Assembly (NCBI GenBank): GCA_020831525.1
Contig: JAFIGH010000007.1
Coordinates: 1-64,000 of the forward strand
DNA from: Opitutales bacterium
GTDB lineage: Bacteria > Verrucomicrobiota > Verrucomicrobiia > Opitutales > Oceanipulchritudinaceae
Length of the DNA: 64,000 nucleotides
Direction: 5' to 3'
Of this stretch, positions 1-64,000 are shown piece by piece (the stretch's first letter is position 1; every line of letters begins with the position of its first letter). A program made the translations under genes and the position numbers. The notes below the pieces were generated by a model that saw only the letters and a list, made by a program, of their open reading frames with translations, was not told where the DNA came from and searched no databases.

Positions 1-116
1 TCCCCCCGCCCTGACCCTTGCCCCGCCGCAGAAAAAGATGTCTCGGCTGGGACAAACATTGCTCTCGGCGGCCGAACCCTCTCCATCTATAACCTTCACT
101 CTAATCCCTCATTCAA

Positions 117-2411
117 ATGCACTCACGTATGCTTCTCCTCCTTCCGTTTCTCCTCCTTCCGTTTCTCTTTCTTCCGTTACTGTCGGCGGACGAAGAAGCC
201 CTTTTCCAAGCGCGCTCGGCGCACTTGTTTGATCATGTGGCCGACGTCTATAACGCCACCGGCTACCCGGGCACAGGGGGCACCGATCCGGGGAAATTCT
301 TCTGGCCGAAGACGGTGGCTCGGTTCGAGAAATACGGTCCCGAGGACGCCCTCGCCAACCAGTGGGTGCGCGACGCTTCCACCATCAACACCTTCCACTT
401 CTACTTTCCCGGTCTCGCCGCGACCCTCTTTGGCTGGCCCGATGCGCCCGAGGTCGCCAACCGCACCGACCTTATTCTCCAGCGCATCATCGATTCGACG
501 CACCCTGCCCGCCTGCAATACAATATCTGGACAAGCGAGGGCACGGAAAACCACGTCTACATGTGCCGTGCGCCCGGGTACCTCTTCGCGCAACTGGCCG
601 TGGAGCGGGGCATCACCGCCGCCCCCGGCCAACCCACTCCGGCCGAGCGCCTCGCGCAGATGCGCACATGGGTCATGGAGACCTCGGCCCTCATCCTCCG
701 CCGGGGCAGCGCCGAGTGGGACTCCGATCAATACGCCGCCTACAATGCCCAGAGTTGGATCGTTCTTTTCGATCACGCCACCGATCCGGATGTGCGGGCG
801 GCCGCGCGCGCGGTCATCGATTTCTATGCCGCCTCGCTCGCCCTCAAGACCACCCAAACCCTCCAGTCCGGCCCCAAGCAACGGGGCGTGCCGAACAACA
901 ACGGACGCTCCTCGGCGGACTTTCTCGCCTGGCTCTGGTTCTCGGAAAGCGACCAGCCTCCCCCCACCTGGCAAGGCAGCGAGCACCTGCCCTCCGTCCT
1001 CGCGGCGGTGAGCGCATACCGTCCGCCCGCCATCAGCCTCGCCCTCGCCCGCAAGCAACTGGAGCGCAACGCCACCTACCGTAACAGCAAGCCCTCCTAC
1101 CTCCTCACCCGCCCATCCGAGACAAAAGAGATCTACCACATCGGCGAACGCTACACAATGGGTACGGCCTTCGACATCCACGGGGGTTGGAGCAATGCCT
1201 CCTGGGCTATTGTCAGCTGGAAAGCTATTGTCGAAAATACAAACGGCAGTCCCGGCGTACTCTGGGGCAACGGTGGACAAAAATCGACTTCCCACGCCCG
1301 CGGGCGCAACCCCTACGACCAGTTCGTGCAGCACCGCGGCACCCTCATCCAGATGACCCGCATACCCACCGACGCCGCCCACATTGCCCAGGAAGTCGGT
1401 GAACTCATCGGCGACACGGTTGGGCACCCCACCGGCGACGGCTGGCGACAGCGTTTCCAGACCGACTTCATCGCCCGCTTCGGCATGGGCCACGAAAACA
1501 ATCCTGTGAAGGACAATGTGCGCGGCAACGTGACATCCGCCAACGCCCGCCGCAGCACCCTTTTTCACCCCGGCCTCAGCCGCAGCGTGAGCGACAATAT
1601 CGTCTGGCTGCAGCTCGACGGCACCTACGCCGCTGTGCGCTCCATTCGCCAAGCTGCGCCCACAACCGTCGGCAACGCCGTTTCCGACACCGCTGCCCTT
1701 GGGCAACTCGCGGGCATCGTCGTGGAGCTGGGCACGGAGGAGACTTACGGAAGCTTCGCCGCCTTCCAGGATGCCGTTCTCACGCAAACCGCCCTCGACC
1801 TCAACCACCGCGATGCCGCCGCCCCGCGCATTGTATACACCACTCTCGAAGGCGATGTCCTCGATGTCACCTTCTCCACCAGCGGCGAATGGGTGGAGCC
1901 CGACTTCGATTGGAACTACGGCGTGACGGAGCAGCGCGTCGGTTTCAACACGGAGGACTGGATCCAGCCGTCATGGCCCTCCGGCGAAGGCCACGGTCGC
2001 CGCGCCGTCTGGACAGTCAACGGCGAACCCGTCGACCTCGAGGGAGAGTGGCCCGTGCACGACGGCCCCAACCTCCGCCAAGCCGACGGCGTCCTCACGC
2101 TCAACGACGGCAGCGAAGCCTACGAGGTCGATTTCAGCGAAGACACACCCGTCTTCCGCACCTACACGCTCACCGGCGACACGAGCCCGGAGGTATCGAT
2201 CTTCCTTGTCGAAGGAGAGATCCAACTCGCCTTTACCTCCGTAAACGGCACGATCTATCAGGTCCAGTGGAGCCCCGACCTCGAAGCGGCTTCATGGCAG
2301 GACCTCGGCACGCCGCTAAGCGGCGACGGAAATGAGATCATCTTCTCCCATCCGCTTTCCGGTCTGATCGGCGACCAACACTTCTTCCGCATCGCCGTCA
2401 CTCCTAATTGA
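117..2411 (+). CDS. Large secreted protein of unknown function, possibly polysaccharide-lyase-like
   Basis: The 764-residue product begins with a very hydrophobic signal peptide (residues 1-24, LLLLPFLLLPFLF built from a short repeated codon block) followed by a mostly helical region to about residue 330. That region contains TSEGTENHVYM and WDSDQYAAYNAQSW. A beta-rich half follows, with HGGWSNASWA and a Gly/Asn-rich stretch. The last 50 residues (YQVQWSPDLEAASWQDLG ... FFRIAV) match a C-terminal beta-sandwich common on secreted Verrucomicrobiota proteins. A helical toroid followed by a beta-sandwich is the layout of several polysaccharide lyases, and the gene borders a pectin locus, but I recognise no catalytic motif. 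A half-site ATTCAAAT of the locus operator overlaps its start codon (111-118). Function is unassigned. Confidence 0.6.
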   Translation: MHSRMLLLLPFLLLPFLFLPLLSADEEALFQARSAHLFDHVADVYNATGYPGTGGTDPGKFFWPKTVARFEKYGPEDALANQWVRDASTINTFHFYFPGLAATLFGWPDAPEVANRTDLILQRIIDSTHPARLQYNIWTSEGTENHVYMCRAPGYLFAQLAVERGITAAPGQPTPAERLAQMRTWVMETSALILRRGSAEWDSDQYAAYNAQSWIVLFDHATDPDVRAAARAVIDFYAASLALKTTQTLQSGPKQRGVPNNNGRSSADFLAWLWFSESDQPPPTWQGSEHLPSVLAAVSAYRPPAISLALARKQLERNATYRNSKPSYLLTRPSETKEIYHIGERYTMGTAFDIHGGWSNASWAIVSWKAIVENTNGSPGVLWGNGGQKSTSHARGRNPYDQFVQHRGTLIQMTRIPTDAAHIAQEVGELIGDTVGHPTGDGWRQRFQTDFIARFGMGHENNPVKDNVRGNVTSANARRSTLFHPGLSRSVSDNIVWLQLDGTYAAVRSIRQAAPTTVGNAVSDTAALGQLAGIVVELGTEETYGSFAAFQDAVLTQTALDLNHRDAAAPRIVYTTLEGDVLDVTFSTSGEWVEPDFDWNYGVTEQRVGFNTEDWIQPSWPSGEGHGRRAVWTVNGEPVDLEGEWPVHDGPNLRQADGVLTLNDGSEAYEVDFSEDTPVFRTYTLTGDTSPEVSIFLVEGEIQLAFTSVNGTIYQVQWSPDLEAASWQDLGTPLSGDGNEIIFSHPLSGLIGDQHFFRIAVTPN

Positions 2412-2464
2412 AGGGGTCGACCCATCGTCCGTGCGGCAGCGTGGTGGCGGGCACAGGGGGGGGC

Positions 2465-2490
2465 CACTGTCAACCAGTTTACCGACAGTG
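2465..2490. terminator. Hairpin between convergent genes
   Basis: CACTGTC and GACAGTG form a perfect 7-bp inverted repeat around a 12-base loop, in the 168-bp gap between the converging secreted-protein gene and the IclR gene. There is no T-tract, so a bidirectional terminator role is only inferred from position. Confidence 0.3.
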
Positions 2491-2579
2491 TCACGGGGGC
2501 GCCATGCACCACAAAGGCGAACATCCCTTCGCTGTCCAGCCGGTTTGCGGAGAGGGTCCCCCACAGCCGCGGCAGCCGC

Positions 2580-3359
2580 TCAGCCTGCCTCGCCACCCAT
2601 TTCGCGCGTTACGGCGTCTGCAACGGCCCGCACATGCGCGGCGAACTCCGCCTCCCTCTCCTTTTTGAAGCGAATCTTCGAAGCGGTGATCCCGATCGCG
2701 GCAATAACCCGCCCGGAGGCGTCTCGAATTGGCGCGGCGAGGCAGCGCACTCCCTCGTGGAACTCCTCATCGTCCACACTATAACCCTGCTTGCGTACCT
2801 TCTCCGCCTCCTTGCGAAGCTTGGCAAAGGTGGTGAGTGTGTTTTTCGTGCGCTTCGGAATATTGCCGTCGGGAAAGATCTTCTCGAGTTCGTCGGCATA
2901 AATGTGCGCAAGGAAGATTTTACCCGTCGAAGAACAATGCGCATCAGCCACAGTTCCGGCGCGCGAGGCGGCCCGGATGGGATGGACGCTGTCGCAGACT
3001 TCGATGATCAGCGTCCGCCCTTCGCAGGGGATGGCGGCGTGCGCGGTCTCTTTCGTTCTCTCCATGAGGGTGCGCAGGTGCGGGACGACGAGTTCGCGCA
3101 GGGCAATACCGGAGCGCGCGGAAAGTCCGAGCGAGATCATGCGGGCGCCGAGTTTGTAGACGCTGTCTTCCTGCCGGAGAAGGTTTTCCACGGCGAGTGT
3201 ACGGACTATGCGCAGGGCGGTGGTGCGGGGAATATCAAGATCGCGGGCAAGGTCGGGGATGGTGGAACCCTCGGGATGCTCGCCCAGCCACTTCAATAAC
3301 CTGCACGCATTGCGCAAATTGGGAATGATGTACTTCTCCATGCTGGGCGGAGAATTCAT
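2580..3359 (-). CDS. IclR-family transcriptional regulator (KdgR-like) of the pectin locus
   Basis: The 259-residue product has an N-terminal winged helix-turn-helix (about residues 12-75, with IPDLARDLDIPRTTALRIVRT) and an IclR effector-binding domain (about 80-255, with STGKIFLAH, DDEEFHEGVRCLAAPI and GRVIAAIGI). The open frame extends to 3503, but ATG at 3357-3359 is chosen because GGGAGG lies about 9 bases upstream and the protein then starts just before the HTH. IclR proteins such as KdgR sense keto-deoxy sugar acids from pectin breakdown, and this one closes a pectin cluster. The palindrome ATTCATATCTGAAT overlaps its own start codon, suggesting autorepression. The ligand is inferred, not shown. 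Confidence 0.9.
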   Translation of the reverse strand: MNSPPSMEKYIIPNLRNACRLLKWLGEHPEGSTIPDLARDLDIPRTTALRIVRTLAVENLLRQEDSVYKLGARMISLGLSARSGIALRELVVPHLRTLMERTKETAHAAIPCEGRTLIIEVCDSVHPIRAASRAGTVADAHCSSTGKIFLAHIYADELEKIFPDGNIPKRTKNTLTTFAKLRKEAEKVRKQGYSVDDEEFHEGVRCLAAPIRDASGRVIAAIGITASKIRFKKEREAEFAAHVRAVADAVTREMGGEAG

Positions 3360-3367
3360 ATCTGAAT
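3354..3367. promoter_or_regulatory. Putative IclR operator, autoregulatory copy
   Basis: ATTCATATCTGAAT is a near-perfect palindrome (RTTCAnAT/nTGAAY) overlapping the start codon of the IclR gene. It matches the ATTCAAATCTGAAC sites at 20771 and 25462 at 12 of 14 positions. Confidence 0.6.
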
Positions 3368-3463
3368 CCCTCCCTGCAAGATCAATTGTGGGGCGTCCCC
3401 GCCGCCGTGCGGCGACCGCTGCGGGCCGCCCTTCCGGCGGGGGTTCCAAGGGGACGAAAAGGG

Positions 3464-6232
3464 TCATGGAGTGGCTCCGGGGGAGTGGTACCATGGATAC
3501 CATTCAGCGTCGTTGTGGTCGAAATACCATGACCCCGCGGCCTCGCCCGACCAGAAATACTCCCCGTCCGAACCGAAGATGCCAAAAAAGCTCTGCAAGG
3601 ACGCACCGTCGGCGACGACGCAGATCCAATCGCCGACTCCGTAGACGTAGACCCACGGATAGAGTCCGTCCCAGATCCAGCCGAGATCCGTCCACCGGAA
3701 GTGGGAGCCTCCGATACCGGGAATGCCGGCCCAAAGGCTGGTGTAGACCGGCACCACGCCTTCGCCGAAATACTCCACCGAGGAGCGGGTGAAGGTGAAC
3801 GACTCCGCGCTTGTCGTGTCCGGCCGGATGCCGAGCGCGTCGAAGGCGAATACCGCCGTCGTGGTATCGGCGTAGGACACCTCGGCGGACCACCCATGGG
3901 CGTTGCTGACACGGTAACGCACGTGCGCCGTGTTGCCTTCGCGGAAAACGGTGATCTCGAGCGTGTAGCTTTCGCCCGACACAAACGCCGGTGCACCCGC
4001 CGCACCGCCGCCGGAGGCCAGAGTATCGCTGTAAATTCCGCCGCCCGGGACCGAGCCCATGAGGTTGTCGCTGGCGGCAAAGGAGGGATCGTCGCCCATG
4101 CGGCGCCGCAGCTGCATCGGGTTGTCCACCCCGAAGGTTGTGCCGAAATTCGTATTGAGAAGGTAGCCGACCACGCCCGCGCCGTTCGCACCGCTGGAGG
4201 AAATGCCGTCCTCCGCCACGCGTGTGCCGTTTTCGTAGTTGAAAAGGCCCACCCGCAGCCCGCGGCTGGTGTTCTCCGCCGCGATACCGTCCGGCGTAAA
4301 GTCGACGGAGACGCGCAGGCCCTCGCCGTCGTCAAGGCGGATCGGTTCACCGTCGGTGAAGTAGGTCAGCCACAGGCGCGAACTCCCTTCGAGGAAACCG
4401 TGCATGCTGCCCGCCGTTGCCGTGAGGCGCTGCCCGCTCGAAGCGTACCATGCCGTCTGATTCGGCAAATTCTGCACCGAGCGTGTGCCGGTGGCCCAGG
4501 TGTCTTCAACCAGAGCGAGACCCGTGCCGGGAACAAAGGGGAAATCGTCGTCCGGATCGCCGGGATCGCCGGGGTCGCCGTGCCCTTCGCCGGTCACCTC
4601 GACGACGAGGCGGCGCATGCGGATCGTGCCCGCCGTACGGGTTTCGTTCTCCGGACGGATGGCGAGGGCATCGAAGGCGAGGACGGGCGTCGCCGAATCC
4701 GTCGCCGCGGCCTCGATGCTCCAGCCCGTGCTGTTCGAGAAGCGGTAGGTCACCGTCGCCGAACCGCCGTTGTTTTCGATGATGATCTCGAGAAAATAGG
4801 TCACGCCGTTGAGGAACCCGGCCGAACCGGCGGCACCCCCGCCCTGCCCCAGTGTGTCTGAATACAGACCGCTTGCCGGCACCGAGCCCATGAGGTTGTC
4901 ATTCGCCGCGAAGGACGGGGCGTCCCCCATGCGGCGGCGGATTTGCAGCGGATTGTCCACCCCGAAGGTCTGCGCGAAGTTCATGTTCACAAGGTAGCCC
5001 GTGACCCCCGCGCCGTTCGCGCCGCTGGAGGAGATACCGTCTTCCGTCACGCGGGTACCGTAGGCGTAGTTGAAAAGCCCGATTCGCAGGCCGCGGTTCT
5101 CATTGCCCGCGTTGATCTCCTCGGCGACAAACTCCAGCTCCATGCGCAGGCGGTCGCCGTCGGCCAACTGCACCGGCGCGCCGTCCGTGAAGTACGTCAT
5201 CCACAGACGGGACGACCCGTCCATGACGCCGACCAACTCACCCGAGGCGGCCGAAAGCCGCTCTGCGCTGGAGGCAAACCACGCGCTCTGCTCCGGAAGA
5301 TTCTGCACCGTGCGCGTGCCCGTGGCCCATGTGTCGTCCAGCAGGACGACAGCTTCTCCCGGTTCTCCGGGATCGCCGGGATCGGTGCCATTTCCGCCGG
5401 TCCGCTCGACGAGCAAGCGATGAATGCGGAACCTCTCCGCCGTGCGGGTTTCATTCTCCGGCCGGATGGCAAGGGCATCAAAGGCGAGCACGGACGTCGC
5501 GGCGTCGGTTGCCTTCGCTTCGATACTCCAGCCTGCGCTGTTCGAGAAGCGGTACGTCGTAACGGCGGCACCGCCGCTGTTTTCCACGGTGATCTCCATC
5601 GTGTAGACCACACCGGCCTGGAATCCCGGCGAGCCCGCCGCGCCCCCGCCCTGCCCCAGCGTGTCCGAGTAAAGTCCGCTGGCGGGCACGGAGCCCATCA
5701 GGTTGTCGTTGACCGTGAAGGCCGCAGCGTCGCCCATGCGGCGGCGGATTTGCAGCGGGTTGTCCACGCCGAAGGTCTGCGCGAAGTTCATGTTCACAAG
5801 GTAGCCCGTGACCCCCGTGCCGTTCGCGCCGCTCGAGGAGATACCGTCTTCCGTCACGCGGGTACCCGCGGCGTAGTTGAAAAGCCCGATGCGCAAGCCG
5901 CGGTTCTCGTTGCCCGCGTTCGGTGCCGTGACTTCGAAATCCATCGCCACGCGCAGGACTTCTCCGTCCTCAAGCGCTGTCGGCGCACCGTCCGTGAAGT
6001 AGGTCATCCACAGGCGGGAGGACCCGTCCATCACCCCTTCGAGCGCACCGTTCTGCACGGTCAGCCGCTCCGCGCTGGAAGCATACCACGCGCTTTGATC
6101 CGGGAGATTCTGCACGCCGCGCGTGCCTGTCGAAAACGTGTCGTCGAGCAACACGGTGGGGGTCGCCTGCACGCCGCACGCAAAGGCGGAGGCAAGCAGA
6201 GGAAGAACAAACCAGGTTCTGATGCGGTTCAT
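3464..6232 (-). CDS. Secreted protein with three tandem ~250-residue modules and a Trp/Tyr-rich tail
   Basis: The 922-residue product starts at M (6230-6232) ahead of the signal peptide MNRIRTWFVLPLLASAFACG; the open frame reaches 6271 without a plausible leader. Three homologous modules follow at about residues 28-285, 296-557 and 572-820. Each has DDTWATGTR, QNLP..SAWYASS, GSSRLWMTYFTDG, RGLRIGLFNY, SSSGANG, NLMGSVP..G.YSDTL and FDALAIRPENETRT, and they are joined by GDPGDPG linkers. The last ~100 residues are Trp/Tyr rich (TDLGWIWDGLYPWVYVYGVGDW). The same module occurs singly in the PL9 lyase gene and more distantly in neighbouring proteins. No catalytic motif is visible, so a beta-sandwich carbohydrate-binding or surface-display role is inferred. 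It has its own operator-like site at 6278. Confidence 0.75.
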   Translation of the reverse strand: MNRIRTWFVLPLLASAFACGVQATPTVLLDDTFSTGTRGVQNLPDQSAWYASSAERLTVQNGALEGVMDGSSRLWMTYFTDGAPTALEDGEVLRVAMDFEVTAPNAGNENRGLRIGLFNYAAGTRVTEDGISSSGANGTGVTGYLVNMNFAQTFGVDNPLQIRRRMGDAAAFTVNDNLMGSVPASGLYSDTLGQGGGAAGSPGFQAGVVYTMEITVENSGGAAVTTYRFSNSAGWSIEAKATDAATSVLAFDALAIRPENETRTAERFRIHRLLVERTGGNGTDPGDPGEPGEAVVLLDDTWATGTRTVQNLPEQSAWFASSAERLSAASGELVGVMDGSSRLWMTYFTDGAPVQLADGDRLRMELEFVAEEINAGNENRGLRIGLFNYAYGTRVTEDGISSSGANGAGVTGYLVNMNFAQTFGVDNPLQIRRRMGDAPSFAANDNLMGSVPASGLYSDTLGQGGGAAGSAGFLNGVTYFLEIIIENNGGSATVTYRFSNSTGWSIEAAATDSATPVLAFDALAIRPENETRTAGTIRMRRLVVEVTGEGHGDPGDPGDPDDDFPFVPGTGLALVEDTWATGTRSVQNLPNQTAWYASSGQRLTATAGSMHGFLEGSSRLWLTYFTDGEPIRLDDGEGLRVSVDFTPDGIAAENTSRGLRVGLFNYENGTRVAEDGISSSGANGAGVVGYLLNTNFGTTFGVDNPMQLRRRMGDDPSFAASDNLMGSVPGGGIYSDTLASGGGAAGAPAFVSGESYTLEITVFREGNTAHVRYRVSNAHGWSAEVSYADTTTAVFAFDALGIRPDTTSAESFTFTRSSVEYFGEGVVPVYTSLWAGIPGIGGSHFRWTDLGWIWDGLYPWVYVYGVGDWICVVADGASLQSFFGIFGSDGEYFWSGEAAGSWYFDHNDAEWYPWYHSPGATP

Positions 6233-6277
6233 TTGTCTGTCGGGGTTCAGGGTTGGGTTTTGGGTTTCCACACACTG

Positions 6278-6291
6278 TTTCTTATTTGAAC
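6278..6291 (-). promoter_or_regulatory. Putative IclR operator upstream of the three-module gene
   Basis: On the minus strand the site reads GTTCAAATAAGAAA, 10 of 14 matches to ATTCAAATCTGAAC, about 46 bp upstream of the start codon. A second palindrome, TTGAAC-GGATT-GTTCAA (6286-6302), overlaps it. This is one of the weaker members of the site family. Confidence 0.4.
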
Positions 6292-6365
6292 GGATTGTTC
6301 AATAAAGAAAAACACAAAAATTCCATTGAGCTGTAAGTGTCAGCGCAAGGGGTTGGCGGCGGATC

Positions 6366-7664
6366 TCAGAGCCCGAGGATACCGGGCAGCCAGAGGGTAA
6401 GGAAAGGCAGGTAGGTGATGAGGAGGAGGGCGGCGACCATGGCGAGGAAGAAGGGAATGATGGGCCCGATGACCTTGGCGATGGGGACGCGGCCGACACT
6501 GCACCCGACGAAGAGGCAGGTGCCGACGGGAGGGGTGCAAAGGCCGATACAGAGGTTGGCAATGAGCATAATGCCGAAGTGGACGGGATCCATGCCCAGT
6601 TGCAGGACGACGGGCAGAAAGATGGGCGTGAAGATGAGCACGGCCGGCGTCATATCGAGAAACGCGCCGACCATGAGCAGGACGAGATTGAGGAGAAGGA
6701 GGATAACGAGCGGGTTATCCGAGAGTGCGATGACCGTGTCGCTGACCTGCTGGGGGATCCCCTCGTAGGCGAGGAACCAGCTGAGGGTCTGGCTCATGCC
6801 GACAAGGAGCATGACAATCGAGGTCATCTTCGCCCCGCGCAGAAGGATGGAGGGCATCTTACCGAGAGGGATTTCGCGGTAGACGACGACCCCGAGAATG
6901 AAGGCATAGGCTACGGCGATGGCGGAGGCCTCCGTGGCGGAAAAGATACCGCCGAGGATACCGCCGAGGACAACGATGACGAGCCCGAGGCTGGGCAGGG
7001 CGGCGAGCATAGCGCGCGGCAAACCGGGCGCGGGAATATCATCGGCGTGGGCCGCGAGGGCGGGCTTGCGGAAAGTGCCGACAAAGGCCACAAGCATGAG
7101 GAGCAGGCCGACGACAATCCCGGGAAGGATTCCCGCCATGAAGAGCGAGGCGACGGAGACATTGCCCGCCACGACCGCATAGATAATCATTACGTTGCTC
7201 GGCGGAATGAGCAGGCCGGTTGTCGCCGAAGTCGTTGTAATGGCCACGGCGTAGGAGCGGCTGTGTCCCTTGCGCTCCATCTCGGGGATCATAAAGCTGC
7301 CGATGGAAGACACCGCGGCCGTGGCCGAGCCCGAAAGTGCGCCGAAGAGCATGCACGTGAGGGTGTTGACGTAAGACAGTCCGCCGCGCAGGCCGCCGAC
7401 GAGCGCGACAGCAAAATCCATGAGGCGGCGCGCCATGCCGCTCTCCCCCATGAGGACCCCGGAGAGAATGAAAAACGGGATGGCAAGGAGCGGAAAGCTG
7501 CCGATTCCCGTGGCCATGCGCTGCGCCATAACAAAGGAGGTCGGCACCGTGGCCATGGTGAAGACCCCGAGGAGCGCCGCCACCCCGATGCAAAATGCGA
7601 TGGGGACGTTGAGGAAGAGAAGCCCGAAAAAGGCAGTGATAACAATGATGACCTCGATACTCAT
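6366..7664 (-). CDS. dctM: TRAP transporter large permease subunit, DctM type
   Basis: This 432-residue, highly hydrophobic protein with about a dozen predicted membrane segments has the DctM-family hallmarks: GVLMGESGMARRLMDFA near the N-terminus, SGSATAAVSSIGSFMIPEM, ATTGLLIPPSNVMIIYAVVAGN, and the C-terminal NLCIGLCTPPVGTCLFVGCSVG. In TRAP systems the large subunit couples sodium-driven uptake of organic acids to the DctP-bound substrate. It overlaps dctQ by 4 bases (ATGA) and is the last gene of the dctP-dctQ-dctM set. In this pectin locus the cargo is probably a galacturonate or unsaturated uronide; that is inferred from context. Confidence 0.95.
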   Translation of the reverse strand: MSIEVIIVITAFFGLLFLNVPIAFCIGVAALLGVFTMATVPTSFVMAQRMATGIGSFPLLAIPFFILSGVLMGESGMARRLMDFAVALVGGLRGGLSYVNTLTCMLFGALSGSATAAVSSIGSFMIPEMERKGHSRSYAVAITTTSATTGLLIPPSNVMIIYAVVAGNVSVASLFMAGILPGIVVGLLLMLVAFVGTFRKPALAAHADDIPAPGLPRAMLAALPSLGLVIVVLGGILGGIFSATEASAIAVAYAFILGVVVYREIPLGKMPSILLRGAKMTSIVMLLVGMSQTLSWFLAYEGIPQQVSDTVIALSDNPLVILLLLNLVLLMVGAFLDMTPAVLIFTPIFLPVVLQLGMDPVHFGIMLIANLCIGLCTPPVGTCLFVGCSVGRVPIAKVIGPIIPFFLAMVAALLLITYLPFLTLWLPGILGL

Positions 7665-8212
7665 TTTTCGCTTGGCTCACGGGTGGGCGCGGCGGGGACC
7701 GAAGCCTCGGCCGCCTTGTCCGCCGAAATGTCGGGACGCTCGGGACGGAGGAAGTGCTCCACCGAAAAAATCAGAAAGAAAACGCCGGAGACCGGGATGC
7801 CGGCGTAATAGACCCAGATAGGAAAACCGACGGCGGGCGACGTCTGGCCGGTGATGTAAGCACGGTGGGCGAGCGCCGCGCCCCCGCCGACGAAAACGAT
7901 AAGCAAGAAAACGGATACCACCGCCGTGCCAAAAAGCGCGGCCACCGTCCGCGCCTCGACATGCATGCGCGAATAGAAGTAGTCGAATCCAAGATGCCCG
8001 TGCTCCCGGAAGGCGAGCGAACCGCCGAGAAGCGCGACCCACACGAAGAGATAGATCGCCACCTCCTCCGTCCACCGGCTTTGCTCACCAATTACATAAC
8101 GCGAAAACACGCCCCAGAGGACATTGAGCACAAGGATGCCGAAGAGCCCGGCGGCGAGAATGCCCAGCACCGCGGCGAGGCGGTCAAAGAATGTCTTCTT
8201 TCCGTCCATCAC
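7661..8212 (-). CDS. dctQ: TRAP transporter small permease subunit, DctQ type
   Basis: The 183-residue protein has four hydrophobic segments: LAAVLGILAAGLFGILVLNVLW, a second after W-TEEVAIYLFVWVALLGGS, a third at VAALFGTAVVSVFLLIVFVG and a fourth at WVYYAGIPVSGVFFLIFSV. The sequence SRWTEEVAIYLFVWVALLGGSLAFRE is the DctQ family signature. It overlaps both dctP (stop/start ATGA at 8209-8212) and dctM, so the three are translationally coupled. The C-terminal 25 residues are charged and low-complexity. It acts as the small membrane component of the secondary transporter. Confidence 0.93.
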   Translation of the reverse strand: MMDGKKTFFDRLAAVLGILAAGLFGILVLNVLWGVFSRYVIGEQSRWTEEVAIYLFVWVALLGGSLAFREHGHLGFDYFYSRMHVEARTVAALFGTAVVSVFLLIVFVGGGAALAHRAYITGQTSPAVGFPIWVYYAGIPVSGVFFLIFSVEHFLRPERPDISADKAAEASVPAAPTREPSEK

Positions 8213-9234
8213 CGTCCGTGGTTGCGGATGCGCTCGACCAATTCGACGACGCGCTGGTCACGGATATTCTCATAGAGCGGGGCCGCCGCTTCCTGGAACA
8301 GTTCAATGTCCGGGCGGTAAATCGTCACGCCGGCTTCTTCCAGCGTTTCCAGAGCGGCGTCGGACTCGCGCCGCCACACCTCGCGCTGGAATTCGGTCGA
8401 CTCCCGCGCGGCCTGCATCACCCAGCCCTGCACTTCCGGGCTGAGGCGTTGCCAGATCAGGTCGCTGATGACGAGGATGTCCGGCAGACGCACGTGTTCG
8501 TTGAGCGAATAATGCCGCGCCACCTCGTAGTGGCGGCTGGAGAGGAGACTCGGCGGGTTGTTCTCCGCGCCGTCCACCATCCCCTGCTGCAGGGCGGTGT
8601 AAAGCTCGCCCCACGGAACCGGAACAGGCGAGCCGCCGAAGGTCGAGACCATGTCCATGGCCGTACGGCTGGGCAGGACGCGCACATTCTGCCCCCGCAA
8701 ATCGGACGGCTTCAATACCGGACGCCGCGCCGTGTAAAAGCTGCGCGAGCCCGAATCATAGTAACAGATCCCGAGCAGGCCTACCCGGCTGCCCATCTCC
8801 AGAAACTCGTCGCCGAGTTCACTCATGAGCACATCCCAGTAGTGCTCCTCATCGCGGAAGAGGTAGGGCATGCTGAAGGTGGCCATCTCCGGCACAAAGC
8901 CCTCCATCGCCGCCGCCGAGGTCTTGACGAGGGCAAGCGCTCCGTTCTGCGCCTGCTCCATCGTCTCAGGCTCGGAGCCGAGTTGCCCGTTCGGAAAGAT
9001 CGGCACCGACACCTTTCCCCCGGACAATTCCTCCACGCGCCGCGCGAAGTAAACCATCCCCTCGTGCACGGGGTGGCCGCTGTCGAGCACGTGCGCCAGC
9101 CGCAGGACAATCACGCCGTCGCCCCGGCCGGGGCTCAGGCGGTCCTGCCGCAGCAGATAGGTGAAGAGAAAGGATGCCGCGACCACTCCGATCAGAATGC
9201 CCACGGTGAGTAGCGATGCCTTGCGCTCAATCAT
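8209..9234 (-). CDS. dctP: TRAP transporter solute-binding protein, DctP type
   Basis: The 341-residue product has an N-terminal membrane anchor or signal (SLLTVGILIGVVAASFLFTYLL) and then the DctP fold: LRLAHVLDSGHPVHEGM, GGKVSVPIFPNGQLGSE, LRGQNVRVLPSRTAMDMV (the family's conserved substrate-carboxylate Arg lies here) and WGELYTALQQGMVDGAENNP. It captures an organic acid in the periplasm for DctQM. The lack of a clear cleavage site suggests it may stay membrane-tethered. An ATTCATAC half-site (9251-9258) upstream resembles the locus operator but has no convincing second half. The uronate substrate is inferred from neighbours. Confidence 0.93.
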   Translation of the reverse strand: MIERKASLLTVGILIGVVAASFLFTYLLRQDRLSPGRGDGVIVLRLAHVLDSGHPVHEGMVYFARRVEELSGGKVSVPIFPNGQLGSEPETMEQAQNGALALVKTSAAAMEGFVPEMATFSMPYLFRDEEHYWDVLMSELGDEFLEMGSRVGLLGICYYDSGSRSFYTARRPVLKPSDLRGQNVRVLPSRTAMDMVSTFGGSPVPVPWGELYTALQQGMVDGAENNPPSLLSSRHYEVARHYSLNEHVRLPDILVISDLIWQRLSPEVQGWVMQAARESTEFQREVWRRESDAALETLEEAGVTIYRPDIELFQEAAAPLYENIRDQRVVELVERIRNHGR

Positions 9235-9326
9235 GAAATTCGGGGTTTTGATTCATACTATTTCAGCGAATCGGAGACTAGGACCCGCTGATGCGGAAGG
9301 TCAACGCCCGACTCGGAAAATCGAAA

Positions 9327-9372
9327 GGCGGGGGGGGGGGGCGCGCGGCTGCCGCCCCCCCCCCCCCCCGCC
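9327..9372 (-). terminator. Extreme G/C hairpin between the Trp/Tyr-rich gene and dctP
   Basis: GGCG followed by eleven G, a short GC loop, then fifteen C and GCC form a long hairpin just after the stop of the upstream minus-strand gene. On the minus strand it is followed by TTTCGATTTT, so it resembles an intrinsic terminator or attenuator upstream of dctP. The homopolymer lengths may be inflated by sequencing error. Confidence 0.45.
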
Positions 9373-9383
9373 GGAAAACAATG

Positions 9384-10529
9384 TTACCGCCAGGAAATAA
9401 AATCGGCTGCGGCGTAGCTGTAAAAATCCGCACCGAAGCTTTCCGAAACGGCGATCCACCCGTGCACGTCCGAATACATGAAGGCAACATCGCCGACCGA
9501 ACCCGAGTCGACGTAAATCCAGCCCTGGCCGTAGTGGTAGAACCAACCGGGGGCGCCGGCTTCGCGGGCTTCCGTGTAGATAAAGCCCCAGTGCGGGGAA
9601 GCGTCCCCGTACCACCCGGCGATGCAGTTGCCGAAATGGTAGAGCCAACCGAGGTGCGTGTTATCGGCCAGCCCCGCTTCCGGGCACTCCGGACCGGACG
9701 GTTCGGTGCCGTCGTTGACGTCGTCGCCGGTGTAGACGTAAATCTGGTCGAAGAAGAAGTCCGTGTCCTCATGCGACTGTGTGGCCGTTGTGAAGGAAAA
9801 GTACTGGAACCCGAGCGAAGGATCGAATCCGGCCTTGTTCTCAAAGACCGACCCGTTGGGATTCGATGCAGGTGTAACGACCTGACCGTTGATAAAGAGG
9901 TCCATGCGCAGCGGCGACAGCGTGCGCTCGATCCCGTGGATCACGTACGTGAGCGACTGCGTAATGGACGCGTTGATGACAAGGTCGTACTGATGAACGC
10001 CGAATTCTTCATTTTCGGCATTCGGGTCGACGACAAGGCGGGGCAAACCCACACCATCGTCGGTCCTGTTCCATGCCCCGGCGACTGTTCCGTCGGTGAT
10101 GAGTTCGAGGAGGTTCTGGTAGTTGGCCGAACTCGTATTCACGTTAGCCAGGAAATCCGGATCCTCCTTCGGGTTGGCACCGCGCAGCGAGACCTTGCGA
10201 TGGCTGGAGTCAACAATGAAAAAACGTTCGTTTTTCGCCCTGAACGAGACCCGTATACCACCGGTGGCCGGCTCGGGCAGCATGATCGTTGCATCCGCCC
10301 GGCGCTGGGGATCGAGACTGAAAATCCGGAAACCAGCAGAGGTCCCGAAGGCCTCGGTTGGGGTGGCAATCGCTCCGAAAGTAAACCCGAAACCCTCCTG
10401 GTCCCGGATATAATCAAAGTTGTCGGAGATGGGACTCACAGTGCTGTCGTATATCATCTGAACAGCGGCAAACAGCGGTCCGGCCGCGAGGCAGGATGCG
10501 AGAATGAGGATCGGGGTCTTATATTTCAT
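9384..10529 (-). CDS. Secreted protein with C-terminal Trp/Tyr-rich domain
   Basis: The 381-residue product has a signal peptide (MKYKTPILILASCLAAGPLFA). A ~220-residue beta-rich region follows (FGFTFGAIATPTEAFG, GIRVSFRAKNERFFIVD, FDQIYVYTGDD), which looks like a concanavalin-type sandwich. The ~100-residue tail is dominated by Trp, Tyr and Gly (HLGWLYHFGNCIAGWYG, GWFYHYGQGWIYVDSG, HGWIAVSESFG). The tail resembles the Trp/Tyr-rich segments of the three-module protein and of the PL9 lyase. It lies 49 bp downstream of the GH105 fusion gene on the same strand and is presumably co-transcribed. Function is unknown; a cell-envelope or glycan-binding role is inferred. Confidence 0.65.
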   Translation of the reverse strand: MKYKTPILILASCLAAGPLFAAVQMIYDSTVSPISDNFDYIRDQEGFGFTFGAIATPTEAFGTSAGFRIFSLDPQRRADATIMLPEPATGGIRVSFRAKNERFFIVDSSHRKVSLRGANPKEDPDFLANVNTSSANYQNLLELITDGTVAGAWNRTDDGVGLPRLVVDPNAENEEFGVHQYDLVINASITQSLTYVIHGIERTLSPLRMDLFINGQVVTPASNPNGSVFENKAGFDPSLGFQYFSFTTATQSHEDTDFFFDQIYVYTGDDVNDGTEPSGPECPEAGLADNTHLGWLYHFGNCIAGWYGDASPHWGFIYTEAREAGAPGWFYHYGQGWIYVDSGSVGDVAFMYSDVHGWIAVSESFGADFYSYAAADFISWR

Positions 10530-10578
10530 GGTATTTTCAGGTTATGGGTTAATCAGAAAAAAGTGTATCCGGCGCGGC

Positions 10579-13011
10579 TCAGCGCGCCTTGAGGAGGCGG
10601 TGCATTTCGATGCCGGCGAGGAGGAAGGGCCCCATGCCCTTGCCGTCATTTTTCACGACGGGCTCGCTCATGTAGTAGCGGAAGCTGCCGTCGCGTTCGT
10701 CGCTCAGCCCGGCGACTTCGCAGATAAAATCGAGGCTCAGGGTATCGTCGCCGTGGATACGGACAAAGTGCCGCAGCATAGCCTCATAGCCGCGGACGGC
10801 GGCGGCGGCATGGGTGTCGCCAAGCCAGCCGTGGTTCACGCCCTTGGCAAGAGCATAGACAAACATGGCACTGGCGGAGGCCTCGAGGTAGTTTCCCGGA
10901 CGGTCGGCGAGGTCGAGGACCTGCCACCACAGCCCGGTGTCCTCGTCCTGCGTGCGGAGGATCATGGCCACAGTGCGGTCGAGGAACGCTTTCAGCGTCG
11001 CTGCCTCGTCGCTGTTCTCCGGCATGTACTCCAGTGTGTCGACAAGGGCCATTACGAACCAGCCGAGGGCGCGGCCCCAAGGAAGGGCGGATCGCCCGGT
11101 TTCGTCATCCGCCCAAGGCTGCTCGCGGCGCTCGTCCCATGCGTGCATGAGGAGGCGGCGGCCGGGATCGTAGGCATGCCGCTCAATCAGCTCGAACTGC
11201 CGAGCGATATCGGCAAACGCCTCCGGCTCGTCAAATGTCGCCGCGTGCTGCGCGTAGAACGGCGCGCCCATGTAGAGCCCGTCGAGCCACATCTGCCACG
11301 GATAACGGTCCTTGTGCCAGAAGCCGCCCTCTGAAGTGCGCGGATGCGTGTCCAACTGGCTGCGGACAAGATCAAGCGCCTTGCGGAACCGTTCTTCACC
11401 CGTGATCTCGTAGAGCGAGATCAACTGCTTGGCGGGATTCACATGGTCGATATTGTACTCTTCGAGGTCATACGAATGAATCGTGCCGTCATCGCGGACA
11501 AAGCTGCCGATGGTGTTGGCCATGTAGGCAAGGTAGCGCTCGTCACCGGTCACGCGCCAGAGTTCCTCGAAGCCCTGCGTGAGCAGGCCCGTCGTGTACC
11601 GCCAGCGCGCCATGGCACCGGACTCGGGATCGAAGTTTCCGTGCGAAAGTGTTGTCCCGCGGCGCTCGAGGACGGAATCCGCCATGCGCGTGGTCCAGCG
11701 CAAAGCGTCTTCTGCTGAAACCGGAAAGGCCTTTTGCGCGCGGTCGCGGTGCGACTCCACGAAGACCAGTGCCGGACGGTTGAGGAGCAGTGCCGTTTTT
11801 TCCAAGTACTCGACAAATGAGTCGCGGGTCAGGTCGATGCCGGGCTCCTGCTCCCATACCGAGGTAAAGGCGTAGTGGACGGTGCCGCCGCGGGGATTGA
11901 GGACGACAACGTGGTTGTGCTCGTCGCTCTCGAGGCGGCGGAGGTCGCGCGGGCGGTAGAACACCGCCATCCCGAGAGTGTCCCCGATGATGCTCTGTTC
12001 GCCGTAGGTGGCGATGTAGGTGTACTCCTTTTCCACGACCTCCTGGTCGCCGAGAATGAGTTCGCCGCCGTCCAGCTTGACGATCCCCGTGGCGAGGTCG
12101 CGGCGTGGATCGCCACGCATATCGACATGCGTCACGTGGCTGCCGGCGTGAATACCCAGGCGGACGTCCAGGTCCTGGCGGCGGTTACCTACCGTCCACC
12201 CTTCGTAAAATACATCAATGGCGGAGTAGAGGGCACCATTGGCCGCGACAAGAGCCTTCCGGTTCTCCACTTCGGAGACCCGCTCCAAACGGCCGTCGGC
12301 AAACATACCGTAGCCCCCGATACCGACGGCCGGACCGACGCGCAGAATATCCATGCCCCAGTCCGCCATCGTGTGGTACGACTGGTAGCCGTCCTGGCCA
12401 ACGTCCTGAAGAACCATGGCGGTGGTGCGCTTGCCGAAAATATCGAAGCCGTTGCGCCAGTCGAGATAGAAGCGGTAGCCGATGCGGTCGGACTCCCAGC
12501 CCGGACCTTCGTAGCGGACCCACTCGCCGTGGTCCGTGTAGTGCGCGGGCGGATCGACCTCGCGCACATTGCGGAACTCCCCGCCCCGGTACTTGGAACC
12601 GTCCCACTCTCCGCCGACCTTTATGGAAAGCTCGGCCTGCGTCCGCTTCGGAAACGCCTGCGCCAGCGCGCCTGCCGGATCTTCCCGAAGCGTGAACTCC
12701 CGTGTTTCTCCGGCATCGAAGCGCTCGACAAGAAGGAGGATGTCCGGGTTGCCGTCGCGCGTCGTGTCGACCCATTGATACGGCACCGGAATCCCCTCCC
12801 GTTCACACCATGCCGTCAGGCGGCGGATATCCGGATCGTCCGGCGTGAAGCCGAGGTCCATGACGTCCACCCGCACGGGATAGTCCTCCGCCATGACCGG
12901 CATACGGCTGGTCACGTTGAGGCGAACAACCACATCGTACTCCTCAGCGCAATACGAAATCTGCGGAAAGAGTGGAAGGAGGGCGGGGATGAAGGCAAAA
13001 ATTCGTTTCAT
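10579..13011 (-). CDS. DUF4861 - GH105 fusion, unsaturated (rhamno)galacturonyl hydrolase
   Basis: This 810-residue secreted protein (signal MKRIFAFIPALLPLFPQISYC) has two parts. Residues ~25-415 match the DUF4861 family (HGEWVRYEGPGWESDRIGYR, DWRNGFDIFGKRT, YHTMADWGMDILRVG). Residues ~440-805 are an alpha/alpha-barrel of family GH105, with YPWQMWLDGLYMGAPF, GRALGWFVMALVDTL, TGLWWQVLDLADRPGNYLEAS and SAMFVYALAKGV. GH105 enzymes hydrate the 4,5-unsaturated galacturonyl end made by pectin lyases; Asp577 in MWLDGLYM aligns with the family's general acid. This is the expected step between lyase products and KduI/KduD. The role of the DUF4861 half is not established here. It starts 21 bp after kduD. 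Confidence 0.88.
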   Translation of the reverse strand: MKRIFAFIPALLPLFPQISYCAEEYDVVVRLNVTSRMPVMAEDYPVRVDVMDLGFTPDDPDIRRLTAWCEREGIPVPYQWVDTTRDGNPDILLLVERFDAGETREFTLREDPAGALAQAFPKRTQAELSIKVGGEWDGSKYRGGEFRNVREVDPPAHYTDHGEWVRYEGPGWESDRIGYRFYLDWRNGFDIFGKRTTAMVLQDVGQDGYQSYHTMADWGMDILRVGPAVGIGGYGMFADGRLERVSEVENRKALVAANGALYSAIDVFYEGWTVGNRRQDLDVRLGIHAGSHVTHVDMRGDPRRDLATGIVKLDGGELILGDQEVVEKEYTYIATYGEQSIIGDTLGMAVFYRPRDLRRLESDEHNHVVVLNPRGGTVHYAFTSVWEQEPGIDLTRDSFVEYLEKTALLLNRPALVFVESHRDRAQKAFPVSAEDALRWTTRMADSVLERRGTTLSHGNFDPESGAMARWRYTTGLLTQGFEELWRVTGDERYLAYMANTIGSFVRDDGTIHSYDLEEYNIDHVNPAKQLISLYEITGEERFRKALDLVRSQLDTHPRTSEGGFWHKDRYPWQMWLDGLYMGAPFYAQHAATFDEPEAFADIARQFELIERHAYDPGRRLLMHAWDERREQPWADDETGRSALPWGRALGWFVMALVDTLEYMPENSDEAATLKAFLDRTVAMILRTQDEDTGLWWQVLDLADRPGNYLEASASAMFVYALAKGVNHGWLGDTHAAAAVRGYEAMLRHFVRIHGDDTLSLDFICEVAGLSDERDGSFRYYMSEPVVKNDGKGMGPFLLAGIEMHRLLKAR

Positions 13012-13032
13012 TGATTTGTCCTTTTTCCGGGA

Positions 13033-13803
13033 TTACCGTGCCAGCCAACCCCCGTCGACGACGACTTCGGAACCGGTGACATAATCGGAGGCGCGCGAGG
13101 CGAGGAATACGGCCGCGCCCCGCAGGTCGGAGGCTTTGCCCCAGCGCCCGGCGGGGATGCGGTCGAGGATCGCCTCGTTGCGCAGCGGGTCTTCGCGCAG
13201 GGCGCGGGTGTTTTCGGTCGCAATGTAGCCCGGCGCAATACCGTTTACCTGAATGCCGTGCGGCGCGAGTTCGTTGGCCATGAGGCGCGTGAGGCCGAGC
13301 AAACCGCTCTTTGACGCGGTATAGGCGGGTACGCGGATCCCTCCCTGATGAGAAAGAAGGGAGTGGATATTGATCACCTTTCCGGGCAACCGCCGCGACA
13401 TCAGTTCGCGCGCAAACATCTGCGAGAGGTGAAACGCCGCCGTGAGGTTTGTCTCCACGACTTCATTCCAGTCCTTCATGGAGTACTCCGTGAAATCCGC
13501 CCGGCGAATAACGCCCGCGTTGTTGACGAGGACGTTCGGCGGAGTCCCGTCTTCGAGGATACGTTTCCACATGCGCCCGCGGGCGCTGCCGTCACCGAGA
13601 TCCGTTTGGATCCCCGTTGCCTTGAGTCCCTTGTCCGCCATTTCCGCGGCGATTTCGTCGACCTTGCCGCGGGCGACAAGGACAACCTCGGCGCCAAGCT
13701 CGGCGTATACATTGGCTATGGCGAGACCGATGCCGCGGGAAGCCCCCGTGACAACAGCGCGCACATGGCTGAGTGAGAATAATTCCGTTGCTTCTTCGTT
13801 CAT
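13033..13803 (-). CDS. kduD: 2-dehydro-3-deoxy-D-gluconate 5-dehydrogenase (KduD)
   Basis: This 256-residue short-chain dehydrogenase has the cofactor motif TGASRGIG (residues 19-26), VLVNNAGVIRRADF, the active-site pair in YTASKSG, and IAPGYIATENTRALREDP, typical of KduD. KduD reduces 2,5-diketo-3-deoxygluconate to 2-keto-3-deoxygluconate with NAD(P)H, the step after KduI. The frame stays open to 14025, but the extension is antisense-like arginine/serine-rich sequence lying over kduI. ATG at 13801-13803, 7 bp after the kduI stop, gives the expected length. It is in the TonB receptor - kduI - kduD - GH105 operon. Confidence 0.95.
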   Translation of the reverse strand: MNEEATELFSLSHVRAVVTGASRGIGLAIANVYAELGAEVVLVARGKVDEIAAEMADKGLKATGIQTDLGDGSARGRMWKRILEDGTPPNVLVNNAGVIRRADFTEYSMKDWNEVVETNLTAAFHLSQMFARELMSRRLPGKVINIHSLLSHQGGIRVPAYTASKSGLLGLTRLMANELAPHGIQVNGIAPGYIATENTRALREDPLRNEAILDRIPAGRWGKASDLRGAAVFLASRASDYVTGSEVVVDGGWLAR

Positions 13804-13810
13804 AATACAG

Positions 13811-14865
13811 TCATTCCATTTTCGACGGGTCGACGGCGTCCATATCGCCGAACTCCTGGTTTTCGCCGCCCATGGCCCAGACGAAGCCGTAGTTCGCCGT
13901 GCCCGCACCGGAGTGGATCGACCAGCTCGGCGAGAGGACCGCCTGTTGGTTGCGGACGACGATGTGGCGGGTTTCCTCCGGTTTGCCCATGAAGTGAAAA
14001 ACGAGGGCGTCCTCCCGGATATCAAAATAGAAGTAGATCTCCGAGCGGCGCAGGTGCGTGTGCGGGGGCATGGTGTTCCACACGTTGCCCTCCTTGAGGA
14101 AGGTCACCCCCATGACAAGCTGGCAGGACTCCACGTTGTCCGGCGCAATCATGGGATGGAGATTCCGTTCATTGCAGCGCACCTTTTCGCCGACGCTGCG
14201 GCCGGCCTCACGCGCAAAGGAGTGGCGCGACGTCCCGCACGCACGGTGGGCGGGATAGCTCACCAGGTAGTAGAGCGGCGCAGGCTCTTTCCCCTTGCCG
14301 GGCTCGAAAACAATGTCGCCGGAACCTCTTCCGACGTAGAGAAAGTCGAAGGCGCCGAGTCCGTGCCGCGTGTCGCCCACCCGCACCGAGCCCGCGCCGC
14401 CGAGGTTGACGATCCCGACTTCGCGCCGCTCGCAAAAGGAATCCGCGCGCAGACAGTCGGGCGCTTCGAGCAGAAGCGGCGCACTCACCGGCGCGGCCGC
14501 CCCCCCCCCCCCGGCCCGCGGTGGGGCCCCCCCCCCAGGCCCCGCCCCACAAAAACCAACCCGCCCCGCCGCCGGGGGGGCGTTCCGCCCACCCGGGGCC
14601 CCCCCCCGGGCCGGGCCGCCCCCACGACGGCGCGGTCCACCTCCCAGTACACGAGCGACACAGCGTCCTCCGCGACGAGATCCTCGCACAGGTACGCTCC
14701 CCTCACCTCGGCCGTGGACATCCGCCGCGTCGCCTCCGCACTCTGCGCTTCGACAATGCGCGTGCGCACGTCGCGGAGCACGGGCGAAGACGGCTCCGGC
14801 CCCGCGGCGGCGAGCGTCGCCGCGACAGTGTCCAGTACAGAGGCAGTTTGGGAGGGAGCGTTCAT
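13811..14865 (-). CDS. kduI: 5-dehydro-4-deoxy-D-glucuronate isomerase (KduI), frame interrupted by a 119-bp degraded duplication
   Basis: The N-terminal part, from ATG 14863-14865, reads MSTAEVRGAYLCEDL and SLVYWEVDRAVVG. The C-terminal part, in another frame, reads APVSAPLLLEA, REVGIVNLGGAGSVRV, FDFLYVGRGSGDIVF, CQLVMGVTFLKEGNVWNTMPPHTH, RRSEIYFYFDI and NQQAVLSPSWSIHSG. Together they cover KduI end to end, including the metal-binding His residues of the PPHTH segment. Between them is a G/C homopolymer tract. Removing 119 bp between the GGCCGCC repeats at 14495 and 14614 restores one frame reading EVDRAVVGAAAPVSAP. KduI isomerises the unsaturated galacturonate product to 2,5-diketo-3-deoxygluconate. 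As written the gene is broken; an assembly fault is likelier than a real mutation. Confidence 0.85.
14377..14614. repeat. 119-bp tandem duplication with one degraded copy, inside kduI
   Basis: The 119 bases from 14496 align imperfectly with the 119 bases just before them: the AAAA block at 14434 has a partner at 14551, and both copies end in GGCCGCC at 14495 and 14614. The second copy is full of C and G homopolymers. It shifts the kduI frame by 119 bases, which is not a multiple of three. Confidence 0.6.
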
Positions 14866-14899
14866 ATACGTCGGGATAGGTCGGTGGATGGTTTGGGGG

Positions 14900-17821
14900 T
14901 TAAAACTGCCCTTTGACACCAAGCGACCAGAGCGGGCCGAATTTTTCGCGCCGCTCCAATTGCGCATGATCCGGAGTGACCGCCGTCACACGCAATTGAT
15001 CCACGGGCTCATCGAAGATATTGCGCCCGTTGAGGAAGAGACGCAGGTGCCGGTTAAAACGGTATTCAATATTTAAATCCGTGGTCAAGCGACTGTCGTA
15101 GAATCGGTTCCATAAGGTCCCGTCATCTAAAGCTCCGCGGACATCTCCCGTGTCACGCATCTGCTTTCCCCGGTAGTTCCATTTCAGGCGAATGTCGAGC
15201 GGGCCCTTGTCGTAGGTGACACCCCAGTTGTAGGTTTCCTTGACAAATCCGGGAATGTAAGAAGAAACCAACCCGGCACCCGTGGCGCCGTAGTCGCCCG
15301 AAGTCGTAAGAATCGTGGCGTTGGCAAAGACCGAGAAGTTACCAATCGATTCCGGAGCGAACGTCAGATCCTGCACCATGGACAACTCAAAGCCCTTGAT
15401 GGTCACATCCCCGACATTGGCGGTGCGCTGCAGGAGCCATCCTTCGGCCACGTAAACGCGGTCGATTCCGTAGAGGTCGGCCAATTCGTTCGTGAGTAAG
15501 GGCATTTCCACGTCAATGAATCCTTTGATCTCTTTGTAGAACACACCGGCGGAGAGGACACCGCCCGTATCCAGATAGTACTCCACCGACAGGTCGAAGT
15601 TGTCGCCAGTGTAAGCAACGAGATCCGGATTAGCGATGTAGATCGTCGGTCGGCTGACCCCGCCTTCATCGGCTTCGCCGTCGTTTTCGAAACGGGTTGC
15701 CGGGGCAAGGTCGTTGATATCGGGGCGGCCAAGCGTCCGGGCGTAGGCGAGCCGAACCTGCAGGTTTGGAGTCGCCTCATAGGTGAAGTGGAGGCTGGGA
15801 TAGAAATCGTCGTAACTCCCCCGCTGCTGCTGCCGGCCGCCGTACTGCGCGGTGATGATGCTCGCATGATTTGTCGACAGACCGACAAACTCCGGGTGGC
15901 GTTGGCGGAAGTTCATACGGGATGGCTCCTGCACATCCTCGTCCGGAATAAGAGGATTGTCCGATACGAAGCGACCCTGGGCATCACGCACATAAATCAC
16001 GTTGGCGTCGTAGAGGTAGCCCTCCCCGAAGGTTTCGGTCCGCTCGAAACGGACCCCGCCAAGGACGCGCAGACGGTTATCAATGAAGCCGGTCGATCCC
16101 ATCAAATAAGCCGCCTTCACCGTCTCCTCAACAATGATACGGTTCTCCGCAGCGTAGCGAATGGCGTTCGCCTCCTGGAAATTAAAAAGAGTCGGATTGG
16201 CCTGAAAATATTCGTATGTACGGTAGGTGCTCGGCCACTCCACGGCCGGCCAGCCAAAACCCGGACTTTGATTCACGTAATGGGTGTCGCCGAACGTCGA
16301 ACGAATGTCCGGAGGATTGGCGCGGTAGGCGGCCGTCGTAGGTCTCCAGTTGTACTCCTCGCGCTGAATATTCCGCTCCTGCCTGCGGTACAAACCACCC
16401 GCCTGCACGTACGTGGGTGCGGCAAACCCGCTGAGGTTGCGCCTGATATTGAACTTCCCCCCATAAATTTCGTCACGGGCGAATTCCGGACGCGAACGCA
16501 CAATCTCAAGATCGTTGTTGTTACCCAGCGTGAACGGATCGAACGGCTCTCCTTCCGGCCCCGTCGTGACGACTTGGCCCGGACCGTCCGGACCGATGTC
16601 ACGGAATTCGACACCAAGACCAAACGGTGTCCGGTCGCCAGTCCGGAACTGCGCCCGCTCGAAGTATCCGTTCTCAAGGTCTTTGTATTCGTTTGTCGAA
16701 CGCGAGTAGTAGGCATCGTAGTCGATCTCCCACTCGTTGAGGAAGTGCTTTACGCCGATATCCGCATGGTAGGTGCGTCCGGTCTTTTCCCGCGTGTTGA
16801 GCTGGTGGCGGAAGCGCCCGCTACCGTCGCCGATCGTGAAGTCCGGAGAATAGGTTCCCGGCGGCTCGGCAAGGTTTGTCTCCCACCGGATCTCGCGGTT
16901 GAAGAATGTTGTCGAATAGTCATTTACCTGCCCGCTCAGCGAAACAATCGTCTTTGGTGTGATGCGGAAATCGAATTTCACGCTGCCACTCTCCCGGAAG
17001 GAAAGCTTGGGTCCGTCGCGTACGTTAAAGAACCGCAGGTATGGATCTTCCGCCGTCGAGCCGCCCCTTGCGTCCCACTGCTTGATAACGTAGGACTGCG
17101 GGGTGAACGCTTCCGAACTCAGGTAGTTGATGACATACCCGAAGTTGTCGTTGACCGGGTGGAGGAAATTGAAGTCATAGGCGGGGCGCACCTTGCGCGT
17201 CGGAAAATCGCCGGGACCGGGCGAGCGGCCCAGCTTCAAGTGGTCGTGCGGCGCGTTGACGGACACACGGTAATTCAAACGCGCCTTCTCCGCCTCGAAG
17301 GCGTTGCGGCTGATCATGTTGACCTGTCCTCCGAGGGAGTCCGCCTCCATCGCCGGGGTAGGCACTTTCGTCACCTCGATGCGCGCCACGTTGTTGAGCG
17401 AGACCTGCTCGAACTCGAAGGTGCGGCTCGACGAGGAGGACGCCGCGCTCGCCATGCGGTTGCCGTCCACCGTCACCGGCGTATTTGCCGACGGAAGCCC
17501 GCGCACGGAGACGGAGCGGATGTCGGCCGAGACGAAGTCCACGCTCACGCCGGGGAGGAACTTGAGGAACTCGCCCACGTTGCCCTCTGTCACGTCGCCG
17601 AAGGCGCCGGCGTCGACCACTGTGCGGATGCTGTCGGCGTCGCGCTGCGCGAGAATCGCCGCCGCCATGGCGTCGAACTCGCGACCCTCCACCACGTAGT
17701 CTTCGAGGATGAAAACGTCCTCGTCCTGCGCACTGGCGGCGAAGGGGAGAAGCAGCGCGGCCGCGAGGGCGGCACGGAGTGAAGTTTCGAAGCGGTTATA
17801 AACGAGACTCTTACGGTTCAT
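14900..17821 (-). CDS. TonB-dependent outer-membrane receptor for pectin oligosaccharides
   Basis: The 973-residue product starts at ATG 17819-17821 before the signal MNRKSLVYNRFETSLRAALA...FAASA; an upstream in-frame ATG (17929) would put the operator inside the gene. A plug domain follows (VGEFLKFLPGVSVDF, SVSVRGLPSANTPVTVDG, VARIEVTKVPTPAMEADSLGG), then a 22-strand-type barrel with many aromatic girdle residues. It ends in SLGVKGQF with a terminal Phe, as expected for barrel insertion. TonB receptors of this class import oligosaccharides across the outer membrane. No SusD-like partner is nearby. It heads the kduI-kduD-GH105-TRAP block, and an operator-like site and -35 box lie upstream at 17924-17958. 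Confidence 0.9.
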   Translation of the reverse strand: MNRKSLVYNRFETSLRAALAAALLLPFAASAQDEDVFILEDYVVEGREFDAMAAAILAQRDADSIRTVVDAGAFGDVTEGNVGEFLKFLPGVSVDFVSADIRSVSVRGLPSANTPVTVDGNRMASAASSSSSRTFEFEQVSLNNVARIEVTKVPTPAMEADSLGGQVNMISRNAFEAEKARLNYRVSVNAPHDHLKLGRSPGPGDFPTRKVRPAYDFNFLHPVNDNFGYVINYLSSEAFTPQSYVIKQWDARGGSTAEDPYLRFFNVRDGPKLSFRESGSVKFDFRITPKTIVSLSGQVNDYSTTFFNREIRWETNLAEPPGTYSPDFTIGDGSGRFRHQLNTREKTGRTYHADIGVKHFLNEWEIDYDAYYSRSTNEYKDLENGYFERAQFRTGDRTPFGLGVEFRDIGPDGPGQVVTTGPEGEPFDPFTLGNNNDLEIVRSRPEFARDEIYGGKFNIRRNLSGFAAPTYVQAGGLYRRQERNIQREEYNWRPTTAAYRANPPDIRSTFGDTHYVNQSPGFGWPAVEWPSTYRTYEYFQANPTLFNFQEANAIRYAAENRIIVEETVKAAYLMGSTGFIDNRLRVLGGVRFERTETFGEGYLYDANVIYVRDAQGRFVSDNPLIPDEDVQEPSRMNFRQRHPEFVGLSTNHASIITAQYGGRQQQRGSYDDFYPSLHFTYEATPNLQVRLAYARTLGRPDINDLAPATRFENDGEADEGGVSRPTIYIANPDLVAYTGDNFDLSVEYYLDTGGVLSAGVFYKEIKGFIDVEMPLLTNELADLYGIDRVYVAEGWLLQRTANVGDVTIKGFELSMVQDLTFAPESIGNFSVFANATILTTSGDYGATGAGLVSSYIPGFVKETYNWGVTYDKGPLDIRLKWNYRGKQMRDTGDVRGALDDGTLWNRFYDSRLTTDLNIEYRFNRHLRLFLNGRNIFDEPVDQLRVTAVTPDHAQLERREKFGPLWSLGVKGQF

Positions 17822-17923
17822 TGCAGTGGAGGTAGTTGGGTTCAGGGGTCCTGGAAGGTTATCTCCGGCCGCCTCCTGCATTTCCGGAAGAACGACCGCA
17901 CTGTGTTTATATGTGAATTTCTG

Positions 17924-17958
17924 ATTCATATCTGGCTTTATTTTCAGAGTGGCGTCAA
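17924..17958 (-). promoter_or_regulatory. Promoter and putative IclR operator of the TonB receptor operon
   Basis: On the minus strand a TTGACG -35 box (17953-17958) is followed 15 bp later by the operator-like site. The site reads ATTCATATCTGGCT on the plus strand (17924-17937): ten bases identical to the start of the IclR-gene copy, with a decayed right end. The start codon of the receptor is about 100 bp further on. Confidence 0.5.
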
Positions 17959-18043
17959 GCGCTCAAATACGGGGCACACACGTTTTCCGGGGAAGCCCGC
18001 CCGTCATTCACGGGAACCCGCGGGCTCTCCACGGAAGGGGTCA

Positions 18044-20470
18044 TTATTGACCCGGGGAGACTTCGATGGCGCCCATGTCGGGGGCGGAACCGAGGAAGGG
18101 CCAGGCGGGACCGAGGTCGACGCCGCCGTCGATCATGAAGGTGCCCGGAGCAGGCCGCAGCAGATCGATATCGGGGAGCGAGCCGTCGGGCTGGCGCGGG
18201 CTTTTCGCGAGTGAAGTGTCGGTGCTCACGACCATGTCGACCGTCACAAAGCGCTCCTGCCAACTGTTGCCCGCCTGTTCGCTGCCCGCCGACACCTGGA
18301 CATTTCCCGGAAAAACCGACAGGTTGTTGTAGAAGGCGTGTCGTTTGCCGCTCTCCTGCGGGTTGTTCGGGAAGGTGAAGTTGCGCCCGTTGTTGTAGGC
18401 GGTGTTGTGAATGAGGGTGAGCGCGCCGGTATTGTTGTTGTGGTCGAAGCCCTTGGCATTGTTGTTCGCCCCGAAGTTGTCGAAGGCCATGCAGCGGATG
18501 ACGATGTGGTCGCCCGGCACGTGATTGCCGCCAAGCTTGAAGCCGTTGCCCCCGCCCTCGAAGTCAGCGGGGTTGCCAAAGACGGAAGCGTCGCCGTTGC
18601 CGAAGGCCCAGCTACGTTCCACAATGATGGTGTTCAGTGCCATCCAGAAGTCGAAGCCGTCGTCGGAGTTCTCCCATGCGCGGCAGCCATAGAACCAGTT
18701 GCCGGGGCCGAGATTTTCGAACTTCGCGCCGAACCCGTCGGCGTTGTTCCCCACGCGCCCCGTTGTGTTGAAGTTGTGGTAGCTGTCACAGTTGAGGATG
18801 AGGTTGTGGGAGGCATTGCCCGCCAAGTGGATGCCGGTGTCGTGGTTGTTGTGCGCGACGATCCGCTCGAGACGGTTGTGGCTCCCATCCATGCGGATGC
18901 CGTTGTGACCGGCGTTACGTATGGTCAACCCGATCATCCGCCAGTAATTCGCGTTCAGGCGAATACCGATATTGCCACTGCCCTTGGACTGACCCGAGAA
19001 GTCAAAGATGACCTCTTCGCCGGGGTAGTTGATCACCGTGACCGGCATCTCCGCCGTGCCGTTTCGATTCGTTCCGATGGTGATCGTGCTGTTGTGGCTG
19101 TAAACGCCCCCGCGCAGGACGATGACATCGCCGGGCTGGGAAACATTCACGGCATGGTTGAGGGTGGCGAAGGGCGCTTCCTCCGTGCCGTCGCTCGCGT
19201 TGCTGCCGCCGGTGGCGACGAAGCGCGTCCGCTCGCCCGCGGGAATGACGTCGTGCGGCGTCAGCTCGGGTCCGCCGATGAAGCGGTCGATAAGGTCTTC
19301 CTCCGGGAGATCCGACCAGCGCGCCCACGCTTCGAGGTCGACAATGCGCAGCCAGTCGAATGTATCGGCGGAGAGCCAGAAGAAGAAGCCGCCGTGCGCG
19401 TATGCGTAGCCGTACATCGATGCGAGCGAGTCCGACTCCGGCGCAAACCACGCCCAGTCGCCCATGTCGTGGATGTAGACCCACGGGAAAAACTCGTCGT
19501 AGATCCAGCCAAGGTCCGTGCGGCGGTTGCCGTATTCGTCCGCTTCCGCAATGTCCATCCACGGACTGTCACGGAACTCCGGCAAATCGGGCAGGTCCAG
19601 CTCGCCGAAATACTCCACCTTGAAGTTGAGCATCGTGATCGACTCCGCCGTGCGCGTTTCGTTGTCCGGGCGGAAGGCAAAGGCGTCGAAGCCCGGCACC
19701 GGATTTGGATCTTCGCCGCTGATGGACACGCTCCAGCCGTCCGGTCCGTCGATGGAGATTGTGATCCGGCCCGTCTCCTCGAGCCGCTCGTAGAAGAATA
19801 CCATCGTGTACGTCTCGCCGGAAACGATGCCGGTCTCCCCTTCGTTCCCGCCGCCGTTCCCGAGGGCGTCACCGTAAATCCCGCCGCCCGGCACGGAACC
19901 CATGAGGTTGCCGTTGTTCGCGTGCGTCGGGTCGTCGCCCATACGCCGCCGGACTTCAAGCGGGTTGTTGATGCCCCACTCCGGCGAGAAATTCATGTTC
20001 AGGAGGTAGCCCGTGACGGCCTCCCCGTTGGCACCGCTCGACGAAATGGGTTCCTCATCTACACGCATGCCCTCACCGTAATTGAAGAGGCCAACGCGGA
20101 AGCCGCGGTTCGGATTCCCTGCGTTCACCCCCTCGGGCACAAAGACCGTCGTCACCCGCAGCCACTCCCCCACCTCCACAGGCAGAGGCATGGAATTCGT
20201 GAAATACGTCATCCACAAGCGCGAACTGCCCTCCATGAGCCCCGTCACGGAGCCCTCCGTGACAAGAAAACGGTCGGCGCTGGACGCATACCACACCGAC
20301 CGCTCCGGCAGGGATTGCTCCGTGCGCTCGCCGGTCGCCCAGGTGTCGTCGAGCAGGACGTGCAGTTCCGACTCCGCCGTAAGCGCCGCCGGAAGACAAA
20401 GGACAGTGCCGCCAAGGATCGCCAGGGCCGCACGGGATTTTTTCTCAAGGAGTTTCGGGATCTTTTTCAT
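18044..20470 (-). CDS. Secreted PL9 pectate lyase with N-terminal shared module and Trp/Tyr-rich domain
   Basis: The 808-residue product has a signal peptide (1-32), one copy of the DDTWATG/GSSRLWMTYF module (about 38-288), a Trp/Tyr-rich segment (about 303-387, TDLGWIYDEFFPWVYIHDMGDW), and a right-handed parallel beta-helix (about 416-800). The helix carries PL9 pectate lyase signatures: FVATGGSNASDGTEEAPF, NNADGFGAKF, CRAWENSDDGFDFW and GNGFKLGG. By analogy with Pel9A, Asp578, Asp603, Asp604 and Asp607 would bind calcium and Lys645 would be the catalytic base; the spacing fits. It cleaves polygalacturonate outside the cell by beta-elimination. It has its own promoter and operator-like site at 20573-20616. 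Confidence 0.9.
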   Translation of the reverse strand: MKKIPKLLEKKSRAALAILGGTVLCLPAALTAESELHVLLDDTWATGERTEQSLPERSVWYASSADRFLVTEGSVTGLMEGSSRLWMTYFTNSMPLPVEVGEWLRVTTVFVPEGVNAGNPNRGFRVGLFNYGEGMRVDEEPISSSGANGEAVTGYLLNMNFSPEWGINNPLEVRRRMGDDPTHANNGNLMGSVPGGGIYGDALGNGGGNEGETGIVSGETYTMVFFYERLEETGRITISIDGPDGWSVSISGEDPNPVPGFDAFAFRPDNETRTAESITMLNFKVEYFGELDLPDLPEFRDSPWMDIAEADEYGNRRTDLGWIYDEFFPWVYIHDMGDWAWFAPESDSLASMYGYAYAHGGFFFWLSADTFDWLRIVDLEAWARWSDLPEEDLIDRFIGGPELTPHDVIPAGERTRFVATGGSNASDGTEEAPFATLNHAVNVSQPGDVIVLRGGVYSHNSTITIGTNRNGTAEMPVTVINYPGEEVIFDFSGQSKGSGNIGIRLNANYWRMIGLTIRNAGHNGIRMDGSHNRLERIVAHNNHDTGIHLAGNASHNLILNCDSYHNFNTTGRVGNNADGFGAKFENLGPGNWFYGCRAWENSDDGFDFWMALNTIIVERSWAFGNGDASVFGNPADFEGGGNGFKLGGNHVPGDHIVIRCMAFDNFGANNNAKGFDHNNNTGALTLIHNTAYNNGRNFTFPNNPQESGKRHAFYNNLSVFPGNVQVSAGSEQAGNSWQERFVTVDMVVSTDTSLAKSPRQPDGSLPDIDLLRPAPGTFMIDGGVDLGPAWPFLGSAPDMGAIEVSPGQ

Positions 20471-20572
20471 GGGTTCACGTAAACGCCCGCGGACACGGGA
20501 CTTGCATAGGTTTTGGATCTCAGGGGTGAAGGGCCGAAAGGGACCATCAAAGCGATAAATTCCGCCTCAATA

Positions 20573-20616
20573 ATCCATATTTGAACTTAGTTTTCATTTT
20601 TGGATATGCGCGTCAA
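20573..20616 (-). promoter_or_regulatory. Promoter and putative IclR operator of the PL9 gene
   Basis: On the minus strand, TTGACG (20611-20616) precedes GTTCAAATATGGAT (20573-20586), a 10-of-14 match to ATTCAAATCTGAAC. The site lies about 100 bp before the start codon, at or just after the expected -10. Confidence 0.5.
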
Positions 20617-20731
20617 GCCGAAAATCCCGGAAAAATGTCCGGCGCACTCATGAGGTGCGCGGGAACGGGTCCGGCACCTTTCCCGGATCCAGACCCGCCC
20701 CACGTCGTAAAAAAAAACCGGAAATCATCGC

Positions 20732-20784
20732 TTGACAACCGGTTCGCAAAAGTTCTACCATGAACATTTAATTCAAATCTGAAC
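20732..20784 (+). promoter_or_regulatory. Promoter and putative IclR operator of a PEP-CTERM gene
   Basis: TTGACA (20732-20737), an 18-bp spacer and TACCAT (20756-20761) form a recognisable sigma-70 promoter. ATTCAAATCTGAAC (20771-20784) lies just downstream, where a bound repressor would block transcription. The same 14-mer recurs exactly at 25462. The remaining bases of the 485-bp divergent gap show nothing else clear. Confidence 0.6.
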
Positions 20785-20955
20785 TTTTCCGCAGCCTGAT
20801 GGTTCAGACTCATCCACGCTCTCCAACCGACCCTCCAAGCTCATGCGGACCGCCCCCGTTGGCTGACGCCCGCCCGACTTTCACTCGGTTCTCCGGACAA
20901 ATCCGTCCGGCGCACCGGCTGTAACCCAACCAACATAACCTCAGGTAATCCAGAA

Positions 20956-21873
20956 ATGAAAAAATACATACTCCCACCCGTCCTCCTCGCCTCCCTCGCG
21001 CTCGCCGCGCATGGGCAGATACTCACAACATACTCAGACAGCTTCACCGGTGTCATCGACGAGCGCACCGTCGACGGCAGCGGACAAGTGAATTCGTTTG
21101 CGTGGTATTCGCGAAACAACGGGCACTTCCAGTATGACGACGGCCTGCTAGTCGGGGACAATGACCGCGCCGGAATCGGCTACTTTTCCGACTGGGCTAG
21201 CGCGCCCGCCTTGACCCAAATAGGGGATTCCATTTCACTCAGCGTCGATTTCCAATTTCGGCAATTTGCCAACGACAACGGAAATGACCGCCTTCGCATC
21301 GCGCTGCTCGGCTCTAACGGAACTCCAGTAACTGCCAACTGGGGAAGCTCACATAGCGTAGCGAATGGTGACACTCACACCGGTTTTGTGACTACTCTCG
21401 GCCCTATCCGTAGTACAAGCGGAAACATAAGCAGTGCCAACAATATCCGCCTTTACGGACGCGTTGACGAACCCTCCAGCATGCTAATAATGGGAGATAA
21501 CAATGCACTCCCATCGGCTTTTCCATTTATCGCGACTGGCGGAAACATTTACTCGGTTCCGGCGCTTGATAGCAGCGATACAATGAATTTAACTATCTTG
21601 ATCGAACTGACAGGATTCACAGTCGACGCAGCACTAGTTTCAGTCGGAGTAGTTTACTCTCATGGTTCGGAGGTATTGAGTTCAATGACGCAATCCGACA
21701 TTGAAACAACTACGACGCAGTTCGATTCAATCGCACTATATACTCGAAATCCATCTGTTAAATTCGAGGAGATGGCATTAACCCACACCGTCATTCCCGA
21801 GCCCTCGACCTACGCCGCTTTGTTTGGCCTGCTGGCGTTGGCATTTGTGTGGGTCCGTTCGCGCCGCAAGTAA
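20956..21873 (+). CDS. PEP-CTERM surface protein
   Basis: The 305-residue product has a signal peptide (MKKYILPPVLLASLALAAHG) and an Asn/Ser-rich beta-sandwich body. Its DSFTG, NSFAWYSRNNGHF, GIGYFSDWASAPAL and LRIALLGSNG motifs are a distant version of the module in the PL9 and three-module proteins. The C-terminus is a textbook PEP-CTERM tail (IPEPSTYAALFGLLALAF then RSRRK). Such tails direct exosortase-dependent processing and retention at the cell envelope. Base composition is noticeably more AT-rich than the neighbours. An operator-like site and good promoter precede it, so it is probably co-regulated with pectin genes. The ligand is unknown. Confidence 0.85.
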   Translation: MKKYILPPVLLASLALAAHGQILTTYSDSFTGVIDERTVDGSGQVNSFAWYSRNNGHFQYDDGLLVGDNDRAGIGYFSDWASAPALTQIGDSISLSVDFQFRQFANDNGNDRLRIALLGSNGTPVTANWGSSHSVANGDTHTGFVTTLGPIRSTSGNISSANNIRLYGRVDEPSSMLIMGDNNALPSAFPFIATGGNIYSVPALDSSDTMNLTILIELTGFTVDAALVSVGVVYSHGSEVLSSMTQSDIETTTTQFDSIALYTRNPSVKFEEMALTHTVIPEPSTYAALFGLLALAFVWVRSRRK

Positions 21874-21910
21874 GCGGCAGCGCTTGAAATCGAATGTGTA
21901 ACCCAAATCC

Positions 21911-21944
21911 GGGGGGCGCGGGCCCGAGTGCGGGTCCGCCCCCC
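21911..21944 (+). terminator. GC-rich hairpin after the PEP-CTERM gene
   Basis: GGGGGGCG...GGCCC and GGGTCCGCCCCCC fold into a long GC stem with a short loop, 38 bp after the stop. Only a weak T-rich run follows, so termination is plausible but not certain. Confidence 0.45.
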
Positions 21945-21974
21945 TGCCTCTTCAATCTTCGTTTTCCACCGCAC

Positions 21975-22108
21975 ACACGCTCGCTAAAGCTTCGCGCTAC
22001 GGAAACCGCACCCGCGCAATCACGTAGGCTGAAGCTTCAGCGAGGCACGCACACGGCGGAAACGAACACACGACACAACACACGCTCGCTAAAGCTTCGC
22101 GCTACGGA
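21975..22108. repeat. REP-like trio: two direct copies and one inverted copy
   Basis: A 29-bp sequence containing GCTCGCTAAAGCTTCGCGC occurs identically at 21975-22003 and 22080-22108, and an imperfect inverted copy (around GCTGAAGCTTCAGCGAGG) lies between them at 22023-22049. The alternating orientation resembles a bacterial interspersed mosaic element. It fills most of the gap before the PL1 gene. Confidence 0.6.
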
Positions 22109-22132
22109 CACCCCTCACCCCACCCCAACACA

Positions 22133-25100
22133 ATGCATCCCCCACATTCTCTCCGCCTCATCGCCCTCGCCGCTTTTCTCATGCCCGTATTCGCCGCCGC
22201 CCACATTATCGGCGAGCGTCTCGAGGACGCCGCGCTCATCGATCCCGAAGCGAGCTACGTCCTCGTGAACAAGCACACCGGCGCGGTCATCGACAGCGAG
22301 GGGCGCACCGTGACCAATCTCGCCAACCTGTATCCGGCGGTCAACGACGGATCGACCTTTCAGATGTGGCGCTTCGAGCCGCGTCCGACAGGTTCCTTTT
22401 ATATCTTCAACCGTGCGAACGACAAGGTGATCCTCGTCCCGGGCGGATCGAAGAACCCAGGGGTGAGTGTGGTGCAGGACCGCAACCGTAACTCCCTGCG
22501 CAACGACTGGCGCTTGGAAGCGGGCGACGGCGGCTATTTCCGTATCGTCAACCGTAACAGCGACCTGCCGCTCGCCGTGTCTGACCCCGCCCATCCGACG
22601 GGCGCGGACATCATCCAGACCACGGTGGCGGCGCACGACACGCAATTGTGGGCGGTGCATCGCGCGGAAGCCCCCTTTACCGAGGCCCCGGATTTCTCCA
22701 TGCGCGGGTTCGCGACGCACGGAGCGGGCGTTACGGGCGGCGCGGGCGGCGACCTTGTCGTCGTTTCCACGGCGGAGGAACTGAAGCGCCACATCGCACG
22801 GGCGGAGCCCCTCGTCATCCTCGTCGAGGGAACCATCGACCTGCCCTCCAATCCCGACACCCCGCACAGCAATCCGAACCACCGCATGTACACGGTGGCG
22901 TCCAACAAGACAATCATCGGCCTGCCGGGCGCGCATATCCGCTACGGGGGCTTCAACATCCGATCGGAGAACGTCATCATCCGAAACCTCACCTTCTCCG
23001 GCGCGCACGACGACTCCATCAACATCGAGCACGGCGGCTCGCGGGTGTGGATCGACCACAACGAGTTCTTCGACGGGGCCGACGGTCTCGTCGACATCAA
23101 GCGCGAGTCGGACTTCATCACCGTCTCGTGGAACATTCTGCGCGATCACGACAAAACGGCGCTCCTCGGCCATGACGACAACCACACGGCGGACCGCGGC
23201 CACCTCCGTGTGACCTACCACCACAACTGGTTCCGCAACAGCGAGCAGCGCAACCCGCGCGTACGCTACGCCCGCACGCACGTGTTCAACAACCTCTACG
23301 AGGACATCGGCGGCTACTGCATCGGTATCGGCGTGGAGGCGCAGATCATCTCCGAGGCCAATTATGTCGTCTCGGCCAACTCCGGCTACCGTCTCTACGA
23401 CAAAGCCTCGCAACCAGGCTTCTTCCGCGACACCGACAGCGTCTTCAGCGGACTCAACAACGACCTCGACGAAACGACTGACAGCGGGATCGACTGGGAT
23501 CCATCCGATTACTACACCGCCGCGCCCAACCATGTCCTCAATGTCCCGCACCTGGTCCGCAACTTCGCCGGCCCCGGGGTGCTCACCCTCGAGGAGCTGG
23601 GCGTCGTCATCGATCCGCCCTCCGTCCTGCAAGCCCCTCTTTCGCGCACGGCCAACATCGGCACCTCGACCACCTTCACGGTTGTCGCCGGAGGCACCGG
23701 TCCACTTTTCTACGCATGGTCGCACAACGGACAGCCGCTCGACGGGGCGGACGGACCGGAGTTGACCCTCCACGGCATCACCCTCGTCGACGCCGGCGAA
23801 TACGCCGTCACCGTGAGCAACGGATTCGGCGAAAGCGACTCGGCGAGCGCATACCTCACTGTCGACCCGACGGTACTTCCGCCCACCTTCGAGAACCCGC
23901 CCCAGTCAAAAAGTGTCGCCGACGGCGGCACGGCGATCTTTCATGCCGGGGCCAACGGCACCGCACCGCTCACCTACCTGTGGCAGCGCGACGGCGCGGT
24001 CATCGACGGGGAGGAAAACGCCTCCCTCGTCCTCACCAATGTCGCCGAAGCCGATGCCGCCGTCTACACCGTGACGGTTTCGAACGCCGCCGGATCCATC
24101 ACCAGCGCGCCCTTTTTCCTCGCCGTGCCCCCGCCGCCCGCCGCACCGCTCGTCAACGACACCTTTGCCGACGGCAACCGCGGCGGACAGTCGCCGCCCG
24201 AATCATTGGCATGGTTCACCTCCTCGGGTAGCAGTAATTTCACCGCGACCGTCGGCGCCGCCACGCAGCAAGTGAGTTCGAGCCGCACCCTCCTCGCCTA
24301 CTTCACCGACAGCTCGGCGAATCCGGTCGTCCCCGGCTTGAACCAGAAACTTGTATTCGAGTTCGATTTCCGGTTTTCGGGTTTCGACTCCGGACAGGAC
24401 GACGGCGCGCCGACCCTCCGCGCGGCGCTTCTGCGGTCCGTCGCCAATCCCGCGGCGACAAGCGGCACCGGCTTCACGGCGAGCGGCGCGACCAACACCA
24501 ACGCCCGCGTACACGGCGACTTCGGGAGCAACAATCCGTCGAACCGGCCCTTCGATCTTTACGAGGGCTACACCGCGCTCGCCGTCGTGCAGGGCTCCGT
24601 CCAGCCCACGGCGGGTTACCTCGCGCGCCGCGACAATCCCCATGCCGCCCTCCTCGGCAACCTCACCGCCTTTACCCAGGTCGGCCCCGACGCTTCCCCG
24701 CCCCTGACCATGACGGCGAATACCGCCTACCGCGGCCGCCTCTCCGTCCTGCGCATGGAACAAGGCCATCTCCTGCGCTTCTCCGTCGTCCGGATCAGCG
24801 ACAGCGCCACCATTATGGAGTTCGAGGCGCTCGACACCACCGCCGCCTTCAGTGCCTTCGATACAGTGGCCTTCCACCTGAGCAAGGCGGGCTCATCCTC
24901 CAACTACAATTTTGTCCTCAACGGCGGGAGCGTATGGCTCGAGTCCACCGCCGACACCTCCACCTTCGCGGGATGGATCGACGCCACCGGCCTCCCGCCC
25001 GGTCTGCGCGCGCCCCACATTTCGCCAACCGGCGACGGCGTCGCAAATGTGTTCAAGTTCATCGTCGGCCTCGATCCCCTCACGCCCTCAACGAGTCCGT

Positions 25101-25345
25101 TTCAGCACGTCCAGCACAGCGCCGGTAACGAGCAATACCTCGCCCTCGCCTTTCCACGGCGCCAAAACACCGGTGACATCACCCTCACCGTGCAGACCGC
25201 GACAGACCTCGCCTTCGCCACGAATCTGGGCTCGGTGGAGGTCAGCGCAACGCCGCGCGGCGATGGCACAGATGACGTTCTCGTACGCTCAGCCGTTCCT
25301 CTCTCGGAGGCACCCCGACAGTTCATACGCGTCGTCGCGGAGTAA
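22133..25345 (+). CDS. Secreted multidomain PL1 pectate lyase
   Basis: The 1070-residue product has a signal peptide (LIALAAFLMPVFAAA), a ricin-B-like module (about 35-178, with WRFEPRPTGSFYIFNR and NRNSDLPLAV), and a PL1 pectate lyase beta-helix (about 182-470). The lyase shows HDDSINIEHGGSRVWIDHNEF, DGLVDIKRESDFITVSW and the family motif RNSEQRNPRVRYAR, which holds the catalytic Arg. Two Ig-like modules (about 495-580 and 582-668) follow, then a divergent shared module (VNDTFADGNRGGQSPPESLAWFTSSG, about 670-940) and a verrucomicrobial C-terminal domain. It cleaves polygalacturonate outside the cell, complementing PL9. No good ribosome-binding site is visible at the chosen ATG; no operator-like site was found upstream. 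Confidence 0.92.
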   Translation: MHPPHSLRLIALAAFLMPVFAAAHIIGERLEDAALIDPEASYVLVNKHTGAVIDSEGRTVTNLANLYPAVNDGSTFQMWRFEPRPTGSFYIFNRANDKVILVPGGSKNPGVSVVQDRNRNSLRNDWRLEAGDGGYFRIVNRNSDLPLAVSDPAHPTGADIIQTTVAAHDTQLWAVHRAEAPFTEAPDFSMRGFATHGAGVTGGAGGDLVVVSTAEELKRHIARAEPLVILVEGTIDLPSNPDTPHSNPNHRMYTVASNKTIIGLPGAHIRYGGFNIRSENVIIRNLTFSGAHDDSINIEHGGSRVWIDHNEFFDGADGLVDIKRESDFITVSWNILRDHDKTALLGHDDNHTADRGHLRVTYHHNWFRNSEQRNPRVRYARTHVFNNLYEDIGGYCIGIGVEAQIISEANYVVSANSGYRLYDKASQPGFFRDTDSVFSGLNNDLDETTDSGIDWDPSDYYTAAPNHVLNVPHLVRNFAGPGVLTLEELGVVIDPPSVLQAPLSRTANIGTSTTFTVVAGGTGPLFYAWSHNGQPLDGADGPELTLHGITLVDAGEYAVTVSNGFGESDSASAYLTVDPTVLPPTFENPPQSKSVADGGTAIFHAGANGTAPLTYLWQRDGAVIDGEENASLVLTNVAEADAAVYTVTVSNAAGSITSAPFFLAVPPPPAAPLVNDTFADGNRGGQSPPESLAWFTSSGSSNFTATVGAATQQVSSSRTLLAYFTDSSANPVVPGLNQKLVFEFDFRFSGFDSGQDDGAPTLRAALLRSVANPAATSGTGFTASGATNTNARVHGDFGSNNPSNRPFDLYEGYTALAVVQGSVQPTAGYLARRDNPHAALLGNLTAFTQVGPDASPPLTMTANTAYRGRLSVLRMEQGHLLRFSVVRISDSATIMEFEALDTTAAFSAFDTVAFHLSKAGSSSNYNFVLNGGSVWLESTADTSTFAGWIDATGLPPGLRAPHISPTGDGVANVFKFIVGLDPLTPSTSPFQHVQHSAGNEQYLALAFPRRQNTGDITLTVQTATDLAFATNLGSVEVSATPRGDGTDDVLVRSAVPLSEAPRQFIRVVAE

Positions 25346-25426
25346 TGCACCCATCCGCCTGCAAGCAGGGATGCGGATCCTCTTCCTTCCCGAATGCGAA
25401 GTGCGAGTCCCGCCGAAAAAAAGGGG

Positions 25427-25475
25427 TTGACGTCTGAGTGTTTTTCGTCTTTGGATAACTTGTTCAGATTTGAAT
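25427..25475 (+). promoter_or_regulatory. Promoter and putative IclR operator of the second PEP-CTERM gene
   Basis: TTGACG (25427-25432) is followed by a weak -10 region (TTGGATAA, near 25451) and by GTTCAGATTTGAAT (25462-25475). That is the exact reverse complement of the site at 20771. Confidence 0.6.
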
Positions 25476-25591
25476 GAATGCGGCCGGTTCTCTTCCTGAT
25501 TCCTGAGTCTTTTACCCGGTTGGGGATCGGCGCGCATATCCTTCGGTCTGATCCCAAACAAACCCAATAACCCACGTATAACGAAAAGAAA

Positions 25592-26515
25592 ATGAAAAGA
25601 ATAACCACTCCTCTCGTCTTAGGTCTCACCGCGCTGGGCGCGGCATCGGCCCTCGGCCAAGTACAAACCCTGCTCAACCACGATTTTGGTCCGGGCGTGC
25701 GCGACAACCAGGATCTGCCTAACTCCTCGATCTGGTACAAGGGCGGCGGATCGGCTGTGGAGCTGAATGCTTCGCCCGGCCAGCTAGTTTTTGTGCGGCC
25801 CGAAAGCGGCTCGCAATTGATTGGCACCAACTTTGTTGCCAACACGGCGGGCTACACCCTCGCGGTCGGCGAGGCGATTGTCATGCGCTACACATTTTCC
25901 GCCGACGCCGTCGGCACGCCTGCCTTCAACACGGACAACCGCATGGGCCTCTTCAGCTATGCGGCGGCTCCCTCGTTCCGCCCCGGCGAGGACATCGGTT
26001 CGGCCAACGGTCCCGGCGGCGGCGCAGGCACCCCGGTCACCGGCTACATGATCAACTTCCATGTATCCAGCGCGCTCGACGCAAGCCCCTTCGACATTCG
26101 CAAACGGACCGATATCGAACAGGCCAATCTCCTCAGTTCGCTCGGGCATTTCACCAGCCTCTCGAAAGCGACCGATCTCGAGGCCGACGGCGGTCTCCTG
26201 AGTGATCAAGTCTACACCATAGAGTTCAGCATCGCACGAACCGGTGCCGGGGAGGCGACCCTCACCGCATCGTACCTCGACTCGGCCCTGAACCTCCTCG
26301 CGCAAGTCAGCGCGGTGGACAACAGCTCGCCGTATTTCACCTACGACGCCTTCCTTTACCGGGCGGCGAACAACCCGTCCAAGGGAGGCGCGCACACGAT
26401 CACCGGTTTCAGCGTGGAAGTCATTCCCGAGCCGTCGACCTACGCGGCGATCTTCGGGGTGATCGCGCTCGCGGCAGTGGTCTTTATCCGCCGCCGCCGC
26501 ACGACCGCCGCCTGA
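25592..26515 (+). CDS. PEP-CTERM surface protein with a divergent copy of the shared module
   Basis: The 307-residue product has a signal peptide (MKRITTPLVLGLTALGAASALG), then a module that parallels those in the three-module and PL9 proteins: FGPGVRDNQDLPNSSIWYKGGG, MGLFSYAAAPSFRPGEDI, GTPVTGYMINFHVS and YDAFLYRAANNP. The C-terminus is a PEP-CTERM tail (IPEPSTYAAIFGVIALAAVV then RRRRTTAA). It is therefore expected to be exported, processed by an exosortase and kept at the envelope. The operator-like site upstream ties it to the pectin regulon. No enzymatic motif is present; a role in glycan capture is inferred. Confidence 0.83.
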   Translation: MKRITTPLVLGLTALGAASALGQVQTLLNHDFGPGVRDNQDLPNSSIWYKGGGSAVELNASPGQLVFVRPESGSQLIGTNFVANTAGYTLAVGEAIVMRYTFSADAVGTPAFNTDNRMGLFSYAAAPSFRPGEDIGSANGPGGGAGTPVTGYMINFHVSSALDASPFDIRKRTDIEQANLLSSLGHFTSLSKATDLEADGGLLSDQVYTIEFSIARTGAGEATLTASYLDSALNLLAQVSAVDNSSPYFTYDAFLYRAANNPSKGGAHTITGFSVEVIPEPSTYAAIFGVIALAAVVFIRRRRTTAA

Positions 26516-26570
26516 CCGCCACCCCTTATTTCATAGCAACAGGGATAGTAGCAGATACAACAAGATTGAA

Positions 26571-26606
26571 GGCGCGGGCGCAAGCCCCCGCCGTTTTGGT
26601 TTTGTT
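26571..26606 (+). terminator. Intrinsic terminator of the PEP-CTERM gene
   Basis: GGCGCGGGC and GCCCCCGCC pair with one mismatch around a 4-base loop, followed by GTTTTGGTTTTGTTT. Position is 56 bp after the stop. Confidence 0.65.
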
Positions 26607-26771
26607 TACCCGCAAATTTTAGCCCCCCCCGCAGCCAGCCACACACAACAAAGCCGTCCGTTTGGGGCCCCCCCCCCCCCCCTTTTGCGTTTGCTTTCCC
26701 GGCAATTGTGCGCCACGCGCGAAGCCTGCCTCACACAACAAGGCGGTCCGTTTCCGGACGCACGCGACCGC
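26592..26771. repeat. 90-bp tandem repeat with one degraded copy and a long C run
   Basis: Bases 26592-26681 align with 26682-26771 at a fixed offset of 90 (for example CACAACAA at 26644 and 26734, and TTTACCCGCAA versus TTTCCCGGCAA). The first copy shows many substitutions, a run of eight C, and ends in a ~18-base C run. The pattern matches the duplication inside kduI. The rest of the 450-bp gap to 26965 shows no gene. Confidence 0.55.
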
Positions 26772-26965
26772 GAGGCGCGCCCCTTCCTCGGGCGGATCGA
26801 TCCAATCTACGCCAACGGCGTTGGCCTACCACCGCCACCGGCGCAAAACCCCCGGCGGATAAAAGCGGTGCGGGAGCGCCGGGGCGGAAGGCCTACGCGC
26901 CCCATGATCACAGGGACTGGTTCCACGCATCGGGCGCGGACGACGCCGGCGGAAAGGATCCCCGC

Positions 26966-28576
26966 CTACCAAAGCTGTTCGCGGGGGCCCTCCGTCACGA
27001 CCGTTTCCGGGATGCCCTCGCCCAGTTCAATCTGGTCATGCGGAAAGTCGCCGAAGATCAGAGCGCCAAGGTAGCCGCGGTCAAGACGCAGCGGCTTGCC
27101 GCCAGTGTCGTCGCGCAGTGTGACGTCGTCAAAAACGACCTCATAGGCATCCGACAGCACCATGGCCTGCTCCTTCGACTGGATGTCGACATTCGTCATC
27201 CGGAGGTTCTTCACCCGGCTGATGCGCGCGCCGCGACGGGCATTCTTGATCGAGATATTTTCCAGAACAACGTTCTCAAGCCACTTCTCGGGCAGTCCAA
27301 TCAGCGCGATCGCCGTGGGCACCCCGTCGATCTCGATATCGCTGATGAAGATGTTGCGAATGAGCGGCGAAGGACCTACCCGGCCCGGCCCCGAATAGTA
27401 GGTGTTGAAGTTGATCGCCTCATACGTGATGTTGCGCATGCGAATATTACGGACGTAGATGTTCTCCGTCATGTTCCCCCGCCCGCGCTCTGTCTTGAAC
27501 CGCACGCCGCGGTCGCTCCCGTCGAAGTAGGCGTCGTGAACGTAGACATTGCGGATGCCGCCCGAGGTTTCGCTGCCGAAGACCACGCCGCCGCTGCCCG
27601 TGCGCACGTCCGTCGCCGAGAAGTTGCGCACCACCACATTTTCCGTGGGGATGTTGATGGCGAGGCCATCCTCGTTGAGCCCGGACTTGATGACAACCGC
27701 ATCGTCGCCTGTCTCGAAATGGTTGTATTCAATGAGGACGTTTCTGGAAGAGTCGACAACCAGTCCGTCACCATTGGGCGAACGGAGACTGTTCACCGTC
27801 ACATCACGCACGATGGCGTTCTCGGTGTAGACCAAATGCACATTCCACATCGGTGAATCGTCCAGTGTCACTCCTTCGACAAGGACATCGCGGCACTCCC
27901 AGAAAACCACGAAATTCGGGCGCATGCCCTCCATGCCCGAGCCCTTGCCGAAGTCGCGGCGCGACAGCGGCACCTTGCTTGCCACCGCACGCGGCGGCGG
28001 CCCATACTCCCGATACCAGGCCCACCATTGCTCGCCCTGCCCGTCGAGGTGCCCCTTGCCCGTGAGCGCCACGTTCGTCAGTCGATACGAATAGATGAGA
28101 GGCGAGTAGTTCAGCGCCTCCACCCCCTCGTGGCGCTGGATGACAACCGGCAGGTAGTGCTCGCGGTTTTCACTGAAATACAGGGTGGCTCCCTCCGCCA
28201 CATGCAGATCGATGTTCGACTTCAGGTGGACCGGCCCCGTCAGCCAACCGCCTTCCGGAATGAGGACACGCCCCCCTCCCGCCGCATGGGCCGCTTCAAT
28301 CGCACGGTGGATCGCATCCGTGTTCAGGTGTTCGCCGTCCTCCGCCCGCGGTCGCGCGCCAAATTCGCGGATGTCAAATACACGGTCCGGGAAGACCGGC
28401 CGGACCAACTGCGGCATCGGGAATGGGGCTTCGATCAGGGCAATCTCCCACGGCGCATCCGCGAACGGACGCTCCGCGTGAAGCGTAGAGCCAATGATAA
28501 AAAACGATCCCAGCAAGACCGGGGTATGCAGGGCCAGTGAGATGCCTTTCAGGCGCGTTAACAAGGTTGATTTCAT
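26966..28576 (-). CDS. GH28 polygalacturonase
   Basis: The 536-residue product has a signal peptide (LALHTPVLLGSFFIIGSTLHA) and a right-handed beta-helix of family GH28. It begins with FDIREFGARPR and DAIHRAIEAAHAAGGGRVLIPEG. The catalytic region carries SPNGDG (Asn268, Asp270), FETGDDAVVIKSG (Asp291, Asp292), GGVVFGSETSGGIRNVY in place of the usual GHG loop, and RGVRFKT (the RIK motif). GH28 enzymes hydrolyse galacturonosyl linkages in pectin by inversion. The GVVFGSE variant is usual for bacterial exo-acting members, so release of mono- or digalacturonate is likely. It is divergent from the large secreted gene at 28911, with an operator-like site in the gap. Confidence 0.92.
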   Translation of the reverse strand: MKSTLLTRLKGISLALHTPVLLGSFFIIGSTLHAERPFADAPWEIALIEAPFPMPQLVRPVFPDRVFDIREFGARPRAEDGEHLNTDAIHRAIEAAHAAGGGRVLIPEGGWLTGPVHLKSNIDLHVAEGATLYFSENREHYLPVVIQRHEGVEALNYSPLIYSYRLTNVALTGKGHLDGQGEQWWAWYREYGPPPRAVASKVPLSRRDFGKGSGMEGMRPNFVVFWECRDVLVEGVTLDDSPMWNVHLVYTENAIVRDVTVNSLRSPNGDGLVVDSSRNVLIEYNHFETGDDAVVIKSGLNEDGLAINIPTENVVVRNFSATDVRTGSGGVVFGSETSGGIRNVYVHDAYFDGSDRGVRFKTERGRGNMTENIYVRNIRMRNITYEAINFNTYYSGPGRVGPSPLIRNIFISDIEIDGVPTAIALIGLPEKWLENVVLENISIKNARRGARISRVKNLRMTNVDIQSKEQAMVLSDAYEVVFDDVTLRDDTGGKPLRLDRGYLGALIFGDFPHDQIELGEGIPETVVTEGPREQLW

Positions 28577-28647
28577 GTGATTCCAGGGGTTGAATGGAGC
28601 GCAAACTCTTAGTCGGCACCACCCATTATTCCATATACGGATTATAA

Positions 28648-28688
28648 GTTCTGTTTTGAACAGAATTCCAGCGACCCCCGACCGTCAA
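28648..28688 (-). promoter_or_regulatory. Promoter and putative IclR operator of the polygalacturonase gene
   Basis: On the minus strand TTGACG (28683-28688) precedes GTTCAAAACAGAAC (28648-28661), an 11-of-14 match to ATTCAAATCTGAAC and itself palindromic. The site could also act on the divergent gene starting at 28911. The remaining gap to 28910 holds a TTTGCGCC/GGCGCAAA hairpin near 28800-28830 and no gene. Confidence 0.5.
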
Positions 28689-28910
28689 CCAAAAACAACC
28701 AACATAGCACGAATCAGGCATGTCGCGCCAGAGGCCCGAAACTGCACGCCGCGGCCCATACCGGGTCTCGGCGCTCGTGGGGCATTTCCGGTCCCGTTTG
28801 CGCCACGCCTCGCCTTCGGCGGCGCAAAACCATCCCTCCTCCTCGCAAAAGGAGGTATGCCGGAGCGTTCCCGGATGGTAGACTTTCTTCGTTCAATTGT
28901 CCCCCGAAAC

Positions 28911-31900
28911 ATGAAGCGTCCCCCCCTCCGATTCACCTTCGTCCTCGCCTGCCTCGCCGCTGTCCTCGGCGAGGCGCGGGAATCCGTACGCTCCCTCGAC
29001 CTGCCAAACGGCGTCTCCCTCGAGGCCCGCTCGACAAGCGAGGGCTGGTTTCTCGGGCTCGGCGGCTTTGCCCTCGGCGGTTATCCCCTCGCGCATGACG
29101 AAACTGTCGTTTTTCCCCTCATCGCCGACGAATGGGCCGAACAACCGGTCATCGGGGCGGGTCTGCGCCTCGCCCGCGCCAAGGCGGTCGGCGGCGGCTG
29201 GGATCTGCATGTCGAGATTTTCGGAAGCACGGACTTCGCCGATTGGAAAAAATACTTTGCCTGGGATGAGGAAGACATCTTTTGGGAAGGCGAACAGGGC
29301 GGACCCGCACGCGATAAATTCCGCTTTGCCCGCACCCGTCCACTCGCCGAAATCACGCGGGCTTCGCATCGCTCGGCCTTCCTCGACGAACGCGCCGCCG
29401 CCTTCGAGAAAATGGGAGTGCTTATCTGGCGGATTCGGGCGCACGAAGACACCATTGCGGGCTGGCCGTGGCGGGGCTGGAGCGGGTCTATCGAAATTCA
29501 CCTCGATGCCCCCCACCGCACAACCGCCCTGCGCCTCCTCGGGGGCGCGGAAGTGGGCGGCACCCTCGACGGGCTAACTCTCGCCAACCAGCGCTACCGC
29601 GGCCTCGGCAACCTCGAGCAGCCGCTCGACACCGACACGACGGGTCGCTCCGCCACCACCTACAACACGCAGGACACCTTTTCCCGCCCCTCTCCCCTGC
29701 CCCCCGGTTTCACCGATGGCCACTCCGCCGCTTTGTCGCGCGAGGCGGCCCTCGGTCTGCGCGCGGATTCATGGATACACGCCCCCGCGCGCGGCGCGGG
29801 CACTTCTTTCTTCGACTACCAATTCAACGAGCGCGCCGCCTTCGTCGCCTACCCCGACCGGCAGGGCAATCTGCGCGGGCTCACGGAAATCTATCCCGGC
29901 GACGGCGGCGTGGGCCAGATCAGCGAAGAACACTTCGCCTACACCGACAACCAGATCACCCAGCCGATGTTTTATGCCGCCCTCGTGCGCGAAGAACCGG
30001 CCGGGGTCCATTTCTGGCGCACGCGGTATTTGGAGATCGAATACGAACTGCGCGCCCGCGTGGCCGCCGAGTTGGGCTTCCTCGCCGACCGCGTCGTCCC
30101 CTCAGTGGGCTACCTCTTTGATTTCTGGGGAGCGAACGACAATTTCGCCTCCGTCACCGCGCGCATGGCCGATTACGCGGGCCACCTGCACCAGCTCGGC
30201 GTGCAGCGCGTCATGGTGCACAACCCCGGATGGGTCAACGGGCGTGCGGCGAACCGCGGCTGGGATGGCGGCGACCAGTTTGAGTTCACCGGCGGAGGCG
30301 TGAACAAAATCTACGACTGGTGGCCACTTCCGGAGGTCGAGGATCCCTGGCGGCAGGCCAGCGTGATTTATGACAAGCTCGGTATCGAAAACTATACATG
30401 GATCACCGGTATGACCCACCGCGACGCGCCCTTCGTGCGCGAAGTCGGTCTCGACCCCGAAAACTGGGCGCTCAACTCGCCCAGCGGTCCGCCCAATGAA
30501 ACCTACGGCGAAGACGCCTACAAGCACAACATCCTCTCCCCACGCTTCCGCGAGGTCTTCGACCAGCGCCTACGCGGTGTGCGCGAGAGCTTTGGCTACG
30601 CCGGCTTCTGGGGCGACAGTTTTCAGAACCTCATGATGGGCCAACTGGATTGGGCCACCCGTGACGGCGAGCCGATGCAGCGCGCCTACTGGGAGTGGCT
30701 CGCCGCGCAGTCGCGCGAGGGCGTAGGCTGGATCTCCGAGAGCCACTCCTTCCCCGGCCTGAGTTGCTCCATCGAGACGGATAACGCCCTCGAAACCCCA
30801 TGGATGATGGCGCACACCTCCCACTGGCTGCGGGGCAACGCCCAGTTCGAGCGCTCGCCCCGTGAATGGGGAAATCTCGCCTTCCGCGCCATGGCCCACA
30901 ATGCTTGGCTCGCTCCCGAGATCTGGCCCTACTATGCGCACGCCGAGGTCGACCCGACGAATGTCATCGACGGCTTTGCCCGCCTTGCCCGGCAATTCCG
31001 CGCCGCCCTCCCTTTCATGCAGCGCCCCTGGCTTCTCCCGGAAAACGGGGGCGTCCTTTGGCTCTCCGACGAACACCCCGGCAAAGGCGTTTTCTATGCC
31101 TTCCGCCGGCAGTCCGTGCCCGAAGGCATCACGGCGGCGGAAATCCTCAACCATACCGGCCAAACCACCGGCACCTTTTTCCCCAACCAAACCTACCGCC
31201 TCGAGGGCGACGGCCTCACCGGCATCGTGGACCGCTTTGGTCTGGAGTTGCCTCCGCACGAAGACCGCCGCACGCCGATCACCTACCGCCCCTTGACGAC
31301 GAACCTTCCCGAAGGCGAACCCGTCTGGACTTGGAAGCAGGATCCGGGCAGCATGCAGGCGCCCGCCTGGAGCACCGGCGGCAGCGGTTGGATCGACGCA
31401 TCCGGTTCGCCCGCCGAATGGCCCGGGATCGACGCCCCCCATGCCTTTTTTGAACCCGGCACGCGCACATTCCTGAACATCGGGGGCCACGTCCGTGCCG
31501 CCGGTATCCACGTGCCCACGACAGGTGTGGCCTTCATTATCGACACCGTCCGCGGGGGCGAACCCGGCGACATCCTCGAAGTAAGCGGCCCCCTCACCGG
31601 TCCCGTCGACATCTTCTTCAAAAACACCTACCGCGAGCAGGGCCTCATTCAAAGCCCCCGCCGCGCCGAAACCGGTCTGCGCTTCACCGGCGGCGGGCAA
31701 TACGGCGTCTCCGCCAACCTCCTACCCTGGCCGCAAGACTACCACCGTCACTCCCAGATCGTCAGCCTCGGCGATCCGGGGACCACCGTTCATTTTCGCG
31801 GCTCGTGGCCTGCCACCGGCGAGTTGAGCCGCCCCGGACTCGTTCTCGGCGAAGGCACGCGCTTTGTCATCTGGCCCGAAGCGGACTTCCCCTTCATCAA

Positions 31901-32840
31901 GAACTACGGCGGCTTCACCCTCCAGCTCTGGGTCTCGGGTGACGACGAAGGCGGGGGCATCCTCGAACTACACCATGACTTCATCGCCGACCGCTCCCGC
32001 GACGCCCTTGCCCCCTTTGCACCGCGCGGACGCGACCTCGCCCTCGGGTCGCTCGGCAGCATCCGCGTGAGCGGGGCGACCCTCCGCACGCACGATGGCA
32101 GGAGCCTGCCCATGACCGGCCGCGCCCTCCACGACGAAGCCGACGGCGTGCAAAACAACGGGCACATCGTCTTCGAGCGCCGCGACGGCAACCGCTGGGA
32201 AATCCGCACACGCGATCAATCCTACCGCGGCGCCGTCTGGATCGACGCCGACACCACCATCGACACCGACCGCAACTTCACCCATCGCGGCATCAACGAA
32301 TCGCCCGATGCAAAATTCAACTACACCGCCGCCAACGCCTTCCAGACCCGCCGACTCCGCAACGGCAAGGAAGGCCCCATCACCATCCGCAAGGAAGGCC
32401 GCGCCGCCCTCATTCTCGCGGGTGAACAAGCCTACGTCGAAAACTCCCGCCTGCACATCGCCGCCGGCCGTGTGGTCTTCGCGAGTGATCCGGCGGCCGG
32501 CGGCCAATTCCCCCATGGAACCGAATCCGCCGGACCCAACTTGGAGATCACAGTCGAATCCGGTGCCGTGCTCGAAGTCGCCTACCCCTCCGCCGTTGTA
32601 TCGAAAGTTCAGTTACACGAAGGGGCCTCCCTGCACTGGACAAAACCCGGCCTGGTCAACGTTGCCGCCTCCGCCCGCCTTGACGGCGAGATTCATCCCC
32701 TCCCCGGTCTCACCGAACCCACCGTGCTCCTCGAGGCCGCTGTGATCAAAGGCCGCCCCACCCTCGCCGACAACCCCGGCCGCCTCGAAATCCGCGACCA
32801 CAACGGCCGCCAGCAACTCCTTTATCATCCGGAGGAATGA
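28911..32840 (+). CDS. 1309-residue secreted protein, putative novel glycoside hydrolase
   Basis: ATG at 28911 is chosen because it starts a signal peptide (MKRPPLRFTFVLACLAAVLG); the frame is open back to 28590 but that extension overlaps the polygalacturonase promoter. An N-terminal beta-sandwich (about 25-350) precedes what looks like a TIM barrel (about 370-700). In the barrel are VPSVGYLFDFWG, GVQRVMVHNPGWVNG, YAGFWGDSFQNLMM and GVGWISESHSFPGLSCS, the last two resembling catalytic-acid strand ends of clan-D-type hydrolases. The remaining ~550 residues are repeated beta structure. Its place beside GH28 in the pectin locus favours action on a pectic side chain. I cannot assign a family; the hydrolase call is inference. 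Confidence 0.6.
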   Translation: MKRPPLRFTFVLACLAAVLGEARESVRSLDLPNGVSLEARSTSEGWFLGLGGFALGGYPLAHDETVVFPLIADEWAEQPVIGAGLRLARAKAVGGGWDLHVEIFGSTDFADWKKYFAWDEEDIFWEGEQGGPARDKFRFARTRPLAEITRASHRSAFLDERAAAFEKMGVLIWRIRAHEDTIAGWPWRGWSGSIEIHLDAPHRTTALRLLGGAEVGGTLDGLTLANQRYRGLGNLEQPLDTDTTGRSATTYNTQDTFSRPSPLPPGFTDGHSAALSREAALGLRADSWIHAPARGAGTSFFDYQFNERAAFVAYPDRQGNLRGLTEIYPGDGGVGQISEEHFAYTDNQITQPMFYAALVREEPAGVHFWRTRYLEIEYELRARVAAELGFLADRVVPSVGYLFDFWGANDNFASVTARMADYAGHLHQLGVQRVMVHNPGWVNGRAANRGWDGGDQFEFTGGGVNKIYDWWPLPEVEDPWRQASVIYDKLGIENYTWITGMTHRDAPFVREVGLDPENWALNSPSGPPNETYGEDAYKHNILSPRFREVFDQRLRGVRESFGYAGFWGDSFQNLMMGQLDWATRDGEPMQRAYWEWLAAQSREGVGWISESHSFPGLSCSIETDNALETPWMMAHTSHWLRGNAQFERSPREWGNLAFRAMAHNAWLAPEIWPYYAHAEVDPTNVIDGFARLARQFRAALPFMQRPWLLPENGGVLWLSDEHPGKGVFYAFRRQSVPEGITAAEILNHTGQTTGTFFPNQTYRLEGDGLTGIVDRFGLELPPHEDRRTPITYRPLTTNLPEGEPVWTWKQDPGSMQAPAWSTGGSGWIDASGSPAEWPGIDAPHAFFEPGTRTFLNIGGHVRAAGIHVPTTGVAFIIDTVRGGEPGDILEVSGPLTGPVDIFFKNTYREQGLIQSPRRAETGLRFTGGGQYGVSANLLPWPQDYHRHSQIVSLGDPGTTVHFRGSWPATGELSRPGLVLGEGTRFVIWPEADFPFIKNYGGFTLQLWVSGDDEGGGILELHHDFIADRSRDALAPFAPRGRDLALGSLGSIRVSGATLRTHDGRSLPMTGRALHDEADGVQNNGHIVFERRDGNRWEIRTRDQSYRGAVWIDADTTIDTDRNFTHRGINESPDAKFNYTAANAFQTRRLRNGKEGPITIRKEGRAALILAGEQAYVENSRLHIAAGRVVFASDPAAGGQFPHGTESAGPNLEITVESGAVLEVAYPSAVVSKVQLHEGASLHWTKPGLVNVAASARLDGEIHPLPGLTEPTVLLEAAVIKGRPTLADNPGRLEIRDHNGRQQLLYHPEE

Positions 32841-32876
32841 GGGCCATGCGACACAGAGGGCAATTCCCCGTGGCGT

Positions 32877-32890
32877 CGGAGCTTGCTCCG
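32877..32890. repeat. Short REP-like palindrome
   Basis: CGGAGCTTGCTCCG is a perfect 6-bp stem with a 2-base loop, flanked by direct copies of CCCGTGGC, in the gap between two secreted-protein genes. It looks like a single REP unit. Confidence 0.45.
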
Positions 32891-32991
32891 GCCCCGTGGC
32901 AAAGGCTTCGGCTACACAGGCATCACAACCGCCCAGCCCCACTCATCCTTGAAAACCGCAAATCCCATTCCCGTTTTTCAATTTTAATCTC

Positions 32992-34605
32992 ATGAACACA
33001 CACCGATCCCACCTCCCTCACCTCCTGCGCGGCATTGTCGCGCTGCTCGTGGCCGCCGGATCTTTGCCATCCGTCACCTTCGCCGATGCCGAGGACACCG
33101 ATTCCCCGCGCCTCCTCTTCCTCATCGCGCATGGGTTCAACCGCATGGAGCACTTTGAGTCGCTCTACTCTCTTACCGCGATGGGCTACAATGTCGATGT
33201 CGCCTCCTTCGCGGCGGGCACCGTGCTGCTCGATCCAAACAACGAGACGCCCGACAGGCAGGGGCGCGACGCCCTCGCGAATCTCGCCATGCGCGAGGTC
33301 ACGGACATCAGCCCCTACCTTGGCCTCGTCCTTCCGGGCGGTTACAGCCCGGGCAACCTCGAAGACGACCCCGAGGCCATCCGCATCGTGCGTACCTTCG
33401 ATGCAGCGGAAAAGCCCATCGGGTCGATCTGCCATTCCGCACGCCTCCTCGCCGGGGCCGGGGTTGCCGCCGGACGCATGGTCACGGGTTGGAACGAGAT
33501 CGCGAGCGAAGTGCCCGAGGCCTGGATGCGGGGCGATTTGGGTACCTACATCGATCAGCCGGTGGTCGTCGACGGGCACATCGTCTCCTGCCGCTATCCT
33601 GACGATGTCCGGCCGTGGTTTCATGCCTTCGCCGAGCACCTCGCCGGGCGCGGCGGCATCAAGCCCCCGCGCAAGCGGGCCGACGCCGTCTTCCTCGCCG
33701 GACACAAGGAGAGCGGACACCAGCGCCAGATGACCACCCTCGGCGGACGCAACAACCATGTTTTCCCAAACGTCATCCATTCTGCGGAAAGCCTTGCCGC
33801 CAACCTCGAACGCGACCCCTCCGCCGACATCGTTTTTGTTTACCCGAATGAAGCGAGCGAGGCCCTCCTGCACTCGAAAGGCGGTCAGGCTCTCCTCACC
33901 GCCCTTGGCAACCCGACCGTACACCGCCTCGCCGAAAATGAGTCGCCCATGCAACTGCGCGAGGCCGTGGCCGTCGCCCGGGAAGTCGGCCGCCCGCTGC
34001 CCGATCCCGAGCCGGTCGCGCACGATGCCGTCATCGCCCTCTCGCCCGGATTTGACGACCGCGTGGCTCCGGCCATCGAAGCCTTCCTCCGCCACCTCGG
34101 CTTCAACCCCGTGCACCTATCCCACGAGCGAGGCTGGGTGCGCGGCCTCAATGGGTTGCCCGTCTACGCGGCGGGCACCTACACCGAACCGCCCTTGCTC
34201 GCCGAACGCATCCTCGTCGTCGCCCCCGGCGGCCTCTGGCCCCGCGAAGATCCCAACGTGCGCCAAGCCGACCAACCCCCGTGGCTCGCCGGCCAAGCCG
34301 AACGCGATGCCCGCCGCGCGGCATGGATCACGGATCGCTACAAAGAGGGCGGCGTCCTCGTCACCTTCGGTTTCGACAGTCTTTACGTGACGGGCGATCC
34401 GGTCTTCGCGGGCATCCCATTCGCGGCCTCCGACCAAATTCCCTACGCCTTCATCTGGCGGCGACACTCCGTCGCTGAATACGCTCCCGACGTAGAAGCC
34501 CTGCGCAGCGCCGAGCGCATCTACAGCGCGCGCGGATTCGAGGCCCTGCCAGAACTCATGCGCCTCCTCGAGCAGCCCGCCGCCGCCGCGCTGCTCCATC
34601 CCTGA
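32992..34605 (+). CDS. Secreted tandem DJ-1/PfpI-family protein
   Basis: The 537-residue product has a long signal peptide (LLRGIVALLVAAGSLPSVTFA). A DJ-1/PfpI domain occupies about residues 40-215, with PRLLFLIAHGFNRMEHFES, LGLVLPGGYSPGNLEDD and the nucleophile elbow GSICHSARLLAGAG (Cys147). A second related half follows (about 225-530): ADAVFLAGHKESGHQ, then HDAVIALSPGFDDRVAPAIEAFLRHL and AERILVVAPGGLWPRED, which repeats the beta-alpha pattern but lacks a clear Cys elbow. DJ-1/PfpI proteins act as deglycases, amidotransferase-like enzymes or peptidases. Export of a double-domain form is unusual. It follows the large secreted gene but its link to pectin use is unproven. Confidence 0.75.
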   Translation: MNTHRSHLPHLLRGIVALLVAAGSLPSVTFADAEDTDSPRLLFLIAHGFNRMEHFESLYSLTAMGYNVDVASFAAGTVLLDPNNETPDRQGRDALANLAMREVTDISPYLGLVLPGGYSPGNLEDDPEAIRIVRTFDAAEKPIGSICHSARLLAGAGVAAGRMVTGWNEIASEVPEAWMRGDLGTYIDQPVVVDGHIVSCRYPDDVRPWFHAFAEHLAGRGGIKPPRKRADAVFLAGHKESGHQRQMTTLGGRNNHVFPNVIHSAESLAANLERDPSADIVFVYPNEASEALLHSKGGQALLTALGNPTVHRLAENESPMQLREAVAVAREVGRPLPDPEPVAHDAVIALSPGFDDRVAPAIEAFLRHLGFNPVHLSHERGWVRGLNGLPVYAAGTYTEPPLLAERILVVAPGGLWPREDPNVRQADQPPWLAGQAERDARRAAWITDRYKEGGVLVTFGFDSLYVTGDPVFAGIPFAASDQIPYAFIWRRHSVAEYAPDVEALRSAERIYSARGFEALPELMRLLEQPAAAALLHP

Positions 34606-34649
34606 AGGTTCCCGCGTATGTGGCCGCGCCTTGTCCGGGATCCCCCGCC

Positions 34650-34960
34650 TCAGCAACGTGAACAGCGCAGGTCGGCGAATCCGAGCAACAGAGAACCGAA
34701 CAGCAACGCATAGGTCGACGGCTCGGGAATCGCGGTGACCGTAAATCGGTCGACGTTAACATCCGCGCGCTGGTGCAAGAACTCGATCTGTGTGCCGGCA
34801 TCCAGTCAATCGTACCGAGGTTTTCCAGTGTCACCAGTTGGGTCCCGTTCAGCGTAGATGTCCCCGCCGTACCCGCCGCGTTCAAGGCGAAATTGAGCGT
34901 GTGCAACTGGTTGAACGGTATCGCGAAACCATCGGCCCGGAAAAGATTCCGGCAACGCGC
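34650..34960 (-). pseudogene. Remnant of a PEP-CTERM protein gene
   Basis: Read on the minus strand, one frame gives FNQLHTLNFALNAAG and LNGTQLVTLENLGTI. After a one-base shift near 34797 another frame gives DAGTQIEFLHQRADVN, FTVTAIPEPSTYALLFGSLL and a stop at 34650. Together these form the end of a PEP-CTERM protein with its sorting tail. No start or N-terminal part is visible upstream, so this is a decayed or truncated copy of the kind seen intact at 20956 and 25592. Confidence 0.7.
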
Positions 34961-34974
34961 AATTCAGCTTTCTG

Positions 34975-35340
34975 TAGCGGATCCCCGCACACGACAACGC
35001 GCTGCGGCTCCGCATCGAATGGCCGGACAGCGATGTGCAACCGCGCCGGGCTTAGATTATCCCGAAAATGCCAACTTCCGCCCGTGTTCTGCCCGGGATT
35101 CTCTTCACGAGTGAAGACGGCGACGAATGGAGGCGTGTGGAGGCGGCGCGGACTGTAGACGCAGGCGTGGAGATCACCCTGCCGCCCTCTCCGCGGCCCG
35201 TTTGGGTAAGCGCGGGCATCCCTTACTTTGAGCGGCACTTCAAGGATCTCGTGGCCTTCGCCGAAGCCGCGCCGGACTGGACGGTGCGAAGCATCGGCAA
35301 GAGCGGCGAGGGTTCCTTCTTGCCCGAGTTACGACGCGCT
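34975..35340 (+). pseudogene. Remnant resembling the N-terminal part of an M14-type carboxypeptidase-like protein
   Basis: The plus strand reads NALRLRIEWPDSD, an in-frame stop near 35054, then ARVLPGILFTSEDGDEWRRV, PPSPRPVWVSAGIPYFERHF and VRSIGKSGEG. From memory of the family this resembles the beta-sandwich region ahead of the catalytic domain in bacterial M14 carboxypeptidase-like proteins. The similarity stops near 35330, where the sequence becomes the antisense of the Rrf2 gene, and no zinc-binding HxxE region follows. The gene was therefore truncated, probably by a deletion. The family assignment is tentative. Confidence 0.45.
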
Positions 35341-35741
35341 TCGAACTCAACGATGTCGGCGAGGGTAAGTGTCGTGAGTCGGCGGCGGACGCTTTCGCGC
35401 GTCTTTTTCCAGTAATCGTGGGCCGGGCAAGCGCGCTCTTCGCTGCAATGCGTCATGCCTAGGAGGCAACGGTCGGGCGGGCGGTTGATCTCCACGGCGT
35501 CGTCGATCTCCTTGATCGTGATGTCATCCGGGGACCGGCTGAGGGAAATGCCGCCGCGGTAGCCGCGTTTGGAGTCGACGACGCCGGCCACGACAAGGCG
35601 CTGCACAACCTTCGCAAGGTAGGCCTGGGCGATTCCAGTCTCGGCCGCGATCTCGCGCACCATCATGGATTTCGACGACGACGCGGCGAGGCACGCAAGT
35701 GCTTCGATGGCGTATCCTGTTGTCTGGGAAAGGACGTTCAT
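35223..35741 (-). CDS. Rrf2-family transcriptional regulator
   Basis: The 172-residue product opens with the Rrf2 winged helix (MNVLSQTTGYAIEALACLA, VREIAAETGIAQAYLAKVVQRL, GYRGGISLSRSPDDITIKEI). It carries three cysteines in the cluster-binding region (RCLLGMTHCSEERACPAH), so it may bind an iron-sulfur cluster as IscR and NsrR do. The usual family core ends at about ADIVEFEARR. The last ~30 residues (KEPSPLLPMLRTVQSG onward) lie antisense to the M14-like remnant and look like readthrough after a deletion. It starts 3 bp after the DHOD-like gene, third in the nifJ operon, where it could sense redox or iron state and control that operon. Confidence 0.88.
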   Translation of the reverse strand: MNVLSQTTGYAIEALACLAASSSKSMMVREIAAETGIAQAYLAKVVQRLVVAGVVDSKRGYRGGISLSRSPDDITIKEIDDAVEINRPPDRCLLGMTHCSEERACPAHDYWKKTRESVRRRLTTLTLADIVEFEARRNSGKKEPSPLLPMLRTVQSGAASAKATRSLKCRSK

Positions 35742-35744
35742 AAC

Positions 35745-36785
35745 TCACACGCGGGGCTCCGCCTCGGTGGGCCAGCCCTGCTTCCTATGGGCATCCAGCT
35801 TCCATAGCTGGAGTACTTTAAGGTAGTTCGCACGTTCAAAAGCAGAAGAATCCGGGCACTTGCGCAAGCTCATACTCCCGCGCATCTGCTCCACCGATTC
35901 GTATTCGTGCTCCTCCATCCAGTGGCGTAGCTGAGCAAGGAGGTAGCCGATGTGCGACGGGCCTTTGCGCAAGAGCGCGGAGACCAGCTGCACGCCCGAG
36001 GCCCCCGCCATGATCGATTTGACGACGTCCTCCATCGTATGCACGCCCCCGCTCACAGCGATGTCGCCCTTTAGGTTGCCGTGCAGGATGGCGGCCCAGC
36101 GCAGGCGCAGGCGCAGCTCCGGCGAACGCGAAAGCTCAAGGTGCGGCCTCGCCTCCAGCTCCTCAATGTCGATGTCGGGCTGGTAGAAGCGGTTGAAGAG
36201 CACCACGCCGGCGGCGCCCGCTTCGTCCAACTGCATGGCGAAGTGTGCGGGCGAGGAAAAGAAGGGCGAGAGTTTCACGGCGACGGGAATCTTCACCGCC
36301 TCCTTCACGTCACGCAGGATATTGAGCGTGCGCGCCTCGACTTCGGTGCCCGGTTCGCGTGGATCGGTGGCGACGTAGTAGACGTTGATCTCGAGTGCGT
36401 CCGCGCCCGCCTGCTCGATGTATTTCGCGTAGTGGGACCACCCGCCGGGGGACACACCGTTGAGCGAGCCGATGACCGGCAGGTCGGTGGCCTGCTTGAT
36501 GCGCTCGATCTGGCGCAGGTAGCGTTCGGGCCCGAGGGAATAATCGGTCATGGCCGGGAAGTACGACGTCGCTTCCGCGTACGACTCCGCGGGGCCCTCC
36601 GTATGGGCAAACTCGGAGACCTGCTCCTGGGTGATCTGCTCCTCGAAGAGCGAGTGCATGACGATGGCCGAGGCCCCCGCGTCTTCCAGCGCGCGCACCA
36701 CATTGATGTCGTCGACAAGCGGGGAGGCGCCCGGCATGAGCGGGTTCTTGAGTTTCAGGCCAAGGTAGTTGGTGGTAAGATCCAT
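35745..36785 (-). CDS. Dihydroorotate dehydrogenase-like FMN protein linked to nifJ
   Basis: The 346-residue TIM-barrel protein resembles class 1 dihydroorotate dehydrogenases: MDLTTNYLGLKLKNPLMPG, LPVIGSLNGVSPGGWSHYAKYIEQAGADALEINVYY, KIPVAVKLSPFF, VLFNRFYQPDIDIEEL, and the FMN phosphate loop AVSGGVHTMEDVVKSIMAGASGVQLVSALL. ATG at 36783-36785 is chosen; the frame is open to 36917 but the extension overlaps nifJ and is low-complexity. It lies 13 bp after nifJ. Such DHOD-like genes are often next to pyruvate:flavodoxin oxidoreductase genes, and a pyrimidine role is doubtful there. The true substrate is unknown. Confidence 0.88.
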   Translation of the reverse strand: MDLTTNYLGLKLKNPLMPGASPLVDDINVVRALEDAGASAIVMHSLFEEQITQEQVSEFAHTEGPAESYAEATSYFPAMTDYSLGPERYLRQIERIKQATDLPVIGSLNGVSPGGWSHYAKYIEQAGADALEINVYYVATDPREPGTEVEARTLNILRDVKEAVKIPVAVKLSPFFSSPAHFAMQLDEAGAAGVVLFNRFYQPDIDIEELEARPHLELSRSPELRLRLRWAAILHGNLKGDIAVSGGVHTMEDVVKSIMAGASGVQLVSALLRKGPSHIGYLLAQLRHWMEEHEYESVEQMRGSMSLRKCPDSSAFERANYLKVLQLWKLDAHRKQGWPTEAEPRV

Positions 36786-36798
36786 TGTCCGTATGTGC

Positions 36799-40410
<3,612 letters not shown>

Positions 40411-40526
40411 TTAAAAGACTTTCAGGTCAACAAAATAATCGACTCAAAACTCCGAAAAGAAGAATTTCCTCCCCTGTCCCGTTCATCCGCTGCCTGTGTG
40501 CCCGCCCCTTGAATTCCTCCTTTACA

Positions 40527-40552
40527 TATCAACTTATCCTGATTCATTGATA
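40527..40552. promoter_or_regulatory. Inverted repeat upstream of metF
   Basis: TATCAA and TTGATA are separated by 14 bases and end 6 bp before the metF start codon. Placement suggests an operator; an ArsR-family site is possible but unproven. The rest of the 148-bp divergent gap shows no riboswitch that I can recognise. Confidence 0.35.
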
Positions 40553-40558
40553 GGTTAA

Positions 40559-41473
40559 ATGACATCAAATCGACCGATCAGTGACTTGCTTGTAAAGGGC
40601 AGCCCGGTGCTGTCCGTGGAATTCTTTCCGCCGAAGGACGAGGCGGGGGGCGAATTGATCGTGCGCACCGCTCTGGAAATCAAAGAGCAGGTGAAGCCCG
40701 ACTTCGTCTCCATCACCTACGGGGCGGGCGGCTCCACGCGCGAGCGCACGTTCCGCTACGCGAAGCTGCTCAAGGATGAATACGGCTTCGAAGTGATGCC
40801 GCACCTCACCTGCGTGGGCTCGTCCAAAGACGAGATCCGCGAAATCGTGGCGGAGTGGCAGGACGCCGGATTCTGCAACATCATGGCCCTGCGCGGCGAC
40901 CCGCCGAAGGGCGAGACGGAGTTTCGCCCCCACCCCGACGGCTTCCCCTACGCCGACGAGCTGGTCGCCTTCCTGCGCGAGAACTTCAGCGGGTTCAGCC
41001 TCGGCGTGGCGGGCTACCCGGAAATCCATCCCGAAGCGCCTGACGGCGCCGCCGACCTCGTGAACCTCAAGCGCAAAGTCGACGCCGGCGGCTCGTTTGT
41101 CACAACGCAGCTCTTCTACGACAACAGCTACTTCCGCTCCTTTGTCGACGGCTGCCGCGCGGCGGGGATCACCGTGCCCATCCTCCCGGGCCTCATGCCC
41201 ATCCGCTCGGCCGTGCAGGCGCGCCGCTTCTGCAAACACGTGCCGACCGAACTCGACGCCGCCCTCCGGGAGGCCGGCGACGACAAGGCCAAAATCCACG
41301 AAGTCGGCATCGACTGGACCTGCCGCCAAATCCGCGAACTCCTCGCATGGGGCGCGCCCGGCGTGCACCTCTACATCATGAACCGCTCCCGCATGGCCGT
41401 CGAAGTCCTCCGCCGCCTCCGCGCCGAAGGCCTCTTCCAGGCCGAGCCGCACCCGCCGGCACAGTCGGCATAG
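40559..41473 (+). CDS. metF: Methylenetetrahydrofolate reductase
   Basis: The 304-residue TIM-barrel flavoprotein has the family landmarks: LSVEFFPPKDEAGG (with the active-site Glu), FVSITYGAGGSTRERT, MPHLTCVGSSKDEI, NIMALRGDPPKGE (the FAD-site Asp), GVAGYPEIHPEAP, FVTTQLFYDN and PILPGLMPI. It reduces 5,10-methylene-THF to 5-methyl-THF for methionine synthesis. Length is that of bacterial MetF without a C-terminal regulatory domain. It diverges from nifJ. A second methionine gene, metY, lies at the right end of the window but is not linked to it. Confidence 0.96.
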   Translation: MTSNRPISDLLVKGSPVLSVEFFPPKDEAGGELIVRTALEIKEQVKPDFVSITYGAGGSTRERTFRYAKLLKDEYGFEVMPHLTCVGSSKDEIREIVAEWQDAGFCNIMALRGDPPKGETEFRPHPDGFPYADELVAFLRENFSGFSLGVAGYPEIHPEAPDGAADLVNLKRKVDAGGSFVTTQLFYDNSYFRSFVDGCRAAGITVPILPGLMPIRSAVQARRFCKHVPTELDAALREAGDDKAKIHEVGIDWTCRQIRELLAWGAPGVHLYIMNRSRMAVEVLRRLRAEGLFQAEPHPPAQSA

Positions 41474-41565
41474 AATACCGACGCGTGGCCGGGGGCGGCG
41501 ACGCTGCCAAAGCACACGGCAGGCCGCTCCGCGACCCCACCCGGCCTGAAGAATTTATTGCCAAT

Positions 41566-41592
41566 CAAACGATTGTTTCAATCAATCGTTTG
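41566..41592. promoter_or_regulatory. Perfect palindromic operator in front of tetR
   Basis: CAAACGATTG and CAATCGTTTG form a perfect 10-bp inverted repeat with a 7-bp spacer, ending 2 bp before the tetR start codon. Size and position fit a TetR autoregulatory operator controlling the whole efflux operon. Confidence 0.8.
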
Positions 41593-41594
41593 AA

Positions 41595-42245
41595 ATGTCG
41601 GATACGAAGGAAGAGTTGATGGGGTCGGCGGAGCGTTTGTTTGCGGAGCGCGGGTTTGCGGGTGTGGGCATCCGGGAGATTGCGCGGGCGGCGGGGGCGA
41701 ACACGGCGGCGGTGAACTACCATTTCGAATCGAAGGAGAATTTGTGGCTGGAGATCATGCGGCGGCGGGCCGGACCGGTGAACGCGGAGCGGTTCCGGCG
41801 TTTGGGTGAAGCGAAGGCGCGGGCGGGTGGCGATCCACTTTCGCTCGGCGTGATCACGGACGCCCTTATCGGTCCGGTGGTGGATGTCTTGATCGATGAA
41901 AAGGGAGAGCCGGACCAGTTATCCATCCGCCTCATGACGCGGCTGATGGTGGAAACGCCGATGCTCTTCCGGGAGGAACTGTTGGAGTTCTTCGCGGAGA
42001 CGCGCGACCGCTTTGCCGCCGCCCTCGCGGAGAGCCTACCGCACTGCAATCCGCCGGAGATTCAAGCCCGCTTCTTTTACCTTGTCAGCGCCATGACGGG
42101 TCTCGTCGTGCAGGCGGAAATGCTCTCGGGGGCGAACGATTGCCTGCCCGCAAAGGCCTTTCGCGAGGTCCTGCTAAGCTGCGTCTCCCGCACGGCGGCG
42201 GCCATAGAGTCGCCCATACTTGCAAATGTGAGGGGGCAGCCATGA
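41595..42245 (+). CDS. TetR-family repressor of the adjacent RND efflux operon
   Basis: The 216-residue protein has the TetR N-terminal helix-turn-helix (KEELMGSAERLFAERGFAGVGIREIARAAGANTAAVNYHFESKENL, in residues 5-50) and an all-helical ligand domain of the CerR type (MTRLMVETPMLFREELLEFF). It is the first gene of a four-gene operon, and its stop overlaps the next start by 4 bases. The perfect palindrome directly before its ATG indicates autorepression that would also silence the pump genes until a ligand binds. Confidence 0.93.
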   Translation: MSDTKEELMGSAERLFAERGFAGVGIREIARAAGANTAAVNYHFESKENLWLEIMRRRAGPVNAERFRRLGEAKARAGGDPLSLGVITDALIGPVVDVLIDEKGEPDQLSIRLMTRLMVETPMLFREELLEFFAETRDRFAAALAESLPHCNPPEIQARFFYLVSAMTGLVVQAEMLSGANDCLPAKAFREVLLSCVSRTAAAIESPILANVRGQP

Positions 42246-43654
42246 AGCGTATCCACAGTCTCTATTACATGGGCTGGCTCGTTCTCGGGGCTGGTTGCTC
42301 GACCGGGCCCGGTCCGGAAGATCTTCGCCCGGCGCAGCCCGATATGCCCGCCGAAGGCTTCGCGGCGGCGACCGAAGACGCGGGAACGGAATGGGTTACG
42401 GCGCTCGCCCATCCGGAACTGGAGGCCCTCGTTGAGGAGGCATGGGCGGCCAACCGGGGGCTGGCCCGTCTCGCCGCCCGCCTCGACCAAGCCGAGGCGG
42501 AAGCCCGTATTGCCGGTGCCGCGCGGCGGCCCCTCATCACCGCCGGAGCGGAGGCCTCCCGGCAGGAAATTGATTTCGCAGGTCTCGGGCGCGTGCGCCA
42601 GGACAGCTATGCCTTGAGCGGCAACCTCTCGTGGGAAATCGATCTCTGGGGACGCCTTCGCGACGCCCGCACTTCCGCCGAAGCCGCCCTTGCGGCCTCC
42701 GGGGCAGACTACGCGGCGGCGCGCCTCTCGCTCGCGGCGCAGGCGGTGCGGCTGTGGGTCGATCTGGCCGAGGCCGACGCCCAGGTCAGGCTCGCGACCG
42801 AAACGACGCGCAGCTTCGAGGCGAACGAACGACTGACCGTTCGCCGGTTTGAAGCCGGTGTCGCCGATGCCGTCGAGGTTCGCCTCACCCGTGCCAATAC
42901 CGCCGCCGCCCGGAGCGCGGTGGAGGCGCGTGGACGCCAGCGGGACGGTCTCCGCCGGGCTCTCGAAACGCTCCTCGGGCGCTACCCGGCGGGGACCTTC
43001 GGGGGCGCCGGCCTGCCGTCGGACCTCGCCCCCGTGTCCCCCGGTTTGCCCGCCGATCTGTTGGAACGCCGCCCGGATTTACGCGCGGCGGAGACCCGTT
43101 ATGCCGCCGCCGTCCACGGCCTTTCGGCGGCCAACAAGGCGCGTCTCCCGGAGCTGCGCCTGACGGCCGCTGCCGGACTCGCCAGCCCCGAGCTGCGCGA
43201 GGTGCTCAATACCGAAAGCTTTTTCTGGAACCTCATCGGCGGGCTCACGGCCCCGCTTTTCGATGGCGGGCGCATCTCGGCCGAACAGGACCGGGCGCGG
43301 GCGCGCGTTGAGGAGGCGGCCCATGCCTACGCCGAAGCCGCTCTCGCGGCCCTGCGCGAAGTGGAAACGGCCCTCGCGGCGGAGCATTTTCTGCGCGACC
43401 AGGAGAGTGCCCTCGCCGAAGCCGCCGCCCAAGCCCGCGAAGCCGAGCGCCTCGCCACGGACCGCTACGGGCGCGGCCTCACGCCCCTCACGACCGTCCT
43501 CGAAGCGCAGCGCCGCGCTTTCGAGAGCGAGAGCCAGTTGCTCAATATTCGCGCTGAACGTCACCGCGCCCGCGTCGACCTCATCCTCTCCCTCGGTGGA
43601 GATTTTGCCCCCGCCGCCGCCACAGCATCCGCTCAACCGCCCTCTCTGCCATGA
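42242..43654 (+). CDS. Outer-membrane efflux lipoprotein, TolC/OprM (NodT) family
   Basis: ATG at 42242 is chosen since it gives a lipoprotein signal (MGWLVLGAGCS, lipobox Cys19) and a 4-base overlap with tetR; the frame is open to 42140. The 470-residue product has two OEP repeats, each with long helices (LARLAARLDQAEAEARIAGAARRP, LSLAAQAVRLWVDLAEADAQVRL) and LSWEIDLWGRLRDA, LPADLLERRPDLRAAETRYAAA and YGRGLTPLTTVLEAQR. It forms the trimeric outer-membrane duct of the tripartite pump encoded downstream. Confidence 0.94.
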   Translation: MKRIHSLYYMGWLVLGAGCSTGPGPEDLRPAQPDMPAEGFAAATEDAGTEWVTALAHPELEALVEEAWAANRGLARLAARLDQAEAEARIAGAARRPLITAGAEASRQEIDFAGLGRVRQDSYALSGNLSWEIDLWGRLRDARTSAEAALAASGADYAAARLSLAAQAVRLWVDLAEADAQVRLATETTRSFEANERLTVRRFEAGVADAVEVRLTRANTAAARSAVEARGRQRDGLRRALETLLGRYPAGTFGGAGLPSDLAPVSPGLPADLLERRPDLRAAETRYAAAVHGLSAANKARLPELRLTAAAGLASPELREVLNTESFFWNLIGGLTAPLFDGGRISAEQDRARARVEEAAHAYAEAALAALREVETALAAEHFLRDQESALAEAAAQAREAERLATDRYGRGLTPLTTVLEAQRRAFESESQLLNIRAERHRARVDLILSLGGDFAPAAATASAQPPSLP

Positions 43655-44847
43655 AATACCTTTGGCCTGTCCTTGTCCTCATTGTTGCTCTCTGCCTCTT
43701 TGCGCTCCTCGTCTTCTTCCGCTCGCCGCCGGAGATGACCGAACCCGAGCCTCATCTGCCCACGGTTGAGTTCATTCGCGCCGAACCCAAGACGGTGCGC
43801 CTGACCGTGCGCTCGCAGGGAGCGGTCGCCCCGCGCACCGAAACCGACCTCACCCCCGAAGTGAGCGGACGCGTTCTCCGCGTGGTCGACGCCTTTGAAA
43901 ACGGGTCCTTCTTCGAAGCGGGCGACCTTCTCCTCGAAATCGATCCGCTCCCGCTCGAATCCGCCGTCGCCGAGGCGCGCGCGGCCCTCGCCACCGCCCG
44001 CCTTGCCCTCGCCCAGGAAATCGCCCAGGGCGAACAGGCCGTTGAGGACTGGGCGGAACTGGGCCAAGGAACTCCCGGACCGCTTGTTCAGCGCGTCCCG
44101 CAACAGGAAAAGGCCCGCGCCGATGTCGAGGCCGCCGAAACCCGCCTCCGCGTGGCCGAGCGCAACCTCGAAAACACCCGCGTGCGCGCCCCCTACGTCG
44201 GCCGCACGCGCGAGCGGCGCGTCGACGTCGGGCAAGTCGTCATGGCCAACACAACCGTCCTTGGCCGCGTCTACGCCATCGATTTCGCCGAGGTCCGGCT
44301 CCCCCTCTCCCTGCGCGAAGCCGACCTTCTCGATCTCCCCGCGCCCGGCTCCAGGGCCATTGGAAACGGTCCCGTTGTCCGCCTCTCCGCCCGCTCCGGC
44401 GACGCCGTGAACGAGTGGACCGGTCACATCGTTCGCGCGGAAGCCGCCCTCGATCCCCGCACCCGCCTCCTCAACCTCATCGCGCGCATCGACGATCCCT
44501 TCGCCCGCGCTGATGGTTCCACGCACGCGCCCCTCACTCCGGGCCGCTTTCTCGAAGCCGAGATCGAAGGCGTCGCCCTCGAGGACGCCTTCCGCCTGCC
44601 CCGATCCGCCCTCGCCGACTCCCGCACGGTGCGCGTGCTCGATCAGGACGACCGCCTCGTCACGCGCGAAGTCACCATCCGCCACACGACTCCCGCCGAC
44701 ATTGTCGTGACGGAGGGAATACAACCCGGCGACCGCGTGGCCGTCTCCAGTATCGAATTTTTCGTCGAGAACATGCCGGTGCGGGCGGTTAAGCAAACGG
44801 ATGCGCCGAACGCCGAAGCACGGACACAAGGAGAGCCCGCACGATGA
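43651..44847 (+). CDS. RND efflux periplasmic adaptor (membrane fusion protein)
   Basis: The 398-residue product has an N-terminal membrane anchor (YLWPVLVLIVALCLFALLVFF), a biotinyl-lipoyl-like half (TVRLTVRSQGAVAPRTETDLTPEVSGRVLRV, FFEAGDLLLEIDPLPLESAV), a coiled-coil hairpin (about 120-180), the second lipoyl half (NTRVRAPYVGRTRERRVDVGQVV) and a beta-barrel domain (LTPGRFLEAEIEG). It bridges the RND pump and the outer-membrane lipoprotein. Both ends overlap neighbouring genes by 4 bases. Confidence 0.94.
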   Translation: MKYLWPVLVLIVALCLFALLVFFRSPPEMTEPEPHLPTVEFIRAEPKTVRLTVRSQGAVAPRTETDLTPEVSGRVLRVVDAFENGSFFEAGDLLLEIDPLPLESAVAEARAALATARLALAQEIAQGEQAVEDWAELGQGTPGPLVQRVPQQEKARADVEAAETRLRVAERNLENTRVRAPYVGRTRERRVDVGQVVMANTTVLGRVYAIDFAEVRLPLSLREADLLDLPAPGSRAIGNGPVVRLSARSGDAVNEWTGHIVRAEAALDPRTRLLNLIARIDDPFARADGSTHAPLTPGRFLEAEIEGVALEDAFRLPRSALADSRTVRVLDQDDRLVTREVTIRHTTPADIVVTEGIQPGDRVAVSSIEFFVENMPVRAVKQTDAPNAEARTQGEPAR

Positions 44848-47800
44848 TCGCCTGGTTTGTTCGCAACGGCGTCGCCGCCAACCTCATCATGATCATTGTT
44901 GCGGTGGGCGGCTTTGTTGCCCTCCCGCAGCTTCGGGTGGAGCTGTTTCCCGAGATTTCGCTTGATCAGGTCCTCGTCCGCGTCGTCTATCCCGGAGCCA
45001 CGCCGAACGAAGTCGAAGAGGGCATCGTTCTCCGCGTCGAAGAAGCCGTCCAGGGCGTCCAGGGAATCCGCCGCATCTCCTCGACCGCCTCCGAGAGCGT
45101 GGGCACCGTGGCCATCGAAGCCCTTCGCGGATACGACATTCGCCGCCTCAAAGACGACATCAAGACCCGTGTTGACGCCATCGATACGTTCCCCGTCAAC
45201 GCCGAACGCCCCATCATCGAAGAACTCATTTTTCCGCGCGATGTCCTCTACATTGCCGTGGCCGGGGAGACCGATGAGGTCACCCTGCGCCGCATGGCCG
45301 AGCGGGTGCGCGACGAAATCGTGGCCGTTCCCGGCATATCCCAAGCCGAACTCGTCGGCGTGCGCTCCTTTGAAATCGCCATCGAGGTCTCGGAAAGCGC
45401 ACTGCGCGCCTACGGGCTCACCTTCGACGAAGTGGCCGAGGCTGTCAGTCGCCACTCCCTCGACTTGCCCGGCGGCTCCATCCGCGCGGCGAGCGGGGAA
45501 ATTCTTCTCCGCACGCTGGGGCAAGCCTACGAGGGCGCCGAATTTGCCGCCATTCCCCTTCGCTCGGGCGTCGACGGAGCCCGCGTGCAACTGGGCGATG
45601 TCGCCCGCATCGTCGACGGCTTTGTCGACCAGGACCGTATCGCCGCCTTCGACGGATCGCCCGCCGCCTTCGTTCTCGTCCGGCAGGTGAGCACGGAGAG
45701 CCCGCTCGATATTTCGCGGAAAGTGGAGGCCTACCTCGACGAAGCGAGGGGCCGTTTTCCCGAGGGCATCGCCCTGAGCACTTTTGCCGATACGTCGTTT
45801 TATCTCGCCGACCGCATCGCCCTCCTCGTCAAAAACGGGCTCATCGGCCTCATCCTCGTCGTCGCCATCCTCACGGCCTTTCTTCGGCCGCTCCTCGCCT
45901 TTTTTGTCGCCCTCGGAATACCGGTTTCGTTTCTCGGGGCCTTTCTCGTCGCGCCTTACTTTGATGTCTCGATCAACCTGATTTCGCTCTTTGCTTTCAT
46001 CCTTGTCCTCGGGATCGTGGTCGACGACGCCATTGTCGTGGGTGAGAGCGTGTTCTCAGAATTTCAGCACAGCAAACCCGGACCGGAGGCCGCCATCCGC
46101 GGATCGCTCCGGGTGGCCAAGCCCGTGACCTTTGCCGTCCTCACGACAATGGTCGCGTTTGTGCCGGTTTTCTTCATACCCGGGACCTTCGGGAAGTTCC
46201 TCGCCCCCATTCCTGTGGTCGTCATCGCCACGCTCGCGTGGTCCCTCGTGCAGAGCAAACTCGTTCTCCCCTACCATCTCTCCCTCCTCCGCGTGGGCAC
46301 GCGCGACCGCGCCAGGCTCAACGCCTTCAACCGCGTGCAACGGCGCATCGCCGACGCCCTCGAAGCCTGTATCGAACGCCTCTACCGCCCGTCCCTCCGC
46401 TGGTCGATGGAGCGGCGCTACCTCACCCTTGCGGCCTTTGCGGGGGTCTTCATCATCTCCTTCGGCGTTCTCGCGGGCGGGTGGGTGCGGTTCGTTCCCC
46501 AACCCTCGGTCCCGAGCGATTACATTGTCGCCAATCTCGAATACCCCATGGGCACGCCCATCGAAACGACGCGGCGCGGCCTCGACCGCATGCGCGCCGC
46601 CCTTGTCGAGGTGACGGACCAACTGGAACGCGAGGGCGAACCCAATGCCATCGATCACGACGCTATTTTCATGCAGGGCGATACGCATACCGCGACCTAC
46701 CTCATCGAGATGAGCAAGTCGGAAGCCCGCGATGTCTCCGCCTTCGAACTCGCGCGGCGCTGGCGCGAGGCAGTGGGTGAGTTGCCCGGCGCGCGCAGCC
46801 TCGTCTTCACCGCCGAAGCCGGGGCTACGCCGGAGAAGGCCATCGATATTCAACTGACCGGACGTGACTTCGAGGCCATGCGCAATGCCGCCCGCGAGAT
46901 TCGCGAGGGCCTCCGCGACTATCCTGCGGTCTTCGATGTCGCCGACAACTTCTCCAGCGGAAAACGGGAGGTGCGCATCCGCACGAACCCCGCCGCCGCC
47001 GATCTCGGCATCTCCACCGCAGACCTCGGGCGGCAGGTGCGGCAGGCATTCTTCGGGGCCGAGGCCCAGCGCATCCAGCGCGGGCGCAACGACGTGCGCG
47101 TCATGGTCCGCTACCCGCGCGACGAAAGGGAGAGCCTCGCCAACCTCGAAGACATGCGCGTGCGCCTGCCCGACGGCACCGCCGTGCCTTTCGCCGAGGT
47201 CGCCGACATTTCCCTCGACCAGGGCTTCGCCACGATCAAGCGCATTGACCGCAACCGCGTGCTCAATATCACCGCGGACATTGATCGCGAGGCAACCGAC
47301 TTCACGGCCCTTGTGCGCGAGATCCAGAATGAAATGCTCCCCGAGATCCTCGCCCGCCACCCCGGCGTCGAGAGCACCCTTGAGGGCGAAGCGGCGGAGA
47401 CGCGGGAGACCCTTGCCAGCCTCCTCCTGAGCACGCTCCTCATGCTCTTTATCATCTACGCGCTCCTCGCCATCCCCTTCCGCTCCTACCTCCAGCCGCT
47501 CATTGTCATGGCGGCCATTCCCTTTGCCTTGGTCGGGGCGGTCATCGGGCACATCGTCACCTTCCAAAACCTCAGCATCCTTTCCATCCTCGGGCTCGTC
47601 GCGGCCTTCGGCGTGGTCGTCAACGCCAGCCTCGTCATGGTCGATTTTGTGAACCAAAACCGCCGCGAAGGCGCCGACCGCATGACCGCCGTGATGGGAG
47701 CGGGGGCGGCCCGTTTCCGCCCCATTGTCCTGACCTCCCTGACAACCTTTGCCGGGCTCACCCCCATCCTATTGGAGCGCAGCCTGCAAGCCCAGTTCCT

Positions 47801-47945
47801 CATCCCCATGGCCACCTCGTTGGCCTTCGGTGTGCTCTTCGCCAGCTTCATCACCCTCTACCTCGTGCCCGCCCTCTACCTCGCCCTCGAAGATGTGAAG
47901 CGGTTCCTCGGCCGGCTCTTCGGGATGCGGGCAACCAAAGTATAG
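44844..47945 (+). CDS. RND family inner-membrane efflux pump (HAE/AcrB-like)
   Basis: The 1033-residue protein has the duplicated RND layout: a first membrane helix (NGVAANLIMIIVAVGGFVAL), a periplasmic porter loop, helices 2-6, a second large periplasmic loop and helices 8-12. Conserved features include ELFPEISLDQVLVRVVYPGATPNEVEEGI, LGIVVDDAIVVGESVFSE on helix 4 (the proton-relay Asp pair), FIPGTFGKFLAPIPVVVIATL, and VNASLVMVDFVNQNRREG in the second half. It expels small molecules using the proton gradient. Substrate is not evident; the operon lacks a second pump subunit. Confidence 0.95.
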   Translation: MIAWFVRNGVAANLIMIIVAVGGFVALPQLRVELFPEISLDQVLVRVVYPGATPNEVEEGIVLRVEEAVQGVQGIRRISSTASESVGTVAIEALRGYDIRRLKDDIKTRVDAIDTFPVNAERPIIEELIFPRDVLYIAVAGETDEVTLRRMAERVRDEIVAVPGISQAELVGVRSFEIAIEVSESALRAYGLTFDEVAEAVSRHSLDLPGGSIRAASGEILLRTLGQAYEGAEFAAIPLRSGVDGARVQLGDVARIVDGFVDQDRIAAFDGSPAAFVLVRQVSTESPLDISRKVEAYLDEARGRFPEGIALSTFADTSFYLADRIALLVKNGLIGLILVVAILTAFLRPLLAFFVALGIPVSFLGAFLVAPYFDVSINLISLFAFILVLGIVVDDAIVVGESVFSEFQHSKPGPEAAIRGSLRVAKPVTFAVLTTMVAFVPVFFIPGTFGKFLAPIPVVVIATLAWSLVQSKLVLPYHLSLLRVGTRDRARLNAFNRVQRRIADALEACIERLYRPSLRWSMERRYLTLAAFAGVFIISFGVLAGGWVRFVPQPSVPSDYIVANLEYPMGTPIETTRRGLDRMRAALVEVTDQLEREGEPNAIDHDAIFMQGDTHTATYLIEMSKSEARDVSAFELARRWREAVGELPGARSLVFTAEAGATPEKAIDIQLTGRDFEAMRNAAREIREGLRDYPAVFDVADNFSSGKREVRIRTNPAAADLGISTADLGRQVRQAFFGAEAQRIQRGRNDVRVMVRYPRDERESLANLEDMRVRLPDGTAVPFAEVADISLDQGFATIKRIDRNRVLNITADIDREATDFTALVREIQNEMLPEILARHPGVESTLEGEAAETRETLASLLLSTLLMLFIIYALLAIPFRSYLQPLIVMAAIPFALVGAVIGHIVTFQNLSILSILGLVAAFGVVVNASLVMVDFVNQNRREGADRMTAVMGAGAARFRPIVLTSLTTFAGLTPILLERSLQAQFLIPMATSLAFGVLFASFITLYLVPALYLALEDVKRFLGRLFGMRATKV

Positions 47946-48038
47946 GCAAAAGCTTGGAGGGAAACGCTCCGCCTGCCCCGCGACTGCGGGGTCGGTTTCG
48001 TGAGGTACCGGGTGCGCGAAACTTCGCCCGACAGCCAT

Positions 48039-48084
48039 CCGCGCGCCCAGCGGTCGGGCGGCAAGCAGCCCGACTACTTCGCGG
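48039..48084 (+). repeat. 46-bp intergenic repeat, copy 1
   Basis: Starts CCGCGCGCCCAGCGGTCGGG and recurs with four differences at 48487-48532 in the same orientation. It lies in the ~700-bp gap 47946-48645, which contains only repeats and no gene that I can support. Confidence 0.6.
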
Positions 48085-48288
48085 GCGCCCTGCGAGCGGT
48101 CAACGGAAGTTGACTCATCGAATCCCGCAGGCACCCGGGGTAGGCGGCGGGCCAGACGTAGTTGGGTGGCCTTGGCCCCCAGCACCCGGTGGGAAGGATG
48201 TGTGATCGACCTGCTGCGGCGTTTCCGGTTAAACCGCCGAATGGTATTGGAAATTTTCCGACAAATTGAAACCAAGGCGATACCGCAG

Positions 48289-48404
48289 GTGGCGCGACGC
48301 CATCTTGGGGTCAGCGCGCGGGACCTGCGTCTATGCCGCAGCCGTGCGGATTGGCCATGCGTCCTCGCCGTTGCGGCAGCCGCGGGGCCGGGGGCCAGGA
48401 TGGC
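48289..48404 (+). repeat. ~115-bp structured intergenic repeat, copy 1
   Basis: This copy and 50518-50631 share GTGGCGCGAC, GGGGTCAGCGCGCGG, GGCCATGCG and CGCCGTTGCG in the same order. The ends are inverted (CCATCTTGG ... CCAGGATGG), enclosing smaller hairpins, so the element could fold into a branched structure. It looks like a compound REP element. Confidence 0.6.
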
Positions 48405-48486
48405 CGCCCAGCTACGGGGTCGCGCTTCGCCGGCAAACGACGAGAGAACCGCGTTGCGGCAGGGGCATGGGATTCCGCCCCCCCCT

Positions 48487-48532
48487 CCGCGCGCCCAGCG
48501 GTCGGGCGGCAAGCAGTCCGACTCCTTCGTGG
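48487..48532 (+). repeat. 46-bp intergenic repeat, copy 2
   Basis: Second copy of the 48039-48084 repeat, 448 bp downstream in the same orientation, flanking the structured element at 48289-48404. Confidence 0.6.
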
Positions 48533-48645
48533 ACCTGGCCGGCGCCGCACTTTTTCTTTGTCGCCGACGGCGTCCGGGGTAAACGAGCGGCCCCCGCCGC
48601 AGGCAAGCGCTTGACTCCCCGGCGCAAATCGCTTCCACTTTCGTC

Positions 48646-48882
48646 ATGGAAGAGAAGGAAATCAGCCTCGCCAGGGCCATTGCCCGGCTTGGAGCCGCTT
48701 CGGAGGTGGAGTTGCAGGTGGAAACCTTGCAACCCCTCGCGCAGTTGAAGAGTGACCTCTCGGACATGGAGCGCAAAGGCCTCATTACCCGTAGGATGAC
48801 AAAGCGAAAGGGCGGCTTCGGTGACCGCCTTCTCCTCACCCCGACGGGGCGGCGTTTGGTCCGGACAGAGAATGTTTCGTAA
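48646..48882 (+). CDS. Small winged-helix protein (78 residues)
   Basis: The product reads ISLARAIARLGAASEVELQVET, LSDMERKGLITRRMTKRKGG and RLLLTPTGRRLV. This is the recognition-helix and beta-wing pattern of MarR- or PadR-like regulators (compare LEKKGLI...LTPKG). It is shorter than full MarR proteins and lacks dimerisation helices, so it may be a minimal DNA-binding protein. It is 11 bp before the membrane-protein gene at 48894 and probably in one transcript with it. The regulatory target is unknown. Confidence 0.6.
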   Translation: MEEKEISLARAIARLGAASEVELQVETLQPLAQLKSDLSDMERKGLITRRMTKRKGGFGDRLLLTPTGRRLVRTENVS

Positions 48883-48893
48883 GAGCGGGTGGC

Positions 48894-49544
48894 ATGGAAC
48901 CGGCAAACGTTTTCCCCTATGTCGCCTGTCCGGTTCTATTGTCCATTCTTGGGGCAGCCCTAATCAGCCTTTTGGTCAGTGTGGGCGAAGTCGTGGCCGC
49001 CTTCAGTGAGCAACCCTATCACACCCGCAAGGCCGTCGTGCATCCGTGGGCGCTCCTCTATTACGCGCTCTTTGCGTTGATTACCGTCCTGATCGGCTTG
49101 GTTGCCTACGAATGGCTGGAGTTGAACCCATCCTGGGGGTGGACGATTGCCCTCGGATTGCTCGGGCCCACACTTCTTAAATCCAACGTGGCCCTGTTTC
49201 GGCCATTCGCCGGCAGTGACGGCTTGGACGTACCCCTCCAGCGAATGATCGACCGGCTGCAAAGCTTTCTCTTTGCGGAGATAACCGTGGCTCTTTCCAC
49301 CGAGCGCATCGAGGTCAAGGAGCGTCTTGCCCGCGAACTACCCGAAGACCGCCTGCTCGAGCGCCTGCGGGCCCTCTACCCAAGCGAGGAGTGGGCCCGG
49401 ATCGAACCTTTGATCAAGGAGCGGCGTCAGCAGGATCGCGAGTCCGTCCCCGCATTTCTCGTCGAACTGATTGAAAAGAAGGACCACAACGCGCTGGAAC
49501 GTCTGGCGAAAGAAGTCAAAGAAGCGGGCGACAACGAGCTGTGA
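48894..49544 (+). CDS. Hypothetical membrane protein with cytoplasmic helical tail
   Basis: The 216-residue product has three predicted membrane segments: VACPVLLSILGAALISLLVSV, WALLYYALFALITVLIGLVAY and WTIALGLLGPTLLKSNVALF. A charged, helical C-terminal half follows (about 110-216), rich in Glu, Arg and Lys (RLQSFLFAEITVALSTERIEVKERL, LIKERRQQDRE). I recognise no family. It sits between the small winged-helix gene and a damaged TPR gene, all on one strand with short gaps, so the three may have formed a single operon. Confidence 0.6.
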   Translation: MEPANVFPYVACPVLLSILGAALISLLVSVGEVVAAFSEQPYHTRKAVVHPWALLYYALFALITVLIGLVAYEWLELNPSWGWTIALGLLGPTLLKSNVALFRPFAGSDGLDVPLQRMIDRLQSFLFAEITVALSTERIEVKERLARELPEDRLLERLRALYPSEEWARIEPLIKERRQQDRESVPAFLVELIEKKDHNALERLAKEVKEAGDNEL

Positions 49545-49548
49545 ACGC

Positions 49549-49822
49549 ATGGCGAACGCCGAGAACACCTATACCATTCGATTTCGCCGACAAAGCGACA
49601 CCGCCTATGCGCGCTCGATCTTTCAGGGCGAAAACCCGGAGCCAATGGACCGGGCGGAAATAGCGCTGCCGCCCCGCAACCGGACGGTTCAGTCGTGGAA
49701 GCACTTCCCCATCGCTTCCTTGATGTCGGGCGCCGGGTTCTGGAAGCCGGGGTGTCCTATGTCGTCGCCACGCTGACGCCGGTGCACGACGACATCGCGC
49801 GGATGAGGCACTCCAACGAAGT
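49549..49822 (+). pseudogene. 5' part of a frameshifted gene continuing into the TPR frame
   Basis: ATG at 49549, 5 bp after the membrane-protein stop, begins a frame reading TYTIRFRRQSDTAYARSIFQG. The coding-like signal moves to a second frame near 49695 (ALPHRFLDVGRRVLEAGVSYVVATL) and, near 49810, to the frame of the TPR protein (KNPTEQSFLAMGALGN). Each switch needs a single indel. I read this as one gene with two frameshifts, real or from sequencing error. Confidence 0.45.
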
Positions 49823-50371
49823 TTGGAAAAGAATCCGACCGAGCAGTCATTCCTCGCAATGGGAGCGCTTGGTAATGTCTTCGCCTTTTTGCGAAAATGG
49901 GATTCAGCGCTCGAGCGCCATCAAAAGGCGATTGCAGGACTCAAAGATCGCGACGAACAACACAAACAGATTGGTTTGTGCTACCACCAGATCGGGATGG
50001 TCCACCAGTTGCAGCGTGCGTGGCCCCAAGCCATTGAGAACTACCAAAAGGCCATCGAGTGCTTTGAGCGCACCGGGCAGAAGCACGAACTCCCCCGGAC
50101 GCTGATCTGCATGGCGCTGGTGGAGAAAGAGCGGAAGAACGGCGAAGAAGCCTGTCGATTCGCGCGGGCCGCCTTGCTGGTTGCTCTACGCACAGATGCC
50201 GATCCAGCCCTCTTCCTCACCATCCTCCGCATAGCATCGTCCATCGCCCGCGATACAGAATTGGCGGGCGCGGCGCAGGACGACCTTAACCTCGCGTTGA
50301 ATCAGCTTTTCGAGGCGAACCCGGAACTGAAAGAAGCCCTCGAGCAAAGGGACGGCGATCCTTCCCCCTGA
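49823..50371 (+). CDS. TPR-repeat protein, probably the 3' part of a frameshifted gene
   Basis: The 182-residue product has at least three tetratricopeptide repeats: EQSFLAMGALGNVFAFLRKWDSALERHQKAIA in the first, then IGLCYHQIGMVHQLQRAWPQAIENYQKAIECF, then LPRTLICMALVEKERKNGEEACRFARAALLVA. TPRs are protein-interaction scaffolds. The ATG at 49823 is probably not the true start, because coding-like sequence continues upstream in other frames (49549-49822). No catalytic domain is visible. The partner is unknown. Confidence 0.6.
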   Translation: MEKNPTEQSFLAMGALGNVFAFLRKWDSALERHQKAIAGLKDRDEQHKQIGLCYHQIGMVHQLQRAWPQAIENYQKAIECFERTGQKHELPRTLICMALVEKERKNGEEACRFARAALLVALRTDADPALFLTILRIASSIARDTELAGAAQDDLNLALNQLFEANPELKEALEQRDGDPSP

Positions 50372-50517
50372 ACCCGCCGGTCGGTCGGGCCGGGGATCCG
50401 GACATCGCAACTCCCTCCCTATACGCAGATTACTTGCAATCCGCATGTTCAGGATTTCGGATTGGATGGCTGTGGCATCGCGAGCCCCGAATAACTGATA
50501 CGAAGGCAGCACCAAAC

Positions 50518-50631
50518 GTGGCGCGACCCCATCCTGGGGTCAGCGCGCGGGGCTTCGCATATCCGTGACCTTGCGGATCGGCCATGCGCCTTCGCCGTTG
50601 CGCCGGCCGCATGGCCGGGGGCAAGGATGGC
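50518..50631 (+). repeat. ~115-bp structured intergenic repeat, copy 2
   Basis: Homolog of 48289-48404. Here the hairpins are cleaner: GACCCCA/TGGGGTC and GGCCATGCG/CGCATGGCC are perfect, and CCATCCTGG near the left end pairs imperfectly with CAAGGATGG at the right end. It fills part of the 412-bp gap 50372-50783, in which I see no gene. Confidence 0.6.
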
Positions 50632-50783
50632 ATCATCGAAAAACCTCTGTGTGTCCTCGGCTGTTTTGCCCGCAATCCTTGCCTCGACAGAAGCACCGGG
50701 CGACGGTCTCATGAGTGCATCCCGTGGTTGTTCGCTTTACGGTGCGGCTATGGATGAACACCCAGGAACTATAGAAGAAACTG

Positions 50784-52250
50784 ATGAAACGAGACCGACC
50801 CAACCTCTTATTCATTCTCACAGACGAACAGCGATTTGATACCTTCTTCGCAGATGACGTGTCGATGCCGCACCTGAACCGGCTGGCTTCAGAAAGCTGT
50901 TTTTTCGAGGAGGCCTACTGCACGCAGCCGGTCTGCACGCCCTCGCGCGGCAGCCTGATGACCGGACTCCAGCCGCACGCTCACGGGGCTGTCATGAACA
51001 ACGTCCCGCTGCCGGAACACGTCCGGTGTCTGCCCGAACGGCTCCCCGCGGAAATCCGCTCCCGCTACCGCACCGCCTACCACGGCAAGTGGCACCTCGG
51101 GGACGAGATTTTCGCACAGCATGGATTCGACGAGTGGATCAGCTTCGAGGATCATTACGACGGACACTACCGGGAGGGGCGCGACAAGAACGCGCTCTCG
51201 ACCTATAATGCGTGGTTGCGCGGGCACGGTTTCATGCCGGATGACGGGGAGAAGTTCAGCCGCGAGAGAGCTTGCTGCCTGCCTGAAGCTTACGGCAAAC
51301 CTTCCTTCCTCGCGGAGCAGGCATGCCGGTTTCTCAGCGACGCGGGCAGCGATCCTTTTATGCTGTATGTAAACTTCCTTGAGCCGCACATGCCGTTTTT
51401 CGGTCCGCGCACGGGGGATTACGATCCCGGCGCGTTGCGGTTGCCGGAGAATTTCGGTGCCCGCAGCGGCGACGGACTCCTCGTGCGGCTGCTGGCGGAG
51501 CGGTTCCGGCGCGAAGGTTTTGAATGGTATAACCTCGCGGACGAGGCGGGCTGGCGTCTGATGACGGCGGCCTACCGCGGCTTGTGCAGCCTTGTGGACG
51601 AGATGACAGGCCGCGTCCTTGCCGCACTGGAGGCCAATGGTCAGGCGGACCGCACTATCGTGGTCTTCACCTCCGATCACGGGGAGATGATGGGCAGCCA
51701 TGGTATGCTGGGAAAGCGCGTGATGAACCAGGAGTCGATCCGCGTCCCGCTCATGGTCCGGTTGCCGGGGCAGCGGCGGATGCAGCGCATTCGCGGGCCG
51801 GTCAGCCAGATCGACCTTGTCCCGACGCTGCTGGAGCTGATGGGCTCGGCGCCGGAGGAGGACCTACACGGCACCAGCCGGGCACCAATCCTTGGGGGTG
51901 ACGACACGCAGCTGAGCGAGGATGTCGTGGTCTCCTGGAATGACCATGAGGCAAATCGACAGGCGCTTGCCCGCAAACCCGTCCATGACTGGCAGGTGGA
52001 CCTTGCCGGTTCCCGCGAACGCTTCCTCGCGGCGGTGACGGAGCCGGTTCGCACGCTGATTACGGCGGACGGTTGGCGATTCAGCACCAGCCCCGGACTG
52101 GGAGAACCCTCGCTCTACAATCTCCGGGAGGACCCGCTCGAACGGCGCAATCTTGCGGGCGATCCGCGGCACCGCCACTTTATGCAGGAGCTGACAAACC
52201 GGTTGAGACAATGGCAGGAGCACGTAGGGGACGATGTCCCGCTCGGCTAA
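50784..52250 (+). CDS. Cys-type sulfatase
   Basis: The 488-residue alkaline-phosphatase-superfamily enzyme has LLFILTDEQRFDTF (metal-binding Asp14), the sulfatase signature QPVCTPSRGSLMTG with Cys51 as the residue converted to formylglycine and Arg55, YHGKWHLGD, and IVVFTSDHGEMMGSHGMLGK with the second metal site. It would hydrolyse a sulfate ester. No signal peptide is present, so a cytoplasmic substrate is likely. No formylglycine-generating enzyme or radical-SAM maturase gene lies in the window. The substrate cannot be read from the sequence. Confidence 0.92.
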   Translation: MKRDRPNLLFILTDEQRFDTFFADDVSMPHLNRLASESCFFEEAYCTQPVCTPSRGSLMTGLQPHAHGAVMNNVPLPEHVRCLPERLPAEIRSRYRTAYHGKWHLGDEIFAQHGFDEWISFEDHYDGHYREGRDKNALSTYNAWLRGHGFMPDDGEKFSRERACCLPEAYGKPSFLAEQACRFLSDAGSDPFMLYVNFLEPHMPFFGPRTGDYDPGALRLPENFGARSGDGLLVRLLAERFRREGFEWYNLADEAGWRLMTAAYRGLCSLVDEMTGRVLAALEANGQADRTIVVFTSDHGEMMGSHGMLGKRVMNQESIRVPLMVRLPGQRRMQRIRGPVSQIDLVPTLLELMGSAPEEDLHGTSRAPILGGDDTQLSEDVVVSWNDHEANRQALARKPVHDWQVDLAGSRERFLAAVTEPVRTLITADGWRFSTSPGLGEPSLYNLREDPLERRNLAGDPRHRHFMQELTNRLRQWQEHVGDDVPLG

Positions 52251-52350
52251 TGCAGGCACATAGGGACCCGGCTCCTTGCATACCCACGCCCGCGGAGGCG
52301 AGCCACACCAAGTCAGCAGAGTCGGCATGGGTATTATCCTTGCCACCGGA

Positions 52351-52393
52351 CCGGTGATTTGCCTCTAATCACCGGAAAGGTTTCCCAATTTTT
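52351..52393 (+). terminator. Probable terminator after the sulfatase gene
   Basis: CCGGTGATT and AATCACCGG form a perfect 9-bp stem with a 7-base loop, 100 bp after the stop, followed after 15 bases by a T run. Confidence 0.5.
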
Positions 52394-52450
52394 TCACAAC
52401 CATTCGCAGCCGACGCCGCACTATCCACCGCACACCCCGTTCCTTCCATC

Positions 52451-52780
52451 ATGGAGACATATGTCCTCAAGCTTTACATCGCGGGAAAGACGCCGCGCGC
52501 CGAGCACGCCATCGAGAACCTGCGGCGGATCTGCGAGGACGAGCTGGCACGCCGTTACACGCTTGAGATCATCGATGTGATTGTAGACCCCGGTCTCGCC
52601 GAGCGCGAAAAAATCCTCGCCACCCCTACGCTCGTCAAGGCGCTTCCCCCGCCCATCCGCCGCGTCATCGGCGACCTCTCCGACTCGGCCAAGGTTCTCG
52701 TCGGGCTCGACATCGTATCCCTCTCCCGTTCCGGCGCGGGCACCCGCAAAGGCACGCCCGATACCACAGATCCTTCATGA
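52451..52780 (+). CDS. kaiB: KaiB-family protein
   Basis: The 109-residue product matches KaiB across its length: YVLKLYIAGKTPRAEHAIENLRRICE, YTLEIIDVIVDPGLAEREKILATPTLVKALPPPIRRVIGDLSD and KVLVGLDIVSL. The ATPTL, PPP.RR.IGDLSD and LVGLD motifs are those of clock KaiB, a thioredoxin-like, fold-switching partner of KaiC. No kaiC or kaiA is in the window. The stop overlaps the start of a hybrid histidine kinase (ATGA at 52777-52780), so the two are translationally coupled. That pairing suggests KaiB feeds a two-component output here, perhaps as a stress or rhythm input. Confidence 0.92.
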   Translation: METYVLKLYIAGKTPRAEHAIENLRRICEDELARRYTLEIIDVIVDPGLAEREKILATPTLVKALPPPIRRVIGDLSDSAKVLVGLDIVSLSRSGAGTRKGTPDTTDPS

Positions 52781-55700
52781 GGCCCTCCGGCACGATGCCC
52801 GCTCCCGCCCGCATCCTCCTCGTCGATGACACGGACCACGCCCGTGCGGCGGCGGCGCGCGTCCTGCGCGGTGCGGGCCACGAAGTCGAGGAAGCCGCCG
52901 ACGGCGAAGAAGCCGTCCGCCGCGCCCGTGCGCATCCGCCCGCGTTGATTCTGCTCGATGTCGTCCTGCCCGGCCTGTCCGGCTTCGACGTCCTGCGCCG
53001 GCTCCGCGCCGATCCCGCGACAGAGAACCTCCCGGTTGTGTTTCTCAGTTCGCAAAAGGTCTCTCCCGAAGACCACGCCGAGGGCCTCGACCTCGGGGCT
53101 GACGGCTACATCACCCGCCCCGTCGCCAATAGCGAACTACTCGCACGGGTGCGTCTGCACCTCCGGCAAATCGAACTCACCGAACGTCTGCGCACAAGTG
53201 AAGTCCGCTTCCGCGATCTCATTTCCAACCAGTCCGACGGTGTCCTCGTCGTCGACCGCGAAGGCACCGTCCAATTTGCCAATCCCGCCGCTGGCAGGCT
53301 CTTCGGGACATCCCCGGACAACCTTGTCGGCCAGCCTTTCGGTTTTCCCATTGACGGCGCGGAAGCGCATGAAATCGAAATCCAAGGCCCCGGCGGGCAC
53401 GGAATCGTCGCCGAAATCCGCGTGAGCGAAACCGAGTGGTCCGGCGAGCCCGCGTGGATCGCCACTCTCAACGACATCACAGAGCGGATCCGCGCGGAGA
53501 CGGAACGGGACACACTGCTCTCTGAACTGGGTGAGCGGGTCAAGGAACTCCGCCTCTACCACGGCGCCGCGGAGACCCTGCGAAAGGATGGAACGCCCCT
53601 CGACGAAATTATCAGGGACATTGTCCGGCTGATCCCCCCCGCCATGCGGGTCCCGGAGTGCGCGGAAGCAAAAATCGTCCTCGGCGATACCGAAGCGGCC
53701 ACAGCGGGCTACGAGGCGAGCGGTAACAGGCTCACCGTGGACTTTGCCTTGCGCGGGGAAAGATCCGGTCGAATCGACGTCGCCTACGTTCGCGACCTTC
53801 CCGAAAGCAGCGAAGCGGCCTTTCTCGACGAAGAACGCCGAATTCTTCAGTCGCTCGGCGACATGCTCCGCGCCGCTTACGACCGTTGTTGGACCGAGAA
53901 CGAACGCTCACGCGGGGAAACCTTGCTGCGAATCGCGGGGAAAGTCGCGCGCATCGGCGGCTGGACCATTGAGTTGCCGGACCGGAACCTCACGTGGTCG
54001 GACGAAGTCCGCGCGATCCATGAGGTCTCGGAAGGCGAACAACCCACCTTGGAAGAGGCGATCCATTTCTACCCGCCGGAGTACCGCGCCGAGGTCGCCG
54101 AACGGGTCCAGCGCTGCATCAACGAGGGCATTCCCTTCCAGTTTGAGATGGAACTGAACACGGCCAAGGGACGGCGCATACCGGTCCAGGCCATCGGGGA
54201 GGCCGTGCGCAGCGAAGCGGGCGAGATTATCGGTCTTCAGGGCGCCCTCCAGGACCTCTCCGAACTCAAGGCCGCCGAAGCCTCCGCGGCGGCAAGCGAA
54301 CGCCGCTTCCGGCAGCTCGCCGAGTCCATGCCCTTAATCGTCTGGACGGCTGATCCCGACGGGAACATCGAATACGCCAACCAAAGACTCTTCGAGGCCA
54401 CCGGGGCCAAGCCGCACGAAGACCCGCACACGCGGTGGCAGCGCTTCGTGCATCCCAACGATCTCAAACGCGCCCTTGAGGAATGGATGCAGTGTGTGCG
54501 CGAGGAAAGAGCCTACGATATCGTCTACCGGTTGCGCCACCGTCGGGACAACGAATACCACTGGTTCCGTGTGCAGGCGCAACCCGTGCGCGATCCGGAC
54601 GGCACCGTTAGCCACTGGTTCGGCACCGCGGTCGACATCCACGAAACCAAATGCCTTGAGGAGAAGGCCAAGCAGCTCGCCGAACGCCTCACACGCACTT
54701 TCGAGAGTATCACCGACGGGTTCTTCACCCTCGACCGGGAGTGGCGGATCACCTACGTCAACCCCGAGATGGAGCGCTTCCTCGGCAAAGACCGCCAGGA
54801 TCTCTATGGAAATACCATCTGGAGCGACGATCCCAGGGTCATTGGCACCCCCTTCGAGCAAGCCTACCGCAAGGCCATGGCCGAGAATGTGACGGTGCGT
54901 ATCGAGGAATACTACGCCCCGATGGACCGTTGGCTGAGTATCCGCGTCTATCCCTCCGCCGACGGGCTCTCCGTCTTTCTCCAGGACGTCACGCAGCGCA
55001 GGCGCGACGAAGAGCAGATGCGCCTTCTCGCCACCTCTGTCGCCTCGCTCAACGATATCGTTATGATCACGAAGGCGGCGCCGCTCGACGAGCCCGGACC
55101 GGAGATCGTCTTCGTTAACGAGGCCTTCGAACGCCTCACTGGCTATACCGACGCCGAAGTCATCGGCCGGACCCCGCGCATACTGCAGGGCCCGGAGTCG
55201 GACCCCGGGGCCCTGCGCCGTATACGCGAAGCCCTCGCCGCCGGGCGCCACATTCGCGAAGAGGTGCTCAACTACGCCAAGGACGGCCGCGAGTACATTC
55301 TCGAAATCAACCTGCATCCCGTGCGGGACGCGGAAGGGACGATTACCCATTTCGTCGCCGTCGAGCGTAATATTACCGAGGAGCGCGCGGTGCAGGAAGC
55401 CCTGCGTGAAAGCGAAGAGCGCTTCCGCACCCTTTTGCGGGATATCCCCACCGTGGCGATTCAGGGTTACGGCCTCGACGGCAGCGTCCATTACTGGAAC
55501 AAGGCCTCGGAGGCACTGTATGGCTACACGGAAGAAGAAGCGCTGAACGGAAACCTTCTCGACCTCATCATTCCCCCGGAAATGCGCGAGGATGTTCTTG
55601 CCGAACTCAAAGCCGTCGAGACGGGCACCGACACCATTCCTCCCGGCGAGTTGAGCCTTGTGCGCAAGGACGGCTCGCGGGTGGACGTCCTCTCCAGCCA

Positions 55701-56925
55701 CGCCGTCCTCCGGCGGGCGGGCCGACCCGTGGAGTTGTTCTGTATCGATGTCGACCTCACCGAGCGCAAAAGCCTTGAATCGCGGTTCCTGCGCGCGCAG
55801 CGCCTCGAAAGTATCGGCACCCTCGCGGGCGGGATCGCCCACGACCTCAACAACATGCTCTCGCCGGTGATCATGGGGGCCAGCCTCATGCGGCAGCTCT
55901 CCTCTGATGAGAAGATGCACTCATTGATCGACAACATCCAGCGCAGCGCCGAACGCGGGCGCGAGCTTGTCAAGCAGGTCCTCTCCTTCGCCCGGGGAGC
56001 GGACGGCGCGCGCATACTGGTTAAGGTCGACCAACTCGTGCAGGAGATCGGTTCAATCATCGCCAATACTTTTCCGAAGAACATCGTCTTTGAGAGTGAG
56101 TTACCCTCTGACCTGTGGCCCCTCACGGGCGATCCGACCCAACTCAACCAAGTATTGCTCAACCTGTGCGTAAATGCCCGCGACGCCATGCCGGAGGGCG
56201 GTCGCCTCCGTATCCGTGCCGGGAACATGCGCATCGACCGCCAGTTCGCGGCAATGTTTGCCGAGGCCAAACCGGGACCGTATGTCGTCATCGATGTGGA
56301 GGACGAGGGCTGCGGCATGGATCCCGAGATGATCGACCGCATCTTCGATCCGTTTTTCACGACCAAGGCATTCGGCGAAGGCACCGGCCTCGGTCTCTCC
56401 ACTGCCCTCGGCATCATCCGCGGCCACGGCGGGTTCGTCAACGTCTACAGCGAGGTCGGCAAGGGTAGCCGCTTCAAGCTCTATCTGTCGGCGGTGCCCG
56501 GCGGCGAGACAGACCAAGGCGGCGAGCCTGAGGTTGAAGAAATCCCCCGCGGCAACGGCAAGTGTGTGCTCGTCGTCGACGACGAGGCGTCGGTGCGCGA
56601 AATGACCCGCCAAACCCTCGAAACATTCGGCTACACCGTCATCACAGCGGAAGACGGCGCCGAGGCCACGGGAATCTTCGCCACCCGCAGAGGAGAAATC
56701 GACCTTGTCCTCACCGACATCATGATGCCGGTGATGGACGGCATCGCCCTCATCCGCGCACTGCACCGCATCGCTCCGGAACTCCCGATCATTGCGGCGA
56801 GCGGCCTCAAAACCAACGGCAACCTTACCCAAGCGAAGGACTCCGGAGTGAAGCACTTCCTCCCCAAACCCTACACTGCCGAAACGATCCTTCGCGCGGT
56901 GCACAAAGCGCTGAACGCCGATTGA
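52777..56925 (+). CDS. Multi-PAS hybrid histidine kinase with N- and C-terminal receiver domains
   Basis: The 1382-residue protein has a receiver (about 10-130, LLVDDTDH, LILLDVVLPGLSGFDVL), a PAS (about 145-235), a GAF-like segment (about 255-370), and a series of PAS/PAC units to about residue 1005. These include one reading GYTDAEVIGRTPRILQGPESDPGALR, LOV-like but without the photoactive Cys. A kinase core follows, with H-box GTLAGGIAHDLNNMLSPV, N-box LLNLCVNARDAMPEGG, and G-boxes DEGCGMD and GTGLGLSTALGI. A C-terminal receiver ends it (LVVDDEASVREM, LVLTDIMMPVMDG). No membrane segment is seen, so it is cytoplasmic. A second ATG at 52795 is possible. Confidence 0.93.
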   Translation: MRPSGTMPAPARILLVDDTDHARAAAARVLRGAGHEVEEAADGEEAVRRARAHPPALILLDVVLPGLSGFDVLRRLRADPATENLPVVFLSSQKVSPEDHAEGLDLGADGYITRPVANSELLARVRLHLRQIELTERLRTSEVRFRDLISNQSDGVLVVDREGTVQFANPAAGRLFGTSPDNLVGQPFGFPIDGAEAHEIEIQGPGGHGIVAEIRVSETEWSGEPAWIATLNDITERIRAETERDTLLSELGERVKELRLYHGAAETLRKDGTPLDEIIRDIVRLIPPAMRVPECAEAKIVLGDTEAATAGYEASGNRLTVDFALRGERSGRIDVAYVRDLPESSEAAFLDEERRILQSLGDMLRAAYDRCWTENERSRGETLLRIAGKVARIGGWTIELPDRNLTWSDEVRAIHEVSEGEQPTLEEAIHFYPPEYRAEVAERVQRCINEGIPFQFEMELNTAKGRRIPVQAIGEAVRSEAGEIIGLQGALQDLSELKAAEASAAASERRFRQLAESMPLIVWTADPDGNIEYANQRLFEATGAKPHEDPHTRWQRFVHPNDLKRALEEWMQCVREERAYDIVYRLRHRRDNEYHWFRVQAQPVRDPDGTVSHWFGTAVDIHETKCLEEKAKQLAERLTRTFESITDGFFTLDREWRITYVNPEMERFLGKDRQDLYGNTIWSDDPRVIGTPFEQAYRKAMAENVTVRIEEYYAPMDRWLSIRVYPSADGLSVFLQDVTQRRRDEEQMRLLATSVASLNDIVMITKAAPLDEPGPEIVFVNEAFERLTGYTDAEVIGRTPRILQGPESDPGALRRIREALAAGRHIREEVLNYAKDGREYILEINLHPVRDAEGTITHFVAVERNITEERAVQEALRESEERFRTLLRDIPTVAIQGYGLDGSVHYWNKASEALYGYTEEEALNGNLLDLIIPPEMREDVLAELKAVETGTDTIPPGELSLVRKDGSRVDVLSSHAVLRRAGRPVELFCIDVDLTERKSLESRFLRAQRLESIGTLAGGIAHDLNNMLSPVIMGASLMRQLSSDEKMHSLIDNIQRSAERGRELVKQVLSFARGADGARILVKVDQLVQEIGSIIANTFPKNIVFESELPSDLWPLTGDPTQLNQVLLNLCVNARDAMPEGGRLRIRAGNMRIDRQFAAMFAEAKPGPYVVIDVEDEGCGMDPEMIDRIFDPFFTTKAFGEGTGLGLSTALGIIRGHGGFVNVYSEVGKGSRFKLYLSAVPGGETDQGGEPEVEEIPRGNGKCVLVVDDEASVREMTRQTLETFGYTVITAEDGAEATGIFATRRGEIDLVLTDIMMPVMDGIALIRALHRIAPELPIIAASGLKTNGNLTQAKDSGVKHFLPKPYTAETILRAVHKALNAD

Positions 56926-56977
56926 TTTATTCGCCGCGCGTTTCCGTTTCTCGCGATTCCGCCGAATTGTCGATTTC

Positions 56978-58924
56978 TCAAGCCTCGGCGGACAGCTTGC
57001 CGAGCACTCTCGCCAACGCCCGCAGGACCGTTTCGACGGTGAAGGGCTTGGGCAGGTACTCCGTGACACCCTCGCTGTAAAGTTTGTCCTCCTGTCCGTT
57101 CCGCACCCCGCCGCTGGCGACGATGAGCGGGATGTCCGCGTCCATCCGACGGATCACGCGGACGAGCCCAAGTCCGTCCATGACGGGCATGATCATATCG
57201 CTGACGATGGCCCGCACTTCGGCCCGGTGTTCGGAGTATCTTGCCACGCCTTCGGCGCCGTCGCCGGCCGTGATGACCCGGTAGCCGAAGGACTCCAAAG
57301 TGCTCTTCGTAATCTGCCGGACGGTTTGCTCGTCGTCGACGACGAGGATCAACTCGCCGCTTCCCGGCGGCACCGGCGCGGCATTTGCCGCAACCTCTTC
57401 CGGTCCGCGGGTGCGCTGCGCCACCGGCAAGTGAACGGCGAAGCGGCTGCCCTTGCCCTCTTTGCTGTCGACCTCGATGAAACCGCCGTGTGCCTGCACA
57501 ATGGAGTGGACTGTCGAGAGCCCGAGTCCCGTTCCTTTGCCCGCTTCCTTTGTCGAGAAGAACGGATCGAACAATTTCCCGAGGTATTTGGCGGGAATCC
57601 CCGTCCCTGTGTCGCGGACGGTGATACGCACGTGCCTGCCGTCTCTCGCCCGGTACCGGTCAGCCGAATACTGGCGGTCCACGTGAAATTCATCCACCGT
57701 GATCCGCAGTTCTCCGCCCCCCGGCATCGCGTCGCGCGCGTTGACACAGAGGTTCATGAGGATCTGGTGGATTTGTGTGGGATCGCCATGGAACGTCGGC
57801 AGGGGGTTGGCGAGCGAGACTTCCGTCGAAATATTCTTCGGAAACGTCTCGCGGATGACTTTTTCGATGTCGCGGACCACGTGGCTCACTTGCACCTCCA
57901 CGCGCCGACCTTCCATGCCCCGCGCGAACGACAGAATCTGGCTGACCATTTCGGCCCCGCGCTGCGCGCAGTTGCGGATGCTGTCGAGCAACTCCATCTG
58001 CCTGCCGTCACCGCATTTGCGCTTGAGCAAATCCGCCGCCATCGTGATCGGTGAGAAGATATTGTTCAAATCGTGCGCAATGCCCCCGGCGAGCGCTCCC
58101 ACACTGTCCATCCGCTGCGCGCGCAGGACCTGCTGCTCCATCGCCTTGCGCTCCGTCACGTCGATCACAACGCCGAATACGCGAGTGGCCCGCCCCCTGC
58201 CGTCACGCTCGACGGTTCCGCGCTCCTGCAACCAGCGTGTCTCGCCGTCCGACCGGATAATCCGGTATTCCAGCTCTTCGGCATTCCCGTCCTTCACGTT
58301 TTCCGGCATTGCCGCCTTTACGCGGTCGAGATCATCGGGATGCACGAGGCTGTGGAATTCATCCACGGTGCCTCCGAACCCTTCCGCACCGATGCCGAAG
58401 AGTTCGCATGTCCGCTCCGGCCACGACAGCCTGCCCGTGCGCAGGTCGCGCTGCCACACCCCCATGCGCCCGACCCGGTGCGCCGCCTCCATGAAGAGCG
58501 TGTGCTCGCGGCGGGCCGCCTGCGCGCGGGTGCGCTCCAGCGCGTATCGGATCGCGCGCCGGAGGGAACGCGGATTCAACTCGTCCTTGCCGAGATACTC
58601 TTGCGCGCCGCCCGCGACAGTTTCAAGGGCCAAGGACTCGTCGTCCATCCCGCTGATGATGACCACCGCCGCATCCGGCGCGGCCCGGCGGACCCGCCGA
58701 CAGGTTTTGATACCGCGGCTGTCGGGCAGATTCAGGTCCAGCAATATCAGCTCAAAAGATTCATGCTCCAAACGCTCAAGCGCCTCCGACAGCCGTGAAC
58801 AGACAGTAAACTCCAGACCGAGGTCGGGAATCAACTCGATAAAATCAGACATCACCTGCGCGAACTCAAGGCTGTCCTCGACGAGAAGCGTTGACAGTAC
58901 GGGGAGCGAATGGGGGGTCGACAT
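56978..58924 (-). CDS. Hybrid histidine kinase (receiver-PAS-kinase-receiver)
   Basis: ATG at 58922-58924 is chosen just before the receiver; the frame is open to 58987. The 648-residue protein has a receiver (LLVEDSLEFAQVMSDFIEL, ELILLDLNLPDSRGIKT), one PAS/PAC (GVWQRDLRTGRLSWPERTCELFG to VIDVTERKAMEQQ), a kinase core (GALAGGIAHDLNNIFSPIT, LMNLCVNARDAMPGGG, GTGLGLSTVHSIVQ) and a C-terminal receiver (LVVDDEQTVRQI, IVSDMIMPVMDGLG). Its core is closely similar to that of the converging kinase at 52777, suggesting duplication. It lacks membrane segments. The output partner is not encoded nearby. Confidence 0.93.
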   Translation of the reverse strand: MSTPHSLPVLSTLLVEDSLEFAQVMSDFIELIPDLGLEFTVCSRLSEALERLEHESFELILLDLNLPDSRGIKTCRRVRRAAPDAAVVIISGMDDESLALETVAGGAQEYLGKDELNPRSLRRAIRYALERTRAQAARREHTLFMEAAHRVGRMGVWQRDLRTGRLSWPERTCELFGIGAEGFGGTVDEFHSLVHPDDLDRVKAAMPENVKDGNAEELEYRIIRSDGETRWLQERGTVERDGRGRATRVFGVVIDVTERKAMEQQVLRAQRMDSVGALAGGIAHDLNNIFSPITMAADLLKRKCGDGRQMELLDSIRNCAQRGAEMVSQILSFARGMEGRRVEVQVSHVVRDIEKVIRETFPKNISTEVSLANPLPTFHGDPTQIHQILMNLCVNARDAMPGGGELRITVDEFHVDRQYSADRYRARDGRHVRITVRDTGTGIPAKYLGKLFDPFFSTKEAGKGTGLGLSTVHSIVQAHGGFIEVDSKEGKGSRFAVHLPVAQRTRGPEEVAANAAPVPPGSGELILVVDDEQTVRQITKSTLESFGYRVITAGDGAEGVARYSEHRAEVRAIVSDMIMPVMDGLGLVRVIRRMDADIPLIVASGGVRNGQEDKLYSEGVTEYLPKPFTVETVLRALARVLGKLSAEA

Positions 58925-59079
58925 GAGCGACGGACCTTGAACGACGTCACTGGAAAAAGACAAGGAAAAATGAGGCCTTTGGCCCAAATTTGAAAAGGTA
59001 TTTTACCCATACCCCGGCCCGGCTTGCATAAACGTAACCCTCTCCCAGCGTTCACTACACTGTGCGCGCCGGTCGGCCG

Positions 59080-60081
59080 CTACCGCGACCGCTCGTCAAT
59101 GGACTCGCGGATGCGCGCGAGGGAGGCCTCCGCTTCGGCGAGGGCGTGGAAAAAGGCGTCTTCGACTTGGGGCCGGTCGAAGGTAAGGCGCCCGAGGTCT
59201 TTGTTGAAACGCCAGGCGCCCCAGTTGTTTTCGAGGATTTCAAGCGCGCGCATGAGCATTTCAATGGCATCGGCCTCGAGGGTGCGCAAATGAAGGGCGG
59301 CGACGAATTCGCGGTCTTGGAGGATGCGCTCGACCTCGGCGAGGGAAACGCGGCGCCCGCGTTCCCCGAGGTTCATGCCGGCGAGGCGGGCCTCGTAGCG
59401 TTCGGCGAAGGTGTCGAGGAGGTCGACGATTGTGCGGGTCGCCTCATAGACGCGCACGTAGGCCTCCCGCCGGGCGCGCAGGTCGGAGCGGGTCTCCGCC
59501 GTGAGCCAGAGGTCGGGATGGTCGTTGCGGACCGGTTCGGAAACTTCGTCGAGGCGTTCGTTGGCGCGGCGCAGCCCGCCGAGCATCTCCCGGTCCAGTT
59601 CCTGCAAGGCGCGGATGTCCTCGCGCGCGATCTGCCCTTCGTAGCGGAGGAACCGGTCCTCCGGCGGCAGGAAGGCGTCGCGCCGCGCCGTGCCGACGGT
59701 GCCCGAGCGGGCGGAGCGCTCCAGTTCGCGCCGGGCGGAGGCAACACGCTCGGCGACCTCGGCGTCGCGGGCGACCTGCACCTCCCGCGCCCAGATGAGC
59801 GCGCCCGTCCAGACAACCGCGGCCGTGCCGAGAAAGACGGGATGAAAGTAGGCCGGACGGCGGCTGGACAGCCACCAGAGCGCTTGGGCAACGACAAGGG
59901 CGGCCGCGAATCCGCCCGCCACGAGCGCAAAGCGCGGCACTGCCGCCGCGGAAAGAAAGGCGGGGTACGCACCGAGGCGCCAGTAGACGAATCCGCCTGC
60001 CGCCGCGGCGGCAATCCACGCCCACCAGACGGGGATATAGACAGCGCGGGCGGGAGGGGACTGCGGCGGATGCTCACTCAT
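59080..60081 (-). CDS. Hypothetical membrane protein with coiled-coil domain
   Basis: The 333-residue product has three N-terminal membrane segments (WWAWIAAAAAGGFVYW, FALVAGGFAAALVVAQALWWL and FLGTAAVVWTGALIWA). A ~230-residue soluble part follows, largely helical and rich in Arg, Glu and Ala (VARDAEVAERVASARRELER, LRARREAYVRVYEATRTIVDLL), probably forming coiled coils. No known family is recognised. It lies 26 bp after tatD on the same strand and may share its transcript. Confidence 0.6.
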   Translation of the reverse strand: MSEHPPQSPPARAVYIPVWWAWIAAAAAGGFVYWRLGAYPAFLSAAAVPRFALVAGGFAAALVVAQALWWLSSRRPAYFHPVFLGTAAVVWTGALIWAREVQVARDAEVAERVASARRELERSARSGTVGTARRDAFLPPEDRFLRYEGQIAREDIRALQELDREMLGGLRRANERLDEVSEPVRNDHPDLWLTAETRSDLRARREAYVRVYEATRTIVDLLDTFAERYEARLAGMNLGERGRRVSLAEVERILQDREFVAALHLRTLEADAIEMLMRALEILENNWGAWRFNKDLGRLTFDRPQVEDAFFHALAEAEASLARIRESIDERSR

Positions 60082-60107
60082 GGGGAATACAGGTCATTAT
60101 GGAGCCG

Positions 60108-60914
60108 TCACCGCTCCAAACCGAAAAACGCACGCGCATTGGCCGTTGTCACCCGCGCGAGTTCCTCCGGGGTCACGCCGAACAGTCCGGCGAGGAATTC
60201 GCCCGTATCGCGCACAAAGGCCGGCTCATTGGGCTGCCCGCGGCGGGGTTCGGGCGTGAGATAGGGTGCGTCCGTCTCTACCATGAGCGCCGCCGTTCCC
60301 TGCCGCAGGGCGGCTTCACGCAGCGCGTCGGCGCTTTTGTTTTTGTAGGTCACGATACCGGTGAAGGACGCCCGTCCCCCGCGTTCGTTCAGCGCCGCCA
60401 CCGCTTCCGGTCCCTCCGTAAAGCAATGAAAAACGATCCGCGACCAGTCCACACCGCTCTCGTCGATCATGCGCACGCAGGGTTCGAAGGCGTTGCGCGA
60501 ATGCACCACCACCGGACACTCCAACTGGTAGGCCAGCTCCAGTTGGGCGCGGAAGGCGGCCGCTTGGCGCGCCTTCACCTCCGCCGCTTCATCGGGAAAC
60601 TTCGGCAAGTGAAAGTGGTCGAGCCCGATCTCACCGAGCGCGACGGGACGCGGCTCCGTTGCGAAAAACGAAGGCACCGCCTTCAGCGCGTCCTGCCAGC
60701 CCTCCTCCACCGAGCACGGATGAATGCCCACCGTCCAGTGCACCACCCCCCGCTGTTTCTGCGCCAACGCGCGGTACGGCTCCCAGTCCTCAAGGGACGT
60801 GCCCACGGTGATTACCTCGCCCACGCCGCGGTCGCGCGCACGGGCGAGGAAGTCCTCCACCCGGTCCGCCCGCATGGCCTTCTCCAAATGACAATGGCTG
60901 TCAATCCACTCCAT
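60108..60914 (-). CDS. tatD: TatD-family metal-dependent hydrolase
   Basis: The 268-residue TIM-barrel hydrolase has MEWIDSHCHLEK (the metal-binding HxH), VGIHPCSVEEG, VALGEIGLDHFH, QLELAYQLECPVVVHSRNAF, IVFHCFTEG and METDAPYLTPEPRRGQPNEP. TatD enzymes are 3'-5' DNA exonucleases linked to DNA repair and fragment clearance. The LGEIGLD segment carries the conserved Glu. The start codon is 55 bp from the left repeat array, so that array lies in its promoter region. Confidence 0.94.
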   Translation of the reverse strand: MEWIDSHCHLEKAMRADRVEDFLARARDRGVGEVITVGTSLEDWEPYRALAQKQRGVVHWTVGIHPCSVEEGWQDALKAVPSFFATEPRPVALGEIGLDHFHLPKFPDEAAEVKARQAAAFRAQLELAYQLECPVVVHSRNAFEPCVRMIDESGVDWSRIVFHCFTEGPEAVAALNERGGRASFTGIVTYKNKSADALREAALRQGTAALMVETDAPYLTPEPRRGQPNEPAFVRDTGEFLAGLFGVTPEELARVTTANARAFFGLER

Positions 60915-60969
60915 ACCCCCACACCCAACACCCGACCGCCCCGCAAATCCAGCCCCAAGACACAGTTTT

Positions 60970-61650
60970 CAACCCGTGCACCCTTCCCCAGCGGAGCACG
61001 GGTTTTCCAACCCGTGGCTGACCAAACGCCCACGGACAGGAATGTCCGTGCTCCGTTTCAGCCCGTGCACGCTTCTCCCAGCGGAGCACGGGTTTTCCTA
61101 CCCGTGGCTCGCGAAACGCCCACGGACAAGAATGTCCGTGCTCTGTTTCAACCCGTGGCTGACCAAACGCCCACGGACAAAGAATGTCCGTGCTCCGTTT
61201 CAGCCCGTGCACGCTTCCCCCAGCGGAGCACGGGTTTTCCTACCCGCGGCATGCCAACCGCCCACGGACAGGAATGTCCGTGCTCCGTTTCAACCCGTGC
61301 ACGCTTCCCCCAGCGGAGCACGGGTTTTCCAACCCGTGGCTGACCAACCGCCCACGGACAGGAATGTCCGTGCTCCGTTTCAGCCCGTGCACGCTTCCCC
61401 CCAACGGAGCACGGGTTTTCCAACCCGTGGCATGCCAACCGCCCACGGACAGGAATGTCCGTGCTCCGTTTCAACCCGTGCACGCTTCCCCCAGCGGAGC
61501 ACGGGTTTTCCAACCCGTGGCTGACCAGACGCCCACGGACAGGAATGTCCGTGCTCCGTTTCAGCCCGTGCACGCTTCTCCCAGCGGAGCACGGGTTTTC
61601 CTACCCGTGGCTCGCGAAACGCCCACGGACAAGAATGTCCGTGCTCTGTT
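60970..61650 (+). repeat. Left array of ~90-bp doubly palindromic REP units
   Basis: Seven full units and one truncated unit (about 61151-61200) follow each other with a period of 89-90 bp. Each has a linker (CAACCCGTGCACGCTTC type) and a core with two hairpins: CACGGGTT/AACCCGTG and CACGGACA/TGTCCGTG. The hairpins are enclosed by an outer inverted repeat GGAGCACGG/CCGTGCTCC, so a unit can fold as a cloverleaf. Loop and spacer bases vary (GGCTGACC, GGCATGCC, GGCTCGCG). Units 61061-61150 and 61561-61650 are identical over about 89 bp. The array ends 5 bp from the stop of the transposase gene. Unlike CRISPR there are no unique spacers. Confidence 0.95.
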
Positions 61651-61655
61651 AGTAA

Positions 61656-62324
61656 TCACCCGCCGGACAGCAAATACGCACCCTCGGGCAACCTCGCACG
61701 CAGTGGATTCTCGCAAATGTATTGCGCGCAGCGCTTCCAGTGCCGCTCGTTGCGAACGAGCCGGTCCCAATATTCCTCCTGCCAAAGTGCACCGGAGCGC
61801 CCCATCCGACGGTTAATCTCCCGCGCGGTAAACCCTTTCCACGATTTCAGGACAGACTCGAGCCGATGCCCATGAAGCAACCGGAACAGAACGTGAACAT
61901 GGTTGGGCATCACAACAAACGGCCCCATCACATAGCGCTCGCCATCAAAATAGCGCAGCGCGTTGCCGACAATGGACGAATTGCCGGGCACCCGCAAAAG
62001 GCACGAACCGCTCCCCTCGTCGAGCCACGCTTCCATCCGCCGCGAGAACAAACGGTGGTATTCCGCCTCGGTCGCCGCGTCACGTGGCGCCGGGTGCGCA
62101 CGCATCCAGTTTGCGCGCTCCCATTCCCACTGCCGGAGCCGCGGAGCGGGCAAAGCGTCGGCTTGCCGCCAAGTAACAAACACCCAAACACCGGCCTGTT
62201 GCCAATGCGGCAGATTGCGTTCGTGACGGTCGGCTTTCTCCGGGAACCGATAAAAGGCTGCCTCGTCACCTCCCGGTGACACCACCGGTTGCCGCGGTAG
62301 ATCCGGATCTCCATCCCCCATCAT
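61656..62324 (-). CDS. REP-associated tyrosine transposase (RAYT, Y1_Tnp/IS200-like)
   Basis: The 222-residue product starts with ERNLPHWQQAGVWVFVTWRQADALP, the usual RAYT opening. It carries the HUH metal motif as MPNHVHVLFRL (His142, His144), and GRSGALWQEEYWDRLVRNERHW with the likely catalytic Tyr185. The 43-residue gap between HUH and Tyr is close to that in E. coli TnpA-REP. RAYTs are single-copy HUH enzymes that cut and join REP sequences. Here the gene is bracketed on both sides by arrays of one palindromic repeat, starting 5 bp and about 53 bp from the ends of the gene. ATG at 62324 is doubled (MM), so the start is ambiguous by one codon. Confidence 0.93.
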   Translation of the reverse strand: MMGDGDPDLPRQPVVSPGGDEAAFYRFPEKADRHERNLPHWQQAGVWVFVTWRQADALPAPRLRQWEWERANWMRAHPAPRDAATEAEYHRLFSRRMEAWLDEGSGSCLLRVPGNSSIVGNALRYFDGERYVMGPFVVMPNHVHVLFRLLHGHRLESVLKSWKGFTAREINRRMGRSGALWQEEYWDRLVRNERHWKRCAQYICENPLRARLPEGAYLLSGG

Positions 62325-62377
62325 CGCACATCAAACGTGTGCCAACCTCCCTCTCTATGGCAAGCCGTTCCGCAGGC

Positions 62378-62935
62378 GTGCTCCGTTTCAGCCCGTGCAC
62401 GCTTCTCCCAGCGGAGCACGGGTTTTCCTACCCGTGGCTGACCAACCGCCCACGGACAGGAATGTCCGTGCTCCGTTTCAACCCGTGCACCCTTCCCCAG
62501 CGGAGCACGGGCTTTCCAACCCGTGGCTGACCAAACGCCCACGGACAAAGAATGTCCGTGCTCTGTTTCAACCCGTGCACCCTTCCCCAGCGGAGCACGG
62601 GTTTTCCTACCCGTGGCTGACCAACCGCCCACGGACAAAGAATGTCCGTGCTCCGTTTCAGCCCGTGCACGCTTCCCCCCAACGGAGCACGGGTTTTCCA
62701 ACCCGTGGCATGCCAACCGCCCACGGACAGGAATGTCCGTGCTCCGTTTCAACCCGTGCACCCTTCCCCAGCGGAGCACGGGTTTTCCAACCCGTGGCTG
62801 ACCAAACGCCCACGGACAGGAATGTCCGTGCTCCGTTCCAACCCGTGCACCCTTCCCCAGCGGAGCACCGGTTTTCCAACCCGTGGCATGCCAACCGCCC
62901 ACGGACAAAGAATGTCCGTGCTCCGTTTCAACCCG
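62378..62935 (+). repeat. Right array of ~90-bp doubly palindromic REP units
   Basis: Six units in the same orientation as the left array, with GGAGCAC starting at about 62413, 62502, 62592, 62683, 62773 and 62862. The same variant loops appear in new combinations. The last unit has a mutated first hairpin (GGAGCACCGG). The array begins about 53 bp upstream of the transposase start codon and ends 124 bp before metY. The gap to metY has no visible riboswitch. Confidence 0.95.
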
Positions 62936-63058
62936 AACTGGTTCCGAGGCACGCAGCGACGGCCTGTCGAAGGCCCGCTCCCGTGCGTGTGTCATCGTCA
63001 GACGGCGTATATTGCGTGCTTGCCCCCGCTGGCTGCCATGTTTCAATGCAAAGCGCTT

Positions 63059-64000
63059 ATGAAACTAGAAACCCTTTGCCTCCACGTCGGCTGCGAGCCG
63101 GACCCGACTACCCTCGCGCGCGCCGTGCCTGTACACCGGACGTCCTCCTACGTGTTCCACAACACGGAGCACGCCGCCAATTTGTTCGCCCTCAAGGAAC
63201 TGGGCAACATCTACTCGCGTATCATGAACCCGACGCAGGATGCGCTTGAGCAGCGTGTCGCCGCGCTGGAGGGAGCGCCCGCCGCCCTTGCCCTTGCCTC
63301 GGGCACGAGCGCCGTCTTTTACACAATCATCAATCTCGCGCAGGCGGGCGACGAAATCGTCTCCGCGAACAATCTCTACGGAGGCACTTTCACCCAGTTT
63401 GATAACATACTGCCGCAGCTCGGCATCAAGGTGCGCTTCGTCGATCCGCGCGACCCGGAGAATTTCGCTAAAGCGATCACGGACAAGACACGCGCCCTCT
63501 TCTGCGAAACGGTGGGCAACCCGAGCCTCGACATTTCGGACCTTGAAGCCATCGCGGAGATCGCGCGCGCCCACAAGCTGCCGCTTGTCGTCGACAGCAC
63601 CTTCTCCACCCCCTACCTCACCAAGCCGCTCGAACACGGCGCCGACATCGTCGTTCACTCCCTCACGAAGTGGTTCGGCGGGCACGGCACCGGCATCGGA
63701 GGTATCGTTGTCGACTCCGGCAAGTTCGACTGGACCAACGGCCGCTTCCCGCTCTACGACACGCCCGACACCTCCTACCACGGCCTGCGCTGGGGGCACG
63801 ACCTGCCCGAGCCGCTCGCGCCCATCGCCTTCATCCTGCGCATGCGCACGGTGCCCCTGCGCAACCTCGGCGCCTGCATTTCGCCGGACAACGCGTGGAT
63901 CTTCATGCAGGGCATCGAAACACTGCCGCTGCGCATGGAGCGCCACTGCGAAAACGCTCAGGCCGTCGCCCGTCACCTCAAGGAACACCCCGCCGTAGAG
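63059..64000 (+). CDS. metY: O-acetylhomoserine aminocarboxypropyltransferase (MetY), cut by the window edge
   Basis: From ATG 63059-63061 the frame stays open to the end (314 codons). It has the Cys/Met-metabolism PLP-enzyme hallmarks: LETLCLHVGCEPDPTT, RTSSYVFHNTEHAANLFAL, YSRIMNPTQDALEQRVAALEG, ALASGTSAVFYTIINLAQAGDEIV, ETVGNPSLDISDLEAIA, VVDSTFSTPYLTKPLEHGADIVVHSLTKWFGGHG (PLP-binding Lys in SLTKW). The LKELGNIYSRIMNPT segment and the GG-insertion after the Lys favour MetY over MetB or CGL. It makes homocysteine from O-acetylhomoserine and sulfide. About 110 C-terminal residues lie beyond the window. Confidence 0.95.
   Translation, partial: MKLETLCLHVGCEPDPTTLARAVPVHRTSSYVFHNTEHAANLFALKELGNIYSRIMNPTQDALEQRVAALEGAPAALALASGTSAVFYTIINLAQAGDEIVSANNLYGGTFTQFDNILPQLGIKVRFVDPRDPENFAKAITDKTRALFCETVGNPSLDISDLEAIAEIARAHKLPLVVDSTFSTPYLTKPLEHGADIVVHSLTKWFGGHGTGIGGIVVDSGKFDWTNGRFPLYDTPDTSYHGLRWGHDLPEPLAPIAFILRMRTVPLRNLGACISPDNAWIFMQGIETLPLRMERHCENAQAVARHLKEHPAVE

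Follow-up and report, generated by a model that had tools for sequence, protein, structure and literature searches.

A GGAG-headed REPtron with long tandem REPIN arrays in an Opitutales genome, located at a different site in a sister species

Introduction

The genes tatD and metY of an Opitutales bacterium are separated by a transposase gene which is embedded in two arrays of short repeats. A first-pass annotation offered two readings of this arrangement: an active source locus for the genome-wide spread of REP elements, or a domesticated regulatory array acting on the two neighboring genes. Which of these applies depends on what the repeats are, on whether they and the transposase belong together, and on where the same elements occur in other genomes. 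The locus also bears on how REP-associated tyrosine transposases (RAYTs) choose their REPs and on whether a RAYT gene can move. The window analysed here is the whole stretch of 64,000 nucleotides from contig JAFIGH010000007.1. The following features are relevant.

60108..60914, minus strand: tatD (PF01026), neighbor, outside the element
60915..63058, no strand: space between tatD and metY (only 180 bp, without REPs, in the congener G001)
60967..61650, plus strand: left tandem REPIN array, seven complete units and one 52-nt partial unit
61145..61196, plus strand: the 52-nt partial unit, which lacks the 5' part including the head of REP a and retains REP b
61315..61376, plus strand: example REPIN core, consisting of REP a GGAGCACGGGTTTTCCAACCCGTG, a 14-nt linker, and inverted REP b (GGAGCACGGACATTCCTGTCCGTG on the minus strand)
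61656..62324, minus strand: RAYT (REP-associated Y1/HUH transposase), 222 aa
62377..62942, plus strand: right tandem REPIN array, an 11-bp unit end (62377-62387) followed by six complete units
63059..64000, plus strand: Cys/Met metabolism PLP enzyme, metY-like (PF01053), neighbor, runs off the window

Results

The transposase is a RAYT

The gene between the arrays had been annotated as a RAYT, and a profile search confirms its relation to the Y1 transposases: the protein scores 31 bits against Pfam Y1_Tnp (PF01797), for which the cut-off is 23. The NCBIfam model for REP-associated tyrosine transposases (NF047646) is matched at 78.8 bits (E 3.6e-22), which misses the cut-off of 80 by 1.2 bits, and phmmer detects a weak but significant match to the TnpA_REP structure 4er8 (E 4e-4). 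The HUH motif (H142-V-H144) and Y202, the predicted catalytic tyrosine, are conserved in two relatives. The guide-binding motif reads WQEEYWDRLVR and is accompanied by H195. In the alignment to 4er8, residues W181, Q182, D187, R188, and R191 correspond to W94, Q95, E100, H101, and R104, positions which are listed as guide-recognition residues (PMC6006769). An AlphaFold model computed on a three-sequence alignment was poor (pLDDT 51, pTM 0.38) and was used only for the order of the structural elements; at this low confidence, it suggests that an additional helical stretch is inserted ahead of the HUH strand.

The Y1_Tnp domain is shared with insertion sequences of the IS200/IS605 type, and the protein matches the IS200 model at 23.6 bits. 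This is far from the cut-off of that model (55) and far below the NF047646 score, and a single gene copy contrasts with dozens of REPs, so that we regard an IS200/IS605 element as extremely improbable.

Five matches to the RAYT protein were found in its own genome, the next best having 50% sequence identity. A search of plasmids retrieved no close RAYT (best match 30% identity). The genome also contains 49 Y1_Tnp matches, mostly from a class of 340-360 aa which covers only the first half of the profile and represents a large expansion apart from the RAYT.

The repeat units are REPINs

The count of 13 full units and one partial unit given by the first-pass annotation holds for the two arrays, to which an 11-bp remnant has to be added. 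Its distances to the gene are also reproduced (5-8 bp at the stop codon, about 52 bp at the start codon). Units have a length of 86-91 bp, show 90-100% identity to a reference unit, and point in the same direction throughout. In complete units, REP a consists of GGAG followed by CACGGGTT-TTCC-AACCCGTG, with one- or two-base variants. After the 14-nt linker follows the inverted REP b, which reads GGAG followed by CACGGACA-TTCC-TGTCCGTG on the minus strand; its head is AGAG in three units and its loop has one extra base in four. An outer linker of 27-29 nt is conserved as well.

In the example unit, both REPs form perfect 8-bp stems with a 4-nt loop, and the outer 9-nt arms of the unit are exactly complementary. 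Folding of the 62-nt core in silico (-18.1 kcal/mol; z = -4.0 against base shuffles) bears out the two hairpins within an outer inverted repeat. The term cloverleaf, which the first-pass annotation had set against a simple REP, is less apt. Each unit is a REPIN composed of two different REPs in inverted orientation, because both carry the same four-base head at their outer ends; with outward-pointing heads and modules in tandem, the arrays conform to the description of REPINs and BIMEs. An Rfam search of the window gave no match.

REPs in inverted orientation are present on both sides of the RAYT gene, as they are in the genomes G001, G049, G273, and G023. In an Akkermansiaceae relative (L047, 4950-5010), a REP is read in frame just upstream of the RAYT and into its N-terminus.

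A variant REP form was encountered in some dispersed copies, in which the loop is swapped for a recurring sequence of 24-30 nt, GGACGGATGCGAAGCGGAGATGGCCGGAGAC or GTTCCGAGGAGCGCAGCGACGACAT. Loop-replaced REPs occur at L046 (2226-2280) and also at L101, L109, L117, and L131, and the right edge of the array in the window (62936-62970) resembles the loop insert GTTCCGAGGAGCGCAGCGACGACAT.

Growth of the arrays and sequence exchange between them

The left and the right array have two exact blocks in common, one of 122 bp (61362/62640) and one of 91 bp (60967/62747), and an exact 122-bp repeat occurs within the left array (61026/61529). In a tree of the units, those from the two arrays are intermixed. 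The shared blocks and the intermixed tree point to growth by block duplication and to sequence exchange across the gene; this exchange occurred after or during the expansion. The arrays may still be affected by short-read collapse or misassembly, although the units differ from one another.

Dispersed REPs and their co-occurrence with the RAYT

The first-pass annotation had proposed a genome search, with scattered copies expected if the locus is a source. In the own genome, 46 matches to REP b and 32 to REP a were found when up to three mismatches were allowed, of which about 36 (REP b) and about 19 (REP a) are outside the window array, compared to no match for a reversed control pattern. Dispersed copies occur as single REPs, often as inverted pairs, and as small tandem arrays on contigs C47, C72, C140, C150, and C151. 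Crude ORF calls, which over-predict in GC-rich DNA, cover 22 of 38 dispersed REPs compared to 85% of random positions. An exact 24-mer of REP b was not found in viral contigs.

Other tandem REPIN arrays of the own genome were located at C140:8774-9096, C47:33281-33465, C150:18042-18230, and C72:26249-26415; a RAYT relative was not found on any of these contigs. A diverged REPIN copy (C123:65862-65930) follows the right array at a distance of about 3 kb and falls just past the end of the window.

Among 388 genomes from the phylum, the joint REP pattern occurs 66 times in the own genome (G000), 24 times in G049, and five times in G273; it is found once in each of two others and otherwise never. 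Within the same set, G049 and G273 carry two of the three RAYTs most closely related to that of the window outside its own genome (56-57% identity). The REPs adjacent to the G049 RAYT are letter-identical to those in the window even though the proteins share only 56% identity. G160 has a similar RAYT (53%) and yet a different REP, so that cognacy holds by close clade only. Judged from sequence, this co-occurrence is what would be expected for an enzyme with its cognate repeats and, together with the scattered copies, favors the source-locus reading.

The module occupies different sites in two congeneric species

G001, a congeneric Opitutales MAG (SKLD01000064.1), encodes a RAYT ortholog with 79% sequence identity. 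The same REPs are present on either side of this gene and keep their orientation relative to it. In G001, the neighbors of the module are a porin-like gene and an ABC transporter gene (names assigned by ORF reading), while only a 180-bp spacer devoid of REPs separates tatD from metY. In the own genome, an 88-bp gap, likewise devoid of REPs, is all that separates the porin gene from the ABC gene. Each genome thus lacks the module, and any REP, where the other one holds it; the sites are reciprocally empty and the module has probably changed its place. DNA sequence identity between G000 and G001 is 80% for the RAYT, 86% for the porin gene, and 79% for the ABC gene; a RAYT value similar to that of the flanking genes fits vertical descent combined with relocation. 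This relocation may have been driven by the RAYT.

These data also bear on the proposal that the hairpins are a domesticated regulatory array which controls tatD and/or metY as terminator, mRNA stabilizer, or antisense element, with the RAYT being a bystander. The array does fill the space between two divergently transcribed genes, and REP hairpins of other bacteria can, according to the literature, influence the stability of mRNA. Nevertheless, tatD and metY persist in G001 around a REP-free spacer while its RAYT and REPINs are located elsewhere, and the same REPs occur at unrelated loci. We thus found no support for this proposal and consider it very unlikely.

The module might instead have reached each species separately, by horizontal transfer or by differential loss of two ancestral copies. 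The comparison covers two genomes only; in G002, REP matches are limited to three weak ones and a close GGAG-type RAYT is lacking, and the identity of the REPs with those of the distant G049, despite a RAYT identity of 56%, could reflect transfer. The similarity of the RAYT identity value to those of the porin and ABC genes and the lack of a residual REP at either empty site argue against separate arrival, which we therefore hold to be possible but somewhat doubtful.

Alternatively, homologous recombination between dispersed REPINs might have caused relocation and array growth with no involvement of the RAYT. Many dispersed REPIN copies are available as substrates, and long exact blocks are common to the arrays. 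However, a REP would be expected at the donor site and neither empty site has one; in addition, dispersed single REPINs and the co-occurrence of RAYT and REP are left unexplained. We consider recombination as the sole cause to be unlikely.

The GGAG head correlates with residues in the guide segment

Published REP heads are GTAG or GTGG (PMC2817692, PMC3733652). This canonical GT[AG]G head is absent from the foot of the hairpins: apart from one-base variants, the array in the window carries GGAG, and so do nearly all dispersed copies. An automatic search has been built on 66 families with GTAG/GTGG, other heads being reported for subclass 2.6 and class 3 (PMC6006769); since these lack GT[AG]G, such a head is not defining for RAYTs. 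In the literature searched, which was incomplete for key papers, a RAYT with a GGAG head is not mentioned.

Heads were surveyed for 164 RAYT relatives with flanking sequence, nearly all from Verrucomicrobiota. The 4-mers at the foot of stems of at least 8 bp and within 400 bp of the RAYT were counted with no head being assumed. GGAG was seen 116 times (5.8 expected), GTAG 98 times (2.6 expected), and GTGG 52 times (4.8 expected). The GGAG head thus appears to be common in Verrucomicrobiota.

A fixed rule assigned a head label to 85 RAYTs (33 GGAG, 52 GTRG). On a tree computed with the motif columns left out, the label changes five times, compared to 23-31 times in shuffles. For the first 32 labelled RAYTs, the top discriminating columns of the whole protein are 185, 195, and 188, which are in or beside the segment holding the GTAG-contacting residues of E. 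coli TnpA_REP. The remaining 53 labelled RAYTs served as held-out set (19 GGAG, 34 GTRG). The distribution of the three residues is as follows.

His195: held-out set, 18/19 GGAG and 0/34 GTRG; all 85, 32/33 GGAG and 1/52 GTRG
Tyr185: held-out set, 18/19 GGAG and 4/34 GTRG; all 85, 32/33 GGAG and 4/52 GTRG
His188: held-out set, 0/19 GGAG and 30/34 GTRG; all 85, 0/33 GGAG and 45/52 GTRG

The next discriminating positions include 42 and 48, which the model places by strand beta-1. Contacts to GTAG have been described in beta-1, around beta-4, and in the C-terminal tail (PMC8266576), and the agreement of our residue columns with these regions is suggestive. In an independent-pairs test, which offered two usable pairs on supported branches and five on all branches, significance was not reached because there are too few independent head changes; with only two usable supported pairs, shared ancestry could produce part of the residue association. 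The relation between head and guide residues would represent a testable specificity code, behind which there are only about five head changes.

A simpler rule drawn from the first 32 loci, that R188 denotes GGAG, failed in the held-out set, where R occurs in four GTRG-type and T in 12 GGAG-type RAYTs. GTRG-type RAYTs with the guide motif EYYDH (L273, L280, L289, and L316) are all associated with GTGG rather than GTAG, hinting that the third base of the head also follows a residue. The nearest paralogous RAYT of the own genome (L042, C6:9423-9974; 50% identity) is associated with a distinct set of repeats headed by GTGG, and this genome thus carries RAYTs of both head types (GGAG and GTGG).

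Discussion

Comparison with known systems

The locus is of a known kind, a REPtron with tandem REPINs, and is an unusually long example; its GGAG head is unusual, and the module occupies different sites in two sister species. As in the described REPtrons (PMC2817692, PMC3116915, PMC6006769), a Y1/HUH protein is encoded between inverted REPs, its cognate REPs are scattered through the genome, and a tandem REPIN cluster adjoins the gene. It differs by having GGAG rather than GT[AG]G, 13 REPINs with one gene, and different sites in sister species. The first-pass annotation had considered long arrays on both sides to be unusual. This has to be qualified: RAYTs have been described as always flanked by two inverted REPs, with about a third being in BIME arrays (PMC2817692), and REPIN clusters adjoining RAYTs are known (PMC3116915). 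It is the length which stands out, since the largest ordered cluster of Pseudomonas fluorescens SBW25 has four REPINs and one REP, compared to 13 REPINs here.

Group 3 TnpA_REP proteins from Stenotrophomonas and Marinomonas (PMC8266576) also have perfect short palindromic REPs, and the equivalents of their Q95, D100, and R104 are present in the window RAYT (Q182, D187, and R191). Both features follow the group 3 pattern. The window RAYT differs by Y185, R188, and H195 in the guide segment, by the GGAG head, and by a length of about 222 aa with the predicted extra helical insert. The GTAG-tagged REP superfamily, which includes Opitutus terrae (PMC3733652), is similar in its tetranucleotide-tagged hairpins and its host from the Verrucomicrobia, the tag being GGAG in the window. 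TIRtrons, in which a related transposase (TIRYT) is flanked by inverted repeats (PMC3733652), were considered and rejected: the flanks in the window are headed REPs and not long TIRs unrelated to REPs.

Proposed mechanism

From the observed anatomy, REP dispersal, co-occurrence, reciprocally empty sites, shared array blocks, and association of heads with residues, we consider it highly probable that the locus is a REPtron, a RAYT with its cognate tandem REPINs, in which the enzyme spreads REPINs, the arrays have grown, and the module has been relocated. By analogy to characterized TnpA_REP proteins, the RAYT would bind the GGAG-headed REP hairpin on single-stranded DNA. Its tyrosine would cut near the hairpin and the ends would be joined elsewhere, so that REPINs are copied and spread in the genome. 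Either unequal exchange or the processing of intermediates with several units could then enlarge and homogenize the tandem arrays, and the RAYT with its flanking REPINs has probably itself changed place between the two congeneric species.

The head would select a dinucleotide in the vicinity as the cutting site, as for TnpA_REP of E. coli, Stenotrophomonas, and Marinomonas (PMC8266576). In GTAG, CT has been assigned to A3G4 and CA to T2G4 (PMC8266576). Because GGAG retains A3G4 and loses T2, CT cutting should persist and CA cutting should be lost if the analogy holds, and CC cutting might be gained. A search by eye for a fixed CT cleavage site beside the REPs revealed nothing consistent on both REPs.

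We tentatively propose that a RAYT subfamily reads GGAG via His195 and Tyr185 with His188 being absent, and that the REPtron moves as a unit, contrary to the view of an immobile, domesticated gene.

Implications

Recognition by group 3 enzymes has been called unresolved (PMC8266576), and the locus presents a naturally occurring change of head for which only a few residues are candidates. Because searches demanding GT[AG]G would miss the GGAG group, REPs from Verrucomicrobiota are probably undercounted. According to earlier descriptions, RAYTs are single-copy genes with vertical inheritance and without self-copying (PMC8049555), and REPtrons cannot self-propagate (PMC3733652). Since self-copying and self-propagation have thus been denied, the changed place deserves attention: in the sister genomes, the module is found at two separate positions which are otherwise clean.
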